DNA of 58,584 bases from Bacteroidales bacterium (lineage in GTDB: Bacteria; Bacteroidota; Bacteroidia; Bacteroidales; UBA932): NCBI GenBank assembly GCA_017519865.1, contig JAFWRQ010000029.1:1-58584 (forward strand). Direction: 5' to 3'. This document shows positions 1 through 58,584 of this stretch, piece after piece. The notes below the pieces were generated by a model. The model searched no databases, was not told the DNA's origin, and saw nothing but the letters and a program-made list of their open reading frames with translations. A program made the translations under genes and the position numbers. How positions within the stretch are numbered: the first letter of the stretch is position 1; each line of letters opens with the position of its first letter.

Positions 1-74
1 CTGCCGATGTTTGCCATCTGCTGCGGGAAAGACAACTCGGCCCAACGGCCGTTTTCTAAATCCTTATGTAGCAT
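1..74 (-). CDS. Small conserved protein, partial (N-terminus only)
   Basis: Read on the minus strand, an ATG at 74 opens a frame that runs off the window start. It gives 24 residues beginning MLHKDLENGRWAEL and continuing SFPQQMANIGS. The pattern 'DLENGRW..LSF..QMANIGSE' resembles a small conserved protein of about 100 residues that I recall from Bacteroidota and some other bacteria, often near tRNA genes. Its function is unknown to me. It lies directly downstream of the initiator tRNA and its terminator. The call rests on recalled similarity over a short segment, so confidence is moderate. The overlapping plus-strand frame runs through the tRNA and is not a gene. Confidence 0.5.
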   Translation of the reverse strand, partial: MLHKDLENGRWAELSFPQQMANIG

Positions 75-91
75 TATTAGAACTAGTTCTC

Positions 92-99
92 GCAAAGAT
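92..99 (-). promoter_or_regulatory. Candidate -7 box for the partial small-protein gene
   Basis: The minus strand reads TATCTTTG, a match to the Bacteroidota -7 consensus TAnnTTTG, 18 bases upstream of the ATG at 74. No good TTTG box is visible about 20 bases further upstream, where the tRNA terminator lies. Plausible but weak. Confidence 0.35.
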
Positions 100-102
100 A
101 AC

Positions 103-134
103 AAAAAAAGAGGACTTCCTTTCAGAAATCCTCT
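103..134 (-). terminator. Intrinsic terminator of the initiator tRNA
   Basis: On the minus strand a 10-bp stem (AGAGGATTTC pairing with GAAGTCCTCT, one G-T pair) with a 6-base loop is followed by seven T residues. It begins five bases after the tRNA 3' end. This is a textbook Rho-independent terminator. Confidence 0.85.
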
Positions 135-138
135 GTTG

Positions 139-211
<73 letters not shown>

Positions 212-293
212 ATATTGGACTGCAAAGATATGTACTTTTTCGTGAAAGTCCAAATCCTGCGCGGAATTTTTGTTCAAGGCCCTGGGAAAGATA

Positions 294-1703
294 CTATCCC
301 AGGAAAGCGATAATGCCGTCGATATCGTTCTTCGAGAAGGCCTTCTGTTCGCCTGTAGCGAGGTTTTTCAGCTGAATGGTTCCGGCCTGCATCTCGGATT
401 CTCCGTCGATCGAGAGGAATGGGATGGCTTTCCTGTCGGCATAGTCGAACTGCTTCTTGAGTTTGGCTGCGTCGGGGTAGACCTCGACGGAGACGCCGCG
501 TTCGCGCAGTGCGCGGGCGACGGGCAGGACATACAGCAGTTCGCTGCTGCCCATATTGGCGAAGAGCACGCGTGTGGCGGATTTAAGCCCTGCGGGGAAC
601 TTGTCCAGACCCTTGAGCACGTCGTAGATGCGGTCGGCACCGAAGCTTACGCCCACGCCGGACATGTCCGGAAGTCCGAAGATACCGGTGAGGTTATCGT
701 AGCGCCCGCCGCCGCAGATGCTGCCGATGGCGAAGTCGAGGGCCTTGACCTCGAAGATGGCCCCGGTGTAATAATTGAGGCCGCGGGCAAGCGAGAGGTC
801 GATCTCGATGGCCGAGCCGATGCCGGCGGCGGCAATCAGGCCGAAGAGCTCTTCGAGCTCGTCCAGGCCCTTGAGGCCGGCCTCCGAGACTATCCCGGAA
901 GCGGAACCGCCGTTCATCAGCGACCGCATGGTTGCAATCTTGGCGGCGTCAGTGCCGGAGAGGAGGAGGACGGGTTCCAGCACGGCCACCGCCTCCGGCG
1001 TGAGGCCCTTGCCGAGCATCTCCTCCTTGACGGCGTCAAGGCCGACTTTGTCGAGTTTGTCGATGGCCACGGTGATGTCCACGACCTTGTCGGGGAATCC
1101 GCAAATCTCGGCCAGTCCGGTCAGGACCTTGCGGTTGTTGATTTTAATCAATACCCTGACATCCAGCAGTTTGAAGACCCTGTCGATAATCTGGACAAGC
1201 TCCAGTTCATTTACCTGGGAACGTGAGCCGATGACGTCTACGTCGCACTGGTAGAACTCGCGGTAGCGGCCCTTCTGGGGCCTGTCAGCCCTCCATACAG
1301 GCTGGATTTGATAGCGCTTGAAAGGGAAGGATATTTCGTTCTGATGCTGGACTACGAAGCGTGCGAAAGGGACGGTGAGGTCGTAGCGCAGTCCCTTTTC
1401 GCATACTTTCAGCGAAAGGGCCTTGCTGTTATATGATTTGTCCCCGTCATCGGTACGGAAACTCTCATAGTCGATGCCTGAGAAAGCGTCGCCGGAGTTC
1501 AGTATGCGGAAGAGAAGTTTGTCGCCCTCATCTCCGTACTTGCCGAGCAGGGTGGAAAGGTTCTCCATCGCCGGTGTATCGATCTGCGCGTAGCCGTAGG
1601 TCTTGAAAACGCTGCGGATGGTGTCGAATATATAATTGCGTTCGGCCATCTCCTGCTGTCCGAAGTCGCGGGTGCCGTTGGGTATGGATGGTTTCTGTGC
1701 CAT
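294..1703 (-). CDS. hisS: Histidyl-tRNA synthetase
   Basis: Class II aminoacyl-tRNA synthetase that charges tRNA-His in the cytoplasm. The 469-residue protein shows the class II core: [11 protein letters not shown] at about 105-115, motif 2 with [11 protein letters not shown] at about 147-157, and the histidine-binding segment [13 protein letters not shown] in the second half. A C-terminal anticodon-binding domain ([12 protein letters not shown] onward) follows. The length fits the long HisS form common in Bacteroidota. The ATG at 1703 is followed by [14 protein letters not shown], the usual family start. It is transcribed divergently from sppA. A hairpin overlaps the stop codon but lacks a T tract, so I do not call a terminator. 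Confidence 0.97.
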
Positions 1704-1722
1704 GCTTCAATAGTTTATCATG

Positions 1723-1730
1723 CAAATATA
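1723..1730 (-). promoter_or_regulatory. -7 box of hisS
   Basis: The minus strand reads TATATTTG, matching TAnnTTTG, 20 bases upstream of the hisS ATG. The -33 region is not clear. It lies in the 80-base divergent spacer shared with sppA. Confidence 0.5.
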
Positions 1731-1753
1731 GCATATAAGTCGCAGTTTTTTGT

Positions 1754-1761
1754 TATTTTTG
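1754..1761 (+). promoter_or_regulatory. -7 box of sppA
   Basis: The plus strand reads TATTTTTG, matching TAnnTTTG, 22 bases upstream of the sppA ATG at 1784. No clear TTTG box is seen about 20 bases upstream, so the assignment rests on the -7 box and its position. Confidence 0.5.
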
Positions 1762-1783
1762 CCCGAATCAATAGCTTCAGAAC

Positions 1784-3583
1784 ATGAAACAATTCTTCAA
1801 AATGGTTCTGGCCGTTATATGCGGCCTCTTCATCGCAGGCATCATCTGCTTTATCCTCGGTATCGGATTCGTGTCGTCGCTGGCCGCTGCCGGCAGTTCT
1901 ACCCCGGTCCTTCCGAAGTCCGGCGTGATGGTCATCGACATGTCCAAGATCAATATAACCGAGCAGTCCACCCCTGCGTCCCCGGATGTGATGTCGCTGG
2001 TCACCGGCGGCGGCAGCATGATGGAGAACATCGGCCTCTGGAAGGCAGTACAGGCCATCAATAAGGCCGCCGGGGACCCTGCGGTCAAGTATATATTCGT
2101 CAAGCCTGACGGCGCATCCGGCGGCCTTGCCTCCCTCCAGGAGTTCCGCAAGTCCCTGGCCAATTTCCGCTTGAGCGGCAAGCCCGTCATCTCCTATATC
2201 GAGACTCCGACCACTGCTTCGTATTACCTTGCCTCCGTATCCGACAAGATCTATATGACTTCTTATCAGGGCGGAAGCTCGATGATTAACGGCATCGGCA
2301 GCAGGCTCGTTTTCTACAAGGACCTTCTCGACAAGCTGGGCGTCAACGTTCAGCTCATCCGCCACGGTAAGTATAAGTCTGCCGGCGAGGGCTATATCAA
2401 GAATGCCCCGAGCCCCGAAAACCTCGAGCAGACCCAGGCCATGATCGACGCAGTATGGGGCAGCTATGCCGCTGAGATCGCAGAGAGCAGGGGAATGTCC
2501 GTCGATGCCCTTAATGCCGCCATCGACGAGCTCAAGCTCAACATGCCCGAGGATCTCCTCCGCGAAGGTTTCGTCGACGAACTTATGGACCGTACGGCCC
2601 TTGAGAACAAACTTGCCGACCTTGCCGTCGTCGAGTCCTTCGACAAACTCAAGACCTTCACCCTTTCAGAGTACATCACCGCCAAGGTCCAGGCCAATGT
2701 CAAGGCCAAGAAGAAGATCGCCATCCTCTATGCGGACGGCGAGATCATCGAAGGTGAGGGCAAGCAGAATGTTGCCGGCGAGTATTTCACCCGCGTGATC
2801 GCCAAGGTCCGTGCCGATTCCACCATCAAGGCAGTCCTGTTCCGTGTTAATTCCCCCGGCGGCAGCGTGCTCGCCTCTGAGAGGATCAAGAACGGCATCG
2901 ACCTTCTCAGTAAGGAGAAGCCCGTTATCGCTTCTTATGGCGACTATGCAGCATCGGGAGGCTACTGGATCTCCAACAACTGCGAGAAGATCTTCTCCGA
3001 TGCCGCGACCCTCACCGGATCGATCGGCGTTTTCGGAATGATTCCTGACCTGAGCAAGACCATCAAGGACATCGCTCACGTCAACATAGTTTCCGTATCC
3101 TCCAACAAGCACACCGACATGCAGTCTTTCTTCCGTCCCCTTGATAAGGATGAACAGGACTATATGCAGGCTTCCATCGAGGATATCTATACCCGCTTCG
3201 TCAACATCGTTGCGGAGGGCCGCGACCTCCAGCCTGACTTCGTCGATTCTATAGCCCAGGGCCGCGTATGGGCGGGTTCCGACGCCATCAAGATCGGTCT
3301 CGTGGACGAGATCGGTACCCTTGAGGATGCCCTGAAATGGACGGCTGCAGCCGCAGGAGACGCCGACCTTGCCGCATGGAACATAGTCGAGTATCCCAAG
3401 CCTCAGTCCGAGATGGAGAGGATGATGGAAATGCTCGGGCAGAAGACCCCTTCCGAGAACATCTTCTCAGGCACTCCTTTCGGAGATACCGCCGGAATGC
3501 TTCTCGACTGGTACGACAGGATCAAGAACAATCCTTCGGACGTGGTGTTCGCCCGTATTCCTTATGTCATAGATATCAAGTAA
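1784..3583 (+). CDS. sppA: Signal peptide peptidase SppA (67K type)
   Basis: Membrane-bound serine protease of the S49 family that degrades cleaved signal peptides in the envelope. The 599-residue protein has one N-terminal membrane segment (about residues 5-36) and two tandem S49 domains, the long form typical of Gram-negative bacteria. The catalytic lysine is visible in RHGKYKSAGE (Lys198), in the first domain. The nucleophile serine is in YAASGGYW (Ser391), in the second domain, the arrangement known for E. coli SppA. It is transcribed alone, divergent from hisS and convergent with tilS; the two stop codons abut at 3583/3584. Confidence 0.96.
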   Translation: MKQFFKMVLAVICGLFIAGIICFILGIGFVSSLAAAGSSTPVLPKSGVMVIDMSKINITEQSTPASPDVMSLVTGGGSMMENIGLWKAVQAINKAAGDPAVKYIFVKPDGASGGLASLQEFRKSLANFRLSGKPVISYIETPTTASYYLASVSDKIYMTSYQGGSSMINGIGSRLVFYKDLLDKLGVNVQLIRHGKYKSAGEGYIKNAPSPENLEQTQAMIDAVWGSYAAEIAESRGMSVDALNAAIDELKLNMPEDLLREGFVDELMDRTALENKLADLAVVESFDKLKTFTLSEYITAKVQANVKAKKKIAILYADGEIIEGEGKQNVAGEYFTRVIAKVRADSTIKAVLFRVNSPGGSVLASERIKNGIDLLSKEKPVIASYGDYAASGGYWISNNCEKIFSDAATLTGSIGVFGMIPDLSKTIKDIAHVNIVSVSSNKHTDMQSFFRPLDKDEQDYMQASIEDIYTRFVNIVAEGRDLQPDFVDSIAQGRVWAGSDAIKIGLVDEIGTLEDALKWTAAAAGDADLAAWNIVEYPKPQSEMERMMEMLGQKTPSENIFSGTPFGDTAGMLLDWYDRIKNNPSDVVFARIPYVIDIK

Positions 3584-5002
3584 TCAAAGGATTGTAATCC
3601 TAAGGATTCTTTCGGAGCCTTCCGCTACGCGGAGGGCTTCGTCCATTCTTAGCCCGGCGACGGCCGCGACGTGGCCGTCGTGGTCCCTGTCAATGGCGGG
3701 GGAGTCCACCACGACGGCGGATTCCTTGTCGGAAAGGGACAGTTTGTTGTCGGTAAAAAGGTCGCTCAGTTTCTTGGCCCTTCCGCCCATCCCGAAAGGC
3801 CTCATCCAGTCGCCGGCGCACCAGCCGCGCAGCGTGAAGGGGAAGGGAAGTGAGGAAGCATCGCAGATGAGGGTGCCTGCGGGCTGTTTCAGGGAAACGC
3901 CGGCGAGGCCGTCCAGCACTTCGATGCGGACGGTTCTGCCCCGGAATGTATAGGTGCCCGGGCCGTTGACAGTCAGGGAATCTTCCTGTATGTCCTCCGT
4001 ACGCTTGCGCAGAGTGATGCCTGCGGCGGAAGTCTCCATGACATGGGTGGGGGAGTAGAAACGCTTGCCGGAAAAAGTGCCGGCACGGCCCTCTGCGTGC
4101 TCTTCAATCAGCGCGACCGCAGTATCCAGCGTCTTTTCACTGAATCCGAGAGGCTCCGCCAGGCGGAAGAGCAGATATTTCCAATGCTTGAATCCCAGGA
4201 GTTTATCGACATCAATCGTGCCGTCTTCCGACAGGATCTGAGACTCGGCTTCGCGGAAATAGTCCTCCGCGATGGCCCCGGCCTGGGCGAAATGCTCCAT
4301 GTCGGAGTTCAGTGTCCGGACGAAAGAAGGATTGACCTTCGCGAATTCCGGAAACACCAGGTTGCGAATGCGGTTGCGCTGCGCTTCATTCTCAGCATTG
4401 GTCCTGTCCTCGCGATACGCCACGCCGTGCTCCCGCGCGTACTCTTCGATATCTTCCCTTGTCATCCCCAGCAGCGGCCGCACCAGCCTCACCCCGTCAT
4501 CCTTCGGGATTTTCCCGAAGGATGTGGTATTTTCATGCTCTACCTTCGGGAAATGCCCGAAGGATGTGACTGTGCCGGGCTCTACCTTCGGGTAGAGAGG
4601 GGAGTCGGGGGACATGCCGGTGATGCCGCGGAGGCCGGTGCCGCGGAGGAGGTTCAGGATGAGCGTCTCGGCGTTGTCGTTGGCGTTGTGGGCGACGGCA
4701 ACGGCGTCGAAGCCGTGTTCCGCCGCGATTTGCGCGAACCATGCGTAGCGCAGTTCGCGCGCAGCCATCTCGATGCTGATGCCGTGTTCCGAAGCGTATG
4801 AGGCAGTGTCGAAATCGGCACGGAAGAAACGCACTCCATGCGCCCGTGCCCATTCCTCCACGAATTGCGCGTCCGCATCGCTGTCGGCTCCCCGCAGGTG
4901 GAAGTTGCAGTGTGCTATGGCAAAATCCCCACCGGCACGGCCGTACATGTCGGCCATGCACATGGAGTCGATGCCTCCGCTCACTGCAAGCAGGGTACGC
5001 AT
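3584..5002 (-). CDS. tilS: tRNA(Ile)-lysidine synthetase
   Basis: Modifies C34 of the CAU-anticodon tRNA-Ile to lysidine with ATP and lysine, so the tRNA reads AUA. The PP-loop motif SGGIDS is at residues 8-13, followed by the family's HCNFHLRG and VAHNANDNAET segments. The C-terminal TilS domain is present (FTLRGWCAGDWMRPFGM..KKLSDLF). It is the last gene of a minus-strand run proS, DUF3078 gene, tilS; its ATG at 5002 lies one base past the stop of the preceding gene. Between GMSPDSPLYPK and RLVRPLLGM the protein carries an extra segment encoded by two 42-base tandem repeats with palindromic ends (annotated separately). The frame stays open, so the enzyme is probably functional. Confidence 0.95.
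   Translation of the reverse strand: MRTLLAVSGGIDSMCMADMYGRAGGDFAIAHCNFHLRGADSDADAQFVEEWARAHGVRFFRADFDTASYASEHGISIEMAARELRYAWFAQIAAEHGFDAVAVAHNANDNAETLILNLLRGTGLRGITGMSPDSPLYPKVEPGTVTSFGHFPKVEHENTTSFGKIPKDDGVRLVRPLLGMTREDIEEYAREHGVAYREDRTNAENEAQRNRIRNLVFPEFAKVNPSFVRTLNSDMEHFAQAGAIAEDYFREAESQILSEDGTIDVDKLLGFKHWKYLLFRLAEPLGFSEKTLDTAVALIEEHAEGRAGTFSGKRFYSPTHVMETSAAGITLRKRTEDIQEDSLTVNGPGTYTFRGRTVRIEVLDGLAGVSLKQPAGTLICDASSLPFPFTLRGWCAGDWMRPFGMGGRAKKLSDLFTDNKLSLSDKESAVVVDSPAIDRDHDGHVAAVAGLRMDEALRVAEGSERILRITIL
4501..4597. repeat. Two 42-bp tandem palindromic repeats inside tilS
   Basis: Copies at 4501-4542 and 4543-4584 each begin with a hairpin of the form CCTTCGGG-N5-CCCGAAGG and then GATGTG; a third partial copy starts at 4585 (CCTTCGGGTAGAG). 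Because 42 is a multiple of three, each copy adds 14 residues in frame (repeat core TSFG followed by xxPK). They sit at a surface-loop-like position between two conserved TilS blocks. Confidence 0.85.
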
Positions 5003-5003
5003 G

Positions 5004-6056
5004 CTATTTGGAATCCCGCAACCTTCTGGGTTTCAGGGTGTAGACGAAATTGAAAGAGGTGAACTCCTTGAACTGTATCCTGGCCTTGCCGTCAGGATAG
5101 GAAGCAATGTCCTTCTGGTTCTTGATCCTGACATTGGGATCGTAGATGAGCCATGTGTCGAGGCCGACCTTGAAATACTTGCCGATGTTCCAGGTGATCT
5201 TGTTGTCCCAGTTCACGCGGTATTCCTTGAAAGGATTGTCGAGATAGTCGGTGAAGATGACCAGCTGAGTGCCGAAGTTGAACACTTCGTTGATGACGAA
5301 CTTGGCGTCGGCCTTGACCTGGGCACCGAACTGGAACTTGGCATAGCGGTAGTTGCTGCCGACAGCGGCGTCGAGCCCGTCCTCGCGGAGCAGCATGCCG
5401 TAGGTCTTGCGCAGTTCCTGGGCACGTACGATGGTAAAGCCTCCGGTAAGGGGTGCGATATTGATGGACAGCCAATTGTTGGGCGTCCAGTCCATACCGA
5501 GACCGAGGTTGGTGTAGGCAGGGGCGAGGAATCCTGACTTGAGCGTACCGGTCCAGAGGCCGTCAGCTCCCTGCCTGTAGTCGCTGTATCCGTTGCTGAA
5601 CTGGGAGCGGAAATCGAAGGCGGCGGTGTAACTCCATTTGGAGTCCTTGCTGGTCTTGTAGCCCCATTTGCTTTCGGCGTACATACGGTCCGTGGTGATC
5701 TGTATCAGGCCTTTCTTGTCGGCTGAGGAGAGGGTTCCGTACTGGAGCTGAAGACGGTTGCCCCAGGTCATAAGGTCCTTCTCATACTTGGCATTGGCAT
5801 CCAGTCCGGAGTTGAGGCTGAGGTTGTTGTAACCGCCGGCTGCCCAGTCGAAGAGGCTCGTCTGGTTCAGGCCGAAGGTGAACTCAGCAGCACTGGTCCA
5901 GTAATTGGGCTTGGCTTCGGCCTTCGCAACCTCGGCGGCCTTGGCCATCTCCCGCGCGGCGGCTGCGGCCGCGCTCTGCGCATCCTGCGCACGCGCTGCA
6001 CTGCCGAAGCACAGGGCTGCGGCCATGCATGTGATCATTATGTACCTAGCTTCCAT
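5004..6056 (-). CDS. DUF3078 family outer-membrane protein
   Basis: A 350-residue exported protein. The signal peptide is clear (MEARYIMITCMAAALCFGSA, cleaved after ARAQ). An alanine-rich linker follows, then a barrel-like body rich in alternating aromatic residues and ending in an aromatic strand (FNFVYTLKPRR). This matches the DUF3078 family of Bacteroidota, predicted outer-membrane beta barrels without a known role. I chose the ATG at 6056 because it is preceded by GGAAAGAG and gives a proper signal peptide. Longer in-frame starts would overlap proS. It sits between proS and tilS, probably co-transcribed. Confidence 0.78.
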   Translation of the reverse strand: MEARYIMITCMAAALCFGSAARAQDAQSAAAAAAREMAKAAEVAKAEAKPNYWTSAAEFTFGLNQTSLFDWAAGGYNNLSLNSGLDANAKYEKDLMTWGNRLQLQYGTLSSADKKGLIQITTDRMYAESKWGYKTSKDSKWSYTAAFDFRSQFSNGYSDYRQGADGLWTGTLKSGFLAPAYTNLGLGMDWTPNNWLSINIAPLTGGFTIVRAQELRKTYGMLLREDGLDAAVGSNYRYAKFQFGAQVKADAKFVINEVFNFGTQLVIFTDYLDNPFKEYRVNWDNKITWNIGKYFKVGLDTWLIYDPNVRIKNQKDIASYPDGKARIQFKEFTSFNFVYTLKPRRLRDSK

Positions 6057-6070
6057 ACTCTTTCCGTGAT

Positions 6071-7549
6071 TTAATATGAAATGGCGAACACGACCCTGCG
6101 GTGCGAGGGCTGTCCGGAGTAGATGCATTTGCCTTCTTCCTCGCAGACGCAACTGTCCACGGGGATGCAGCGGATCGTGGCCTTTGTCTCGTCCTTGATC
6201 TTCTGCTCGGTCTCGGGAGTTCCGTCCCAGTGGCAGAGCAGGAAGCCGCCTTTCTGGATCTCGGTCTTGAACTCCTCCCAGTCGTCGCATTTACGGATGT
6301 TGGCCGTCCTGAAAGCGAGGGCCTTTTCGTAAATGCCCTTCTGAATGTCGGCGAGGAGCCCGTCGATGTATTTGTCAAGGCCTTCGATGCCGACGGTGTT
6401 CTTCTCGAGCGTGTCGCGGCGATGGACCTCGACCGTGCCGTTTGCCAGGTCGCGGGGACCCATGGCCAGCCGTACCGGCACTCCCTTGAGCTCCCATTCT
6501 GCGAATTTGAAGCCCGGGCGGAGTGTGTCACGGTCGTCGACCTTGACGCTGTGCCCCATGGCCTCGAGCGATTTCTTGACTTCGTACATCTTGTCGAGGA
6601 TGGCGTTGCGCTCCTCCTCGCTCTTGTAGATGGGGACCATGACGACCTGGATGGGGGCCAGGGCGGGAGGGAGCACGAGGCCGTTGTCGTCGCCGTGGGC
6701 CATGATGAGCGCACCCATCAGACGGGTGGAAACGCCCCAGGAAGTGGCCCAGACATACTCCTGCTTGCCGTCCTTGCCTGTGAATTGCACATCGAAGGAC
6801 TTGGCGAAGTTCTGCCCCAGGAAATGCGAGGTGCCGGCCTGAAGGGCCTTGCCGTCCTGCATCATGGCCTCGATCGTAAGGGTGTCGAGCGCTCCTGCGA
6901 AACGCTCGTTGGGACTCTTGTGGCCGACAATGACTGGCAGTGCCAGGCAATTGCGTGCGAAATCGGCATATACCTGGACCATCTGTTTGGCCATCGACTC
7001 TGCCTCTTCGGCAGTGGCGTGTGCGGTGTGGCCTTCCTGCCACAGGAACTCCGCCGTGCGGAGGAACAGGCGGGTGCGCATCTCCCAGCGTACGACATTG
7101 CACCATTGGTTGCAAAGGATGGGAAGGTCGCGCCAGGACGTGACCCAGTTCTTGTAGGTGCTCCAGATGATGGTCTCGGAAGTCGGACGGACGATCAGTT
7201 CCTCCTCAAGCTTTGCATCCGGGTCGACGACCACGCCCTTGCCTTCAGGGTCGTTCATGAGCCTGTGGTGCGTCACGACCGCACATTCCTTGGCGAAACC
7301 GGCCACGTGCTCGGCTTCGCGCGAGAAGAACGATTTCGGGATGAAAAGCGGGAAATAGGCGTTCTGGACGCCTTTTTCCTTGAACATGCCGTCAAGGACG
7401 CTCTGCATCTTCTCCCAGATGGCGTAGCCATAGGGTTTGATGACCATGCACCCCCTGACAGCGGACTGTTCTGCGAGGTCCGCTTTCACCACGAGGTCAT
7501 TGTACCATTGGGAATAATTGTCGGACCGTTTGGTTACTTCTTTGGCCAT
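6071..7549 (-). CDS. proS: Prolyl-tRNA synthetase (eukaryote/archaeal-like short type)
   Basis: Class II synthetase that attaches proline to tRNA-Pro. At 492 residues it lacks the editing insertion of the long bacterial type. It begins with the archaeal/eukaryotic pattern ([38 protein letters not shown], spread over about residues 13-50). Class II motif 2 appears as [24 protein letters not shown], with the substrate segment [16 protein letters not shown] further on. The C-terminal domain ends in a hydrophobic tyrosine tail (VFAISY). This form is usual in Bacteroidales. It heads the run proS, DUF3078 gene, tilS. Confidence 0.96.
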
Positions 7550-7651
7550 ATCTTTAAAATTTGCTAATAATCAATTTTCTTGTTAACATTGTGCAACTTT
7601 CTCCGTCTTACAGACGGTTTGAAACCGGTATAATAGTTGCAAGATTGATTG

Positions 7652-7659
7652 CAAAGATA
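7652..7659 (-). promoter_or_regulatory. Candidate -7 box of proS
   Basis: The minus strand reads TATCTTTG, matching TAnnTTTG, about 100 bases upstream of the proS ATG. The -33 box is unclear. The intervening leader shows no obvious T-box or riboswitch. Confidence 0.4.
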
Positions 7660-7689
7660 CAAATTTTATCAATATAGGAGATTCTTATT

Positions 7690-8970
7690 ATGAAATCACA
7701 TGTCTTTCTCATCGCTTCGGTTCTCCTGGCGCTCACTTCCTGTGGCACCACGGCCTCGCTTACGCAGGCACCGGCTCAGCAGAAGTACCAGGACGGAATC
7801 TACTATAGGCCGCAGACCCTGTCGCTCGACGCGCAGGCTGCGCAGTTGACAGCCACTGACGACCTCATCGCCCGGACCAAGTCTTCCGCAGTGTTCGTGA
7901 AGACCGTGGGCAAGGTCGATACCCTCTTTATCCCGGAAAACATGTCCGCCTCCATCAAGTTCAACCACAGGGACAGCACCACGACGGTGTCGCTCTATGA
8001 CGACTATGATCTCGGCTGGTGGAGATGGAACACTTCGTTCAGCCCCTGGTATGGCTACAGCCTGTATTCCCCGTTCTATATCGGATCTTACAGGTGGTAC
8101 CGCGACATGTACTGGGGATGGTACGATCCTTTCTGGTATGACCCTTTCTGGTATGATCCTTTCTGGGGACCTTACTGGAGCATTGGTTTCGGACCTTTCT
8201 GGCACGATCCTTTCTTCTATTCCCCTTACTATTACGCGGGAGGACCCTGGGGTTGGTATGATCCCTTCTACTGGGGCTATCCTTACTACTATGGCGGAGG
8301 CGGCGGGGCCTATTTCGGCCCGAGGTACCGCGACCGTGAGCTCGCCACCCGTTCCGGACAGGGCACCCTCATTCCCTCCAGCCCCCGTGGCGGCGTAGGC
8401 CGCGTGGTCCGCACCGGCACCGGCAGGACGACCGCGACAGGCAGCGCATCGGCCTCCAAGGCCTCTGCTCCTGCACGCATGGCCACCGCTTCCAGGACGT
8501 CCGCTTCCGGATCCGCATCCGCGGCTGCGCGTACTGCGACCCGCACGGTGTCCACTGCTTCCCGCAGCGTGTCTTCCGCGACCAGGGCAGCATCCGCTGC
8601 AAGCAGGGCAGCGTCCACCTCGACGTCCCGCTCCGCTTCCACGGCCGTAAGGTCTTCGTCCTCTTCCGTATCCACCGCTCCTTCTGGCAGGGCTTCCTCC
8701 AATGCAGGTGCCTACCGCAGGGTCGAACCTTCCACCAGTTCCGGCAGCTACTCGGCTCCTACCCGCAGCAGTTCTTCGTCCGGCAGCTACTCGGCCCCGA
8801 CCCGCAGCAGTTCCTCATCCGGCAGCTATTCCGCTCCGAGCCGCAGCAGCAGCTCTTCGGGCAGCTTCGGCGGAGGCGGCTATAGCGGCGGAGGTGCAAG
8901 CCGCAGCGCCGGCAGCAGCAGTAGCTCGTCCAGCAGCGCCGGCAGGAGCTCCGGCGGCGGACGCCGCTAG
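7690..8970 (+). CDS. Low-complexity lipoprotein with WYDPFW and Ser-rich repeats
   Basis: A 426-residue predicted lipoprotein: the signal peptide ends in the lipobox LTSC (Cys at about residue 19). Three zones are visible. Residues 20-100 look like ordinary globular sequence. Residues about 100-215 are very rich in Trp, Tyr, Pro and Phe, with three exact WYDPF units in a row. Residues about 215-426 are almost only Ser, Ala, Arg, Thr and Gly. That tail includes three 39-base tandem units of the type GSYSAPTRSSSSS and ends in a Gly-Arg run. I recognise no catalytic domain. Proteins like this occur in Bacteroidota and are presumably surface or envelope attached. It is monocistronic and divergent from proS. 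Confidence 0.75.
   Translation: MKSHVFLIASVLLALTSCGTTASLTQAPAQQKYQDGIYYRPQTLSLDAQAAQLTATDDLIARTKSSAVFVKTVGKVDTLFIPENMSASIKFNHRDSTTTVSLYDDYDLGWWRWNTSFSPWYGYSLYSPFYIGSYRWYRDMYWGWYDPFWYDPFWYDPFWGPYWSIGFGPFWHDPFFYSPYYYAGGPWGWYDPFYWGYPYYYGGGGGAYFGPRYRDRELATRSGQGTLIPSSPRGGVGRVVRTGTGRTTATGSASASKASAPARMATASRTSASGSASAAARTATRTVSTASRSVSSATRAASAASRAASTSTSRSASTAVRSSSSSVSTAPSGRASSNAGAYRRVEPSTSSGSYSAPTRSSSSSGSYSAPTRSSSSSGSYSAPSRSSSSSGSFGGGGYSGGGASRSAGSSSSSSSSAGRSSGGGRR
8743..8859 (+). repeat. Three 39-bp in-frame tandem repeats
   Basis: Units at 8743-8781, 8782-8820 and 8821-8859 encode the 13-residue block GSYSAP(T/S)RSSSSS. Copies differ mainly at third codon positions, so the protein repeat appears selected while the DNA has diverged. 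Confidence 0.8.
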
Positions 8971-9017
8971 TATGATCTCTTTGACCATTAGTTGATTTTT
9001 ATATCCGCACTGACAAT

Positions 9018-10745
9018 ATGAAAAGATTTGCATTGGCTGCGCTGCTCACCCTCGCGGCTGCGGCAGCCGGAGCCCAGACTCTGTCGGAGGCTCTCACATA
9101 TAGCGTAAATGATTACTATGGAACAGCCCGTTCCATCGCCCTCGGAAACGCCATGACGGCTCTCGGCGGCGACCTCGGATCCATCGGGATCAATCCCGCC
9201 GGCTCCGCCGTCGCCCCCTACTCCCAGTTCACGATTTCTCCGGGCATCACCATCATGAGCAATACCTCCGGTTATTCCACCTTCTATCAGGAGGACTACG
9301 CCGGATACCTCGACTATCGCACCAGGAAGTTCAACATCCCCAACGTCGGGTTCACGATGAACTTCGACACCTACAATCCTTCGGGGCTCAAGTCCTTCAC
9401 GCTCGGCTTCGCGTCGAGTGCGACCAGCCACTTCATCAATGATTTCGTTGGCAGCGGCATCAACGACAAGACTTCGCTTCTCGGCTCCTTCGCCGCAGGC
9501 GCTTCGCCTTATTCGCCTTCGCAGCTCTCCAACAAGGACAATTACTCTAAGGGCATTCCGTGGAATTATCTTGCTGCTTATCAGGGAGGAATGATCGCGG
9601 AGGCCTACGATGAGTACGGCAACCCCATGGTCGATGCTGACGGCAACTATACCTACCTCGGCGCTACCGAAGCCATGTTCCAGAATCCCGACGGTTCGTA
9701 CGACATCCGCACAATGGGCGCGCTTGACCAGTATTCCCGTGTCCAGACCTTCGGCGCCAAGTATGACATCCTCATGAATCTCGGAATGAACTTCTCCGAC
9801 AGGTTCTTCTTCGGCATCAACATCGGCATGCCGGTGGCCACCTACAAGTACACCGAGTATTTCGATGAGGCTGCCGTAGATCCTTCGCAGTTCGAGATCG
9901 AGTATTCCGACGGCGTCATCACCAATTTCCGCAAGGCCGAGTACAACTACTCCCAGACTTCAGAACTCTCCGGCGTCTATGCCAAGGCGGGATTCATCTG
10001 GGTGCCCGGCGGCGGCCTCCGTGTCGGCGCCGCCATCCAGACCCCTACTTTCATGAGTGTCAATGACCGCTGGAGTGTCTCGACTGACACCTATTTCTCC
10101 TCCGGCAACTACGACTCCTATGCCGACAGCCCGGTGAATGATTACACCTACAATCTCACGACCCCCTGGCGCTTCAATGCCGGCCTTGCCTATACCTTCG
10201 GCGGTTTCGGCCTCATCAGCGCCGACTTCGAGATGGCGGACTACAGCACCATGCGTTTCTCCGAGTGGGATAACCGCGGATACTCTGGCTGGAACTCTTA
10301 TACCCTCGAGAACGACGTGAACAGGTATTTCGCAGGCAAGGAATACTCCGGACGCTTCGGCGTGGAGGTAAAGCCCGTCCCGACCCTTTCCCTCAGGGCT
10401 GGTTATGCTCTCCGCACGTCCCCGCAGTATTATGCCTTCGACAAGAACGGTGAGAAATACACTGCTGCTGGCTTCATCAATTATTACGATGAGTTCGAGC
10501 ACGGCCAGAACTACATTGTCTCCAAGACCGCTTTCGAGGATATCATCGGTACGTATTCCTGCGGAATCGGCTACTCCTCCGAAGGCTCCTTCTTCGCTGA
10601 CTTCGCATGCCGCTTCGCAAAGTACCCCACCGGATACTTCAACCCTTACAACGACTATATCACCGGAGGTGACGAGTATCTCCCCGAGGTCGTCCAGACC
10701 CGTTCCCTCGCCGACATGGTCCTTACCCTCGGCTGGAGGTTCTAG
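9018..10745 (+). CDS. FadL/OmpP1-type outer-membrane protein
   Basis: A 575-residue outer-membrane beta-barrel protein. The signal peptide (MKRFALAALLTLAAAAAGAQ) is followed by LSEALTYSVNDYYGTARSIALGNAMTALGGD, then the INPAG segment typical of the OmpP1/FadL/TodX transport family. Its Bacteroidota relatives are annotated as hemin receptor-like or hydrophobe transport proteins. The protein ends in an aromatic residue (LTLGWRF), the usual C-terminal signal for barrel insertion. The substrate is unknown. It lies 47 bases after the lipoprotein gene on the same strand. Its stop overlaps the stop of the convergent WbqC-family gene. Confidence 0.8.
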   Translation: MKRFALAALLTLAAAAAGAQTLSEALTYSVNDYYGTARSIALGNAMTALGGDLGSIGINPAGSAVAPYSQFTISPGITIMSNTSGYSTFYQEDYAGYLDYRTRKFNIPNVGFTMNFDTYNPSGLKSFTLGFASSATSHFINDFVGSGINDKTSLLGSFAAGASPYSPSQLSNKDNYSKGIPWNYLAAYQGGMIAEAYDEYGNPMVDADGNYTYLGATEAMFQNPDGSYDIRTMGALDQYSRVQTFGAKYDILMNLGMNFSDRFFFGINIGMPVATYKYTEYFDEAAVDPSQFEIEYSDGVITNFRKAEYNYSQTSELSGVYAKAGFIWVPGGGLRVGAAIQTPTFMSVNDRWSVSTDTYFSSGNYDSYADSPVNDYTYNLTTPWRFNAGLAYTFGGFGLISADFEMADYSTMRFSEWDNRGYSGWNSYTLENDVNRYFAGKEYSGRFGVEVKPVPTLSLRAGYALRTSPQYYAFDKNGEKYTAAGFINYYDEFEHGQNYIVSKTAFEDIIGTYSCGIGYSSEGSFFADFACRFAKYPTGYFNPYNDYITGGDEYLPEVVQTRSLADMVLTLGWRF

Positions 10746-11398
10746 AGATTCTTCAGATAAAGGATGGCATCAGGACCTTCGTTGAAAAGGAGGTCCATGA
10801 TGGACAGATTCGGAACGAAGCCGTATTTCCTGGCAAAGACCTGGAAGTACGGCTTCTTCAATGACAGGTCTTCGAGTATCGTGTTAGGACGTTTGGGATG
10901 TATGACGTCCCGCAGGTCTTCGCCGTATGTGTCGGACCCTGCGGGGGTGTACTCCCCGGTGAAGCGGATTTCCGCCTGTATCCCCGTCTTGTCCAGGAAA
11001 TAATTCAGTATGGACAGGTTGAACTCGAAGAGTGTTCGCGGGCGCGCTTCAAGCACGGAGAACAGGCTGTCCCTGTAATGGTCGAAATAGGCTGAAGACT
11101 CGTATGCGGCGGCGATGGCTCTCTCGGTGCGTACCAGCCAGGGCGTGGACCAGTCAACCTCGACATCGGTGATGACCAGGTTCTGTGCGCTCTCGCCATG
11201 GACGACGGGGTAGGAGAGGCTCTGCACCCCGTCCGCCGCATAGAACTTGAAACGGTTGCGGTAGGTCTGCTTGATGTAGTGCTCGAAAGCCTCTATGTAT
11301 ATGACTGAAGGCTTCACCCCGTCCGGAGACAGGGTGAAGCCTTCCGCTATCTTTGCAAAGTACTCGACCGGCGGGAAATATGCCGTGGAGAACAGCAT
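10742..11398 (-). CDS. WbqC family protein
   Basis: A 218-residue protein starting MLFSTAYFPPVEYFAKIAEG, the characteristic N-terminus of the WbqC family. It also has the conserved HYIKQTYRNRFKFYAADG and LFNEGPDAILYL blocks. WbqC proteins are found near surface-polysaccharide and lipid A genes; the exact reaction is not established. I use the ATG at 11398 rather than a longer frame that runs into lpxA. That leaves a 4-base gap after the lpxA stop and fits a translationally linked operon lpxD-lpxC-lpxA-wbqC. The gene ends sharing bases with the stop of the convergent outer-membrane gene. Confidence 0.85.
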   Translation of the reverse strand: MLFSTAYFPPVEYFAKIAEGFTLSPDGVKPSVIYIEAFEHYIKQTYRNRFKFYAADGVQSLSYPVVHGESAQNLVITDVEVDWSTPWLVRTERAIAAAYESSAYFDHYRDSLFSVLEARPRTLFEFNLSILNYFLDKTGIQAEIRFTGEYTPAGSDTYGEDLRDVIHPKRPNTILEDLSLKKPYFQVFARKYGFVPNLSIMDLLFNEGPDAILYLKNL

Positions 11399-11402
11399 GG
11401 CG

Positions 11403-12215
11403 CTACCATTCGAAACCTTTTTCGCGTGTGTCGCCGGGGCGGACGATGCCGCGCTTGGAGTTGCGGATGAAGTTGAGGATAATGTCCTTCTCCTCCGAAG
11501 GAGGGAATCCCGCTTCAACGCGGGCGCAGCCGTCGCTGATATTGTTGCCCTGGAAGTAGATGGTATCGTAGATGTCCTTGATGTTGCGGATGACGTCCGA
11601 GTCGAAGCCACGGCGCCGCAGTCCCACGATGTTCACTCCGACATAGCAGATGGGTTCGCGTCCGCACAGGGTGTAGGGCGGGATGTCCTTGCTGATCCTG
11701 AATCCGCCGCCTATCATGGCGTGGGTGCCGATGTGACTGAACTGGTGTGCCACGGTACCGCCTCCGATGATGGCCCAGTCGTCCACGTCGGTCTCGCCGG
11801 CGATGCCGACATAGCTGGTGAGGATGCAATGGTTCCCGACGTGGCAGTCATGAGCGACGTGGACGTACGACATGATAAGGGTGTCATTTCCGATATGGGT
11901 GACTCCCTTGCCGCTGGCCTTTGTGCCGCGGTTGATGGTCGCGCACTCCCGGATGGTGACGTTGTCGCCTATCTCGACGTATGATATCTCACCGTCGTAT
12001 TTGAGGTCCTGGGGGATGGCGCCCACTACGGCTCCGGGGAATACTTCGCAGTCCTTGCCTATCCTGACGTAGGAATAGATGCAGGCATGCGGATGGATCT
12101 TGCAGCCGTCGCCTATGCTGACGTTGTCGTCGATGTAGGCGTAGGGGCCGATCTCTATGTTGTCGCCCAACACTGCATTGGGACTGATGATAGCTGATGG
12201 ATGGATTTTGTTCAT
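11403..12215 (-). CDS. lpxA: UDP-N-acetylglucosamine O-acyltransferase
   Basis: First enzyme of lipid A synthesis: it transfers a 3-hydroxyacyl chain from acyl carrier protein to the 3-OH of UDP-GlcNAc. The 270-residue protein starts MNKIHPSAIISPNAVLG and shows left-handed beta-helix hexapeptide repeats through about residue 190 (IGPYAYI, IGDGCKIHPHACI, IGDNVTIRECATI). The active-site region reads SYVHVAHDCHVGNH, containing the catalytic histidine. The helical C-terminal domain ends in a tryptophan. Length matches the family. It follows lpxC with a 26-base gap. Confidence 0.96.
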   Translation of the reverse strand: MNKIHPSAIISPNAVLGDNIEIGPYAYIDDNVSIGDGCKIHPHACIYSYVRIGKDCEVFPGAVVGAIPQDLKYDGEISYVEIGDNVTIRECATINRGTKASGKGVTHIGNDTLIMSYVHVAHDCHVGNHCILTSYVGIAGETDVDDWAIIGGGTVAHQFSHIGTHAMIGGGFRISKDIPPYTLCGREPICYVGVNIVGLRRRGFDSDVIRNIKDIYDTIYFQGNNISDGCARVEAGFPPSEEKDIILNFIRNSKRGIVRPGDTREKGFEW

Positions 12216-12241
12216 GATGATGTCGATTACGCGGCTTGTAA

Positions 12242-13150
12242 CTACAAAACAAGTGCCTTCCTGATTTCTTTAGCCGCAATTGTGTTGATGGTGTGTCCAG
12301 GCTTGAAGGCGGTGACTCTGGCGTTCAACCAGCCGCCTGCCAGACGCAGGTCTCCGATTATGTCAAGAAGCTTATGCCGGCCGCACTCGTCGGGGAAGTG
12401 CAGCTTGAGATTGCTGAGATAGCCATTGTCCGTCGCTTTGAGACTAGGAAGCCCGAGGATGCCGCAGAGGTCGTCGATCTGCTGCTGGGAGACCGGGTGC
12501 TCGATGATGACGATGGCGTTGTTCACGTCGCCGCCCTTCACCAGCCCCTGCTTGGCAAGGAATTCGATCTCGTGGAAGAACACGAAGGTCCTGCATGGCG
12601 CGATTTCGGACCGGTAATCGGTGTCGGGGTCCCAGTTCGCGTCCTGGACGCCAAGCACCCTCGATCCGAAATCGACGGTAATGCCGATGGACGGTTTGTC
12701 CGAATGAGTGACCCTGACCCACGCACCGCTCTTTTCATCGTGTACCTCCACCTCACGCTCGAGGGAGAGGTAGCGTCTCGGCGAGTCTTGCGGGACGATG
12801 CCTGCGGCCGTGAAGGCCTCCGCATAAGGGCGGGCGCTGCCGTCGAGGATGGGGACTTCGGCGTTGTCGAGACAGATGAAGGCATTGTCCACTCCCATGC
12901 CGGTGAGGGCGGAAAGGACGTGCTCGACCGTCACGGCAGAGACTCCGTCGCATGACAACGTGGTACTGCGGGCAGTATTTGAGACGTTCTCGGCAAGGGC
13001 TTCGACGTATGCTTCAGGACCTATGTCGGTCCGATAAAAGCGTATGCCGGTGCCTGCCGGGGCGGGTCCTATGGACATGTGGGAGTATAGGCCGGTGTGG
13101 AGGCCCTTTCCTTCGAAGGTGCAGATGCTGCCTAGGGTATGCTGGTTCAT
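12242..13150 (-). CDS. lpxC: UDP-3-O-acyl-GlcNAc deacetylase LpxC, without a fused FabZ domain
   Basis: Zinc amidase that catalyses the committed step of lipid A synthesis. The 302-residue protein carries the family motifs: EHVLSAL (zinc ligand His77), EVPILDGSA (99-107), GGDVNNAIV, and ECGRHKLLDIIGDL (zinc ligands His259 and Asp263). It ends at IRKALVL. In Bacteroidota the gene usually encodes an LpxC-FabZ fusion of about 460 residues (recalled knowledge). Here a clean TAG stop follows the deacetylase domain. Only 26 bases separate it from lpxA, with no dehydratase remnant visible. The ATG at 13150 directly abuts the lpxD stop, so the operon is translationally coupled. Confidence 0.95.
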   Translation of the reverse strand: MNQHTLGSICTFEGKGLHTGLYSHMSIGPAPAGTGIRFYRTDIGPEAYVEALAENVSNTARSTTLSCDGVSAVTVEHVLSALTGMGVDNAFICLDNAEVPILDGSARPYAEAFTAAGIVPQDSPRRYLSLEREVEVHDEKSGAWVRVTHSDKPSIGITVDFGSRVLGVQDANWDPDTDYRSEIAPCRTFVFFHEIEFLAKQGLVKGGDVNNAIVIIEHPVSQQQIDDLCGILGLPSLKATDNGYLSNLKLHFPDECGRHKLLDIIGDLRLAGGWLNARVTAFKPGHTINTIAAKEIRKALVL

Positions 13151-14140
13151 CTATTGTTTTCCGTTCTGCTTGAATATCGCGTAGCTGCGCATGTAGTTCT
13201 TGATGTCGATGGCCGGGGTACCGAAAATCTTCTGTCCGCTCTCCTTGACGTTGCCTATGACTCCCGCCTGGGCGGCGATGGTGGTGCCGTCGGCGATTGT
13301 GAGATGGCCGACGATGCCGACCTGACCCGCTATGATGCAGTTCTTGCCTATCTTCGTCGAACCCGCTACGCCGCTTTGGGCGGCCATCACGGTATTGTCG
13401 CCGATCTGGACATTGTGGGCGATTTGGCAGAGGTTGTCGATCTTGACACCGTTGCCTATGATGGTCGACTCCATCTCGGCGCGGTCCACAGTGGTGTTTG
13501 CGCCGATCTCGACGTTGTCGCCGATGATGACGTTGCCGAGGTGCTCGATCTTCTTCCATGTGCCGTCAGGCTGCGGGGCGTTACCGAAACCGTCCGAACC
13601 GATGACGCAGTTGGCATGCAGGATGACATTGTTGCCTATGACCATTCCGGGATAGATGCGTACGCCCGGATAAAGGATGCAGCCCTTGCCGATGGTGGTC
13701 CCGTCACCGACGTAGACGTTCTGGCAGATCCTGGTCCCGTCGCCGATGCGGCATTTTCTGCCTATGTAGGAGTAACTGCCGACATACACTTTCTTCCCGA
13801 GTTTGGCGGACGGGTATACGAGTGATATCAGGCTGCGGTGATGGCGGTATTTGTTCTCGTGGTCGTGTACGTATTTAAGGAGGAATGCGACGGAGGAATA
13901 GGCGTCGTCAACGCGGATGAGGGTGGCGTTTACCGGCTCCTTGGGTATGAAATCCTTGTTGACGATTATGGCCGACGCCTTGGTCTCATATACGTAATGC
14001 TCGTATTTGGGATTGGCGTAGAAGCAGAGCTTGCCGGGCTTCCCATGCTCTATCTTGGCAAAGGACGTTACCTTTTCTTCGGGATTGCCTTCGACGGTCC
14101 CCTTGAGTATCCTGGCGAGTTCTTTCGTCGTGAATTCCAT
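13151..14140 (-). CDS. lpxD: UDP-3-O-acylglucosamine N-acyltransferase
   Basis: Third acylation-pathway enzyme of lipid A: adds the N-linked 3-hydroxyacyl chain after LpxC. The 329-residue protein has the N-terminal uridine-binding LpxD domain ([42 protein letters not shown], about 1-50). A long hexapeptide beta helix follows (about 105-300, units such as [33 protein letters not shown]). The catalytic [12 protein letters not shown] region is present. It is the first gene of the lpxD-lpxC-lpxA-wbqC operon, read divergently from rimP-nusA-infB. Confidence 0.96.
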
Positions 14141-14155
14141 ACAATGACAGTTTAT

Positions 14156-14187
14156 TTTGCAAAGTTAACAATTTATTTGTAATTTTG
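14156..14187 (+). promoter_or_regulatory. Promoter of rimP-nusA-infB
   Basis: TTTG at 14156-14159 and TAATTTTG at 14180-14187 are separated by 20 bases, an excellent match to the Bacteroidota consensus TTTG-N19/20-TAnnTTTG. Transcription is expected to start near 14193, leaving a leader of about 110 bases before rimP. Confidence 0.75.
14160..14167 (-). promoter_or_regulatory. -7 box of the lpxD operon
   Basis: The minus strand reads TAACTTTG, matching TAnnTTTG, 19 bases upstream of the lpxD ATG. No clear -33 box is seen. It lies between the -33 and -7 boxes of the divergent rimP promoter, so the two promoters probably compete for polymerase. Confidence 0.5.
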
Positions 14188-14201
14188 CACCGTGAGACGA
14201 G

Positions 14202-14229
14202 ATAGGGGCCGGCCGGTTCCTATTTTTTA
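14202..14229 (+). terminator. Attenuator-like hairpin in the rimP-nusA-infB leader
   Basis: ATAGGGGCC (14202-14210) pairs with GGTTCCTAT (14215-14223) around a 4-base GGCC loop, with two G-T pairs. It is followed by TTTTTTATTT. It starts about nine bases after the predicted transcription start and well before rimP, so it looks like a leader terminator controlling the operon rather than the end of a gene. Confidence 0.55.
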
Positions 14230-14302
14230 TTTGAAATGGCCGTCATGTTTTAAACTTTTTCCTGTGGGAAATACTGCGTTGACGGACTGAAAAAGAATAG
14301 CA

Positions 14303-14581
14303 ATGGAAAGGACAGAACTTCAGAAAGTACTGGACGCCGCCGCCCTCGAACGCGGCTGCTCCGTGGCCGCCCTCAGCTTTGACGAGGACGACAATGTCAT
14401 CGACGTGACCATCACGAAGGACGGCGGAGCCGTCAATCTCGGCGACTGCGAGTACGTCCACCGCGCCGTCCTCGCCGCCTTTGACCGCGACGTCGAGGAC
14501 TATGCCCTCACCGTCGGGTCCGCCGGCATCAGCGGCGCCGAGGCCGATGCCCTGCTGAAGGATATGGAAGAAGAGAAATAA
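14303..14581 (+). CDS. rimP: Shortened RimP-like ribosome maturation factor (N-terminal domain only)
   Basis: RimP assists 30S subunit maturation and is normally about 150 residues, with an N-terminal alpha/beta domain and a C-terminal SH3-like domain. This protein has 92 residues. The N-terminal domain is recognisable: a strand with DEDDNVIDVTI, the segment NLGDCEYVHRAVLAAFDRDVEDYALTVGSAGIS (read in pieces), and the family's VGSAGI at about 72-77 in place of the usual SSPG. It then stops at LLKDMEEEK. No frameshift is visible and no SH3-like sequence follows before nusA, 18 bases downstream. Position directly upstream of nusA-infB supports the identity. Function without the C-terminal domain is uncertain. 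Confidence 0.8.
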   Translation: MERTELQKVLDAAALERGCSVAALSFDEDDNVIDVTITKDGGAVNLGDCEYVHRAVLAAFDRDVEDYALTVGSAGISGAEADALLKDMEEEK

Positions 14582-14599
14582 CAAAACAGAATACAGAAC

Positions 14600-15868
14600 A
14601 TGGAAAAAGAAAACGTCGTAACCCTCATTGATGCTTTCAAGGATTTCAAGGAGGAAAAGAACATTGACAGGCCCGTGATGATGGGCGTCCTGAAGGACGT
14701 CTTCATGACCCAGATCGCCAAGACCTACGGCTCTTCCGACAACTTCGACGTCATCGTCAACGTGGACAAGGGTACTTGCGAGATCTACCAGAACTTCGAG
14801 ATCGTGGAGGAGGTGGAGAATCCCAATACCGAGATGACTCCCGCCCAGGTCGCGGAGGAGACCGGCGATGACGACTACGAGATCGGCGACACCTACACCA
14901 AGGAGCTCAGCCTCAAGTCATTCGGTCGCAGGGGCATCCTCAATATCCGCCAGAACCTCCAGGGTCGTATCATGGATATCGAGAAAGCCAATGTCTACAA
15001 GAAGTACTCCGAGAAGGTCGGCGAGATCTTCAGCGGCGAGGTCTATCAGACCTGGTCCAAGGAGGTCCTCATCCTCGACGAGGACGGCAACGAACTGCAC
15101 ATCCCCAAGGACGAGCAGATTCCCGGCGAGCGCTTCAAGAAGAACGATACCGTCCGCGCCATCATCAAGAGCGTCGAGATGCGCAACAACACCACACCTT
15201 ACATCACCCTCTCCCGTACTTCCAACGAGTTCCTCGAGCGCCTGTTCGAGCAGGAGGTTCCCGAGATCCTCGACGGCCTCATCACCGTCAAGAAAGTGGT
15301 CCGTGTCCCCGGTGAGCGCGCAAAGGTGGCCGTCGAGTCCTATGACGAGCGCATCGACCCCATCGGCGCCTGTATCGGCGTCAAGGGCGGCCGCATCATC
15401 GGCATCGTGCGCGAGCTCCGCAACGAGAACATCGACGTGATCCAGTGGACCAACAACCAGCCCCTCCTCATCCAGCGTGCGCTCAATCCCGCGCGCGTCT
15501 CCTCCATCGACATGGGTTCCGGACCGAACGACAAGGTCAAGGTCTACATGCAGCCTGAGGAGGTCAAGAAGGGCGTGGGCCGCGGCGGATGCAACATCCA
15601 GCTGGCCGGCATGCTCGTTGACCGCGAGATCGAGGTCTGGAGGCAGCTTCCCAAGGACGAGATCGACAACGAGGAGGAGGATGTGCTCCTCAGCGAGTTC
15701 GAGAACGAGATCGACGGATGGGTCATCGAGAAGCTCCAGTCCATCGGCTGCGACACCGCCAAGAGCGTCCTGGCCCTCTCTCCGGAGGATGTGGCCCGCA
15801 GGGCGGACCTCGAGGACGAGACCGTCGAGGAAGTGTTCAATATCCTCAGGGCAGAGTTCGAGGACTAG
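14600..15868 (+). CDS. nusA: Transcription termination/antitermination factor NusA
   Basis: Binds RNA polymerase and nascent RNA to modulate pausing, termination and antitermination. The 422-residue protein has the N-terminal polymerase-binding domain (about 1-120) and an S1 domain (about 130-200, GEIFSGEVYQTWSKEVLILDEDGNELHIPKDEQIPGE in pieces). KH domains follow, with the hallmark IDPIGACIGVKGGRI at about 250-265. A C-terminal helix-hairpin-helix-like tail (LQSIGCDTAKSVLALSPEDVARRADLEDET in pieces) ends the protein. The acidic repeats of E. coli NusA are absent, as is common outside Proteobacteria. It lies in the conserved rimP-nusA-infB order. Confidence 0.96.
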   Translation: MEKENVVTLIDAFKDFKEEKNIDRPVMMGVLKDVFMTQIAKTYGSSDNFDVIVNVDKGTCEIYQNFEIVEEVENPNTEMTPAQVAEETGDDDYEIGDTYTKELSLKSFGRRGILNIRQNLQGRIMDIEKANVYKKYSEKVGEIFSGEVYQTWSKEVLILDEDGNELHIPKDEQIPGERFKKNDTVRAIIKSVEMRNNTTPYITLSRTSNEFLERLFEQEVPEILDGLITVKKVVRVPGERAKVAVESYDERIDPIGACIGVKGGRIIGIVRELRNENIDVIQWTNNQPLLIQRALNPARVSSIDMGSGPNDKVKVYMQPEEVKKGVGRGGCNIQLAGMLVDREIEVWRQLPKDEIDNEEEDVLLSEFENEIDGWVIEKLQSIGCDTAKSVLALSPEDVARRADLEDETVEEVFNILRAEFED

Positions 15869-15895
15869 TTTGACTTTTTAAAAAGGGGGTACAAT

Positions 15896-18709
15896 ATGGC
15901 AGAAATCAGAATAAATAAACTCATCAGGAAATACAACATCGGTCTTCAGGAACTCGTCGACTTCCTGCAGAAACTCGGAGCCCAGGTGGAGGCCAATCCC
16001 AACGCCAAGGTTTCGGACGAGTACATCCCTGCACTCGACAAGCAGTACAGCAAGGACCTGGCCATGAAAGAGGCCTCGGAGAAGATCGACATCAAGTTGA
16101 CCGAGATACTCGAGAAGACCAGCAAGAAGCAGCAGGAAAAGGAGGACCTTGAGGAGGAAGAGCCTGAGAAGGAGACCATCATCAAGAGTTCCATCCTTAC
16201 GGGCAGCCGTCCCTCCAAGCCTGCTCCGGCACCTGCTCCCGTGCCTGAACCTGAACCGGAACCTGTGCCTGAACCGGAACCGGAACCCGAGCCTGAGCCG
16301 GAACCTGAACCGGCCCCGGCCCCTGCACCGGTCCCCGAGCCTGAACCGGAACCTGAACCCGTCCCGGAACCCGAGCCCGAAACCCCCGCCGTCGAAGTGA
16401 CGGAAGGGCCGGAGGTACGCGACGTCCAGGAGCCTGAGCAGGCCGACGAAGCTCCGGAAGCGCCTGAAACTCCTGACGAGGAGCCTGCACAGGCTCCGGT
16501 ATCGGAGGAAGCCCCTTCCGGAAAGGATGAGTCCATAGGACTCAAGGTGCTGGGCAAGATCGATATGTCCCAGTTCGAGAAGAAGAAGAGCGGCAAGAAG
16601 CGCGAACGCATCAGCAAGAGTTCGCAGAAGGTCGACGTCGGCAAGGTCGGGGCAGATCCCGAGCTCAAGAGGGGCGGCCAGAAAGACGCCGCCAAGAAGC
16701 CCGGACAGGGCCAGAAAGACTCCGCCAAGGCCGGCAAGGGGCGCAAGCGCGGTGCAGACCGCTTCAAGCCCGAACTTACCGAGGCCGAGCAGGAGGAGAT
16801 GCAGAAGCAGATCCAGAAGCAGGTCAAGGAGACATACGCCCGCATGAATGAGGGCAAGAAGAACAACTTCGGAGCCAAGTACCGCAAGGAGAAGCGCGAG
16901 CTCGCCTCGCAACGTGCACAGGAGGAGCTCGAGCAGGAGGCAGCCGAGAAGAAGGTCCTGAAAGTCACCGAGTTCGTGACCGTCAACGACCTGGCAACCC
17001 TCATGAACAACACCCCTGTCGTTAAGGTTATCGGCGCTTGCATGAGCCTCGGCCTGATGGTGTCCATCAACCAGCGTCTCGACGCCGAGACCCTCGTCCT
17101 CGTGGCCGAGGAGTTCGGCTACAAGGTCGAGTTCGTAACCGCAGGGCTTACCGAGGAGATCGAGAGCAACGATGTTCCCGATTCCGAGGAGGACCTCGTG
17201 CCCCGCCCGCCGGTCATCACCGTCATGGGACATGTCGACCACGGTAAGACTTCATTGCTCGACTATATCCGCAAATCCAACGTCATCGCCGGTGAGGCGG
17301 GTGGTATTACCCAGCACATCGGTGCCTATAGCGTGACCCTCGAGGACGGACGTCACATTACCTTCCTGGATACTCCGGGCCACGAAGCCTTCACCGCCAT
17401 GCGTGCCCGCGGAGCGCAGATGACCGACCTCGCCATCATCATCGTCGCCGCAGACGACGCCGTGATGCCGCAGACGGTCGAAGCCATCAACCATGCCCAG
17501 GCCGCAAACGTTCCTATGGTATTCGCCATCAACAAGATAGACAAGCCGGGCGCAATGCCCGACACTATCCGCCGACAGCTCTCCGAGATGAACATCCTCG
17601 TCGAGGACTGGGGTGGCAAGTACCAGTGCCAGGAGATTTCCGCCAAGAAGGGTCTCAACGTGGACAAACTCCTCGAAAAAGTCCTTCTTGAGACCGACCT
17701 GCTCGAGCTCAAGGCCAATCCCGACAAACTCGCCTCCGGCGCCGTCATCGAGTCGTCCCTGGACAAGGGCCGCGGATACCTCGCCACCATCCTGGTGCAG
17801 AACGGCACGCTCCACGTGGGCGACGTCGTGCTCAGCGGAAGTTTCTACGGCAAGGTCAAGTCGATGTTCAACGAGCGCGGACAGAAGGTTACTGAAGCCG
17901 GTCCTTCCACGCCCGTGTCGGTCCTGGGACTCAACGGAGCCCCTTCCGCCGGTGAGAAGTTCGTGGTTATGAGCGACGAGCGCGAGGCGAAGAGCATCGC
18001 CAACAAGCGCGAGCAGCTCATCCGCATCCAGGGCATCAAGACCCAGAAGCACATGACCCTCGAGGAGATCGGCCGCCGTATCGCCATCGGCAATTTCAAG
18101 GAGCTCAACGTCATCGTAAAGGGCGACGTCGACGGTTCCGTGGAGGCCCTCTCCGACTCCCTCATCAAGCTCTCCACCGAGCAGGTGCGCGTCAACGTCA
18201 TCCACAAGGCCGTGGGTGCCATCTCCGAGTCCGATATCCTTCTGGCCGAGGCCTCCGACGCCGTCATCATCGGCTTCCAGGTCCGTCCTACCGTCGAGGC
18301 CCGCAAGGTCGCCGACCGCGAGGGCATCGAGATCCGCCTCTACTCCGTCATCTACGACTGTATCAACGAAGTCAAGGACGGTATCGAGGGTATGCTCGAG
18401 CCTGAGAAGAAAGAAGAGGTCACCGGCACCGCCGAGGTCAAGCAGACCTTCCGCATCAGCAAGGTCGGTACGATCGCCGGCTGTATCGTCCGCGACGGCA
18501 AGATGGTCCAGAAGACCAGCGTGCGCCTCATCCGCGACGGCATCGTGATCTACACCGGCGAACTCGGCTCGCTGCAGATCGGCAAGGATGCCGCCAAGGA
18601 AGTGACTGCCGGCCGCGAGTGCGGTATGAGCATCGCAGGCTACAACGACATCAAGGAAGGCGACGTCATCGAAGCCTTCCACATCGTCGAGATCAAACGC
18701 ACCCTGTAA
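15896..18709 (+). CDS. infB: Translation initiation factor IF-2
   Basis: GTPase that places initiator tRNA on the 30S subunit. The 937-residue protein begins with an IF2_N domain ([20 protein letters not shown]). A long variable linker follows, with a Pro-Glu repeat (PEPEPEPEP type, about residues 105-165) and a Lys/Arg-rich segment. The G domain starts at about 444 with GHVDHGKT, then DTPGHEAF and NKIDKP. Domains II, III and the C-terminal fMet-tRNA-binding domain are complete, ending [10 protein letters not shown]. It is the last gene of its operon and is followed at once by a strong terminator. The PE repeat resembles that in the uncharacterised gene at 43293-43964. Confidence 0.97.
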
Positions 18710-18738
18710 CTTGCCCGCAGGTTCGGGCGTTTTTGAGT

Positions 18739-18777
18739 GTACCTTGCGGGTAATTGCCCGCAGGGTACATTGTTTTT
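18739..18777 (+). terminator. Terminator of the rimP-nusA-infB operon
   Basis: GTACCTTGCGGG (18739-18750) pairs with CCCGCAGGGTAC (18757-18768), with one mismatch, around TAATTG. It is followed by ATTGTTTTT. Related CCCGCAGG/CCTGCGGG pieces occur just before and after it, so alternative pairings are possible. Confidence 0.8.
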
Positions 18778-18854
18778 CGGCCTACCCTGCGGGGGCGAGC
18801 TTAATGCCGCAGAATCGGCCTTGTAGATGCCTTTTCGCGCTTTCCCGAAATTCT

Positions 18855-18885
18855 TTTGAATATAAAAACCTGAGTTTTATTTTTG
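18855..18885 (+). promoter_or_regulatory. Promoter of the HNH endonuclease gene
   Basis: TTTG at 18855-18858 and TATTTTTG at 18878-18885 are separated by 19 bases, an excellent Bacteroidota promoter match. The ATG follows 20 bases after the -7 box. Confidence 0.7.
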
Positions 18886-18905
18886 GTGAAATAATCTGAT
18901 TGTCT

Positions 18906-19379
18906 ATGAAAAGATATGACTGGAGCGAGATGCGGGTGGAGAAGGCTGTTTCTGAAGCGGGATGCTGGTTCGAGTGTCTTGAGTTACTTGAGATTCCGAA
19001 AAGGGGATGCAATTATAGGACATTGAAGTCGAAGGTCCTTCAGTATGGGATAGACACTTCCCATTTTGATTATGAGTATGCCAAGACCCATAACGGCTTG
19101 CACCATGGGCGTCGCAACTGCAACCGTCCAGACGAAGAGATTTTTGCCTATGCTTCGAAGATCAAGACGGAAAACCTTAAGAAAGAGTATATCAAGCGTG
19201 TTCAGTCCGGAAATGCAAAATGCGAATCTTGCGGTATTGAAAGCTGGAACGGAAAACCACTGGTTTTTCACTTACATCACATTGACGGGGATCACAGGAA
19301 CAATATGAAAACGAATCTTAAATTACTGTGTCCCAATTGTCATTCCCAAACAGAGAACTACTCCAACAAGAAACGTTGA
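18906..19379 (+). CDS. HNH endonuclease-like protein
   Basis: A 157-residue protein. The C-terminal half (from about residue 100) is an HNH nuclease domain: CESCG, then HLHHIDGDHRNN, then LLCPNCHSQ. That gives the two CxxC-type zinc-binding pairs and the His-Asn-His core. The N-terminal half is basic and has no domain I recognise. I chose the ATG at 18906; a TTG two codons earlier is possible. The gene has its own promoter and terminator and is visibly richer in A+T than neighbouring infB, which suggests later acquisition. No partner gene (methyltransferase, terminase or immunity) lies beside it. Confidence 0.8.
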   Translation: MKRYDWSEMRVEKAVSEAGCWFECLELLEIPKRGCNYRTLKSKVLQYGIDTSHFDYEYAKTHNGLHHGRRNCNRPDEEIFAYASKIKTENLKKEYIKRVQSGNAKCESCGIESWNGKPLVFHLHHIDGDHRNNMKTNLKLLCPNCHSQTENYSNKKR

Positions 19380-19409
19380 AGCCGGCAATTCTGCCGGCTT
19401 CTTTCTTTT
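19378..19409. terminator. Bidirectional terminator between the HNH gene and tRNA-Gln
   Basis: GAAGCCGGCA and TGCCGGCTTC (19378-19401) form a perfect 10-bp stem with a 4-base loop. It is followed by a T-rich run (TTTCTTTT) on the plus strand. The hairpin overlaps the HNH stop codon. It lies just past the tRNA-Gln 3' end on the minus strand, so it can serve both. Confidence 0.8.
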
Positions 19410-19411
19410 GG

Positions 19412-19482
19412 TTGAGATACCAAGATTCGAACTTGGACTGCAAGTGCCAAAAACTTGAGTGCTGCCATTACACCATACCTCA
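19412..19482 (-). tRNA. tRNA-Gln (UUG)
   Basis: The minus strand folds as a cloverleaf: acceptor TGAGGTA pairs with TATCTCA, and the anticodon stem CAAGT/ACTTG encloses loop TTTTGGC, giving anticodon TTG (glutamine). The T arm is CCAAGTTCGAATCTTGG. The CCA end is not encoded. Length is 71 bases without CCA. Confidence 0.92.
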
Positions 19483-19504
19483 ATTCCGGGTGCAAAGATA
19501 TTAA

Positions 19505-19942
19505 TTATTTTCGAATTGCCTTGAAATAATCTCGAACAAGGGCGGAACAATCGTCAGCCAGTAAGCCGGACACCATTTCAGTCTTAGGGTGGAGCAGGGA
19601 AGGGGAATAGAGAGTGCATCCCCGTCTGGGGTCGGTTGCGCCGTAGACGATGCGCCCGACCTGCGCCCAGTTGAGGGCGGATGCGCACATCGGGCAGGGC
19701 TCCAAAGTGACATATAAGGTGCATTCGTTAAGGTACTTGCCCCCTACGGCCTCGGTGGCGGCGGTGAGGGCTATCATCTCGGCGTGGGCGGTGGGGTCGT
19801 GCAGGCGCTCGACCATATTGTGCCCCTTGGCAATGATGCGGCCTTTCCAGACGATGACGGCCCCTACGGGGATCTCGTCTTCGTCCCTGGCGGCCATTGC
19901 CTCGCGCAGCGCTTCGCGCATGAATCTTTCGTCCATTTCCAT
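19505..19942 (-). CDS. tadA: tRNA-specific adenosine deaminase
   Basis: Converts A34 to inosine in tRNA-Arg(ACG); cytidine-deaminase superfamily. In 145 residues the zinc site is complete: HAE at 53-55 and PCPMC at 82-86. The family pattern IPVGAVIV..G.IIAKGHN precedes it. The start at 19942 gives MEMDERF; the internal ATG at 19936 (MDERF) is also plausible. A TAACTTTG box at 19947-19954 would start transcription almost exactly here, so either the message is nearly leaderless or the inner ATG is used. Confidence 0.92.
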   Translation of the reverse strand: MEMDERFMREALREAMAARDEDEIPVGAVIVWKGRIIAKGHNMVERLHDPTAHAEMIALTAATEAVGGKYLNECTLYVTLEPCPMCASALNWAQVGRIVYGATDPRRGCTLYSPSLLHPKTEMVSGLLADDCSALVRDYFKAIRK

Positions 19943-19946
19943 ATCG

Positions 19947-19954
19947 CAAAGTTA
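19947..19954 (-). promoter_or_regulatory. -7 box of tadA
   Basis: The minus strand reads TAACTTTG, matching TAnnTTTG, only four bases upstream of the first ATG of tadA. No good -33 box is visible. Confidence 0.45.
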
Positions 19955-19993
19955 AGCATTTATGTCGACAGTCGAAATATGTGCAAAATAATA

Positions 19994-20024
19994 TTTGTTT
20001 TTTCCGGACAAATACTTATTTTTG
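19994..20024 (+). promoter_or_regulatory. Promoter of the mannan PUL (susC)
   Basis: TTTG at 19994-19997 and TATTTTTG at 20017-20024 are separated by 19 bases. This is an excellent match to the Bacteroidota promoter consensus, with a leader of about 85 bases before susC. No sigma/anti-sigma pair or hybrid two-component gene lies upstream. Confidence 0.75.
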
Positions 20025-20113
20025 CACCATACATGCTAATAACACTGTAAATTTTACTATTTTAAATAGAAACCAATTATCTCAATCAGTATTATCAACC
20101 AACCATCTGTAAC

Positions 20114-23100
20114 ATGAAAAGTAGATTTTTCGCTTCTTTGATGCTACTGTTCCTTGGTTTGTCCGCGTTGGCGCAGACGGTACGGATCACCGGTACCGTT
20201 ACTGACAACGTCGGACCGGTCATCGGTGCGAGCGTCATGGAAATGGGCACCACAAATGGTGCTGTTACCGATTTGGACGGACACTACTCCATTTCCGTGA
20301 GAAGGGGAGCGGTACTCCAGTTCTCGTCCATCGGTTATGCTACTCAGGAGGTGACGGTAGGTGACAGGACGGTCATCGACATCACCCTTGCAGAAGACAG
20401 CGAATTCCTGGATGAGGTCGTAGTCGTCGGTTATGGTACCATGAAGAGGAGCGACCTTTCGGGCGCCTCGGTATCCATGAAGGAAGATGACCTCAAAGGT
20501 TCCATCATCACGAACCTCGACCAGTCCCTGCAGGGACGTGCCGCCGGCGTGACTGCGGTGCAGACCTCCGGCGCCCCGGGTTCCTCCTCGTCCATCCGCG
20601 TCCGCGGACAGGCTACCGTCAATGCCGGAGCAGAGCCTCTGTACGTCATTGACGGCGTCATCGTACAGGGCGGCGGCGGATCCGCATGGGACTACGGTCT
20701 AGGCGGCCTCGGAAACGGAAGGATTTCGACCATCTCCCCGCTCGCGACCCTCAACCCCTCGGATATCGTCAGCATGGAAATCCTCAAGGATGCTTCCGCA
20801 ACGGCCATCTACGGCGCCCAGGGTGCCAACGGTGTCGTCCTCATCACCACCAAGCACGGTCGTGCGGGCGAGTCCAAGATCACCTATGACGGAATGGTAG
20901 CCATGAGCCAGCAGAACGTCAGGATCGACATGCTCAACCTCCGCGAGTGGGCTGAGTTCTACAATGATTTCGTCAAGTTGGGAGAGGCTTCCGCCAATTC
21001 ATATTATGCCGATCCTTCACTTCTAGGCGCCGGTACCAACTGGCAGGATGAGGTATTCCGTACCGCCTTCCAGCATCAGCACCAGATCAGCGCCCAGGGC
21101 GGTAACGAGAAGGTCCAGTACTATGTATCCGGATCGTACATGAATCAGGAGGGAACGGTCATCGGAACCAACTTCGACCGTTTCAGCGTGCGTACCAACA
21201 TCGACGCCCAGGTCAAGAAGTGGCTCAAGGTCGGCGTGAACGCCACCTATGCCGTCACCAATGACGACCTCAAGCTCGCAGACGGCGGCGAGGGCCTTAT
21301 TTTCCAGTCCCTCGGTACGCTTCCCGACATCCCGGTCTACGACATCGACGGCAATTATGCCACCGTGGTGCGTGAAGGCTATACCTCCGCAAACCCTGTC
21401 GGCCTTGCCATGATCAACACCTATACCCTAGGGCGTGAGAAGCTCACCGGAAACATCTACGCCGACATCACTCCTTTCAAGCATATCACTTGGAGGACCG
21501 AGATCGGTTTCGATTCCAGCAACTCCGAGAGTAATACTTTCAAGCCCACCTACATCCTCGGCGGCAAGGAGAACAAGACCAACTCCATGTCCGTCCAGAA
21601 GAACGCCAGCCGTTACTGGCAGCTCAAGAACTACCTGACCTGGAGCCAGTCCTTCGGTGACCACGCTTTCACCGGAATGCTCGGCCAGGAGTGCTGGGAG
21701 TCCACCTGGAACTATCTCAGCGCCTCCAATTCCAACCTGCCCGACAATATCGTCCGCAACCTCTCGAAGGCTACCGGAGACCCTACCGTCGGACATGGAT
21801 TCGGCAGCTCCGCCATGGCTTCGTTCTTCACCCGTTGGACTTACAACTATGCCGACAGGTACCTTGCAACCTACACCTACCGTTATGACGGCTCCTCCAA
21901 CTTCGGACCGGACAACCGCTGGGCGGGCTTCCACTCTCTGGCGGCCAGCTGGAAGTTCTCGAACGAGGCCTTCTTCCATTCCCTCAGGAATGTCGTCAGC
22001 AACGGCAAGATCCGTGTCGGCTGGGGCCAGACCGGTAACGCCAACATCGGTGGCGGTGCCTGGGAGGCTACCATCTATGATTCTTATTCCGCACTGGGTG
22101 ACGCTCAGCGCCCTACCAACATCCCTAATACCGGTATCCACTGGGAGAAGCAGGAGCAGATCAACGTAGGTCTCGACCTCGGTTTCCTCGACAACAGGAT
22201 TAACCTTACGATCGACGCTTATGACAAGAAGTCTTCCGACATGCTAATGTCGCTCGACCTCCCTTCTTATATGGGTACCAAGGGTAACAGCTCTTCAGCG
22301 CTCGCCGCTCCCAAGGGCAACTTCGGAACCATCGACAACAAGGGACTCGAGATCACCCTCAGCGGCTATCCCATCCAGAGGAAGGACTTCGAGTGGGAGA
22401 GCAATTTCCAGATCTCGTTCAACAAGAACAAGCTCGTCGCCCTCGACGGCTCGGCCAATGCCCAGCTCATCGGATACGGACAGTGGAACGACATCGTCAG
22501 CGTCACCGAGATCGGCCAGCCTCTCTATGGCTTCTACGGCTACAAGGTCGCGGGAGTGTACCAGGACTTCGAGGACATCCTCAACAGCCCCAAGGCCGAG
22601 AAGTATCCTTCAGACGGAGTGTTCAACCGCAGCACTACGGTATGGCCCGGTGACCTCAAGTTCGAGGATATCAACAACGACGGTGTCATCGATGAGAACG
22701 ACCGCACCAACATCGGTTCCCCGCTCCCTCTGTTCACCTATGGCTGGACCAATACCTTCCGTTACAAGAACCTCGACCTGAGCATCTTCTTCAACGGGAC
22801 CTATGGCAACAAGGTGTTCAATTACAACCTCATGGGACAGGGCTACAACGGACTCTCCCACATGACCAGCTACTGGACCAACCAGCAGAAGATCGTCATG
22901 GAGAGGGCTCAGCTCGTTCCGGCGAACGGCGTCTATTCAGACTACTGGTATGATGACGTGAACAACGTCAAGGTCGCCAACCCCGGCGGCAGGATGCCGC
23001 GCATCACCACTGCCGACCCGAACGACAACGACCGCGTCAGCGACCGTTACATCGAGGACGGCTCGTACCTCCGCATCAAGAACATCACCCTTGGATACAC

Positions 23101-23311
23101 CCTTCCGAGGAAGGTGCTCAGCAGATGGCAGATCGAGAATATACGCATCTACATGAACATCCAGAACCTCTACACCTTCACCAGGTACACCGGATATGAC
23201 CCTGAGGTCGGAGCCAGCACCCAGGATGCCACCGGCATGACCTTCGGTGTGGACAACGGACGTTATCCTTCTCCTACCACTTATTCCTGTGGCCTGAACA
23301 TAACATTCTAA
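20114..23311 (+). CDS. SusC/RagA-type TonB-dependent outer-membrane transporter
   Basis: Imports oligosaccharides across the outer membrane, powered by TonB, as a lidded complex with the SusD protein encoded next. In 1065 residues one sees a signal peptide (MKSRFFASLMLLFLGLSALAQ) and a carboxypeptidase-regulatory-like domain (about 25-95, ITGTVTDNVGPVIGASV). A TonB-box-like segment follows (LDEVVVVGYGTMKR, about 108-121). The plug contains SLQGRAAGV and IRVRGQATVNAGAEPLYVIDG in pieces, and the 22-strand barrel ends in an aromatic (GLNITF). There is no extra N-terminal sigma-interaction domain, in keeping with the lack of an anti-sigma gene. It is the first gene of the PUL. Confidence 0.96.
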   Translation: MKSRFFASLMLLFLGLSALAQTVRITGTVTDNVGPVIGASVMEMGTTNGAVTDLDGHYSISVRRGAVLQFSSIGYATQEVTVGDRTVIDITLAEDSEFLDEVVVVGYGTMKRSDLSGASVSMKEDDLKGSIITNLDQSLQGRAAGVTAVQTSGAPGSSSSIRVRGQATVNAGAEPLYVIDGVIVQGGGGSAWDYGLGGLGNGRISTISPLATLNPSDIVSMEILKDASATAIYGAQGANGVVLITTKHGRAGESKITYDGMVAMSQQNVRIDMLNLREWAEFYNDFVKLGEASANSYYADPSLLGAGTNWQDEVFRTAFQHQHQISAQGGNEKVQYYVSGSYMNQEGTVIGTNFDRFSVRTNIDAQVKKWLKVGVNATYAVTNDDLKLADGGEGLIFQSLGTLPDIPVYDIDGNYATVVREGYTSANPVGLAMINTYTLGREKLTGNIYADITPFKHITWRTEIGFDSSNSESNTFKPTYILGGKENKTNSMSVQKNASRYWQLKNYLTWSQSFGDHAFTGMLGQECWESTWNYLSASNSNLPDNIVRNLSKATGDPTVGHGFGSSAMASFFTRWTYNYADRYLATYTYRYDGSSNFGPDNRWAGFHSLAASWKFSNEAFFHSLRNVVSNGKIRVGWGQTGNANIGGGAWEATIYDSYSALGDAQRPTNIPNTGIHWEKQEQINVGLDLGFLDNRINLTIDAYDKKSSDMLMSLDLPSYMGTKGNSSSALAAPKGNFGTIDNKGLEITLSGYPIQRKDFEWESNFQISFNKNKLVALDGSANAQLIGYGQWNDIVSVTEIGQPLYGFYGYKVAGVYQDFEDILNSPKAEKYPSDGVFNRSTTVWPGDLKFEDINNDGVIDENDRTNIGSPLPLFTYGWTNTFRYKNLDLSIFFNGTYGNKVFNYNLMGQGYNGLSHMTSYWTNQQKIVMERAQLVPANGVYSDYWYDDVNNVKVANPGGRMPRITTADPNDNDRVSDRYIEDGSYLRIKNITLGYTLPRKVLSRWQIENIRIYMNIQNLYTFTRYTGYDPEVGASTQDATGMTFGVDNGRYPSPTTYSCGLNITF

Positions 23312-23320
23312 CGGGAGGAT

Positions 23321-25099
23321 ATGATTATGAAGAAATATATTGGAATTATAGCACTTGCGGTATCGGTCTTCGGCGCAGTTTCATGCGAGGACTTCCTCAA
23401 CCGTCCTTCCGAAGACAGCTACGTGGTCGACGGGTTCTACAAGAACGACGACCAGTGCATCATGGGTGTCAACTACCTGTACACCGGACCTTGGAGCGAT
23501 GTAACCCGCTTCTATGTCTACGATACCGAGTACATGAGCGGAAACGTATGGACCGGAAACAATCCTTACACCACCCTCACTGTAAACGGTACTGACCAGG
23601 AACTCAAGGACATGTCCGCTTCTCTCTGGTCCATCAACGCGCATTGCAACACCGTGATCAACAACCTTCTCGGTTCGTCCGGCGCGTCCCAGGGCATCAT
23701 CAACCAGTGCATCGGCGAATGCCTCGCCTGGAAGGCCATGGCCTATTTCTTCCTCGTGAGGAACTTCGGTGACGTGCCTATCGTGCATGACAATACCTCC
23801 ATCATCAAGGAAGGTACCTACAACGAGCTTCAGAAAGTGGACAAGGCCGATGTGTACGAATACATCATCCTTACCCTCGAGAAAGCGATGGAGATGCTTC
23901 CCAAGAATCCCTACATCGGCCAGTACAACAGGATCGACTACTATGCTGCCGAAGGACTTCTCGCCAAGGTCTATCTCACCAAGGCCGGGGTTTCCGGATC
24001 GCTTGACAGCTCGGACCTCTCCAAGGCCCTCAGCTATGCGGAGGATGTCATCAACAACTCGGGACGTACCCTTACTCCTGCTTACTCCGACGTGTTCCGC
24101 ATCAGTCCCGCCGTTTACCAACAGACCGGTGAGGCCCTGTTCTCATGGCTGTGGCAGGCCAAGGTCGAGATGTGGTGTACCCAGAGCTACATGCAGAACG
24201 ACGTAGGTCTCGTAGGCTTCTCCGAGGAGAACAACTGGGGAGACTGGAAGGGCCCTTCGATCGACCTGCAGGACGCTTTCGGCGTATCCGCCATCGAGAA
24301 TCCCCAGTCCCGTGCCGACAAGGATGACCGCCGCAAGGTCACTATGATGATGTTCGGCGACCAGTACGATTATTTCTGGAAGGACAAGGGTGGATTCGAT
24401 CTCTACCGATTCTTCTATGACAAGAGCTACGGCCTTGGATCCGACAACCCCAACATCTCCAACCAGAACTGGGGCTGCTCGACCGGAGCCTTCTACGGCA
24501 AGCACATCTACGGTGATTACCAGGACCATATCGACGGGACCGGCGTCGTGCCGCACCAGCAGTACAACCAGCTTCCCACCCATATCCTGAGACTTTCGGA
24601 CATCTATCTCGTAGCGGCTGAGTCCGCGTTCCTCACCGGCGATACCGGCAAGGCCAAGACTTATGTAAATGCAGTCCGCACGCGTGCGAATGCAACTCCC
24701 GTGGATGAGGTGACCTATGATACCATCTGGAAGGAGCGCCGTCTCGAGCTCGCTCTCGAAGGCGACAGGTGGTACGACTATGTCCGCCGTGCCTATTATG
24801 ATGTCGATGCCTGCATCGCAGACCTCAAGTCCCAGCGTAGGGGACATTGGGAGGGCGGCATTGACGGCGTCTACAAGAACTTCGTCACCGACAGTGAAGG
24901 CAATTACGGCGGTCCCGCCACCAATGCATGGGACGCCAGTGCCATCACTTATTCCGGAGACAATGACCTTGTCGATGTGAAGCCGTCCATGTTCACCGTC
25001 CCGATGCCTACCGAGGACGTGGTCGCCAACCCCAATATGGCTTCCACCGCCCCTTCCATCCGTGTGAATGTACGCGAGGAATACTCTTATGACTTTTAA
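23321..25099 (+). CDS. SusD/RagB-type surface glycan-binding lipoprotein
   Basis: Cell-surface lid of the SusC channel that binds oligosaccharide. The 592-residue protein has a lipoprotein signal (MKKYIGIIALAVSVFGAVSC, lipobox AVSC) followed by EDFLNRPSEDSY, the classic SusD N-terminus. The helical TPR-like scaffold and the C-terminal RagB segment (WKERRLELALEGDRWYDYVR) are present. Two starts are possible: ATG at 23321, or ATG at 23327, which sits at a better distance from the GGAGG at 23314. The gene starts nine bases after susC, so the pair is co-translated. Confidence 0.96.
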   Translation: MIMKKYIGIIALAVSVFGAVSCEDFLNRPSEDSYVVDGFYKNDDQCIMGVNYLYTGPWSDVTRFYVYDTEYMSGNVWTGNNPYTTLTVNGTDQELKDMSASLWSINAHCNTVINNLLGSSGASQGIINQCIGECLAWKAMAYFFLVRNFGDVPIVHDNTSIIKEGTYNELQKVDKADVYEYIILTLEKAMEMLPKNPYIGQYNRIDYYAAEGLLAKVYLTKAGVSGSLDSSDLSKALSYAEDVINNSGRTLTPAYSDVFRISPAVYQQTGEALFSWLWQAKVEMWCTQSYMQNDVGLVGFSEENNWGDWKGPSIDLQDAFGVSAIENPQSRADKDDRRKVTMMMFGDQYDYFWKDKGGFDLYRFFYDKSYGLGSDNPNISNQNWGCSTGAFYGKHIYGDYQDHIDGTGVVPHQQYNQLPTHILRLSDIYLVAAESAFLTGDTGKAKTYVNAVRTRANATPVDEVTYDTIWKERRLELALEGDRWYDYVRRAYYDVDACIADLKSQRRGHWEGGIDGVYKNFVTDSEGNYGGPATNAWDASAITYSGDNDLVDVKPSMFTVPMPTEDVVANPNMASTAPSIRVNVREEYSYDF

Positions 25100-25111
25100 T
25101 CCGAACCAGCA

Positions 25112-26413
25112 ATGAAACAGTTCATCAAACATATCACAGGCATAATCGGAGCGGTCATCCTGGCCGGCAGCCTTTCCTCCTGCGAGAGGTACGACTACCC
25201 CGACCGTTTCCGTGCCACCGAAGGACTGCCTACCGTCAGCTATGTGCGGTATGCGGACAAGGATGTTTTCATTGATCAGGCGTTCATGGACGAGATCCTG
25301 TGCATCGTGGGTACAAACCTCAGGAGTGTGCATGACATCTATTTCAACGACCAGAAGGCCATTATCAATACCAGCTACATCACTGACAACACGCTTATCG
25401 TGTCCGTCCCCAACACCCAGGCCACGGAAGTCACCAACAAGCTGTATCTCTACAACAAGGCAGGTGAATGCGTGGATTATTCCTTCAAGGTGCTTCCTCC
25501 CGTCCCGAAGGTCCTCGCCATGTCCAATGAATGGGCCAAGGAGGGCGAGACTGTCACCCTCACCGGAAAGTATTTCATGGATGTCCAGAGTGTCGCCATG
25601 CCGGGAGCGGAGGTTACCGACTTCACTGTCGACGACAGCGAGCACATCTCCTTCAAGGTCCCTGCGGGCGCTACTGCCGGTCCCGTCTCCGTGACGACCG
25701 CTTCCGGCTCCGCCAACAGTTCCTTCCAGTATCTCGACCAGCGCAACATGCTCTTCGACTTCGACGGTCTCCGTGGAGGTTTCGCTACCGGTAACGGCTG
25801 GCGCGCCCCTGCCACCGGCCATCTGCACAACCCCGGCGACGACGCATTTGACGCCGTTGACGGTTCGTATCTGTGGCTCGGCGGACAGGACGGAGGTCTC
25901 AAGGCTGACAGCTTCGGTGTCTGGGCTGAAGATCCCTATTCCTTCGACTATTGGAACAGTACCGATCCCGCATCGTCCGTTCCTCCGCTCAACACCCTCC
26001 CGACCTTCTCTTCCTACATCAAGAAGTATGGTGTCGGCGGCCTCGCCCTCAAGTTCGAGTGCTTCGTCCCTACTTCCAACCCTTGGAAGACCTGTTCGAT
26101 GATGCTCATGTTCACCAACAGCTCCGTCGTGTCCAACGAGAATATGACCAACGCCTATTTCTCCGACGAGTCAGTTCCCCGCGGGCTCTGGACGCCTTGG
26201 CAGGCAACCGGTTCCTATGATACCGGAGACAAGTGGGTGACCGTCAGCATTCCGCTGTCCGAGTTCACCATGACGCACGCCGGTACCACCTGCGCCACCA
26301 AGTTCGACAGCAGCTGCCTGGAAGGCTTCGCCCTCTTCGTATGGGGCGGTTATTCCGGCGCCGACTGCGATCCTGTCATCGCTGTGGACCATATCCGTGT
26401 TGTACCTATGTAA
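25112..26413 (+). CDS. Single-TIG surface glycan-binding lipoprotein of the PUL
   Basis: A 433-residue predicted surface lipoprotein in the SusE/SusF position. The signal peptide ends in the lipobox LSSC (about residue 24). An Ig-like N-terminal region is followed by one IPT/TIG domain (about 130-210, KVLAMSNEWAKEGETVTLTGKYF). The C-terminal half (about 215-433) starts DFDGLRGGFATGNGW and has many exposed aromatic residues, as in the carbohydrate-binding ends of PUL surface glycan-binding proteins. No enzyme motif is seen. By position it should bind the same glycan as SusD; mannan is an inference from the neighbouring enzymes. Confidence 0.8.
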   Translation: MKQFIKHITGIIGAVILAGSLSSCERYDYPDRFRATEGLPTVSYVRYADKDVFIDQAFMDEILCIVGTNLRSVHDIYFNDQKAIINTSYITDNTLIVSVPNTQATEVTNKLYLYNKAGECVDYSFKVLPPVPKVLAMSNEWAKEGETVTLTGKYFMDVQSVAMPGAEVTDFTVDDSEHISFKVPAGATAGPVSVTTASGSANSSFQYLDQRNMLFDFDGLRGGFATGNGWRAPATGHLHNPGDDAFDAVDGSYLWLGGQDGGLKADSFGVWAEDPYSFDYWNSTDPASSVPPLNTLPTFSSYIKKYGVGGLALKFECFVPTSNPWKTCSMMLMFTNSSVVSNENMTNAYFSDESVPRGLWTPWQATGSYDTGDKWVTVSIPLSEFTMTHAGTTCATKFDSSCLEGFALFVWGGYSGADCDPVIAVDHIRVVPM

Positions 26414-26420
26414 TCCTTAA

Positions 26421-28784
26421 ATGAAGAACGTTATGAACAGAATAATCAAGTTCTCCGTCATGGCCGTGGCCGCCATCCTGGCGTTCAGCGGCTGCCAGCA
26501 CGAGGAGATCAGCACTGACCAGTACAGTGACGGAAGCCTCGCCTTGAGCGCGTTCTCGCCCAATCCGGTTTACCGTGGCGGTGAAATCACCATCATCGGC
26601 AGCAACCTGGACCAGGTGTCGCAGGTCATAGTCCCCGGTGTGGAGCCCATCACCAACTTCACGGTGTCCGGCTCCGGCCGCGAGTGCAAGCTGGTATTCA
26701 CCGTCCCCGTTGACGGACCGGTAGAGGGCGTGATCGCCATCGTGGGCAAGGACGGTACCAAGATCCAGTCCCTTGCCGAGCTTACCTATACCGAGCCTAT
26801 AGTGTTCACGTCGTTCAGCCCCGCATCCGCGATGCCCGGCGACGTGCTGACCATCAAGGGTGACTATCTCAACCTTGTCATGGAGGTCATCTTCGAGGGG
26901 GGCGCTTACGTGACGGATTTCGTCTCGCAGTCGCGCTACGAACTCAAGGTCGCCGTTCCTTCCAAAGCCATCTCCGGCCGTCTCATCATCGGTGATTCCG
27001 ATGAGGTGCTCGACCCCGACAAGGTGGCGAACAAGGTCTATTCCGAGGACGAACTCGTGATCGGTGACCCTACTGTCAGCGGTCTTGAGGTCTCCGTCGC
27101 CAAGCCCGGAGAAGACGCGGTCATTTCCGGGGAGTATCTGGACATGGTCCAGAAAGTGGTCTTCGCTGACGGTGTGGAGGTTACCGACTTCACCGTCTCT
27201 TCCGACGGGACTACGCTCACCGTTGCGATCCCTGCGACGGCCAAGACCGGCGACGTTGTCGCGGTCGACTATGCCGGCAAGGAGTTCACTGCCGGCTCCA
27301 TCTCATTGGTCCAGCCCGGTGCTCTCATCGCCTCTCCCGATCCTGTGAAGGCTGGGGAGGACCTTACCATCAGCGGCGATGACCTCGATGTCGTCACTAC
27401 CGTTACCTTCCCCGGAGCGGGCGAGGGCTCGTTCTACTACGATGAGGACAAGGGCATCGTCACCACCGTCCCTGCGACGGCCACCGAAGGTGACATCACC
27501 CTTGGTATGGCCAACGGCGATGCCGTATCCGTGGCATACACCCTCGTGCATCCTACTGTCACCGAGGTCGCTCCGACCGAGCTGATGGCAGGCGGTGAGA
27601 TCATCGTCAAGGGAACCGACCTCGACCTCGTCTCCAAGGCCACCCTCGGCGGCAAGGAGGTCGGAGTCGAGTTCGCGGACGATGTCCTCAAGCTCTTGAC
27701 TTCCAATACTTCCGTATCCGGTAAGATCGTCCTTACCCTCGCCAACGGCGAGACTGTCGAACCTGAAGAGACCATCACCCTCAGCTACGACTCGTTCATC
27801 ATTGTCAATGAACTGCCTGCGGCTGAGCACATCGGAGCGCTCGTCACCATGAAGGGCGAGAACTTCATGATGATCGAGAATATCTTCATCGGCGAGCAGA
27901 AAGTCACCGGTTATGTCAAGCGCGAGGACGGCGAGATCCAGTTCACCATGCCTTACAACAAGGTGGGCGTGTACCCCGTTTACTTCGACCTCTTCAACGG
28001 TGACCGTGAGACCTGCCCCAGCTCCATCGAGGTGCAGCTTGAGCAGAATATCACCGTCATCTGGGAAGGCTATGAGGATATGGGTTCCTGGAGTAACCAG
28101 CCTTATCTCGGTGACGAGAAGGCGTTTGTCGATGCCGGCCTCCTGGTGGGCGATAAGGTACGCGTATACTATTCTCCTCTCGCTGACTGGTACCAGATCC
28201 AGGTGTTCGGCGGTCACTGGGACGGCATGTCCTTCGAGGAACTCGGATGGAGCAATACCATATCGCCCGATACCATCCCTTCGTACTGCGGATACTTCGA
28301 GTTCACCGTCACTCCCACCATCCTCGGCCAGCTCTGCAATCCTCAGGGCTGGGGCGGAGCCCTTCTGACCCAGGGTGAGGGCGCTGCCGTGACTATGGTC
28401 ACGATGATTCACGAGATCCCTCAGGAGAAGACCCTCTGGGAGGGAAGCGAGGATCTCGGCAGCTGGAGCAACCAGCCTTACTTCGGCGCGGAAGGAGCTC
28501 TCGTGGAGATGGGCGTCAAGGTAGGTGACCTCATGCGCATCTACTTCACCCCGACCGCTGACTGGTGGCAGATCCAGATCTTCGACGGCCACTGGGGAGC
28601 AGTCTCCATCGACGAGATCGGTGGCGGACAGACCGCCAATCCCGATACCACGACTGCCACGAGCTGTCTCGAGTTCGTGCTGACCGAAGCCCTGTACGAC
28701 CAGTTCACTGGTATCCAGGGTTGGGGAGGTACGCTTCTCTGCCAGGGTGAGAGTGCAATCATCACCAGGATAGCTATACTTTAA
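26421..28784 (+). CDS. Six-TIG lipoprotein with a duplicated C-terminal binding module
   Basis: A 787-residue predicted surface lipoprotein (lipobox FSGC, Cys at about 25). Six IPT/TIG-type repeats follow in a row, starting near residues 40, 120, 210, 298, 376 and 465. Each has the pattern '..P..GG.ITI.G..LD.V..V'. The last about 240 residues are two copies of one module (about 547-665 and 666-787). Both contain LWEG/IWEG, then GSWSNQPY, ADW.QIQ.F.GHW, and GWGG..L.QGE. I infer an extended stalk that holds two glycan-binding modules away from the surface. It starts seven bases after the previous gene. A terminator follows directly, so it ends the first transcriptional unit of the PUL. Confidence 0.82.
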   Translation: MKNVMNRIIKFSVMAVAAILAFSGCQHEEISTDQYSDGSLALSAFSPNPVYRGGEITIIGSNLDQVSQVIVPGVEPITNFTVSGSGRECKLVFTVPVDGPVEGVIAIVGKDGTKIQSLAELTYTEPIVFTSFSPASAMPGDVLTIKGDYLNLVMEVIFEGGAYVTDFVSQSRYELKVAVPSKAISGRLIIGDSDEVLDPDKVANKVYSEDELVIGDPTVSGLEVSVAKPGEDAVISGEYLDMVQKVVFADGVEVTDFTVSSDGTTLTVAIPATAKTGDVVAVDYAGKEFTAGSISLVQPGALIASPDPVKAGEDLTISGDDLDVVTTVTFPGAGEGSFYYDEDKGIVTTVPATATEGDITLGMANGDAVSVAYTLVHPTVTEVAPTELMAGGEIIVKGTDLDLVSKATLGGKEVGVEFADDVLKLLTSNTSVSGKIVLTLANGETVEPEETITLSYDSFIIVNELPAAEHIGALVTMKGENFMMIENIFIGEQKVTGYVKREDGEIQFTMPYNKVGVYPVYFDLFNGDRETCPSSIEVQLEQNITVIWEGYEDMGSWSNQPYLGDEKAFVDAGLLVGDKVRVYYSPLADWYQIQVFGGHWDGMSFEELGWSNTISPDTIPSYCGYFEFTVTPTILGQLCNPQGWGGALLTQGEGAAVTMVTMIHEIPQEKTLWEGSEDLGSWSNQPYFGAEGALVEMGVKVGDLMRIYFTPTADWWQIQIFDGHWGAVSIDEIGGGQTANPDTTTATSCLEFVLTEALYDQFTGIQGWGGTLLCQGESAIITRIAIL

Positions 28785-28792
28785 TCCAACGA

Positions 28793-28824
28793 GGGCGGTG
28801 GTACGACTGCCACCGCCCTTTTTT
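28793..28824 (+). terminator. Intrinsic terminator inside the PUL
   Basis: GGGCGGTGG (28793-28801) and CCACCGCCC (28810-28818) form a perfect 9-bp GC-rich stem with an 8-base loop followed by six T residues. The GH26 gene begins nine bases later on the same strand and no promoter is visible between them. It should therefore cut enzyme-gene expression relative to susCD. Confidence 0.85.
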
Positions 28825-28832
28825 ATTTAACC

Positions 28833-30317
28833 ATGATTTCTTGCAGGCAGTTTTTTGTTTTGTTTCCGCTTGCGCTGCTCCTCTTTTCATGTGGAGGCGG
28901 CGCTGAGGTGGAACAGCCCGCCGAGCCGGCTCCGAAGCTGGTGTCCACCGACCCGGCGAACGGCGCCACAGGCCTGAAGGGCACGACCCTTTCCGTGGTT
29001 TTCAAGATGGACCAGAACGTCAAGGTGACTGCGGCCAACAGCAAGCGTGTCACCGTGAGCGGAGGGGCTTCGGTCTCCTCGGTCAATGCTTATAATACCG
29101 ATGTAACGGTCAACCTTGAGGGCCTTGAGAAAGGCGAAACATATACCGTCACCATACCGGCAGGCGCCATCGAGGGCTTCAAGACCAATCAGGAAAGCGC
29201 CTCCGAGGTCTCCGTGACCTTCACCATGGTCGAGCCGGAGAAGCATTATGGGCGTACCCCGGCGGCCGCACTGAGCAATCCGAAAGCCATTGCGCAAGCG
29301 GCCGCGGTCTACTCATACCTGCTTTCCAACTATGGCTCGAAGACCATCTCCGGGGCTATGGGAGGCACTGCCTGGGAGACATCATATACGGACATGATAG
29401 GAGAACAGACGGGCATCTATCCTGCCATCGTCGGGTTCGACTACATATTCAACAACTGGGCTGACAGGAAGAGCGAGTGGTCGGGCAGGCCCGACTATAC
29501 TGACATCACGCCTGTCAGGGATGCCTGGAACGCCCGCAACATCATCCAGATAGGATGGCACTGGTGCGTTCCCGCTACGACTGAGGATGCGTTCGACACC
29601 TCGGGCGGTAAGAGATACATCGACAGCTACTCGTACAACACCAGGGCATTCGGTGTCAGGAACGCCCTCAAGGAAGGTACATGGCAGAATGCCGAGATGA
29701 AGAAGCAGCTGAAGCAGGTTGCCGGATTCCTCAAGCTCCTCCAGGACGCCGGAATAGCAGTCCTGTGGAGACCTCTCCACGAGGCCGCCGGAGACTATAC
29801 CTGGGGAGCATGGTTCTGGTGGGGTTACGACGGCGCCGAAGCGTGCAAGGAGCTTTGGAGATACATGTACAGGGAGTTCACCGGAACCTACGGACTGAAC
29901 AACCTCATCTGGGTATGGACTGTCCAGTCCTCCGATACCGGCAAGCCGGCATCGGTCGAAAAACTGATGGAGTGGTACCCCGGTGACGAATATGTCGACA
30001 TAGTCGGTGCTGACCTATATGTCGCAAAGAATACCACCCAGTCCAATGTGTTCCAGCTTGTAAACGATTCTGTAAAGGGCAACAAGATGGTGGTCCTCAG
30101 CGAGTTCGGAAACCTCCTGGACATTGACGGATATTTCTCCGAAGATGCCCCTTGGGGATATTTCATGAACTGGTGCAACTTCGAGAATGGATCACCAGTG
30201 TTTTGGTGCAAGAACGCAGACGGCACCTATTCATGGAACAATACCGCCGCCGACTGGAAGGCGGCCTTGTCCAACAAGCATACGATTAACCGGAAGGATG
30301 TCCCTTCTTTCAAATGA
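28833..30317 (+). CDS. GH26 beta-mannanase lipoprotein with Ig-like stalk
   Basis: Endo-acting glycoside hydrolase family 26 enzyme, predicted to cut the beta-1,4-mannan backbone at the cell surface. The 494-residue protein has a lipoprotein signal (LLLFSC, Cys at about 20) and a Big_5-type Ig domain (about 34-132, LVSTDPANGATG). A GH26 domain follows (about 145-480). The acid/base glutamate is in WRPLHEAAGDYTWGAWFWWG (Glu317) and the nucleophile is in VLSEFGN (Glu424). Spacing of the two is as in known GH26 mannanases. The Ig domain is closely related to that of the next gene. Specificity among mannan, galactomannan and glucomannan cannot be told. Confidence 0.9.
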   Translation: MISCRQFFVLFPLALLLFSCGGGAEVEQPAEPAPKLVSTDPANGATGLKGTTLSVVFKMDQNVKVTAANSKRVTVSGGASVSSVNAYNTDVTVNLEGLEKGETYTVTIPAGAIEGFKTNQESASEVSVTFTMVEPEKHYGRTPAAALSNPKAIAQAAAVYSYLLSNYGSKTISGAMGGTAWETSYTDMIGEQTGIYPAIVGFDYIFNNWADRKSEWSGRPDYTDITPVRDAWNARNIIQIGWHWCVPATTEDAFDTSGGKRYIDSYSYNTRAFGVRNALKEGTWQNAEMKKQLKQVAGFLKLLQDAGIAVLWRPLHEAAGDYTWGAWFWWGYDGAEACKELWRYMYREFTGTYGLNNLIWVWTVQSSDTGKPASVEKLMEWYPGDEYVDIVGADLYVAKNTTQSNVFQLVNDSVKGNKMVVLSEFGNLLDIDGYFSEDAPWGYFMNWCNFENGSPVFWCKNADGTYSWNNTAADWKAALSNKHTINRKDVPSFK

Positions 30318-31894
30318 ATACCATGAAGAGATTGTTTTTCATAACGCTCGCTTTGTGCATACTGGCTGTTTCGTGCGAGGAGAAGCCTGAACCCGAACCG
30401 GAGTCCTCTCCGGCTCCAGTGCTTGTCTCTACGAACCCCGGTGACGGAGTCTCGCAAGTTGAAGGGTCTTCCCTGTCCGTCGTTTTCACCTTCGACCAGA
30501 ACATCAAGTGCACCCTGTCCAAGCAGGCTGGAATCAGCATCGACGGAGGTGCGAAGGTGGACAAGGTCAACACGTACAACACCGACTTGACGGTGGCCGT
30601 CTCAGGCCTGGCTGCAGGCTCGTCATATGTCATCACGATTCCCGAAGGGACCGTGGACGGGTTCAAGACCAATCAGAAAGGTTCCGCCGCCATAAGCTTC
30701 CGGTTCTCGACCAAGGATGCCGAACCGGAGCCTTCAGGCAGGATGGAGCCGGGAACGGATGCCTTCGGCTGGGAGAATGCGGCCGCCGCCGCCCGCAACA
30801 TGGGCGCCGGCTGGAACCTCGGCAATACCCTGGATTCCAACAGCGGTGATGTGGACAATATGTGGATAGAGGCCTTCTCCGACCGCAGCACTCCCAAATA
30901 CGAGACTGCCTGGGGCCAGCCCGTCACTACCCGCGCACTCATACACATGTTCAAGGAGGCCGGCTTCAATGCTATCCGTGTCCCTGTCACCTGGTATCCC
31001 CACATCGGTACGGTGACCGTCACTGTATCGGACAACAGGGGACACTGGGACATGTCTACATGGACTGGATATGACGTGGATCCTGCATGGATGGCCAGGG
31101 TGAAGGAAGTCGTGGACTATGTCATCGATGAAGGCATGTACTGCATCCTCAACGTCCATCACGATACGGGAGACGCAACAACCGGATGGCTGAAGGCAGA
31201 CAAGGCGGTATATGCTGCTGTCAAGGAGCGCTACTGTGCCCTCTGGAAGCAGATAGCCACCGAATTCGAGCCGTACGGACAGAAACTCCTGTTCGAATCC
31301 TTCAACGAAATGCTTGACTCGAAGGGGACTTGGAATTATTCCACGGATGAGGCGCACGAGACCATCAATATGTACAATGCCGATTTCGTGGCTACGGTAA
31401 GGGCCACCGGCGGCAATAACGGACACAGGAACCTGATACTCAATACCTACGGCGCCAGCTGCCAGAAGGAGGCGTTGGAAGCCTTCCGTTTACCTGCGGA
31501 TACTGCCGAAGACCATCTCCTCGCCGAAGTGCACAGCTATGCGCCATACGACTTCGCTTTCGATATGACCGGCAACCCGTATGTCAAGCAGAGGACCGTT
31601 TTCGACAGCTATTGCGAAACGGAGGTCAGGAGGAATGTCGAGAACATGGACAAGTACCTTGTATCAAAGGGCATCCCCTGCATCCTTGGCGAATACGGAT
31701 GTACCGCGATACAGTCCGCGACCGAGATCGCCAAGCAGGCCGCATGCTATGTGTCCGCCGCGGCCAAGTCCGACATCGCCTGCTTCTACTGGATGGCCCT
31801 CAGCGACGGCGAGGACAGATCCGTCCCGAAGTGGACGGCGCCTACGCTCAGGGACGCTATCCTGAAGGCTTACAAGGAGAATAAAAACGATTGA
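30314..31894 (+). CDS. GH5 endo-beta-glycanase lipoprotein with Ig-like stalk
   Basis: Family 5 glycoside hydrolase, probably an endo-beta-1,4-mannanase or glucanase acting on (gluco)mannan. The 526-residue protein has a lipoprotein signal (LAVSC), a PEPEPE linker and a Big_5-type Ig domain (about 35-135). The GH5 domain (about 150-520) shows GWNLGNTLD, RVPVTW, LNVHHD, the acid/base ESFNEM (Glu332) and the nucleophile ILGEYG (Glu460). The GWNLGNTLD pattern resembles subfamily 4, but I cannot fix the subfamily by eye. The ATG at 30314 overlaps the GH26 stop; the ATG at 30323 is an equally good start. Confidence 0.9.
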   Translation: MNTMKRLFFITLALCILAVSCEEKPEPEPESSPAPVLVSTNPGDGVSQVEGSSLSVVFTFDQNIKCTLSKQAGISIDGGAKVDKVNTYNTDLTVAVSGLAAGSSYVITIPEGTVDGFKTNQKGSAAISFRFSTKDAEPEPSGRMEPGTDAFGWENAAAAARNMGAGWNLGNTLDSNSGDVDNMWIEAFSDRSTPKYETAWGQPVTTRALIHMFKEAGFNAIRVPVTWYPHIGTVTVTVSDNRGHWDMSTWTGYDVDPAWMARVKEVVDYVIDEGMYCILNVHHDTGDATTGWLKADKAVYAAVKERYCALWKQIATEFEPYGQKLLFESFNEMLDSKGTWNYSTDEAHETINMYNADFVATVRATGGNNGHRNLILNTYGASCQKEALEAFRLPADTAEDHLLAEVHSYAPYDFAFDMTGNPYVKQRTVFDSYCETEVRRNVENMDKYLVSKGIPCILGEYGCTAIQSATEIAKQAACYVSAAAKSDIACFYWMALSDGEDRSVPKWTAPTLRDAILKAYKENKND

Positions 31895-31896
31895 CA

Positions 31897-32775
31897 ATGA
31901 CCGACGTACTAAAAGAGATAACGCCCTTGTCCGAGAAGGACCTGTTCTACATCGTCGAGAGGCACAAGAGCGAATTCACCTACCCGTTGCATGAACACCG
32001 CGACTTCGAGCTCAACTTCGTGGAGCACGCAGCGGGTGCGCAGAGGGTGGTAGGTGACAGCATGGAGGAGATAGGGGAGTTCGACCTTGTACTGATAGGT
32101 GGCGAAGGCCTCCAGCATGCATGGCAGCAGGGCAAGTGTACCTCGAAGGACATACGCGAGATCACCATACAGTTCTCTGCCGACCTTTTCCCGGAGTCGC
32201 TGCTGTCCAAGAACCAGTTCTCTTCCATACGCCGTATGCTCGAACGCTCGAGCCTCGGCCTGTCGTTCCCTATGGAGACCATCATGGACGCATACACTAC
32301 CATCAACGGCCTCGTGGGGATGCAGGAGCCTTTCTACCAGTACATACAGTTCATGGTCCTGATGTACAAGCTTTCCCTCTCTGAGAATTCCAAGGTTCTG
32401 GCCAGCAGCTCTTTCGCCCGGTCTGAGACAAAGGAGGAGAGCGACCTCGTGAGGATGGCCAAACAGTACATCTACGACCATTTCAAGGAAGATGTGTCGC
32501 TCACGGCCATGGCCGACCTCGTGGGCATGTCGCCGTCTGCTTTCAGCCGTTTCTTCAAGAACGGTACGGGCAGCACGCTTTCCGACTATGTCATTGACAT
32601 CAGGCTCGGAAATGCCGCGCACCTGCTGGTGGATACCCCCATGAGCGTCTCGGACATCTGCTACGAGTGCGGGTTCAACAACCAGTCCAACTTCAACCGC
32701 ATCTTCAAGGCGAAGCGCGGCCAGACACCCAGGGAGTTCAGGGCTGCCTTCAAGAAGAACAGGACAATAGTTTAG
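31897..32775 (+). CDS. AraC-family transcriptional regulator of the PUL
   Basis: A 292-residue cytoplasmic regulator. The N-terminal half looks like a cupin sensor domain (YPLHEHRDFELNFVEHAAG and the GEFDLVLIGGEGLQHAW segment). The C-terminal 100 residues form two AraC helix-turn-helix motifs (VSLTAMADLVGMSPSAFSRFFK and ISDICYECGFNNQSNFNRIFK, each in part), followed by the family signature GQTPREFR. It sits in the middle of the enzyme genes, two bases after the GH5 stop, and is probably co-transcribed. The likely ligand is a mannan-derived oligosaccharide or disaccharide, by inference. I used ATG 31897; a TTG six bases earlier is less likely. Confidence 0.92.
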   Translation: MTDVLKEITPLSEKDLFYIVERHKSEFTYPLHEHRDFELNFVEHAAGAQRVVGDSMEEIGEFDLVLIGGEGLQHAWQQGKCTSKDIREITIQFSADLFPESLLSKNQFSSIRRMLERSSLGLSFPMETIMDAYTTINGLVGMQEPFYQYIQFMVLMYKLSLSENSKVLASSSFARSETKEESDLVRMAKQYIYDHFKEDVSLTAMADLVGMSPSAFSRFFKNGTGSTLSDYVIDIRLGNAAHLLVDTPMSVSDICYECGFNNQSNFNRIFKAKRGQTPREFRAAFKKNRTIV

Positions 32776-32778
32776 CGC

Positions 32779-33861
32779 ATGCGCATCAAAGGTATCATAG
32801 CTCTGCTGGCTTTAGCCGTTTCCTGCGTGCGGCCTTCTCCCGCTGAGCCCGGCATCGCCGGCATCCTGGAGTCGGCCGCATCCTCCGGCAAGTATCTCTA
32901 TGCGCATCAGGATGACCTGCCTTACGGCCACTCATGGGTGGCGGACATCGCCGACCCTCTGGGCAGGAGCGATGTCCTGGATGTATGCGGGGATTTTCCT
33001 GCCATTGTGGGCTTTGACCTTGGAGGGATCGAACTCGGGAACGATGCCAATCTGGACGGAGTCCCGTTCGACCTGATGCGCGCCCAGGCCTTGGCCTTCG
33101 TCCGGGCCGGCGGCATCGTCACCTTCTCATGGCATCTGCGCAACCCTCTTACGGGCGGGGATTCCTGGGACGTCTCTTCCGACATGGCAGTTCGCTCTGT
33201 CCTCGAGGGCGGGGAGCGCCACGGGCTTTTCATGGAGTGGCTGGACAGGCTCGCGGATTTCCTGGAGTCCATAAAGGATGCGGACGGCAATCCTATACCC
33301 TGCATTTTCCGCCCGTGGCACGAGAATACCGGCAGCTGGTTCTGGTGGGGTGAAAACCTCTGTACTGACGAAGATTACCGTGCGCTGTGGCGCATGACTT
33401 ATGATTACGTAGCGGTTGAAAGGGGATTGGACAACTATCTGTGGGCATACTCCCCGAGTTCGACCGATCTCGCGAAAGCGATGGACCGTTATCCCGGAGA
33501 TGACATCATCGGCCTGATAGGGGTCGACCACTATGACAGCTACGGCGATGACGAGGTACACGACGGCTTCATCCGTGACATGCGGCGCTGCCTGGAGTAT
33601 CTGTCAGGTGTGGCGCGGCAGCACGGCCTGTTGCTCGCCGTCACCGAGACCGGACAGGAGTCCGTTCCATGCCAGACATGGTGGACCGAAGTCCTCCAGC
33701 CTTCGGTCGAGGGCTTCCCGGTCAGCTATGTGCTGACCTGGAGGAATGCCTCCGACCGTCCGGCGCATTTCTTCGGACCCTGGAAGGGTGCTGCCTGCGA
33801 GAAGGATTTCCTGGATTTCCATGATTCGGACAAGACGTTGTTCCTCAAAGATTTAGATTAG
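32779..33861 (+). CDS. Second GH26 beta-mannanase / mannobiohydrolase lipoprotein
   Basis: A 360-residue GH26 enzyme with a lipoprotein signal (LLALAVSC) and no accessory domain. The catalytic domain reads YLYAHQDDLPYGHSW near residues 35-55, with acid/base glutamate in FRPWHENTGSWFWWG (Glu182) and nucleophile in AVTETGQES (Glu290). The sequence type resembles the compact GH26 enzymes of Bacteroides mannan PULs that release mannobiose. This is recalled similarity, not tested. It is followed after six bases by GH130, as in the known Bacteroides fragilis arrangement of GH26, GH130 and symporter. Confidence 0.9.
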   Translation: MRIKGIIALLALAVSCVRPSPAEPGIAGILESAASSGKYLYAHQDDLPYGHSWVADIADPLGRSDVLDVCGDFPAIVGFDLGGIELGNDANLDGVPFDLMRAQALAFVRAGGIVTFSWHLRNPLTGGDSWDVSSDMAVRSVLEGGERHGLFMEWLDRLADFLESIKDADGNPIPCIFRPWHENTGSWFWWGENLCTDEDYRALWRMTYDYVAVERGLDNYLWAYSPSSTDLAKAMDRYPGDDIIGLIGVDHYDSYGDDEVHDGFIRDMRRCLEYLSGVARQHGLLLAVTETGQESVPCQTWWTEVLQPSVEGFPVSYVLTWRNASDRPAHFFGPWKGAACEKDFLDFHDSDKTLFLKDLD

Positions 33862-33867
33862 TTTTCC

Positions 33868-35031
33868 ATGACATTTGAAGAAAAACTCAGGGTCCTGAAG
33901 AAGGACCATGGAGAACTCCTGAAGAAGAGGAACGCCGCCCTTTACGTGAACGGCGTTTACGAGAGGTACGCCAATCCCGTGCTCACAGCGGCGCATGCTC
34001 CGCTTTTCTGGCGTTATGACCTGGACGAGGCATCCAATCCGTACCTGGAGGAACGGTTCGGCATCCACGCCACTTTCAATTCCGGAGCGATAAAATATGG
34101 CGACAAGTACCTGCTGTGCGTCAGGGTGGAGGGTGCCGACCGGAAGTCTTTCTTCGCAATGGCGGAGAGCCCCAACGGGGTGGACAACTTCCGCTTCTGG
34201 GACCGTCCGGTCACCATGCCCGAATGGGGGGAACCGGCTACGAATGTCTATGACATGAGGCTGACAGCCCATGAGGACGGATGGATCTACGGTGTCTTCT
34301 GCGTCGAGCGCAAGGACCCGTCGGCGGCTCCGGGCGACCTGTCGTCGGCCGTCGCCGCGGCCGGCATAGCCCGCACCCGTGACTTCGTCACCTGGGAGCG
34401 GCTGCCGGACCTCGTGAGCACCTCGCAGCAGCGTAACGTCGTGCTGCACCCGGAGTTCGTCGACGGCAAATACGCCTTCTATACGCGCCCGCAGGACGGT
34501 TTCATAGACGCCGGCAGCGGCGGCGGCATAGGCTGGGCGCTCGTTGACGATATAACCCACGCAGAGGTGAAGGACGAGAAGATCATCAACCTCCGCCATT
34601 ACCACACCGTCAAGGAGGTAAAGAACGGCGAAGGCCCCGCACCCATCCGTACGGATAAGGGCTGGTTGCATCTCGCGCATGGGGTGCGCGGCTGCGCCTG
34701 CGGCCTCCGCTATGTCCTCTACATGTATATGACGGCCTTGGACGACCCTTCCAGGGTCATTGCAGAGCCTGCCGGCTTCTTCATGGCACCGGAAGGCGAA
34801 GAGTATATCGGCGACGTCATGAACGTCCTCTTCTCCAACGGATGGATCGTGGATCCAGACGGGAGGGTGTTCATCTATTACGCCTCCAGTGACACTCGGA
34901 TGCACGTGGCCACCTCCTCAGTGGACAGGCTGGTGGACTACTGCCTGGGCACGGAGCCTGACGGACTGACGACAGGCGATACCGTCAGGAGGCTTAACAG
35001 GCTTATAGACAAGAATCTGAATAATAAATAA
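33868..35031 (+). CDS. GH130 4-O-beta-D-mannosyl-D-glucose phosphorylase
   Basis: Cytoplasmic enzyme that uses phosphate to split Man-beta-1,4-Glc into mannose 1-phosphate and glucose. The 387-residue protein has no signal peptide. Family features are visible: NPVLTAAHAPLFWRYDL near the N-terminus, FNSGAIKY, the likely catalytic aspartate in NVYDMRL (Asp129), the HGVRGCACGLRY segment, and a C-terminal YYASSDTRMHVATSSVDRL. The order GH26, GH130, GPH symporter is the known mannan-catabolic set of Bacteroides. In that pathway an epimerase first converts mannobiose to Man-Glc; no epimerase gene is found here. Confidence 0.92.
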   Translation: MTFEEKLRVLKKDHGELLKKRNAALYVNGVYERYANPVLTAAHAPLFWRYDLDEASNPYLEERFGIHATFNSGAIKYGDKYLLCVRVEGADRKSFFAMAESPNGVDNFRFWDRPVTMPEWGEPATNVYDMRLTAHEDGWIYGVFCVERKDPSAAPGDLSSAVAAAGIARTRDFVTWERLPDLVSTSQQRNVVLHPEFVDGKYAFYTRPQDGFIDAGSGGGIGWALVDDITHAEVKDEKIINLRHYHTVKEVKNGEGPAPIRTDKGWLHLAHGVRGCACGLRYVLYMYMTALDDPSRVIAEPAGFFMAPEGEEYIGDVMNVLFSNGWIVDPDGRVFIYYASSDTRMHVATSSVDRLVDYCLGTEPDGLTTGDTVRRLNRLIDKNLNNK

Positions 35032-35035
35032 TACT

Positions 35036-36412
35036 ATGGGAAAGATCAAGACTACACTGAGCGAGAAGATCGGTTACGGATTCGGTGACATGTCTTCCTC
35101 GATGTTCTGGAAGATATTCTCCTACTATCTGCCTTTCTTCTACTCCAACATTTTCGGCCTGCGTCTCGACCAGGTCGGCGTACTGTTGATGGTGACCCGC
35201 ATCTGGGATGCCGTGTCGGACCCCATGATGGGCGTCATTGCCGACCGCACCCGCACCAAGTGGGGAAAATACCGTCCTTACCTGCTCCTGATGGCCGTTC
35301 CGTTCGCGCTGAGCGGCATCTTCCTTTTCTCCACGCCTGCGGCCAGCCCTACGATGAAACTCGTCTGGGCCTATGTCACCTACATAATGATGATGACGGT
35401 CTATACCGGTATCAACGTCCCTTACGGGGCCATGCTCGGTGTCATGACCGACGATTCCGACACCAAGACGGTACTGAGTTCCTTCCGTATGTTCTTCGCC
35501 TATGGAGGTTCGTTCATCGCCCTCTTCTGCTGGGAACCCATCTGCAACGCACTCGGAGGGTATAATACTCCTGCCGGCTGGCAGCATGCGATGGTAGTCA
35601 TAGCATCAATGTGCCTCATCCTCTTCCTGCTCAGTTTCGTGATGACCCGCGAGAAACTCCACACGGAGTCCACGACGTCCATCGGCTCCGACCTGAAGAG
35701 CCTCGTACGCAACGCCCCCTGGTGGATCCTCATCGGTGCGGCCCTCTGCTCGAACCTCTTCAATACCGTGCGCGGTTCGACCGTGGCCTACTTCTTCAAT
35801 GACGTGATCGGTCCCGACGTGCATCTGAACCTCGGCAAATGGGGATTCCTGTTCTACGCCGGCCTGTTCCTGTCGATAGGCGAAGTGTGCAACATGCTCG
35901 GCGTGGCGATGACCACTCCCATCGCGAAGGCCCTGGGCAAGAAAACCACATACATGCTCTGCTTTGCAGCCCTCATCGTGCTGAGTATAGCATTCTTCTT
36001 CGTCCCTGCCACCGGTTACTGGTGGATGATAGTCCTCCAGGTCGTGATCAGCATCTTTACCGGTATCATCTCTCCTCTTGTCTGGAGCATGTACGCTGAT
36101 GTCAGCGACTTCGCCGAGAACCGTGACGGCACGGCGTCCACCGGCCTCATCTTCTCTTCCGCCTCCATGGCGCAGAAGTTCGGAGGCGCCTTCGGCGGCT
36201 ACGCCGTGATGGCACTGCTTGCCGCCTTCGGCTACAACACTGCAGCCGGTGCGGTCCAGACAGCGGAGGCCGTCAAGGGCCTCTGGATACTTATGAGCTG
36301 GGTCCCTGCCGCCGTGGCGGCCCTGGCCATAGTCATAGTGTTCTTCTATCCGCTTACCAAACAGCGCATGGAGAAGATCCAGGAAGAACTTGCAGTTAAA
36401 CGTAATCTCTAG
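35036..36412 (+). CDS. GPH-type sugar:cation symporter
   Basis: Inner-membrane transporter of the glycoside-pentoside-hexuronide family (major facilitator fold, twelve membrane segments). The 458-residue protein starts with the family pattern LSEKIGYGFGDMSSSMFW. It contains DPMMGVIADRTRTKWGKYRPY at about 62-82, the conserved loop after helix 2. Hydrophobic segments are evenly spaced to residue about 440. By context it imports mannobiose or mannosylglucose from the periplasm. It begins four bases after the GH130 stop. Confidence 0.93.
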   Translation: MGKIKTTLSEKIGYGFGDMSSSMFWKIFSYYLPFFYSNIFGLRLDQVGVLLMVTRIWDAVSDPMMGVIADRTRTKWGKYRPYLLLMAVPFALSGIFLFSTPAASPTMKLVWAYVTYIMMMTVYTGINVPYGAMLGVMTDDSDTKTVLSSFRMFFAYGGSFIALFCWEPICNALGGYNTPAGWQHAMVVIASMCLILFLLSFVMTREKLHTESTTSIGSDLKSLVRNAPWWILIGAALCSNLFNTVRGSTVAYFFNDVIGPDVHLNLGKWGFLFYAGLFLSIGEVCNMLGVAMTTPIAKALGKKTTYMLCFAALIVLSIAFFFVPATGYWWMIVLQVVISIFTGIISPLVWSMYADVSDFAENRDGTASTGLIFSSASMAQKFGGAFGGYAVMALLAAFGYNTAAGAVQTAEAVKGLWILMSWVPAAVAALAIVIVFFYPLTKQRMEKIQEELAVKRNL

Positions 36413-36418
36413 TTAACC

Positions 36419-37462
36419 ATGGCATACAAAGGATTTCCCAAGGCAATGTGGATTGCCGGCGCAGTGCTTCTGGCCATTATGGTGGCAGAGGCCATATTCG
36501 TGATCTCGAAAGGTATCGAGAAGACTGCCACGGTCGCAGATGAAACCGCAGCGGAGTTCGTGGTCGGACCGCTGCACGTGGAGGGTACGACCCTGCTCGA
36601 CGCAAACGGACAGCCGGTGGTGATGCGCGGCATCAGCATAGGCTGGCACAATCTCTGGCCCCGTTTCTATAACTCCCAGGCCGTGGTGAACCTTCACGAC
36701 AGCTGGGGATGCAACCTTTTCCGCGCAGCCATTGGTGCGGACGACCTGGGCGAGCTCCTGAACGGGACCACCTATCACCCTGGATATATCTCCGACCCGC
36801 AGGGGGCGCTGGAGAAACTCTATGCCGTCGTTGACGGAGTCATCGCCTGCGGAGCATACGTTATAGTGGACTGGCACTCCCACGTCCTTCACCTTGAAGA
36901 GGCTACGGAGTTCTTTACGGCTGTCGCCAACCGTTACAAGGGCGTCCCGAACGTCATCTACGAGCTTTTCAACGAGCCCGTAGGTGACAGTTGGGCCGAC
37001 CTCAAGGCCTATGCCGAGTCACTCATCGCGACCATCACCTCGATTGACAAGTCCCACCCGCTCATCCTCATGGGCTGTCCCAGATGGGACCAGGCCATCG
37101 AACTCCCTGCCGCCGATCCTATCACGTCCTACGACAACGTGATGTACACCATGCATTTCTATGCAGGGACGCACAAGAAGTGGCTCCGCGACGCTACCGA
37201 CTCCGCGATGGCGGCAGGACTGCCGGTGTTCATCTCCGAGTGCGCGGCGATGGAGGCCAGCGGCGACGGACCGCTCGACATGGAGTCCTGGAAGGAATGG
37301 TCCGACTGGGCTGCCGCCCGCGGGCTGAACATCGTCCTGTGGTCGTTCTCCGACAAGGACGAGTCCTGTTCGATGCTCACTCCTGAGGCGACGTCCGAAG
37401 GTCCCTGGCCGGATGAGGTTATAAAGCCCTGGGGCGTCATTGCACGCGATTTCGTGAAATAG
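36419..37462 (+). CDS. Membrane-anchored GH5 endoglucanase-like enzyme
   Basis: A 347-residue family 5 hydrolase. The N-terminus has one strong membrane segment (about 10-31) without a clear cleavage site or lipobox, so it is probably an inner-membrane anchor facing the periplasm. The catalytic domain starts LHVEGTTLLDANGQPVVMRGIS and resembles subfamily 2 cellulases. The acid/base is in YELFNEPVGD (Glu186) and the nucleophile in VFISECA (Glu274). By position it could cut glucosyl-containing oligosaccharides from glucomannan after import through SusCD. It starts six bases after the symporter and is the last PUL gene; polA follows six bases later. Confidence 0.88.
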   Translation: MAYKGFPKAMWIAGAVLLAIMVAEAIFVISKGIEKTATVADETAAEFVVGPLHVEGTTLLDANGQPVVMRGISIGWHNLWPRFYNSQAVVNLHDSWGCNLFRAAIGADDLGELLNGTTYHPGYISDPQGALEKLYAVVDGVIACGAYVIVDWHSHVLHLEEATEFFTAVANRYKGVPNVIYELFNEPVGDSWADLKAYAESLIATITSIDKSHPLILMGCPRWDQAIELPAADPITSYDNVMYTMHFYAGTHKKWLRDATDSAMAAGLPVFISECAAMEASGDGPLDMESWKEWSDWAAARGLNIVLWSFSDKDESCSMLTPEATSEGPWPDEVIKPWGVIARDFVK

Positions 37463-37468
37463 CCGGCG

Positions 37469-40129
37469 ATGGACGGGAAACTCTTTCTCATTGACGGTCA
37501 CGCGCTGATCTTCAAGATGTATTATGCATTCCTGAGGCGGCCGATGGTCAACTCGAAGGGCATGGACACATCCATCCTGTTCGGCTTTACAAAGTACCTG
37601 CTCGAGATGATCGAGAGGGAAAAGCCGACGCACCTCGCCGTGGCATTCGACCCTCCGGGAGGGACTTTCAGGAACGAGATGTATCCCGAATACAAGGCTA
37701 ACCGGCCGGATACGCCCCAGCTGATCATAGATGCGCTGGAGCCGCTTTCGGAGATAGTCAAGGCCATGAACATCCCGGTGCTTATGATCCCGGGCTTCGA
37801 GGCGGACGACGTGATAGGGTCGATGGCCCTGCGCTCCGCCGGAGAGGGTTTCGACGTGTATATGGTCACTCCTGACAAGGACTACGGGCAGCTGGTCCGG
37901 CCCCACGTCTTCCAGTACCGGCCCGGCAAGGCCGGTGGGGATGACGAGGTGCTGGACAGCGCCGCCGTATGCGCCAAGTACGGAATAGACAGCCCCTTGC
38001 AGGTCATCGACATGCTGACTATCTGCGGCGACGCTTCGGACAACGTCCCCGGCGTCAAGGGTGTAGGGGAGGTCGGTGCCGCGAAACTGATAGCCAAATA
38101 TGGTTCGGTCGAGGAAATCTATGCCCATCTGGGCGAACTGTCCGCCCGCCAGCAGGCTATGTTCGAGGAGGCGCGCGGCCACATTGCGCTCAGCAAGGCC
38201 TTGGTGACCATCAAGACCGATATACCCCTTGACTGCAAAGCGGAGGATATGCGGATGGATATGGCGTTCAACCCCGTCCTGGCCGACCTTTTCGAGAAAT
38301 ACGAGTTCAATTCGCTCAAGCGGTTCATATCCCATCTGGCTCAGCCGGAGTCACGCCCTGCTGCCAGTAAGGAATTGGAAATCACCCTGGTCGGGATTCC
38401 CGAACTGGTGGCTGCCGCCAGAAAGGCAGGCCGCTGTTCCTTCGTCACGGAGGCGGATGGGCCGGGCATCTTCGCCGCCCTGACGGGCGTCACCGCAGCC
38501 GTCTCCGACGGCGGGCGGGTGACCGCCGCCTCGGGCGGCCCACTGCAGTTCAAGGAACTCCTCGAGGACCCTTCCGTCGAGAAGTACGGTTTCGGCATAA
38601 AACTCCAGCTCAGCCGGCTCCATTTCGCCGGCATTGAGCTGCGCGGCCGCTTGGTAGACGTCGAACTGATACATTACATCCTCAATCCAGAGCGCAGCCA
38701 TTCGCTGGACATGCTGGCCCGCAGTTATCTCGACATCACTCTGGATACTCCCGGGGAGAAGGCAGCAGAGGCTGGACTGCTGTTCGGCGATGAGGCGGAC
38801 GATGCCGCCGAGGGCGCTTCCGCCGACCATTCCCGCGAAGCGGCGGTCATCCTGCTGCTGGGCGACAAGGTCCTGGATGAGCTGGCGGCCTCCGGAATGG
38901 TCAAACTCTACGACGATATGGAGGAGCCCTTGATCAGGGTACTGGCCAGGATGGAAAGAACCGGAGTGAAGGTGGACGTGGCTTCGCTGAACGACTTCGC
39001 CGCGGCCCTGCGCCGCTCCACGCAGGAGCGCGAGGCGCAGGTGCGTGAGCTCGCAGGCGAGCCCGGGCTCAACGTCTCTTCGCCCAAGCAGGTCGGCGAG
39101 GTCATCTTCGAGAAGCTTAAGCTCGACCCCAAGGCGAAGAAGAGTGCCAAGGGCAGCTGGAGCACGGACGAGGAGACGCTGCTGGCCCTTGCGGACCGCA
39201 GCCCCATCATCGACGCCATCCTCGACTATCGCGCCACCAAGAAGCTTCTGTCCACCTACATCGAACCTTTCCCGGGATACATATCCCCTAGGGACGGACG
39301 CGTACATACCACTTTCAATCAGGCGCTTACGGCCACTGGCCGCCTTTCTTCTTCCAACCCGAACCTGCAGAACATCCCGATCAGGACCGAGCGTGGCAAG
39401 GAGATCCGCAAGGCCTTCGTGGCAGGGACTCCCGGCTCGCTCATAATGTCTGCGGACTACTCCCAGATCGAACTTCGGATAATGGCCCATCTGAGCTGCG
39501 ACGCCCACCTGGTAGATGCCTTCCGGCACGGGGTGGACGTCCACGCGGCGACCGCCTCGAAGATCTTCGGCATCCCGCTTGACGAAGTCACTGCGGACCA
39601 GCGCCGCATCGCCAAGACTGCCAATTTCGGGATAATGTACGGCATCTCGTCGTTCGGGCTGTCCCAGCGCCTGCGCTGCTCCCGGGCCGAGGCCAAGAAG
39701 ATCATCGACGACTATTTCACCTCCTTCCCCTCCATCCGTTCGTTCATCGACGACACTGTGGCGATGGCGAGGGAGTCGGGATACGTCGAGACGCTCTTCG
39801 GGCGCCGCCGCTATATCGCCGACATCAACTCCAGGAACGCCACCGTCCGCGCACTCGCCGAGCGAAATGCCGTCAACGCCCCCATCCAGGGCACTTCCGC
39901 CGACATCATCAAACTGGCGATGGTCGCCATCGACAGGAGGATGCAGGCGGAAGGCTTCCGCAGCGCGATGGTGCTCCAGATCCACGACGAACTCCTCTTC
40001 GAGGTGGTCCCGGACGAACTCGAGAGCCTGACTGCACTGGTGGTGAAGGAGATGGAGAACGTCATCAAGCTTTCAATACCCTTAACGGTCGAATGCAACC
40101 ATGGAACCAACTGGCTCGAATCGCATTAA
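37469..40129 (+). CDS. polA: DNA polymerase I with a degenerate proofreading domain
   Basis: Repair and Okazaki-processing polymerase. The 886-residue protein has an intact 5'-3' exonuclease domain (about 1-290; MDGKLFLIDGHALIFKMYYA, EYKANRPDTP, GFEADDVIG). It also has an intact polymerase domain (about 500-886; TATGRLSSSNPNLQNIPIRT, SADYSQIELR, QIHDELLFE). Between them the 3'-5' exonuclease region is present as a fold, but its acidic residues look lost. Motif I reads FVTEAD rather than DTET, motif II reads IKLQL rather than NIKYD, and motif III has no YxxxD before VILLLGDKVLDEL. I infer no proofreading activity. It is shorter than the roughly 930-950 residues I recall for Bacteroides. Confidence 0.94.
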   Translation: MDGKLFLIDGHALIFKMYYAFLRRPMVNSKGMDTSILFGFTKYLLEMIEREKPTHLAVAFDPPGGTFRNEMYPEYKANRPDTPQLIIDALEPLSEIVKAMNIPVLMIPGFEADDVIGSMALRSAGEGFDVYMVTPDKDYGQLVRPHVFQYRPGKAGGDDEVLDSAAVCAKYGIDSPLQVIDMLTICGDASDNVPGVKGVGEVGAAKLIAKYGSVEEIYAHLGELSARQQAMFEEARGHIALSKALVTIKTDIPLDCKAEDMRMDMAFNPVLADLFEKYEFNSLKRFISHLAQPESRPAASKELEITLVGIPELVAAARKAGRCSFVTEADGPGIFAALTGVTAAVSDGGRVTAASGGPLQFKELLEDPSVEKYGFGIKLQLSRLHFAGIELRGRLVDVELIHYILNPERSHSLDMLARSYLDITLDTPGEKAAEAGLLFGDEADDAAEGASADHSREAAVILLLGDKVLDELAASGMVKLYDDMEEPLIRVLARMERTGVKVDVASLNDFAAALRRSTQEREAQVRELAGEPGLNVSSPKQVGEVIFEKLKLDPKAKKSAKGSWSTDEETLLALADRSPIIDAILDYRATKKLLSTYIEPFPGYISPRDGRVHTTFNQALTATGRLSSSNPNLQNIPIRTERGKEIRKAFVAGTPGSLIMSADYSQIELRIMAHLSCDAHLVDAFRHGVDVHAATASKIFGIPLDEVTADQRRIAKTANFGIMYGISSFGLSQRLRCSRAEAKKIIDDYFTSFPSIRSFIDDTVAMARESGYVETLFGRRRYIADINSRNATVRALAERNAVNAPIQGTSADIIKLAMVAIDRRMQAEGFRSAMVLQIHDELLFEVVPDELESLTALVVKEMENVIKLSIPLTVECNHGTNWLESH

Positions 40130-40691
40130 TGAACTGGTCCGGCAGGCGATAGCCGGCAACGGGACCGCTTTCACGGCCCTGTGGGACATCCATATCGAGT
40201 CGCTTCGGATGTTCGTGAAGAACTGGCTCAAGAATCTTGACGACCTGTATGTGGACGACATCTGCAGCAGGAGTTTCGAGAAGGCCTTCCGCCAGATCGG
40301 GTCCTACGATCCCTCCAAGAGCCAGTTCATCACCTGGCTCCGGACCATCGCCCGCAACACCGCTTTGGACCTTCTGGAGCAGGAGGGGAGGGTACATAGC
40401 CAGATGGTGTCGATCGACGATTTCGCCAGGCAGTCCCAGATGGTGGATTCGCTGCCGGACCAGATGGCCTCGCCGCTCGAGTCCATCATCCGCGACGAGG
40501 ACCAGGTGGAGACGGAAGGGTACGTGGAGAAGCTCCCGTCCCTGTACCGCGAAGTCGCACGCAAGCGGCTGATTGAAGGGATGCAGTATAAGGAGATTGC
40601 CCAGGAGACGGGTCTGGAACTCAATACTGTCCGGACCCGTATCCGCCGGGCAAGGGCCATTATCGACAGGATGCGCAAGGAGGAAGACTGA
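40101..40691 (+). CDS. ECF-type RNA polymerase sigma factor
   Basis: A 196-residue sigma-70 family protein of the extracytoplasmic-function type. Region 2 is visible at about 20-90 (YVDDICSRSFEKAFRQIGSYDPSKSQFITWLRTIARN in pieces). Region 4 is a helix-turn-helix at about 140-190 (YREVARKRLIEGMQYKEIAQETGLELNTVRTRIRRAR in pieces). No anti-sigma gene lies next to it. The start at 40101 overlaps the end of polA by 29 bases, so translation may be coupled. rsmG follows after one base. The target promoters are unknown. Confidence 0.88.
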   Translation: MEPTGSNRINELVRQAIAGNGTAFTALWDIHIESLRMFVKNWLKNLDDLYVDDICSRSFEKAFRQIGSYDPSKSQFITWLRTIARNTALDLLEQEGRVHSQMVSIDDFARQSQMVDSLPDQMASPLESIIRDEDQVETEGYVEKLPSLYREVARKRLIEGMQYKEIAQETGLELNTVRTRIRRARAIIDRMRKEED

Positions 40692-40692
40692 A

Positions 40693-41373
40693 ATGAAGTA
40701 CGAGGATTTCAGCGGCATAGTCCGGGCGGAGTTCCCGGACGTGACGGCGGACCGGATGGAACGCTTCAAGGAGATGGAGGGGCTCTACCGCGAGTGGAAC
40801 TCCCGCATCAATGTCATCTCACGCAAGGATATGGACGGCATCTATGACCACCACGTGCTGCACTCGCTGGCCATAGCCGCCTACTGGCAGCGTGAGGGCC
40901 TGCTCCGCCCCGGTCTGAGCGTCCTCGACGTCGGCACGGGCGGGGGCTTTCCGGGCATTCCCCTGGCAGTGATGTTCCCCGGGCTGGAGTTCACGCTGTG
41001 CGACAGCATAGGCAAGAAGACCCTGGTCGCCAGAGAGGTGGCCGCGGCGCTGGGCCTCGAGAACGTCAAGGTCGTGAACGCCAGGGCGGAATCGCTTCCC
41101 GACACCTATGACTACGTGGTTTCCCGGGCCGTCACGACCCTGGAGAATTTCTATCCCTGGGTCAAGGACAAGTTCCGCGGCAGCATATTCTATCTCAAGG
41201 GAGGGGACGTGAATACTGAAATCGCGCAACTGATGGGCCGCTTCCGCCTGAAAAAGGGGAGCGTGCGTACCTGGCGCATTGACAATTGGCTGACTGACGA
41301 ATATTTTCAAGAAAAATTTGTCATTCAAATTGAAAAAGACTATCTTTGCGGTCCTATTGCCGAAAATATATAA
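40693..41373 (+). CDS. rsmG: 16S rRNA (guanine-527 N7) methyltransferase
   Basis: Methylates G527 of 16S rRNA with S-adenosylmethionine. From the ATG at 40693 (one base after the sigma-factor stop) the protein has 226 residues. It shows LYREWNSRINVISRKD, the H(V)LHSLA segment, the SAM-binding loop VLDVGTGGGFPGIPLA and VVSRAVTTL, all typical of RsmG/GidB. A longer frame upstream would run into the sigma-factor gene and is rejected. The 3' end contains the promoter of rpmH. Confidence 0.94.
   Translation: MKYEDFSGIVRAEFPDVTADRMERFKEMEGLYREWNSRINVISRKDMDGIYDHHVLHSLAIAAYWQREGLLRPGLSVLDVGTGGGFPGIPLAVMFPGLEFTLCDSIGKKTLVAREVAAALGLENVKVVNARAESLPDTYDYVVSRAVTTLENFYPWVKDKFRGSIFYLKGGDVNTEIAQLMGRFRLKKGSVRTWRIDNWLTDEYFQEKFVIQIEKDYLCGPIAENI
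41317..41348 (+). promoter_or_regulatory. Promoter of rpmH, inside the rsmG 3' end
   Basis: TTTG at 41317-41320 and TATCTTTG at 41341-41348 are separated by 20 bases, matching the Bacteroidota consensus. It lies within the last 57 bases of rsmG and about 38 bases upstream of rpmH. Base composition drops sharply towards A+T here. Confidence 0.7.
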
Positions 41374-41385
41374 AAAATTGATATA

Positions 41386-41538
41386 ATGAAAAGAACATTC
41401 CAACCTTCGAACCGCAAGCGCGTCAACAAGCACGGTTTCCGTGAGCGCATGAGTTCCGCCAACGGCCGTCGCGTTCTCGCCTCCCGCCGTCGTCACGGAC
41501 GCAAGAAACTCACCGTCTCCTCTGAGGACAGGTGGTAG
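41386..41538 (+). CDS. rpmH: Ribosomal protein bL34
   Basis: A 50-residue basic protein beginning [20 protein letters not shown], then [22 protein letters not shown], the unmistakable bL34 sequence of the large ribosomal subunit. It is followed by its own terminator and preceded by its own promoter, which allows strong expression independent of rsmG. The nine-residue tail (TVSSEDRW and neighbours) is a usual Bacteroidota extension. Confidence 0.97.
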
Positions 41539-41559
41539 TCTGAAAGACAAGGAAATACA

Positions 41560-41586
41560 GCCGACTGCATTGCAGCCGGCTTTTTT
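41560..41586 (+). terminator. Terminator of rpmH
   Basis: GCCGACTGCA and TGCAGCCGGC (41560-41580) form a stem with one mismatch, followed by six T residues. It also precedes the end of the convergent HhH-protein gene. Confidence 0.8.
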
Positions 41587-41606
41587 CGTGTTTTTCCGTG
41601 TCGGTT

Positions 41607-42581
41607 TCATGGCGTGGCGATGCGGCAGCGGGCGAGGCGGGCGGCGTCGGCGGGACGCAGCACGCCGGCCGCGCCCAGCCCGTCGACGGTCCAGTTCTCG
41701 CGCGGGTTGTTGTCGCGGTACAGGACTACGCCGTGGGCGGCGTATTTGCCTATGTAGGGGTGCTTCTCCAGTTCTTCCTCGGGAAGTGTCCAGAGGGGAT
41801 AAGGTTCGGAAGGACCGACGGAGACCAGGTCCGAGAGGGCATCGTATTTATCCTGGTCGAAGCGGTAGATGTCCATCAGCTGTTCCGGGTATGAGTAGCC
41901 TCCGAGCTCTTCGCGATGCTCCAGTATCTTTTCGGCATAATATGGTCCTATCCCGGGCAGGGCATCAAGGGCGGCTGAATCGGCGGCGTTGAGATCGACC
42001 TTGGGAATAATGATGAAAGGCTCCAGGCGCCGGAATACGGAATCGGCTACAACGTATGACTTCGCGAAGTCGGCCGGGCGGCGGAAACGCCCGCCGCTCT
42101 CCCTGTAATTGATGATGGACTGAGCCTGCTTTTCGCTGAAGCCCAAACGCATCAAGTCGTTGAGACTGATTGTGTTGGGGTCGAACGGGAACGACTCCAC
42201 GCGGCGCGGGAGGACCGCCTCGGCGGCAGGGGAGTGCGGAGCTTCACGCCGCACAGTAACGCGCCCGCTACCGCGGGCCGCGCCTCCGGCCGCCCCCGGC
42301 CCGCCGGGGCTCTCCTCCCAGCCCGCCGTATCTCCGGCCTGGCCGGAACTCCCGTCGCCCAGCACGCGCCGGGCCACGGCTTCGTCGACAACGAAGACGG
42401 TGTCCGGCGCATCGCGATGACTGACTAGACGTGTCACCGCCGCGCTGCGTATGAACAGTGCCGCTTGATAACCGATTATAAGGAATGCCAGGGCGATGGC
42501 CCCGACCTTGAATGATGCAGGAATGCTGCTACTGCGGGTTGAAGTCTTTTCCTCCCTCTCCACGTTCTCTCTCCTCTTCAT
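41607..42581 (-). CDS. ComEA-like helix-hairpin-helix protein
   Basis: A 324-residue protein with one N-terminal membrane segment (about 26-48, VGAIALAFLIIGYQAALFI) and a low-complexity Gly/Ala/Arg region (about 75-115). Three helix-hairpin-helix units follow: ISLNDLMRLGFSEKQAQSIINYR, VDLNAADSAALDALPGIGPYYAEKILEHR, and a weaker one near WTVDGLGAAGVLRPADAARLA (each in part). The second unit is the ComEA-type non-specific DNA-binding motif. A role in DNA uptake or binding in the periplasm is plausible but not shown. The start overlaps the rsmI end by 53 bases, consistent with one transcript. Confidence 0.8.
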   Translation of the reverse strand: MKRRENVEREEKTSTRSSSIPASFKVGAIALAFLIIGYQAALFIRSAAVTRLVSHRDAPDTVFVVDEAVARRVLGDGSSGQAGDTAGWEESPGGPGAAGGAARGSGRVTVRREAPHSPAAEAVLPRRVESFPFDPNTISLNDLMRLGFSEKQAQSIINYRESGGRFRRPADFAKSYVVADSVFRRLEPFIIIPKVDLNAADSAALDALPGIGPYYAEKILEHREELGGYSYPEQLMDIYRFDQDKYDALSDLVSVGPSEPYPLWTLPEEELEKHPYIGKYAAHGVVLYRDNNPRENWTVDGLGAAGVLRPADAARLARCRIATP

Positions 42582-43293
42582 GTTTAAGTTTGTATTTGTT
42601 GCCGGAAGGCTTCCTTTCTTCTTCCGCCCCGGCTACGACTATCACTATCTCGCCTTTCGGCTCATGCTCCCGGAACCATTCCTCCACTTCGGCGAGCGTG
42701 CCCCGGCGATGCTCCTCGTGCACCTTGGATATCTCACGGGCGACCGAGCATCTGCGCTCCGGCCCGAAGAACTCCGCGAACTGCTGCAGGGTCTTGACGA
42801 GCCTGTAAGGCGACTCGTAGAAGACCATAGTGCGCTTCTCGGAGGCCAGCGCCTCAAGCATGGACTGCCGCCCTTTCTTCTGCGGAAGGAAACCCTCGAA
42901 GCAGAAACGGTCGCACGGCAGACCTGAAGAGACTATGGCGGGAATGCAGGCCGTTGCCCCGGGAAGTGTCTGTACTTCAATGCCCTCCGCGGCACAGGTG
43001 CGGGCCAGGAGGAAGCCAGGGTCGGAGATGCCGGGCGTGCCGGCATCGCTGATCAGCGCGACGTTCTTGCCTTCGAGTATCCTGTCCTTGATCATCCCGG
43101 CGGTCTGATGCTCGTTGAACTTGTGGTGCGACATAAGCTTGCCTCGGATGTCGTAATGGTGCAGCAGCACCGAACTCGTCCTGGTGTCCTCGGCAAGGAT
43201 CAGGTCAGCCTCTTTCAGCACCTTCACGGCCCTGAATGTCATATCCTCGAGATTACCGACAGGGGTCGGCACTATGTAGAGGATGCCCGCCAT
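42529..43293 (-). CDS. rsmI: 16S rRNA (cytidine-1402 2'-O) methyltransferase
   Basis: SAM-dependent ribose methyltransferase of 16S rRNA C1402, of the tetrapyrrole-methylase fold. The 254-residue protein starts [22 protein letters not shown]. It contains LILAEDTRTS, ALISDAGTPGISDPG and PGATACIPAIVSSGLP, all family signatures. The C-terminal tail is Lys/Glu-rich. The ATG at 43293 overlaps the stop of the upstream gene (TGATG), so translation is coupled. Confidence 0.95.
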   Translation of the reverse strand: MAGILYIVPTPVGNLEDMTFRAVKVLKEADLILAEDTRTSSVLLHHYDIRGKLMSHHKFNEHQTAGMIKDRILEGKNVALISDAGTPGISDPGFLLARTCAAEGIEVQTLPGATACIPAIVSSGLPCDRFCFEGFLPQKKGRQSMLEALASEKRTMVFYESPYRLVKTLQQFAEFFGPERRCSVAREISKVHEEHRRGTLAEVEEWFREHEPKGEIVIVVAGAEEERKPSGNKYKLKHEEERERGEGGKDFNPQ

Positions 43294-43964
43294 CACTTGA
43301 GCTTCCTGCGGACGGCCATCATCAGCCTGAAGACCAGGTCGGAGTTGAGGTTCCAGTCGGGATAGTTGGTCCTGACAAACTCTTCCGCCTCTTCAAAGGT
43401 GTTCATTGAGTTGAAGGCGGCTATGGCGTCCTGGAAGGCCATTGGATCCTCCTTGAACAGGGAGTTGATGAACAGCACCCTGTCGTTGAGGGAGATGGCG
43501 CTGATGACGTTCTTGACCGGGGTGCCGGGAATAGCTGTCTTCCAGGCCAGTTTCTGGCCCATCACGTCCATCACCGTCTTCCTGGCGTTGCGCTCCTGCC
43601 TGTCGTTGATGTTGGTCTTGGGGGCCTGCAACAACTCTTCCTCCAGAAGGCTCTCAGGCTCCGGTATCGGCTCCGGAGCGGGTGCAGGGATAGGTTCCGG
43701 CTCGGGGACCGGCTCAGGTTCAGGCTCCGGTTCGGGAACGGGCTCGGGCTCCGGAACGGGTTCCGGAACCGGTGCCGGCTCCTCGAACTCCGCCGCTCCG
43801 AGATCGACTTCGTCGATGGAGATGTCAATGGGGCTGAGGTCTTCGTCCTCCTCTGCAACCTGTTCTAACTCAGTAAGTTTGCTCTCAATCTCCGCAATCC
43901 GGGCCTTGAGCTCGGAAAGCGTCTCCTGAATTTCGGACAAAATCTCCGGTCGACTTTTTTCCAT
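43293..43964 (-). CDS. Uncharacterised protein with coiled coil and PEP repeats
   Basis: A 223-residue cytoplasmic protein. Residues 5-40 are a predicted coiled coil (heptad pattern [20 protein letters not shown]). Residues about 60-105 are a Pro-Glu-Val repeat ([10 protein letters not shown] type). The C-terminal 80 residues form a conserved globular block ([18 protein letters not shown], then [15 protein letters not shown]). I recall this C-terminal block from conserved hypothetical proteins of Bacteroidales near rsmI and tdk; no function is known. It is the first gene of the run that continues with rsmI and the HhH-protein gene. Confidence 0.75.
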
Positions 43965-43977
43965 AATGCAATTTTCT

Positions 43978-44005
43978 TATATTTGCGTTACTAATCACAA
44001 ATGTA
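43978..44005. promoter_or_regulatory. Divergent -7 boxes for tdk and the PEP-repeat gene
   Basis: Plus strand TATATTTG at 43978-43985 would serve tdk, and minus strand TACATTTG at 43998-44005 would serve the gene starting at 43964. Both match TAnnTTTG. A TTG about 21 bases upstream of the minus box supports it; the plus -33 box is unclear. Confidence 0.5.
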
Positions 44006-44010
44006 CACAA

Positions 44011-44589
44011 ATGTTTTCAGAAAATACAATAAAATCCGGCTGCGTCGAGGTCATTTGCGGGTCTATGTTTTCAGGTAAGACCGAGGAACTCATCCGCCGT
44101 CTGAAACGCGCCCAGTTCGCCAACCAGAAGATAGCCATCTTCAAGCCCACCATCGACAACCGCTACTCCGACGTGGACGTCGTTTCGCACGACCTCCACA
44201 GCATCACTTCCACTCCGGTGGATTCTCCGGTCAAGATGCTGGGAGTGCCCGACGACGTCCAGGTGGTCGGGATCGACGAGGCGCAGTTCTTCGACGACAG
44301 CATCGTCGAGGTAGTCCAGACCCTCGCCAACCGCGGCGTGCGCGTCATCATCGCGGGGCTGGACACCGACTTCCTCGGCAAGCCCTTCGGCCCTATGCCG
44401 GCCCTGATGGCCATCGCCGAGGACGTCCAGAAAGTCCACGCCATCTGCGTCAGGTGCGGCAGCCTCGCCAACCACTCGCACCGTCTCTCCGCGAGCACCA
44501 ACCTCGTGGAGCTCGGGGAGAAAGACGTGTATGAGCCTTTGTGCCGGCAGTGCTACAACGCTGCCAGGAGAGAGGAAAAGCGCCTATAG
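44011..44589 (+). CDS. tdk: Thymidine kinase
   Basis: Phosphorylates thymidine with ATP in the salvage pathway. From the ATG at 44011 the protein has 192 residues: [27 protein letters not shown], with the P-loop [22 protein letters not shown] follows (Walker B and catalytic glutamate), then the lasso/zinc region with CVRCG and CRQC. This is the type II (short) bacterial enzyme. An upstream in-frame ATG at 43966 would place the promoter box inside the gene and is unlikely. The stop overlaps the end of the convergent epimerase gene by six bases. Confidence 0.95.
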
Positions 44590-45612
44590 CGCTGCCTGAA
44601 GCTTTTTCTTGGCCTCTTCCAGGGCTTCGATTACCCTGTCGCACCACGCATCGAATTCCGGATCCTCCTTCTGGAGGGACGGGTGCGCCAGCACGTTCTC
44701 TATTGTCATCCTGATACCCTGCTCGAAACGGACCGAGGGCGTGAAGCCCGGCACGGCACGTTTCAGTTTTGTGTTGTCGAAGATTACCGAGCAGGCCTTG
44801 TCGCCTATCAGACTTCCCGTCAGATCATAGTCGCTTGTGGCGGCGAGATAGTCTGACGCGACGTAATATGGCTTCAGCTCTACTCCGAGCACATCGGCGA
44901 TGGTGGTGTAGATCTGGTTCCAGGTGAGGGTCTCGTCGTTGGTGATCTGGAACGCGGTCCCGATGGCGTGGGGATTGCCCATCAACCCCGTGAAGCCCTT
45001 GGCGAAGTCGGAGTTGTGCGTCATCGTCCAGAGCGACGTGCCGTCGCCATGGATGATGACGGGCTTGCCCTCCAGCATACGCTTCAGGACCTGCCACGAG
45101 CCGTTGCGCCCGTGTACCCCGAGGGGTACGGAACGCTCGTCATAAGTGTGGCTGGGCCGTATGATGGTGACGGGATACCCTTCCTCGCGGTATTTCTTCA
45201 TCAGGAACTCCTCGCAGGCGATCTTGTCCCTGGAGTACTGCCAGTAGGGATTGGCAAGAGCCGTACCCTCGTTGATCCAGGGGCTGGGGACAGGCTTCTG
45301 ATAGGCCGAGGCCGAGCTGATGTACATATACTGGCGCGTCCTGCCCTTGAACAGCCTGTAGTCGCGTTCGACCTGCGCTGGCACGAATCCGATGAAGTCG
45401 CAAACGCAGTCCCACTCCGTGCCTTCAAGCTTGCGTGCGACGTCTTCTTCATCGTTTATGTCGGCATTAATGACCTTGACTTCCCTGGGGAGGATGTCCG
45501 AGCGGTTGCCCCTGTTGAGAAGCCACAACTCCCATTCTCCGTCCTTCGCTACCTTGCGTGTGATGGCGGTACTGATGGTGCCCGTTCCGCCTATGAAGAG
45601 TGCTTTTTTCAT
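44584..45612 (-). CDS. NAD-dependent epimerase/dehydratase family protein
   Basis: A 342-residue extended short-chain dehydrogenase. The Rossmann loop GGTGTIS is at 8-14, the catalytic serine region is [10 protein letters not shown], and the Tyr/Lys pair appears in YSRDK. A substrate domain with [10 protein letters not shown] follows. The sequence type resembles sugar-nucleotide epimerase/reductase relatives of the CSP41 group. The substrate cannot be told. It stands alone at the edge of the AT-rich island. Confidence 0.82.
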
Positions 45613-45662
45613 AATCTGCAGTGGTTAGTTATTATCTGCAATATACGAAAAATATCTGATAC

Positions 45663-45927
45663 TCATTTATAGACCCCCATATTAATACCATACAATAAGC
45701 CAGGATCAACTTCCTTGAACAGTTTCGAGACCAATAATGCATTCCTTTTTGATAGTTTAAAGTATCCATCATCCGAGTGAAAGATCCTATTATCTTCTGA
45801 AAAAAATAGTTTGAAAGAATTCCCATTTTCATCGTACAAGATGACTTCTTTATGAGGAATAAACTTAGCAACTACTTCTTTCGAACTTTTGATAGCATCC
45901 AAAAACGCCTCATTGTCAATCGGAGAA
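45663..45927 (-). pseudogene. 5'-truncated gene remnant
   Basis: A minus-strand frame encodes about 88 residues (PIDNEAFLDAIKSSKEVVAKF..ENGNSFKLFFSEDNRIF), ending at TAG 45663. It has no ATG: upstream it reads straight into a terminal repeat of the adjacent IS-like element and meets a stop at about 45955. A TTG at 45902 is the only start. On the far side of the element an ATG at 46160 begins a short frame MGGPISGN, which could be the lost N-terminus. AT-rich composition; function unrecognised. Confidence 0.55.
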
Positions 45928-46135
45928 TCCGCACTAAATTGACCCCCTCAATCCGCACCTAATTGACCCCCTTTAACTTTTTCTTTCATCAAAATTTGAA
46001 ATGCAGGCTGTAGGGATGAAAAACCGCACTAGCCTGCATTCCATTTAGGATTTCTCATTTAAGACCAGGGGGTCACTTTGCAGCGGACACGGGGGGTCAC
46101 TATGAAAACGGACGAAGGGGGTCACTTTGCAGCGG
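45928..46135. mobile_element. IS21-like terminal-repeat remnant (no transposase)
   Basis: Five copies of a roughly 20-base repeat are arranged as inverted ends. On the left, 45928-45948 and 45952-45972 read TCCGCAC(T/C)(A/T)AATTGACCCCCT. On the right, 46067-46087, 46092-46112 and 46116-46135 read GGGGGTCAC(T/A)(T/A)TG-N2-G/A-CGG. The middle 90 bases contain no open frame of note. Multiple terminal repeats with GGGGGTCA cores are known for IS21-family elements of Bacteroidota (recalled), so this looks like an internal-deletion derivative or non-autonomous element. It covers most of the gene-free stretch before the ATPase gene. Confidence 0.65.
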
Positions 46136-46178
46136 TATTTCCACTAATAGGCCCACCCATACTATTTTGAATTTGCTC

Positions 46179-46209
46179 TTGCAAATTCGCTTTGTTTTTG
46201 CTAACTTTG
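46179..46209 (+). promoter_or_regulatory. Promoter of the ATPase-nuclease gene
   Basis: TTG at 46179-46181 and TAACTTTG at 46202-46209 are separated by 20 bases. Transcription would start near 46215, at the edge of the palindromic site annotated next. Confidence 0.6.
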
Positions 46210-46215
46210 CAACAG

Positions 46216-46237
46216 CCGTAAAATTTACGGCCGTAAA
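46216..46237 (+). promoter_or_regulatory. Palindromic operator-like site before the ATPase gene
   Basis: Three alternating half-sites, CCGTAAA (46216-46222), TTTACGG (46224-46230) and CCGTAAA (46231-46237), make a perfect 14-base palindrome TTTACGGCCGTAAA and an overlapping second one. It covers the predicted transcription start and lies 11 bases before the ATG. That is where a repressor or an autoregulating protein would bind. Confidence 0.55.
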
Positions 46238-46248
46238 ATTTTGATGAA

Positions 46249-47598
46249 ATGAAGTTTTATGACAGGGAAGAGCAGTTGAAGACGCTGCGCGAAATGAGGG
46301 AACTATCGTACAATGGTTATTCCCGACTGACGGTTGTCACTGGACGGAGACGTATAGGGAAAACGACTCTTATTAAGGAGGCCTACAGAGACGAGCCATA
46401 CGTGTATCTTTTCGTAGGCAGGAAAAGCGAATCGGTCCTGTGCGGTGAATTCTGTGAGGAATACCATGAGAAGACAGGGACATTCGTTCCTCCGATGAAT
46501 GCTTTCCGTGATGTCTTCCGTTTCCTGATGGAGGAAGGAAAGCGTCGGAAATACACGCTTGTCTTTGATGAATTTCAGAATTTCCTGGAGATCAATCCAT
46601 CCATATACAGCGATATCCAGAATTGGTGGGACAAGTACCAAAAGGAGAGCCATGTGAATATGGTTGTCAGCGGTTCTGTGTATTCTTTGATGGAAAAGCT
46701 CTTTAAAAACAGAAAGGAACCCCTTTATGGGAGACAGGACTCAACTATTAAGTTGCAGGCATTCCCCACTTCCATCCTCAAGCAGATCATGGAAGACAAC
46801 GCTCCCGGCTATTCCAACGATGACCTTCTCGCACTTTATACTTTCACGGGCGGTATCCCGAAATATGTGGAACTGCTCATGGACGTGAAGGCAACCACCT
46901 GCAAGAAAATGATTGCCAGGATTTGTAAAGAGGACTCCCCTTTGATAGAAGAGGGGAGTAAACTCCTCATTCAGGAATTCGGAAGGAAATATGCGACCTA
47001 CTTCTCCATCCTTCAGGCCATATCGATGGGACACAATACACAGGCTTCTATTGAAGACTACCTGGGCGGGAAAAGTCTAGGCGGACAACTGTTGAAATTG
47101 GAAGAGACGTATGATCTCATCCGGAAGATCCGTCCTATCTGGGCAAAGCCCAAGACTCAGACAGTTAGGTACGAAATCAGCGACATCTTCCTCCGTTTCT
47201 GGTTCCGCTATGTGGAGAAGAATCAGCGACTTATCGAAATTGGACAGTACCCGGCTCTGCGAAAAATCATGGAAGATGATTATGAGACCTATTCAGGAGA
47301 CGTCCTTGAACGATACTTCAAGTTGAAACTCGTTGAGAGTATGGAATACCGCGATATCGGAGGTTGGTGGGATCCTAAAGGGTACATTGATAAGGAAGGA
47401 CATCATCAGCAGGCAGAACTGGACATCGTTGCCTTGCGCCTGAAGGAGAATGTCCTCGATGTGATAGAGGTTAAGCGCAATCCGGACAAGTTCAACAAGG
47501 GGCTTCTTGAAGAGAAAGCGGCTTATTTTTCTTCCAAGGAGAAGCAGGCCAGAAAGAACAAGATTGTACTCTCCAGCCTCTCGATGGATGATATGTGA
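46249..47598 (+). CDS. P-loop ATPase with C-terminal PD-(D/E)XK nuclease-like domain
   Basis: A 449-residue protein of the 'archaeal ATPase' type (PF01637/DUF234-like by pattern). The Walker A loop is TGRRRIGKTTL (31-41), Walker B is LVFDEFQNF (about 102-110), and VVSGSVYSLMEKLF is the sensor-like segment. A winged-helix-like middle follows. The C-terminus has GDVLERYF, then AELDIVALR and VIEVKR (about 390-410), the E-xLD-...-ExK pattern of PD-(D/E)XK nucleases. Cellular role is unknown; such proteins are common, variably present and often found in accessory islands. It is AT-richer than its neighbours, and IS-like repeat sequences lie on both sides. Confidence 0.85.
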   Translation: MKFYDREEQLKTLREMRELSYNGYSRLTVVTGRRRIGKTTLIKEAYRDEPYVYLFVGRKSESVLCGEFCEEYHEKTGTFVPPMNAFRDVFRFLMEEGKRRKYTLVFDEFQNFLEINPSIYSDIQNWWDKYQKESHVNMVVSGSVYSLMEKLFKNRKEPLYGRQDSTIKLQAFPTSILKQIMEDNAPGYSNDDLLALYTFTGGIPKYVELLMDVKATTCKKMIARICKEDSPLIEEGSKLLIQEFGRKYATYFSILQAISMGHNTQASIEDYLGGKSLGGQLLKLEETYDLIRKIRPIWAKPKTQTVRYEISDIFLRFWFRYVEKNQRLIEIGQYPALRKIMEDDYETYSGDVLERYFKLKLVESMEYRDIGGWWDPKGYIDKEGHHQQAELDIVALRLKENVLDVIEVKRNPDKFNKGLLEEKAAYFSSKEKQARKNKIVLSSLSMDDM

Positions 47599-47651
47599 TG
47601 GAATACATAATGGATAGTTATATTTCCCGATGCAAACTGCCCCCACATCTA

Positions 47652-47671
47652 TGGGGTCGATTTAAAGCGGA
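47652..47671 (+). repeat. Stray terminal-repeat-like sequence after the ATPase gene
   Basis: TGGGGTCGATTTAAAGCGGA closely resembles the right-end repeats of the element at 45928-46135 (core GGGGTCA-N-TTTG-N3-CGGA). It lies 53 bases after the ATPase stop, so the ATPase gene is bracketed by related repeats. Confidence 0.5.
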
Positions 47672-47727
47672 TTCTTCATATGGCAATAAAAGGAAAAATG
47701 ATTATCTTTATGCATCGGTAACACTTA

Positions 47728-48654
47728 ATGAAAATGAAAAAACTTCCGCACTTAGTCTTCATCGGCCTTTTCTTGTCGTGTTTCATTTCCTACGCCCAGC
47801 CCAGGGTGCCGGACTATGTCGTGTTCGCAGGCGACACCATCCGTTTCGACCGGGCCGACCTGCGGGAACGGATGGACAGGGAGTTGATAGCCTTCTGCTA
47901 TTCGCACACCAATTCCAAGCTTATGATCAAGCGCGCCAACCGTTATTTCCCGCAGATAGAGCCGCTGCTGAAGGCGGGAGGCGTGCCGGATGACTTGAAG
48001 TACCTGATGGTGATAGAGAGCAACGTAGATCCTAAGGCTGTTTCCTCGGCTGGCGCGGCGGGCTTCTGGCAGTTCATGAAGGAGACTGGCAAGGGCTTCG
48101 GGCTCGTGGTGGACAACGAGGTGGACGAGCGGTACAATCTTGAGAAGGCCACACTTGCGGCGTGCAAGTATTTCAAGCAGGCGAAGGCCAAATACAAGGA
48201 CTGGATGACCGTGGCCGCCAGCTATAATGCCGGGCAGGGGGGAATATCCAAAAGGCTGACTGACCAGCACCAGTCTTCCGCGATGGACCTTTGGCTGGTG
48301 GAGGAGACTTCCAGGTATATGTTCCGCATCCTTGCGGCAAAACTGTATTTCCAGAATCCTGCGGCATTCGGCTTCACTTTTACGCGTGAGGAGTTGTACC
48401 CTTACATCCCTCCGCGCGAGGAAGTCGAGGTCAGCGGGCCGATAGAAGACCTCGCGGCGTTCGCCGAGAAGTACGGGGTGTCATATTTCGACCTTAAGAA
48501 TGCCAATCTGTGGCTGCGCGATTCCAAACTGGTCAACAAGGAACGCAAGACCTATTATATCGCCATCCCTGATGTGGAGGCGGAAAAGTATGATCCTTCA
48601 CAGACCCGGGTCCACAGCATGGCCTGGGTCAGAACCCCACCTATGCTCCCATGA
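47728..48654 (+). CDS. Lytic transglycosylase (SLT domain)
   Basis: Cleaves peptidoglycan glycan strands to 1,6-anhydro products in the periplasm. The 308-residue protein has a signal peptide (MKMKKLPHLVFIGLFLSCFISYAQ; the Cys is not in a clear lipobox). The SLT domain is at about 85-215: the catalytic glutamate is in LMVIESNVDPKAVSSAGAAG, followed by WQFM and ASYNAGQGG. It lacks the LysM repeats of full-length MltD. The stop overlaps the menA start by four bases (ATGA). Confidence 0.92.
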   Translation: MKMKKLPHLVFIGLFLSCFISYAQPRVPDYVVFAGDTIRFDRADLRERMDRELIAFCYSHTNSKLMIKRANRYFPQIEPLLKAGGVPDDLKYLMVIESNVDPKAVSSAGAAGFWQFMKETGKGFGLVVDNEVDERYNLEKATLAACKYFKQAKAKYKDWMTVAASYNAGQGGISKRLTDQHQSSAMDLWLVEETSRYMFRILAAKLYFQNPAAFGFTFTREELYPYIPPREEVEVSGPIEDLAAFAEKYGVSYFDLKNANLWLRDSKLVNKERKTYYIAIPDVEAEKYDPSQTRVHSMAWVRTPPMLP

Positions 48655-49556
48655 CCGTATCTTCCTGTCTTAAATCAATGCGTCTGAGGACGCTTCCGCT
48701 CTCGCTCTCCGGAATAGTGATGGGCGTGCTCCTAGCTGCGGCCGATTACCGCATAGACGCGCTTACCGTTGTTTTCCTGGCGTTGACGACTGTGTGTCTC
48801 CAGATCCTTTCCAACCTGTCCAATGAGCTGGGCGATACACTTCACGGGACTGATACCGATGAGCGCCAGGGCATCCATTATTCCATCCAGGACGGGGAGA
48901 TGACAGTCCCGCAGATGAAAAGGCTGATTGGGGTTGTGGCTGTTTTGTGCTGCGTCTTCGGCCTGCTGATGATCAAGTTTTCCTTCGGGAAGATCTTCGA
49001 CTGGCACCCGATGGCCTTCGTCATCCTGGGCGCTGCGGCCATCTGGGCGGCGATGCACTATACCCTGGGCAAGAACCCTTACGGATACAGGGGGTTAGGG
49101 GATTTGTTCGTATTCCTTTTCTTCGGCATTGCGACGGTGTGCGGAGGCTATTTCCTCTGTGCGCACGAGTTTCCTTCGTGGATTGTCCTGCTGCCCGCGT
49201 CGGCCATCGGCTGCTTCAGCGTCGCTGTGCTGAATGTCAATAACATACGTGACATGCAGACGGACGCCGCCACGAGGGTGACCGTGGCGATGAAGCTGGG
49301 CGGCCGCCGTGCGCGGATTTACCAGACCGTGCTGATAGTCGTTGGATGGGTGTGCATGTTCGTGTATTGCGCACTTAGATTCTTCAGTATCTGGCACTAC
49401 CTGTTCGTGCTGACGCTACCTCTTTTCGTCCTGCACCTCCGCGGGGTATGGACGCGCGACGGCAAGGAACTGGACCCTATGCTTCCGCTCCTGGTGATGA
49501 GTTCCTTTCTGTTCTCGCTTCTTGCAGGAATTGGGTTCGTAGCGTTCCTTTTCTAG
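48651..49556 (+). CDS. menA: 1,4-dihydroxy-2-naphthoate polyprenyltransferase
   Basis: Inner-membrane prenyltransferase of menaquinone synthesis, UbiA superfamily. The 301-residue protein has eight or nine membrane segments. It has both aspartate-rich motifs: NLSNELGDTLHGTDTDE (about 54-70) and NVNNIRDMQTD (about 195-206). MRLRTLPLSLSGIVMG at the N-terminus is typical of MenA. It is convergent with ubiE, the next step of the same pathway; the stops overlap by four bases. Confidence 0.94.
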   Translation: MTVSSCLKSMRLRTLPLSLSGIVMGVLLAAADYRIDALTVVFLALTTVCLQILSNLSNELGDTLHGTDTDERQGIHYSIQDGEMTVPQMKRLIGVVAVLCCVFGLLMIKFSFGKIFDWHPMAFVILGAAAIWAAMHYTLGKNPYGYRGLGDLFVFLFFGIATVCGGYFLCAHEFPSWIVLLPASAIGCFSVAVLNVNNIRDMQTDAATRVTVAMKLGGRRARIYQTVLIVVGWVCMFVYCALRFFSIWHYLFVLTLPLFVLHLRGVWTRDGKELDPMLPLLVMSSFLFSLLAGIGFVAFLF

Positions 49557-50257
49557 GGTTTCACGCCGACATACATACGACAGATGCCGAGGGTGAAGGC
49601 CTTGTGCCTGACCTCGATGTAGCCGCACGCGCGCATCGTCTCCATCCATTCCTGCTTGCCGGGGAAGTTGAGGACGGAGGCGGGCAGGTAGCGGTAGGCG
49701 GCTTTGTCGCCTGAGATCCTGCCGCCTATGAGGGGCAGGATGCCGGTGAAGTAAAGCTTGTAGAACCAGCGGATTACGGGATTGGAGGGGACGGAGAGTT
49801 CGAGGATGACGAGTTTTCCTCCGGGCTTGAGGACGCGGAGGATCTCCTTGAGGGCCTTCTCGCGGTGCTCGAAGTTGCGGATGCCGAATGCGATGGTCGC
49901 GCGGTCGAAGCTGGCGTCCGCGAAGCTCATCGCTTCGCTGTCGCCCTGCCCGCAGCCGACGCGGTCCTCAAGGCCTTCGTCCTTGAGTTTCTCCTTCATC
50001 ACCGCGAGCATCCCTTCCGAGAGGTCCACTCCGGTGACGCGGCTGCCCGGTGACATCCTCCGTGCGATCGCGATGCAGAAATCGCCCGTTCCGCAGGCGA
50101 TGTCGAGGATCTCCTGTACGGCATCTTCCCTGACTATCTCCTTCAGGGCCCTCCGGCGCCAGCTGCGGTCTATTCCCAGCGACATTATGTGGTTCAGACG
50201 GTCGTAATCGGCTGCTATCCCGTCGAACATCTGCTGTATTTTCTCCTTTTTCGGCAT
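49553..50257 (-). CDS. ubiE: Demethylmenaquinone methyltransferase
   Basis: Final methylation in menaquinone synthesis (also called menG), SAM-dependent. From the ATG at 50257 the protein has 234 residues. It shows the family start MPKKEKIQQMFDGIAADYDRLNH in pieces, the SAM loop LDIACGTGDF, GVDLSEGML, and the C-terminal RMYVGVKP. The longer frame to 50275 is rejected because the promoter -7 box lies inside that extension. Its pathway partner menA is encoded on the other strand immediately beyond. Confidence 0.95.
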   Translation of the reverse strand: MPKKEKIQQMFDGIAADYDRLNHIMSLGIDRSWRRRALKEIVREDAVQEILDIACGTGDFCIAIARRMSPGSRVTGVDLSEGMLAVMKEKLKDEGLEDRVGCGQGDSEAMSFADASFDRATIAFGIRNFEHREKALKEILRVLKPGGKLVILELSVPSNPVIRWFYKLYFTGILPLIGGRISGDKAAYRYLPASVLNFPGKQEWMETMRACGYIEVRHKAFTLGICRMYVGVKP

Positions 50258-50262
50258 GATGC

Positions 50263-50270
50263 GCAAATTT
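50263..50270 (-). promoter_or_regulatory. -7 box of ubiE
   Basis: The minus strand reads TAAATTTG, matching TAnnTTTG, five bases upstream of the ubiE ATG at 50257. Transcription would begin at or next to the start codon, so the message should be leaderless or nearly so. Confidence 0.5.
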
Positions 50271-50311
50271 AGCAATTATTGCTTATCTTTAGGAAAAATA
50301 AAACCTTTCCC

Positions 50312-53005
50312 ATGGACAGAAGATCGTTCCCTTTCTTGATGGCGGCAGCCGTCCTGCTGCCTTCCCTTATCCTTGCATGCTGTACCGGAGCCGGCCGCAA
50401 GTCGCTGCCCTGCGACATATACAGGAGCGGCGGCACGCCTTGCGTCGCCGCCCACAGCACGACGCGCCTTCTCGACTCCAAGTACCACGGTCCTCTTTAC
50501 CGCGTGCAGCGCGAGTCGGACGGAATGACCCTGGACATCCGTCCCGACGCTGCAGGCTATTCCGATGCGGCCGCCCAGGACCGCTTCCTGGAGGGAACCC
50601 TCGGCCGCATCACGGTCATCTTCGACCAGTCCGGGATGGGCAACGACCTGGTGCAGGCCTCTCCGGGAACGTTTCTGGGCCCGGAAACGGGAGGCTTCAA
50701 CACCCTGCCGATAGCCGACATGGCTCCGGCATTGCTTGACGGCCACAAGGTTTATGGTGCATACATAATGCCCGGAATGGGCTTTCGCTGCAACAATGCC
50801 AGAGGCCTTGCCATCGACGATGAGCCGGAAGGAATCTACTATGTGATCGACGGCGGACACTATGACAGCGGCTGCTGCTTCGACTACGGCAATTCTTCCA
50901 CCAACGGCAGGGCAGTCGGAACTGGTACCATGGAGACCACCTATTACGGTACTTCCACGGCCTGGGGGCGCGGCAACGGCGACGGCCCGTGGATAATGTC
51001 GGACATGGAAGCCGGTTTGTTCTCGGGTTATGACGCCAAACTCAACGACGTCCCTTCCATAACCGACTGGGACTTCGTGTCGGTTTTCGTGAACGGAGGA
51101 GGCGGCAACAAGTGGGACCTTCGCGGCGGGGATGCGGCAAAGGACTCGCTCGTCACTTTCTACAGCGGACCGCGTCCGCATTCTCCGCAGAGCGATGCAT
51201 ACTATCCGATGCACAAGAAGGGTGGGATGCTGCTCGGCAACGGCGGCGACAACGGCAACGGTTCGGCCGGCACTTTCTTCGAAGGAGTGATGACGTCCGG
51301 TTACCCCACGGACGAGACCATCGCGAAGGTCCAGGGCTCCATAGCAGCGGCCCGTTACCGCAAGTATCCATTGAGCGTTTCACGAATGACTTCATTCGTC
51401 CCTGGTGGAAAGTCTGAGGTGAGCGTTGCGTTCACCAACACTACCGGCAAGCCGGTGAAGGGCCTTTCCTTCTCCGTCGACCTGCCTGATGGATGGAAGG
51501 CCGAATGCGTGAGCGAAGCGGCGTCCGGCGCCGGTGTTTCGGACAATGTGTCCTCCGTATTCAGCGTTACCGCTCCTGAAAGCCGCTCCGCCGGTTTCAT
51601 CCGCTTCAATGCTTCGTGGAAAGGAGGCTCAGTGTCGCTTACCGAGCGTGTGAGGGCGGTGGAGCCTGTGAAAATCAATGAGGTAGGTTTTCCTTCGGCT
51701 TTGGGAAGGACTTCTTTCGTGGAGCTGTACAACGGAGGCCCGGACGATGCGGACCTTTCCGGAGTGGATGTAATAGTACGCAGAAGCGGATGGGCTCCTG
51801 TCAAGGCTTTTACGTTCCCTGACGGGACGATAATGGGTCCAGGGGAGTTCCTCACCCTGGAGCAGAGCGCTTCCGCCGTCACCGCTCCGGCATCGAAAGG
51901 CTCGTCCGAAGTGCACCTCCTGTATGACCTTTCCGTCCTGGACAATATAGAGATCGGAGGTTTCCAGTATGGCATAATCGACAGGGGAACGCCCGCAGGG
52001 GAGTTCACGACCGTGTTCACTCCGGTATCAACAGGCCCGTGGGTGAATATCCCAGCAGGCTCCGAGAGCATCCCTGTCACTTCGACGGCCGGTTTCGTCC
52101 CAGGGGAGGCTATGGGGATAGGCCTTGGAGGTGATTATGAGATAGTTACGGTTACTGAGGTCGGGACTCCATCGACCCAGAGCATCCTTTCCGAGGCTGC
52201 GTCCGCAGGGGCTACCCGGCTTGTGGTGGAGACGACGCGTAGCCTGGTTCCGGGCTCGCTCGTAACAGTCGATACCGGCGACCGCATGGAGGTCGTGACC
52301 GTCAAGGAACTCGTCAGGTCTTCCGACCCTCCGGCACCGCGCCGCTTCGGGCAGCCGCAGCAGGTTCACGAGCCTGGTATCATCGAACTCGAGGAGCCGC
52401 TGAAGAAGGACCATGCGGTCTCCGTGGACGTTTCCTGTCCGGGTTCAGGCATATCCTTCAAGCCGGCAACGCGTTTCTCACATATCAGCGGCGAGTCCGT
52501 GCAGCCACTGGGAGCGCCGTACAAGCTTGACGAGCCCTTTAGGGCTGATGTCCCGGCCTGGGCGCCGGTTGGACTTCCATCGGGACTCTCGGCAGTCAGG
52601 GACCTTCTCCGTGCGCTTGCAGGGCGTTCAGACGATGATTTGCGTTTCGGACTGGGATATGCTCCTTCCAATTCAGCAGGCTCAATCTCTTTGGTCGATC
52701 CTGCCACCGGGGCCGTCCTGGACGCGATAGTCTATGGCTCGCAGCAGAGCAATTCCAGCGCCAACGGGACCATCACCAGCCCTGAACTGGCCACTCTTGA
52801 AGGCGTCCAGGACGGCGGAGGCTGCATTGCGGTTCTCCCGCCGCTCAGACCGTCGTTCGGACCGGGGGGAAGCATCTCTGCTCCAACCTTGTACCGCAGT
52901 CTCGTCCGCTACCCGGATGGATCCGACACCGACAATCTGTGCCGAGACTTCAGGCTCTGCAGCCTGCCGACACCCGGAATGGCAAATACCGTCGAAATGG
53001 AGTAG
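50312..53005 (+). CDS. GH54-type alpha-L-arabinofuranosidase lipoprotein, multidomain
   Basis: An 897-residue predicted surface lipoprotein (signal ending LILAC, Cys at about 23). Residues about 30-355 closely follow the catalytic domain of fungal AbfB: PCDIYRSGGTPCVAAHSTTR, FDQSGMGNDL, the vicinal cysteines in GCCFDYGN (Cys188-Cys189), WIMSDMEAGLFSG with the nucleophile glutamate (Glu233), and GGDNGNGSAGTFFEGVMTSG with the acid/base aspartate (Asp313). The family normally carries a CBM42. Here the rest is a NEW3-like Ig domain (about 365-455) and a lamin-tail-like domain starting VKINEVGF (about 455-570), with related beta-rich sequence to the end. Start ATG 50312 gives a proper lipoprotein signal. 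It stands alone. Confidence 0.9.
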   Translation: MDRRSFPFLMAAAVLLPSLILACCTGAGRKSLPCDIYRSGGTPCVAAHSTTRLLDSKYHGPLYRVQRESDGMTLDIRPDAAGYSDAAAQDRFLEGTLGRITVIFDQSGMGNDLVQASPGTFLGPETGGFNTLPIADMAPALLDGHKVYGAYIMPGMGFRCNNARGLAIDDEPEGIYYVIDGGHYDSGCCFDYGNSSTNGRAVGTGTMETTYYGTSTAWGRGNGDGPWIMSDMEAGLFSGYDAKLNDVPSITDWDFVSVFVNGGGGNKWDLRGGDAAKDSLVTFYSGPRPHSPQSDAYYPMHKKGGMLLGNGGDNGNGSAGTFFEGVMTSGYPTDETIAKVQGSIAAARYRKYPLSVSRMTSFVPGGKSEVSVAFTNTTGKPVKGLSFSVDLPDGWKAECVSEAASGAGVSDNVSSVFSVTAPESRSAGFIRFNASWKGGSVSLTERVRAVEPVKINEVGFPSALGRTSFVELYNGGPDDADLSGVDVIVRRSGWAPVKAFTFPDGTIMGPGEFLTLEQSASAVTAPASKGSSEVHLLYDLSVLDNIEIGGFQYGIIDRGTPAGEFTTVFTPVSTGPWVNIPAGSESIPVTSTAGFVPGEAMGIGLGGDYEIVTVTEVGTPSTQSILSEAASAGATRLVVETTRSLVPGSLVTVDTGDRMEVVTVKELVRSSDPPAPRRFGQPQQVHEPGIIELEEPLKKDHAVSVDVSCPGSGISFKPATRFSHISGESVQPLGAPYKLDEPFRADVPAWAPVGLPSGLSAVRDLLRALAGRSDDDLRFGLGYAPSNSAGSISLVDPATGAVLDAIVYGSQQSNSSANGTITSPELATLEGVQDGGGCIAVLPPLRPSFGPGGSISAPTLYRSLVRYPDGSDTDNLCRDFRLCSLPTPGMANTVEME

Positions 53006-53010
53006 GGGAT

Positions 53011-53751
53011 TCAGGACACGAGGGAGCGTGACTGAAGCCAGGCGTCGAATGCCGGCCTGAAGGATTCGGAGACGTGGATGAATGCGCCTCCAATGCTGAT
53101 GTCACATCCGGCGGAGACTGTGTCTATGCGGTCCAGGGCGACTATATAGGACCGGTGGACCCGCATGAATCCTTCTGCGGGGAGCAGGTCCTCCAGCGCC
53201 TTCATCGTTATGTGGGTCAAAAGGGTCTGCCCTTCGGAGAGATGGATGCGAACATAGTCCTTCATCCCCTCGAAATACAGGATATCCCTCAGGAATACCT
53301 TCTGCATGCCTGCATCGGTCTTGATGAAGATGGATTTGTCCGCAGGCGGGACCGGCGGCAGCGGCTGGGTGGCTGCGGCAGCAGCCTCCACCAGCCCGAA
53401 CAGCCGCTGCGCTTTCTCCGCTGCCTCCAGGAACTTCTGGTAGCGCACGGGCTTGAGAAGGAAGTCCACAGCAGACACCTCATAACTCTCGAAGGCGTAT
53501 TGCTTGAATGCCGTGGTGAATATGATGCGCGTCCCTTCCGGGACCATGTGCGAAAGCTCCAGCCCGCTGAGGTCGGGCATCTGTATGTCCATGAAAACCA
53601 GTTCCGGACGGCGGCTGCGGATCTCGGACAGTGCCTGCACCGGGTCCGTGAATGATGCCTCCAGCGTCAGGAACGGGGTCCTGGCGATGTAGTTCTCTAT
53701 CATCCTGACGGCCAGCGGCTCGTCGTCCACCACTATGCATCTGAGTTTCAT
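53011..53751 (-). CDS. LytTR-family response regulator
   Basis: A 246-residue cytoplasmic regulator: receiver domain at 1-120 with acidic pocket VVDDEP (Asp9-Asp10), phospho-acceptor Asp55 in FMDIQMPD, and lysine in LLKPVRY. An Ala/Pro linker follows, then a LytTR DNA-binding domain (about 145-240, IFIKTD, YFEGMKDYVRIHL, RVHRSYIVAL). It overlaps the end of the kinase gene by four bases (ATGA) and ends five bases from the convergent GH54-type gene. Confidence 0.95.
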   Translation of the reverse strand: MKLRCIVVDDEPLAVRMIENYIARTPFLTLEASFTDPVQALSEIRSRRPELVFMDIQMPDLSGLELSHMVPEGTRIIFTTAFKQYAFESYEVSAVDFLLKPVRYQKFLEAAEKAQRLFGLVEAAAAATQPLPPVPPADKSIFIKTDAGMQKVFLRDILYFEGMKDYVRIHLSEGQTLLTHITMKALEDLLPAEGFMRVHRSYIVALDRIDTVSAGCDISIGGAFIHVSESFRPAFDAWLQSRSLVS

Positions 53752-54818
53752 GACAGGATGTCTTTAAGCCTGACCGTAGCGCTGTAGACCCGGCCGTCGT
53801 TTACCGCATTGTATTCGAATGCATCGGGATAGAGGAGTTCGAGCCGGCGCTGGAGGTTCTCCACCCCGATACCGGAGCCTATATGGTCGGTACCGGCCTT
53901 CTCGAAGACGGAGTTCTTACAGGTGAATACGAGGTCCCTATCCTCCCCGCGCATGGCTATCTTGACGAAGGAAGGGTAGCGGGCGTTTACCCCATGTTTG
54001 AAAGCGTTCTCTATCAAGGAGATGAAGAGGAGCGGAGCCACCCTCGCGTCGCCGGCCTGGATAGAGAAGTCTTTTTCGACAGTGGTCATCTCGTTGCAGC
54101 GCAGCGACATCAGGCCGATGTAGTTGTCCATGAAGTCGATCTCGCCGGCGAGCGGAACCAGGTCCTTGTCGCTGTCGTACAATGCGTAGCGGAGCAGGTC
54201 GCTCAGCTGGCCTATGCTTTCCTGGGCCTTGTCCGGGTCGATCTGGGTCAGCGAGGAAATGTTGTTGAGCGTGTTGAACAGGAAATGCGGGTTCAGCTGG
54301 CTCTTGAGCCAGGTCAGCTCGGCCTCGGCGCTTTTGCGCTTCTCTTCCTCGATCTTGACCTTAAGGTCATAGTTGCGTTTTATCTGCCTTACACCTACGG
54401 CGAGCAGGATGAACACGCATTGGACGACAATGGCGACGAAGGTCACACCTGCGTACAGGGCCCACAAGTCGTTGACGGTGAAGGGCAGCGACTCAAAGAC
54501 CTGCGCCTGCTCTTCTTCAGACAATGGCTCGGGGAAAAGCAGCCGGATATTGAGCAGCAGGATGAGACCGGCATTGATGAGGTAGAACCATTTCTTGCGT
54601 CCCTCCACGAACAGGTATTTGGGTACGAGCCAGAGATAATTCACCAGGTATAGGAATAGGACCGGAGCCATTGTCCTCAGTGTCTGGAGGAACACTTTGT
54701 AGGCGTTGGCGGAGTTGCCGGCTATGTACCAGCTGAGCGCAGCGGGCATCAATATGACTATGGTCCATACCAGGACCTGCGTCACATTGAGGATGTTGAT
54801 ATGCCTGTCTTTACCCAT
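53748..54818 (-). CDS. LytS/YehU-type sensor histidine kinase
   Basis: A 356-residue membrane kinase with four predicted membrane segments (about 10-33, 45-66, 76-95, 118-142). A coiled linker follows, then the His_kinase domain with LKSQLNPHFLFNTLNNIS (His178) and an ATPase domain containing PLLFISLIENAFKHG and GSGIGVENLQRRL. There is no large periplasmic sensor. It pairs with the LytTR regulator encoded next and begins 24 bases after the outer-membrane barrel gene, so the three genes form one operon. Confidence 0.95.
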   Translation of the reverse strand: MGKDRHINILNVTQVLVWTIVILMPAALSWYIAGNSANAYKVFLQTLRTMAPVLFLYLVNYLWLVPKYLFVEGRKKWFYLINAGLILLLNIRLLFPEPLSEEEQAQVFESLPFTVNDLWALYAGVTFVAIVVQCVFILLAVGVRQIKRNYDLKVKIEEEKRKSAEAELTWLKSQLNPHFLFNTLNNISSLTQIDPDKAQESIGQLSDLLRYALYDSDKDLVPLAGEIDFMDNYIGLMSLRCNEMTTVEKDFSIQAGDARVAPLLFISLIENAFKHGVNARYPSFVKIAMRGEDRDLVFTCKNSVFEKAGTDHIGSGIGVENLQRRLELLYPDAFEYNAVNDGRVYSATVRLKDILS

Positions 54819-54842
54819 TTCTACAAAGATAATTATTTCTTT

Positions 54843-57338
54843 TTACATTCCCGTAGGGAGCGAAGTAGATGTGCCGGTTCCGCCGAGGGCGCCGCTTCCG
54901 CTGAGCGCTTCCGCAGTGCTTTGGGTATTGATCACGTCGTCGTTGGTGATGGTCTTGCGGGTCTTCTTGACGCCGAAGTTACCCTGCTTGCCAAACGTCC
55001 AGCTGATGCTGAGGGAAGCCTGGCGGATAGGAACCGCGATGGACATGTCGCTGGTGAACTCCCTGGTCTCCGAATGGGACTTGATGGCAAGGCTTCCTGA
55101 GTCTAAAGGGGAGATGATGGAAAGGCTGGCGCTCAGACGGTCGTCAAGGAAGGTCTTGGTCAATCCGAGGGTTCCGAGACTTATGCCCGTGCTCCATCCC
55201 TGGAGATCCTTCGTCCTGCTCATCAGGATGGCGTTGGCGCTGAAGCGGAGGTCCCAGGGCAGGGTCTGCTGGAACCCCAGCAAACCGTTGCCGCTCCAAC
55301 CGCTGTTCTGCTGGCCAAGGACGTCGCTCCTGAGATCGGAGTAGTCTATTCCTCCATTCAGGATAATGCGCGTTTTGGCCCCTGCGTTGACCATCACGAA
55401 GGCGTTGAGTCCTGCGGTAGCGGATTCTATGATGTTGCCGTAGGTCGAGTGCAGGACATTGTCCTGATAGAAGCTGTATGGAGAGATGCCGTTGCCTGTG
55501 AAACCATAGCGCGCGGTCAGGTTAAGCATGAATTTGGTGGTGAAGTAGTTGTATACGAGATTGACGTTGTGCGCCTTCTCCACCTCGAGGTCTGGATTGC
55601 CATAGTTGAGGGCTGTCGGGTCGGAATCGTCACGGTAGGGATTGAGATAAGTGATGCCCGGGCGGCTGATACGCATATTGTAGCTCAGGCCGATGTTGGA
55701 TTTCATTCCCAGATTCAGTTGGAGCGTGGCTGAAGGTACAAGGCATCCATAGTCGGTCCGGAATGCTTTGCCGCCGTCCTGCGAGTAGTTCTGCCAGGTG
55801 TGTTCGTAGCGGGCGCCAGCCTTTATTCCTATAAGGCCGAAATTGACTGACATCTCGGTGTATGCTGCACCGATGCGGTTGTAATAGTCGTAATTGGTAC
55901 TGCCGGGCTCGTTGAAGTCCCAGCCGCTGCCGTTCCAAAGGTAATTCATCTGGTCCGAGAGATTGTGGCGCGAGATGTATTTGACTCCGGTGGAGAGGGT
56001 GCCGATACCATCGACGGGGGTTGTGAAGTCAGCCTGTACGGTGTGGTCTATGGAGTTGGTCTTGCCATCGGTCCTGCGGTCGGTGAGATCCAGCATCGTA
56101 ATGCCGGTATTGCCGAAAAGATTCTTGCTGTCAGTGGTGGAAGGGCTGGCCGAGAACAGATAGGAAAGGACGAAACTGCGGTTGGGACGGCCGGCCCAAA
56201 GATGCTGATAGTCCGCACTGGCAGTAATGGAAGCGGTGTTTCCCTTCGACCAGGTGTCGGTGGTATAGCTGAATCCTGTACCGCCGAATCCCAGTGTGGT
56301 GAGTCCGGTATTGTCGCTTGTCGACCCCAGGCCCATGAGGCCTCCAGTCGCTGAAATGAGGTTGAGGCTGTCGATTTCATAACTGATATTTAGGTTGCCC
56401 AGGGCTATGGGATTCTTCATGGTACCCTCGCTGTGCATCGAAGTGGTCATCCCTGCGGTGGTCGAACGTTCTACGTCGATGGTGGTTCCAGGGCTGTTGT
56501 TCAGCATAGCGTTTCCAGTGAGGCTCATCGCGAACTTGCCTTTTTGCTGACTGTAGAAGATGCCGGCTCCGCCGCCGCGGGTGGAGGCTTGCGCCGTGAT
56601 GGTGCCGTAGGCTCCCTCAGCGGCGCTCACTCCGCCCGTGACCTCGCGGTTGGTGGTGATCTGGAGGACGCCTCCGACTCCCTCCGCATCATAGCGGACG
56701 CCCGGGTTGGTGACGACCGAGATATCCTTGACCGCGCTGGCGGGCATCATCTTGAAGACGACGGAAGGGTTGGAAGAGATCATCTGGTTGGGCTTTCCGT
56801 CCACATAGACCTGGAATGAGGAGCTGCCGTTTACCGTGATATTGTCCTGCCCGTCCACGGATACCATGGGGACCTTGCGCAGCATGTCCAGCACGGTGCT
56901 GGTCTTGGAGTCGACGTCATTTGCCACGTCATAGGTCATCTTGTCCACGTCCATCTTTACCAGAGGGCGCTGGGCCGTTACAGTTCCGGCCTTCAGGGTC
57001 TGGACGTCGTCCTGAACGAGGATCATGCCGAGATCGATGGTCGAAACGGTACCGTCAAGGGTGAAGTCCCGCGTGAGCGTCTTGCGGCCCATATTGCTGA
57101 ATACCATTCTGTAATTTCCCTTCTCTGAGAGCGTCTGGGAGAACTTCCCGTCAGTGTCGGTGGTGGTGAATGCTACCGGCTTGTCAAAATCGGGGGCTTT
57201 GAAGAACTGTATGATCGCAGCCGGTTCGCCGTCGCGGGAAAGCGAGTCCAGAACGGCGCCAGTGACGACAGCTTGTTGCGCAAATGCAGCGGTTCCGAAA
57301 AGGAGAGCGATGAGGGTTGCGGTGATTATCTTTTTCAT
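54843..57338 (-). CDS. TonB-receptor-like outer-membrane beta-barrel protein
   Basis: An 831-residue outer-membrane protein of the OMP_b-brl_3 type. The signal peptide is MKKIITATLIALLFGTAAFA. Residues about 25-115 are a carboxypeptidase-regulatory-like domain. Residues about 120-240 are a plug-like domain (DKMTYDVANDVDSKTSTVLDMLRKVPMVSVDG in pieces, then GVGGVLQITTNR). The rest is a barrel. Unlike classical TonB receptors, the C-terminus extends past the last strand (GGTGTSTSLPTGM), as is common in this group. Ligand unknown. It is first in an operon with a LytS-type kinase and LytTR regulator. Confidence 0.88.
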   Translation of the reverse strand: MKKIITATLIALLFGTAAFAQQAVVTGAVLDSLSRDGEPAAIIQFFKAPDFDKPVAFTTTDTDGKFSQTLSEKGNYRMVFSNMGRKTLTRDFTLDGTVSTIDLGMILVQDDVQTLKAGTVTAQRPLVKMDVDKMTYDVANDVDSKTSTVLDMLRKVPMVSVDGQDNITVNGSSSFQVYVDGKPNQMISSNPSVVFKMMPASAVKDISVVTNPGVRYDAEGVGGVLQITTNREVTGGVSAAEGAYGTITAQASTRGGGAGIFYSQQKGKFAMSLTGNAMLNNSPGTTIDVERSTTAGMTTSMHSEGTMKNPIALGNLNISYEIDSLNLISATGGLMGLGSTSDNTGLTTLGFGGTGFSYTTDTWSKGNTASITASADYQHLWAGRPNRSFVLSYLFSASPSTTDSKNLFGNTGITMLDLTDRRTDGKTNSIDHTVQADFTTPVDGIGTLSTGVKYISRHNLSDQMNYLWNGSGWDFNEPGSTNYDYYNRIGAAYTEMSVNFGLIGIKAGARYEHTWQNYSQDGGKAFRTDYGCLVPSATLQLNLGMKSNIGLSYNMRISRPGITYLNPYRDDSDPTALNYGNPDLEVEKAHNVNLVYNYFTTKFMLNLTARYGFTGNGISPYSFYQDNVLHSTYGNIIESATAGLNAFVMVNAGAKTRIILNGGIDYSDLRSDVLGQQNSGWSGNGLLGFQQTLPWDLRFSANAILMSRTKDLQGWSTGISLGTLGLTKTFLDDRLSASLSIISPLDSGSLAIKSHSETREFTSDMSIAVPIRQASLSISWTFGKQGNFGVKKTRKTITNDDVINTQSTAEALSGSGALGGTGTSTSLPTGM

Positions 57339-57367
57339 GTTACGAATTGTTTTCTGATTTCACGGTA

Positions 57368-57375
57368 CAAACTTA
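57368..57375 (-). promoter_or_regulatory. -7 box of the barrel-kinase-regulator operon
   Basis: The minus strand reads TAAGTTTG, matching TAnnTTTG, 29 bases upstream of the barrel-gene ATG. The -33 box is not clear. Confidence 0.5.
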
Positions 57376-57471
57376 CGACGGATGTTCGATCCTTGTCCGT
57401 GATTTCGACCAATCGCCCGTTTCCTTCGACGGATGCCCGCCACAGGACTCCTTTTCCTTCCCGGCGTTCCT

Positions 57472-57611
57472 CAAAACCCATTGGACCGGAAAACGCTTTC
57501 TGTAGCCATGGAAGCGGTCTTTGTGTCCAATGACTGGCAGAAGGGGTAGGCCATTGGACCGAAAACACCGATGTAGGGCTCCTAGGGCCACTCTCGGTCC
57601 AATGGGTTTTG
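57472..57611. repeat. Tandem hairpin repeat in the comEC downstream region
   Basis: This 296-base gene-free stretch (57339-57634) holds two successive imperfect palindromes. Unit 1 (57479-57532) has arms CATTGGAC/GTCCAATG. Unit 2 (57551-57605) has arms CCATTGGACCG/CGGTCCAATGG. The outermost arms, CAAAACCCATTGGACCG (57472-57488) and its exact complement at 57595-57611, form a 17-base perfect inverted repeat. No T tract follows on either strand, so it does not look like a simple terminator. The rest of the stretch, apart from the -7 box, shows nothing I recognise. Confidence 0.75.
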
Positions 57612-57634
57612 TGGAACATCAATGATGGGCGGGA

Positions 57635-58584
57635 TCAGAGGGAGGAGATGACGCCCAGGGTGAAGAGAAGGGAGGAGGCGAGGAAGTCGACGGCGGAGGC
57701 GAGGAAGGGCGGGCAGCCTCCGATGGCCTGAAAGGCCAGGGCGGCGACGCTGGCCACCATCAAGGCGGAGGTCATGGGGAGAGCCAGCAGGTTGGTGAGG
57801 ATGAAATATTTCGGGAAACTGTGGAAGCGGATCCAGGTCAGGGGAGCGGTGAAGACCTGGCAGGAGACGGCCAGGGCTGCGGCCTGCCAGACGCGGCGCA
57901 GCGGCTGGAGACGCGGGCCGTCCGCCGGATACCAGGCTTCCAGACGGGGGTACAGTATGACTATTCCGGTCATGGCGAGGTATGACAGCTGGAATCCGAG
58001 GCTTGTGATGACCCGGGGCTGGATGGCCAGTTGTATGGTGAGTGCCATCATAAGCGTCCTGACCGGGCTTATGCGGCGTTCCGGGAACAGGGCGCAGGTC
58101 TCGCGTATGAGGATGAAGAGGAAAGCGCGGACGATGGAAGGACCGGCGCCGGTGACGAGCGTATAGCATCCTGCGAGAAGGATGGTAAGTACGCTGCGTA
58201 TGCGCCGGGCCGGGATGCTGTTGCCGAATACCGACAGGATGCGGCTTATTATCAGGTAGATGACTCCGAGGTGGAGGCCACTGAGGGCGAGGATATGGGA
58301 TGCCCCGCTGGCGCGGAAGGAGGCTGTCTGCGCAGCGGTGAGGCCGCTGCGGTCGCCTGTCAGCAAGGCGGCCACAAGTGAGCGTGAGTCGGAGTGAGGG
58401 AACGGTATGCCGTCGATCAGGCGCTTCAGGCCGGCGAGCGCCCCTGCGGCCAGCCGGCCGACGGGACCAGGCTCCGCGTACGCCGGCCGGAGGCTGGAGG
58501 AGAGATAACAGAAGACTCCCAGGAGGAAGAACAGTATGCAGTAGGGGAGGCGGCCGGTGCGCCGCAGGGAGAGGAGGGCCAGCA
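57635..58584 (-). CDS. comEC: ComEC/Rec2 competence protein, partial
   Basis: Inner-membrane DNA-uptake channel protein. The minus-strand frame stays open from the stop at 57635 to the window end (about 315 codons), so the N-terminus is missing. The competence-domain signature is present: LLTGDRSGL, then SGASHILALSGLHLGVIY, and GAGPSIVRAFLF, followed by several membrane segments. It ends soon after this membrane domain (LLFTLGVISSL) with no metallo-beta-lactamase-like domain, the shorter form. A GTG within the frame at 58375 is not the start: coding similarity (LKRLIDGIPFPHSDSRSLVAALLTG in pieces) continues upstream. Confidence 0.88.
   Translation of the reverse strand, partial: LALLSLRRTGRLPYCILFFLLGVFCYLSSSLRPAYAEPGPVGRLAAGALAGLKRLIDGIPFPHSDSRSLVAALLTGDRSGLTAAQTASFRASGASHILALSGLHLGVIYLIISRILSVFGNSIPARRIRSVLTILLAGCYTLVTGAGPSIVRAFLFILIRETCALFPERRISPVRTLMMALTIQLAIQPRVITSLGFQLSYLAMTGIVILYPRLEAWYPADGPRLQPLRRVWQAAALAVSCQVFTAPLTWIRFHSFPKYFILTNLLALPMTSALMVASVAALAFQAIGGCPPFLASAVDFLASSLLFTLGVISSL

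Follow-up and report, generated by a model that had tools for sequence, protein, structure and literature searches.

A gene in the 58,584-nucleotide stretch of Bacteroidales DNA analysed here (the window) encodes a protein that, judged by its sequence, would be a retaining alpha-L-arabinofuranosidase of family GH54, for which the VKOR-thioredoxin fusion encoded behind its paralogue, GH54-B, would serve as a maturation factor; we give this reading a probability of about 0.6. Homology, active-site residues, clade membership, gene linkage and co-occurrence are the observations on which it is built, and from these we infer enzymatic activity, substrate, disulfide transfer and the role of the window protein (GH54-A) as a client. 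The gene is a member of an old bacterial branch of GH54, an enzyme family that has been studied mostly in fungi; this branch is clade A of a set of two paralogues, and the domain set of its product is widespread in bacteria and already known.

Domains and active site of the window protein

The features of the gene and its neighbours, with positions in the window, are as follows.

48651..49556, + strand: neighbouring gene, UbiA prenyltransferase family (menA-like)
49553..50257, - strand: neighbouring gene, UbiE/COQ5 methyltransferase
50312..53005, + strand: GH54 clade-A gene, 897 aa
50312..50383, + strand: N-terminal hydrophobic stretch ending in lipobox-like LILACC (residues 1-24)
50408..51358, + strand: GH54 catalytic domain (residues 33-349)
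50873..50878, + strand: vicinal Cys188-Cys189 (AkAbfB C176-C177), by alignment
51008..51010, + strand: nucleophile Glu233 (AkAbfB E221), by alignment
51248..51250, + strand: acid/base Asp313 (AkAbfB D297), by alignment
51401..51595, + strand: NEW3 / NPCBM_assoc Ig-like domain (residues 364-428)
51656..51910, + strand: lamin-tail domain, first part (residues 449-533)
51920..52642, + strand: probable insertion of some 240 residues (about 537-777) within the lamin-tail domain, limits approximate
52679..52738, + strand: probable final strands of the interrupted lamin-tail domain (near residues 790-809), limits approximate
53011..53751, - strand: neighbouring gene, LytTR response regulator, with its histidine kinase at 53748-54818

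The profile search gave a PF09206 match of 390 bits (cut-off 25), and the catalytic domain has the fold of that of Aspergillus kawachii AbfB (AkAbfB; GH54; PDB 1wd3, 6sxt), with which it has the nucleophile, the acid/base and the vicinal cysteines in common. The family assignment of the original prediction thus stands, as do the residues it had named: C188-C189 aligns with AkAbfB C176-C177, and E233 and D313 align with E221 and D297, the nucleophile and the acid/base of the fungal enzyme. Ala234, next after Glu233, stands for AkAbfB Asn222. The vicinal cysteines, the Asp and Glu of DxE, and GD are kept in all 130 distinct catalytic domains that were aligned (129 bacterial ones and AkAbfB). In the proposed mechanism, Glu233 would attack the sugar and Asp313 would protonate, with the Cys188-Cys189 disulfide acting as a platform for the sugar ring. 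A contact of this type is on record for the AkAbfB structure 1wd4, where the vicinal disulfide touches the arabinofuranose ring (PMC12102755). Such a disulfide platform would in turn require an oxidant.

Behind the catalytic domain, the window protein differs from AkAbfB in having a NEW3 domain and a split lamin-tail domain and no CBM42. Both of these domains, as well as the absence of CBM42, had been foreseen, and a Pfam scan bears this out, with no match in the protein to CBM42 (AbfB, PF05270) or to RICIN. The insertion in the lamin-tail domain is without a Pfam name and shows, by eye, two similar beta units. Known structures with alignable parts are BT_1938 (DUF4876, PDB 4q1z; 164 residues) and the lamin A/C tail (1ifr; 101 residues), and we propose that the NEW3 and split lamin-tail modules are beta-sandwich spacers or docking domains. 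The suggestion that this architecture is a novel re-tooling of the enzyme is not supported, since bacterial GH54 proteins with ArabFuran-catal, RICIN, LTD and NPCBM_assoc domains have already been published as the 'Bacterium I' group (PMC8155123). The window protein shares the catalytic domain, LTD and NEW3 with this group and has no match to its RICIN domain; the groups in the relevant part of that paper are from Acidobacteria, Verrucomicrobia, Proteobacteria and Actinobacteria, with Bacteroidota not named, and VKOR is not mentioned in that part. GH54 has also been described in Fibrobacter succinogenes (PMC4704652).

The N-terminus, with a helix at residues 5-23 in the predicted structure and a lipobox-like LILAC-C recognised by eye, suggests that the protein is probably secreted and lipid-anchored. 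Display at the cell surface, as originally claimed, is not supported: the surface-export motif of Bacteroidota given in PMC5080379 is K-(D/E)2 or Q-A-(D/E)2 after the lipobox cysteine, and this acidic motif is absent from the window protein, where the residues from that cysteine on are CTGAGRKSL. On the opposite strand, an open frame of 312 aa (50276-51214, - strand) overlaps the GH54 gene and is probably a by-product of GC-rich third positions.

Paralogues A and B and the origin of bacterial GH54

A scan of 84,980 species genomes yielded 78 loci, most of which match the query over nearly the whole length and whose record titles name Bacteroidales, Flavobacteriales, Mucilaginibacter, Saprospiraceae, Acidobacteriota, Micromonospora, Planctomycetota, Opitutae and Lentisphaerae. 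Near-full-length relatives are present in Bacteroidota, Acidobacteriota, Actinomycetota, Planctomycetota and Verrucomicrobiota/Lentisphaerae. GH54 catalytic, LTD and NEW3 matches were found in all eight proteins scanned (seven relatives and the B paralogue of the same genome), the NEW3 match being under its cut-off in two of them (L095 B, L074), and CBM42 (PF05270) occurred in one, the Micromonospora B paralogue (L095). In genome samples that each include their centre genome, positive by prior knowledge, and that contain many incomplete MAGs, the counts of genomes with PF09206 above cut-off were 23 of 200 for the genus, 4 of 295 for the order (three full length), 5 of 296 for the phylum (one full length, the genome of the window itself), 4 of 198 for Actinomycetota, 6 of 199 for Acidobacteriota (one a short piece) and 3 of 194 for Verrucomicrobiota (one partial). 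Matches of 28-39 bits to the first third of PF09206, in frames of 1291-3521 aa (L110-L113, L148, L151), resemble lectin-type beta-sandwich domains more than GH54, judged by their place in the profile.

The tree comprises 73 sequences of at most 88% mutual identity, chosen from the 130 distinct catalytic domains. Clade A (38 sequences, support 100/99) holds the window gene deep inside, clade B contains 22 sequences (100/100), and the two together are supported at 100/99. AkAbfB, the one fungal sequence in this unrooted tree, groups with three actinobacterial enzymes (99/83), and AU tests reject placing it with the window gene (p-AU 2e-111), with clade A (1.3e-4) or with clade B (1.6e-4). Genomes of the genus sample carry A in 17 cases, B in 21 and both in 15; in the genome of the window, A lies on the window contig (C25) and B on another (C20). 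Elsewhere the two are found side by side, divergently oriented in L038, L041 and L053 and in the order B-VKOR-A in L033, L078, L096 and L103. At one locus, both appear as broken frames in a MAG contig (L104:4459-9319).

The cysteines are conserved to different degrees. Among 63 sequences typed as B by their motif, four pairs are kept at 89-100%: 40/50 (89%), 105/110 (98-100%), the vicinal pair 200/201 (100%) and 251/261 (98%). In 90 clade-A sequences the vicinal pair is always kept, pair 34/44 in 82-89% and pair 93/98 in 72-74%. Residues 93 and 98 of the window protein (50588-50605) are Leu and Gly instead; the loss of this pair is a further difference from AkAbfB.

The original prediction suggested an inter-domain transfer, considered here as a recent transfer of a fungal AbfB gene into rumen Bacteroidota. 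The identity of the window protein to AkAbfB (50-55%) is indeed about as high as that to bacterial clade B (50-56%), but it reaches 62-90% with the aligned clade-A relatives, and both the tree and the AU tests speak against such an event, as do the near-full-length relatives across bacterial phyla and the bacterial C-terminal modules common to several phyla. The GC content of the gene (0.603) also falls inside the range of 0.465-0.607 of the nine neighbours examined, and we regard a recent fungal origin as extremely improbable. An ancient transfer between bacteria and fungi, in either direction, is compatible with a tree that is unrooted and has one fungal member. A change of substrate or activity in clade A, which might then act on other furanosides or linkages than B, can further be envisaged and would explain why both are retained. 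The motif after the catalytic-site Asp, which is MEAG-like in clade A, QENN in clade B and MENN in the fungal enzyme, sets A apart from the other two; the residue after the nucleophile is Asn in the fungal enzyme and clade B, and Ala, Ser, Gly or Val in clade A. Moreover, A and B are found together in 15 of the 23 genus genomes with GH54. Nevertheless, the catalytic residues examined are all kept and the motif loop has a pLDDT below 50 in the predicted structure, so a functional shift of this kind appears rather doubtful to us.

The VKOR-thioredoxin gene behind GH54-B

Neighbour clustering and Pfam matches identified a VKOR-thioredoxin fusion as the recurrent neighbour of clade B. In the genome of the window it directly follows B on the same strand (G000:C20), with an overlap of about 38 bases between the stop-to-stop frames, and is itself followed by a GH43 gene; behind that gene lies a 684-aa frame (L162:14539-16590) to which no Pfam or NCBIfam name could be given. 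When at least 1.2 kb of downstream sequence is required, 40 distinct B-typed genes are left, and VKOR comes immediately after 28 of them. The carriers include Bacteroidota (L071, L078, L096), Sedimentisphaerales (L103, L194), Phycisphaerae (L196) and Opitutae (L195), so that the adjacency spans Bacteroidota, Planctomycetota and Verrucomicrobiota. A case from Lentisphaerae (L193) was left out of the 40, its downstream sequence being too short. The 12 genes without adjacent VKOR include those of Micromonospora, second copies, and an actinobacterial enzyme (L134) that was mis-typed by motif and is not a true clade-B member. The pair is also carried by Mucilaginibacter (L198), an aerobic organism. 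Distances between B proteins and between their VKOR partners are correlated (r 0.93, 0 of 2000 permutations, 29 pairs).

The VKOR protein from the genome of the window matches PF07884 with 43.8 bits (cut-off 27.5). Every member of a set of 36 such proteins has C53/C59, C136/C139, C228/C231 and C262/C277; neither cysteine pair of the VKOR domain varies, nor does the CxxC of the thioredoxin domain. The thioredoxin/DsbA domain scored 20 bits in the protein from this genome, below the cut-off of 23.2, and 26.1 in its L078 homologue, for which VKORC1/thioredoxin and DsbA-like proteins are the PDB relatives. The arrangement of VKOR cysteine pairs followed by a thioredoxin-fold CxxC domain is that of the cyanobacterial VKORC1/thioredoxin fusion in PDB entries 3kp9, 4nv2 and 4nv6; the protein described here differs in that DsbA-like proteins (3gyk, 4xvw) are the closest relatives of its second domain and in being encoded directly behind a GH54 gene. 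At three loci (L187:1968-3152, L207:9622-10749, L184:7290-8444), a VKOR-thioredoxin gene is located beside or near a carboxylesterase gene (PF00135) and not GH54. Since some copies adjoin such genes, the helper is not restricted to GH54, and the carboxylesterases may be another disulfide-dependent client.

Within the genus sample of 200 genomes, which includes that of the window, VKOR was detected in 20 of the 21 genomes with B and in 1 of the 179 others (Fisher p 3e-25, a value that takes no account of kinship); the one VKOR-positive genome without GH54, G158, gave a marginal match (27.8 bits, cut-off 27.5). VKOR is directly behind B in 15 of the 21. As for the others, the contig ends inside B in G015, in G176 and G169 the VKOR gene is found at a contig end or close to one, and VKOR is away from B in G036, G069 and G148, adjoining carboxylesterase genes in the latter two; the two neighbours scanned in G036 had no Pfam name. 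Two genomes that carry A alone (G064, G139) gave no VKOR match above the cut-off, and their A proteins keep the CC pair, so that A does not strictly need VKOR. VKOR occurs in 15 of the 295 genomes sampled from the order, and all three with full-length GH54 are among them. Seven VKORs from six of the other 12, the rest failing the similarity entry test for the tree, split from the GH54-linked type at 100/100. As defined by a profile derived from the neighbour set, this type was seen only in GH54 genomes in the genus and order samples. VKOR is present in 19 of 25 GH54 genomes chosen from several phyla; the other six, including Micromonospora, gave no match. Among 81 genomes of the genus, DsbB exceeded its cut-off in one, and then marginally (22.8 bits, cut-off 22.1). 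Thus, of the two de novo oxidants sought in the genus (DsbB in 81 genomes, VKOR in 200), it is VKOR that accompanies GH54. The co-occurrence within the genus may partly be due to shared ancestry, and the adjacency seen in other phyla carries more weight.

VKOR is proposed as a maturation factor because the GH54 active site contains a disulfide that contacts the sugar. The membrane-bound VKOR, fused to a DsbA-like thioredoxin, would make disulfides de novo and pass them via its thioredoxin domain to GH54 proteins, to B above all and probably to A as well, a route that would operate in organisms without DsbB. Against this, the window gene is not beside VKOR, the aerobic Mucilaginibacter has the pair too, and the fusion could be a general envelope disulfide catalyst that merely shares a cluster with GH54-B, with GH54 needing no dedicated partner. 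The copies beside carboxylesterases, the two A-only genomes and the 12 of 40 B-typed genes without adjacent VKOR would fit such a role. The same-strand adjacency across several phyla would not, and neither would the confinement of VKOR in the genus sample to GH54 genomes save one marginal match, nor the well-supported branch that places the GH54-linked fusion far from the seven other Bacteroidales VKORs. A general catalyst is therefore a possibility to be kept in mind, to which we give limited credence.

The pair of GH54-B and VKOR-thioredoxin, often with GH54-A, might be a portable cassette that allows DsbB-less bacteria to use an enzyme with a disulfide for its sugar-binding site; the odds on this seem to us about even. 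CAZyme loci are commonly interpreted as sets of enzymes and transporters, and a conserved enzyme and maturation-factor pair that crosses phyla would help to explain why some cysteine-rich enzymes are so patchily distributed in bacteria. It would also open a practical way of obtaining active GH54 from heterologous hosts, and make disulfide formation in such enzymes by DsbB-less bacteria directly testable. A literature search combining VKOR, Bacteroides and disulfide bond formation returned no paper.

Gene neighbourhood and substrate

That no arabinan or xylan genes adjoin the window gene, as had been stated, agrees with our scan, in which none of ten window genes encoded a CAZyme, SusC or SusD. 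The upstream UbiA gene was not found at the other GH54 loci examined, many of which have short flanks. Downstream, the LytTR response regulator, its histidine kinase and an outer-membrane beta-barrel protein follow in series (53011-57338, - strand). At other loci, genes near A or B encode a GH51 enzyme fused to an acetylesterase-like domain, GH43, GH127, GH97, GH3 and GH95, as well as esterases, SusC and SusD; beside clade A, SusC and SusD occur in L042 and SusD in L058. Because of these genes, the substrate is inferred to be of the arabinoxylan or arabinan type, with the arabinose side chains as the target. In several rumen relatives, the gene just upstream of clade A encodes a fusion of a GH51 arabinofuranosidase with an acetylesterase-like SASA domain (L051:4917-7967, the one locus for which the fusion was run against Pfam), and the same fusion precedes clade A in L040, L049, L056 and L059.
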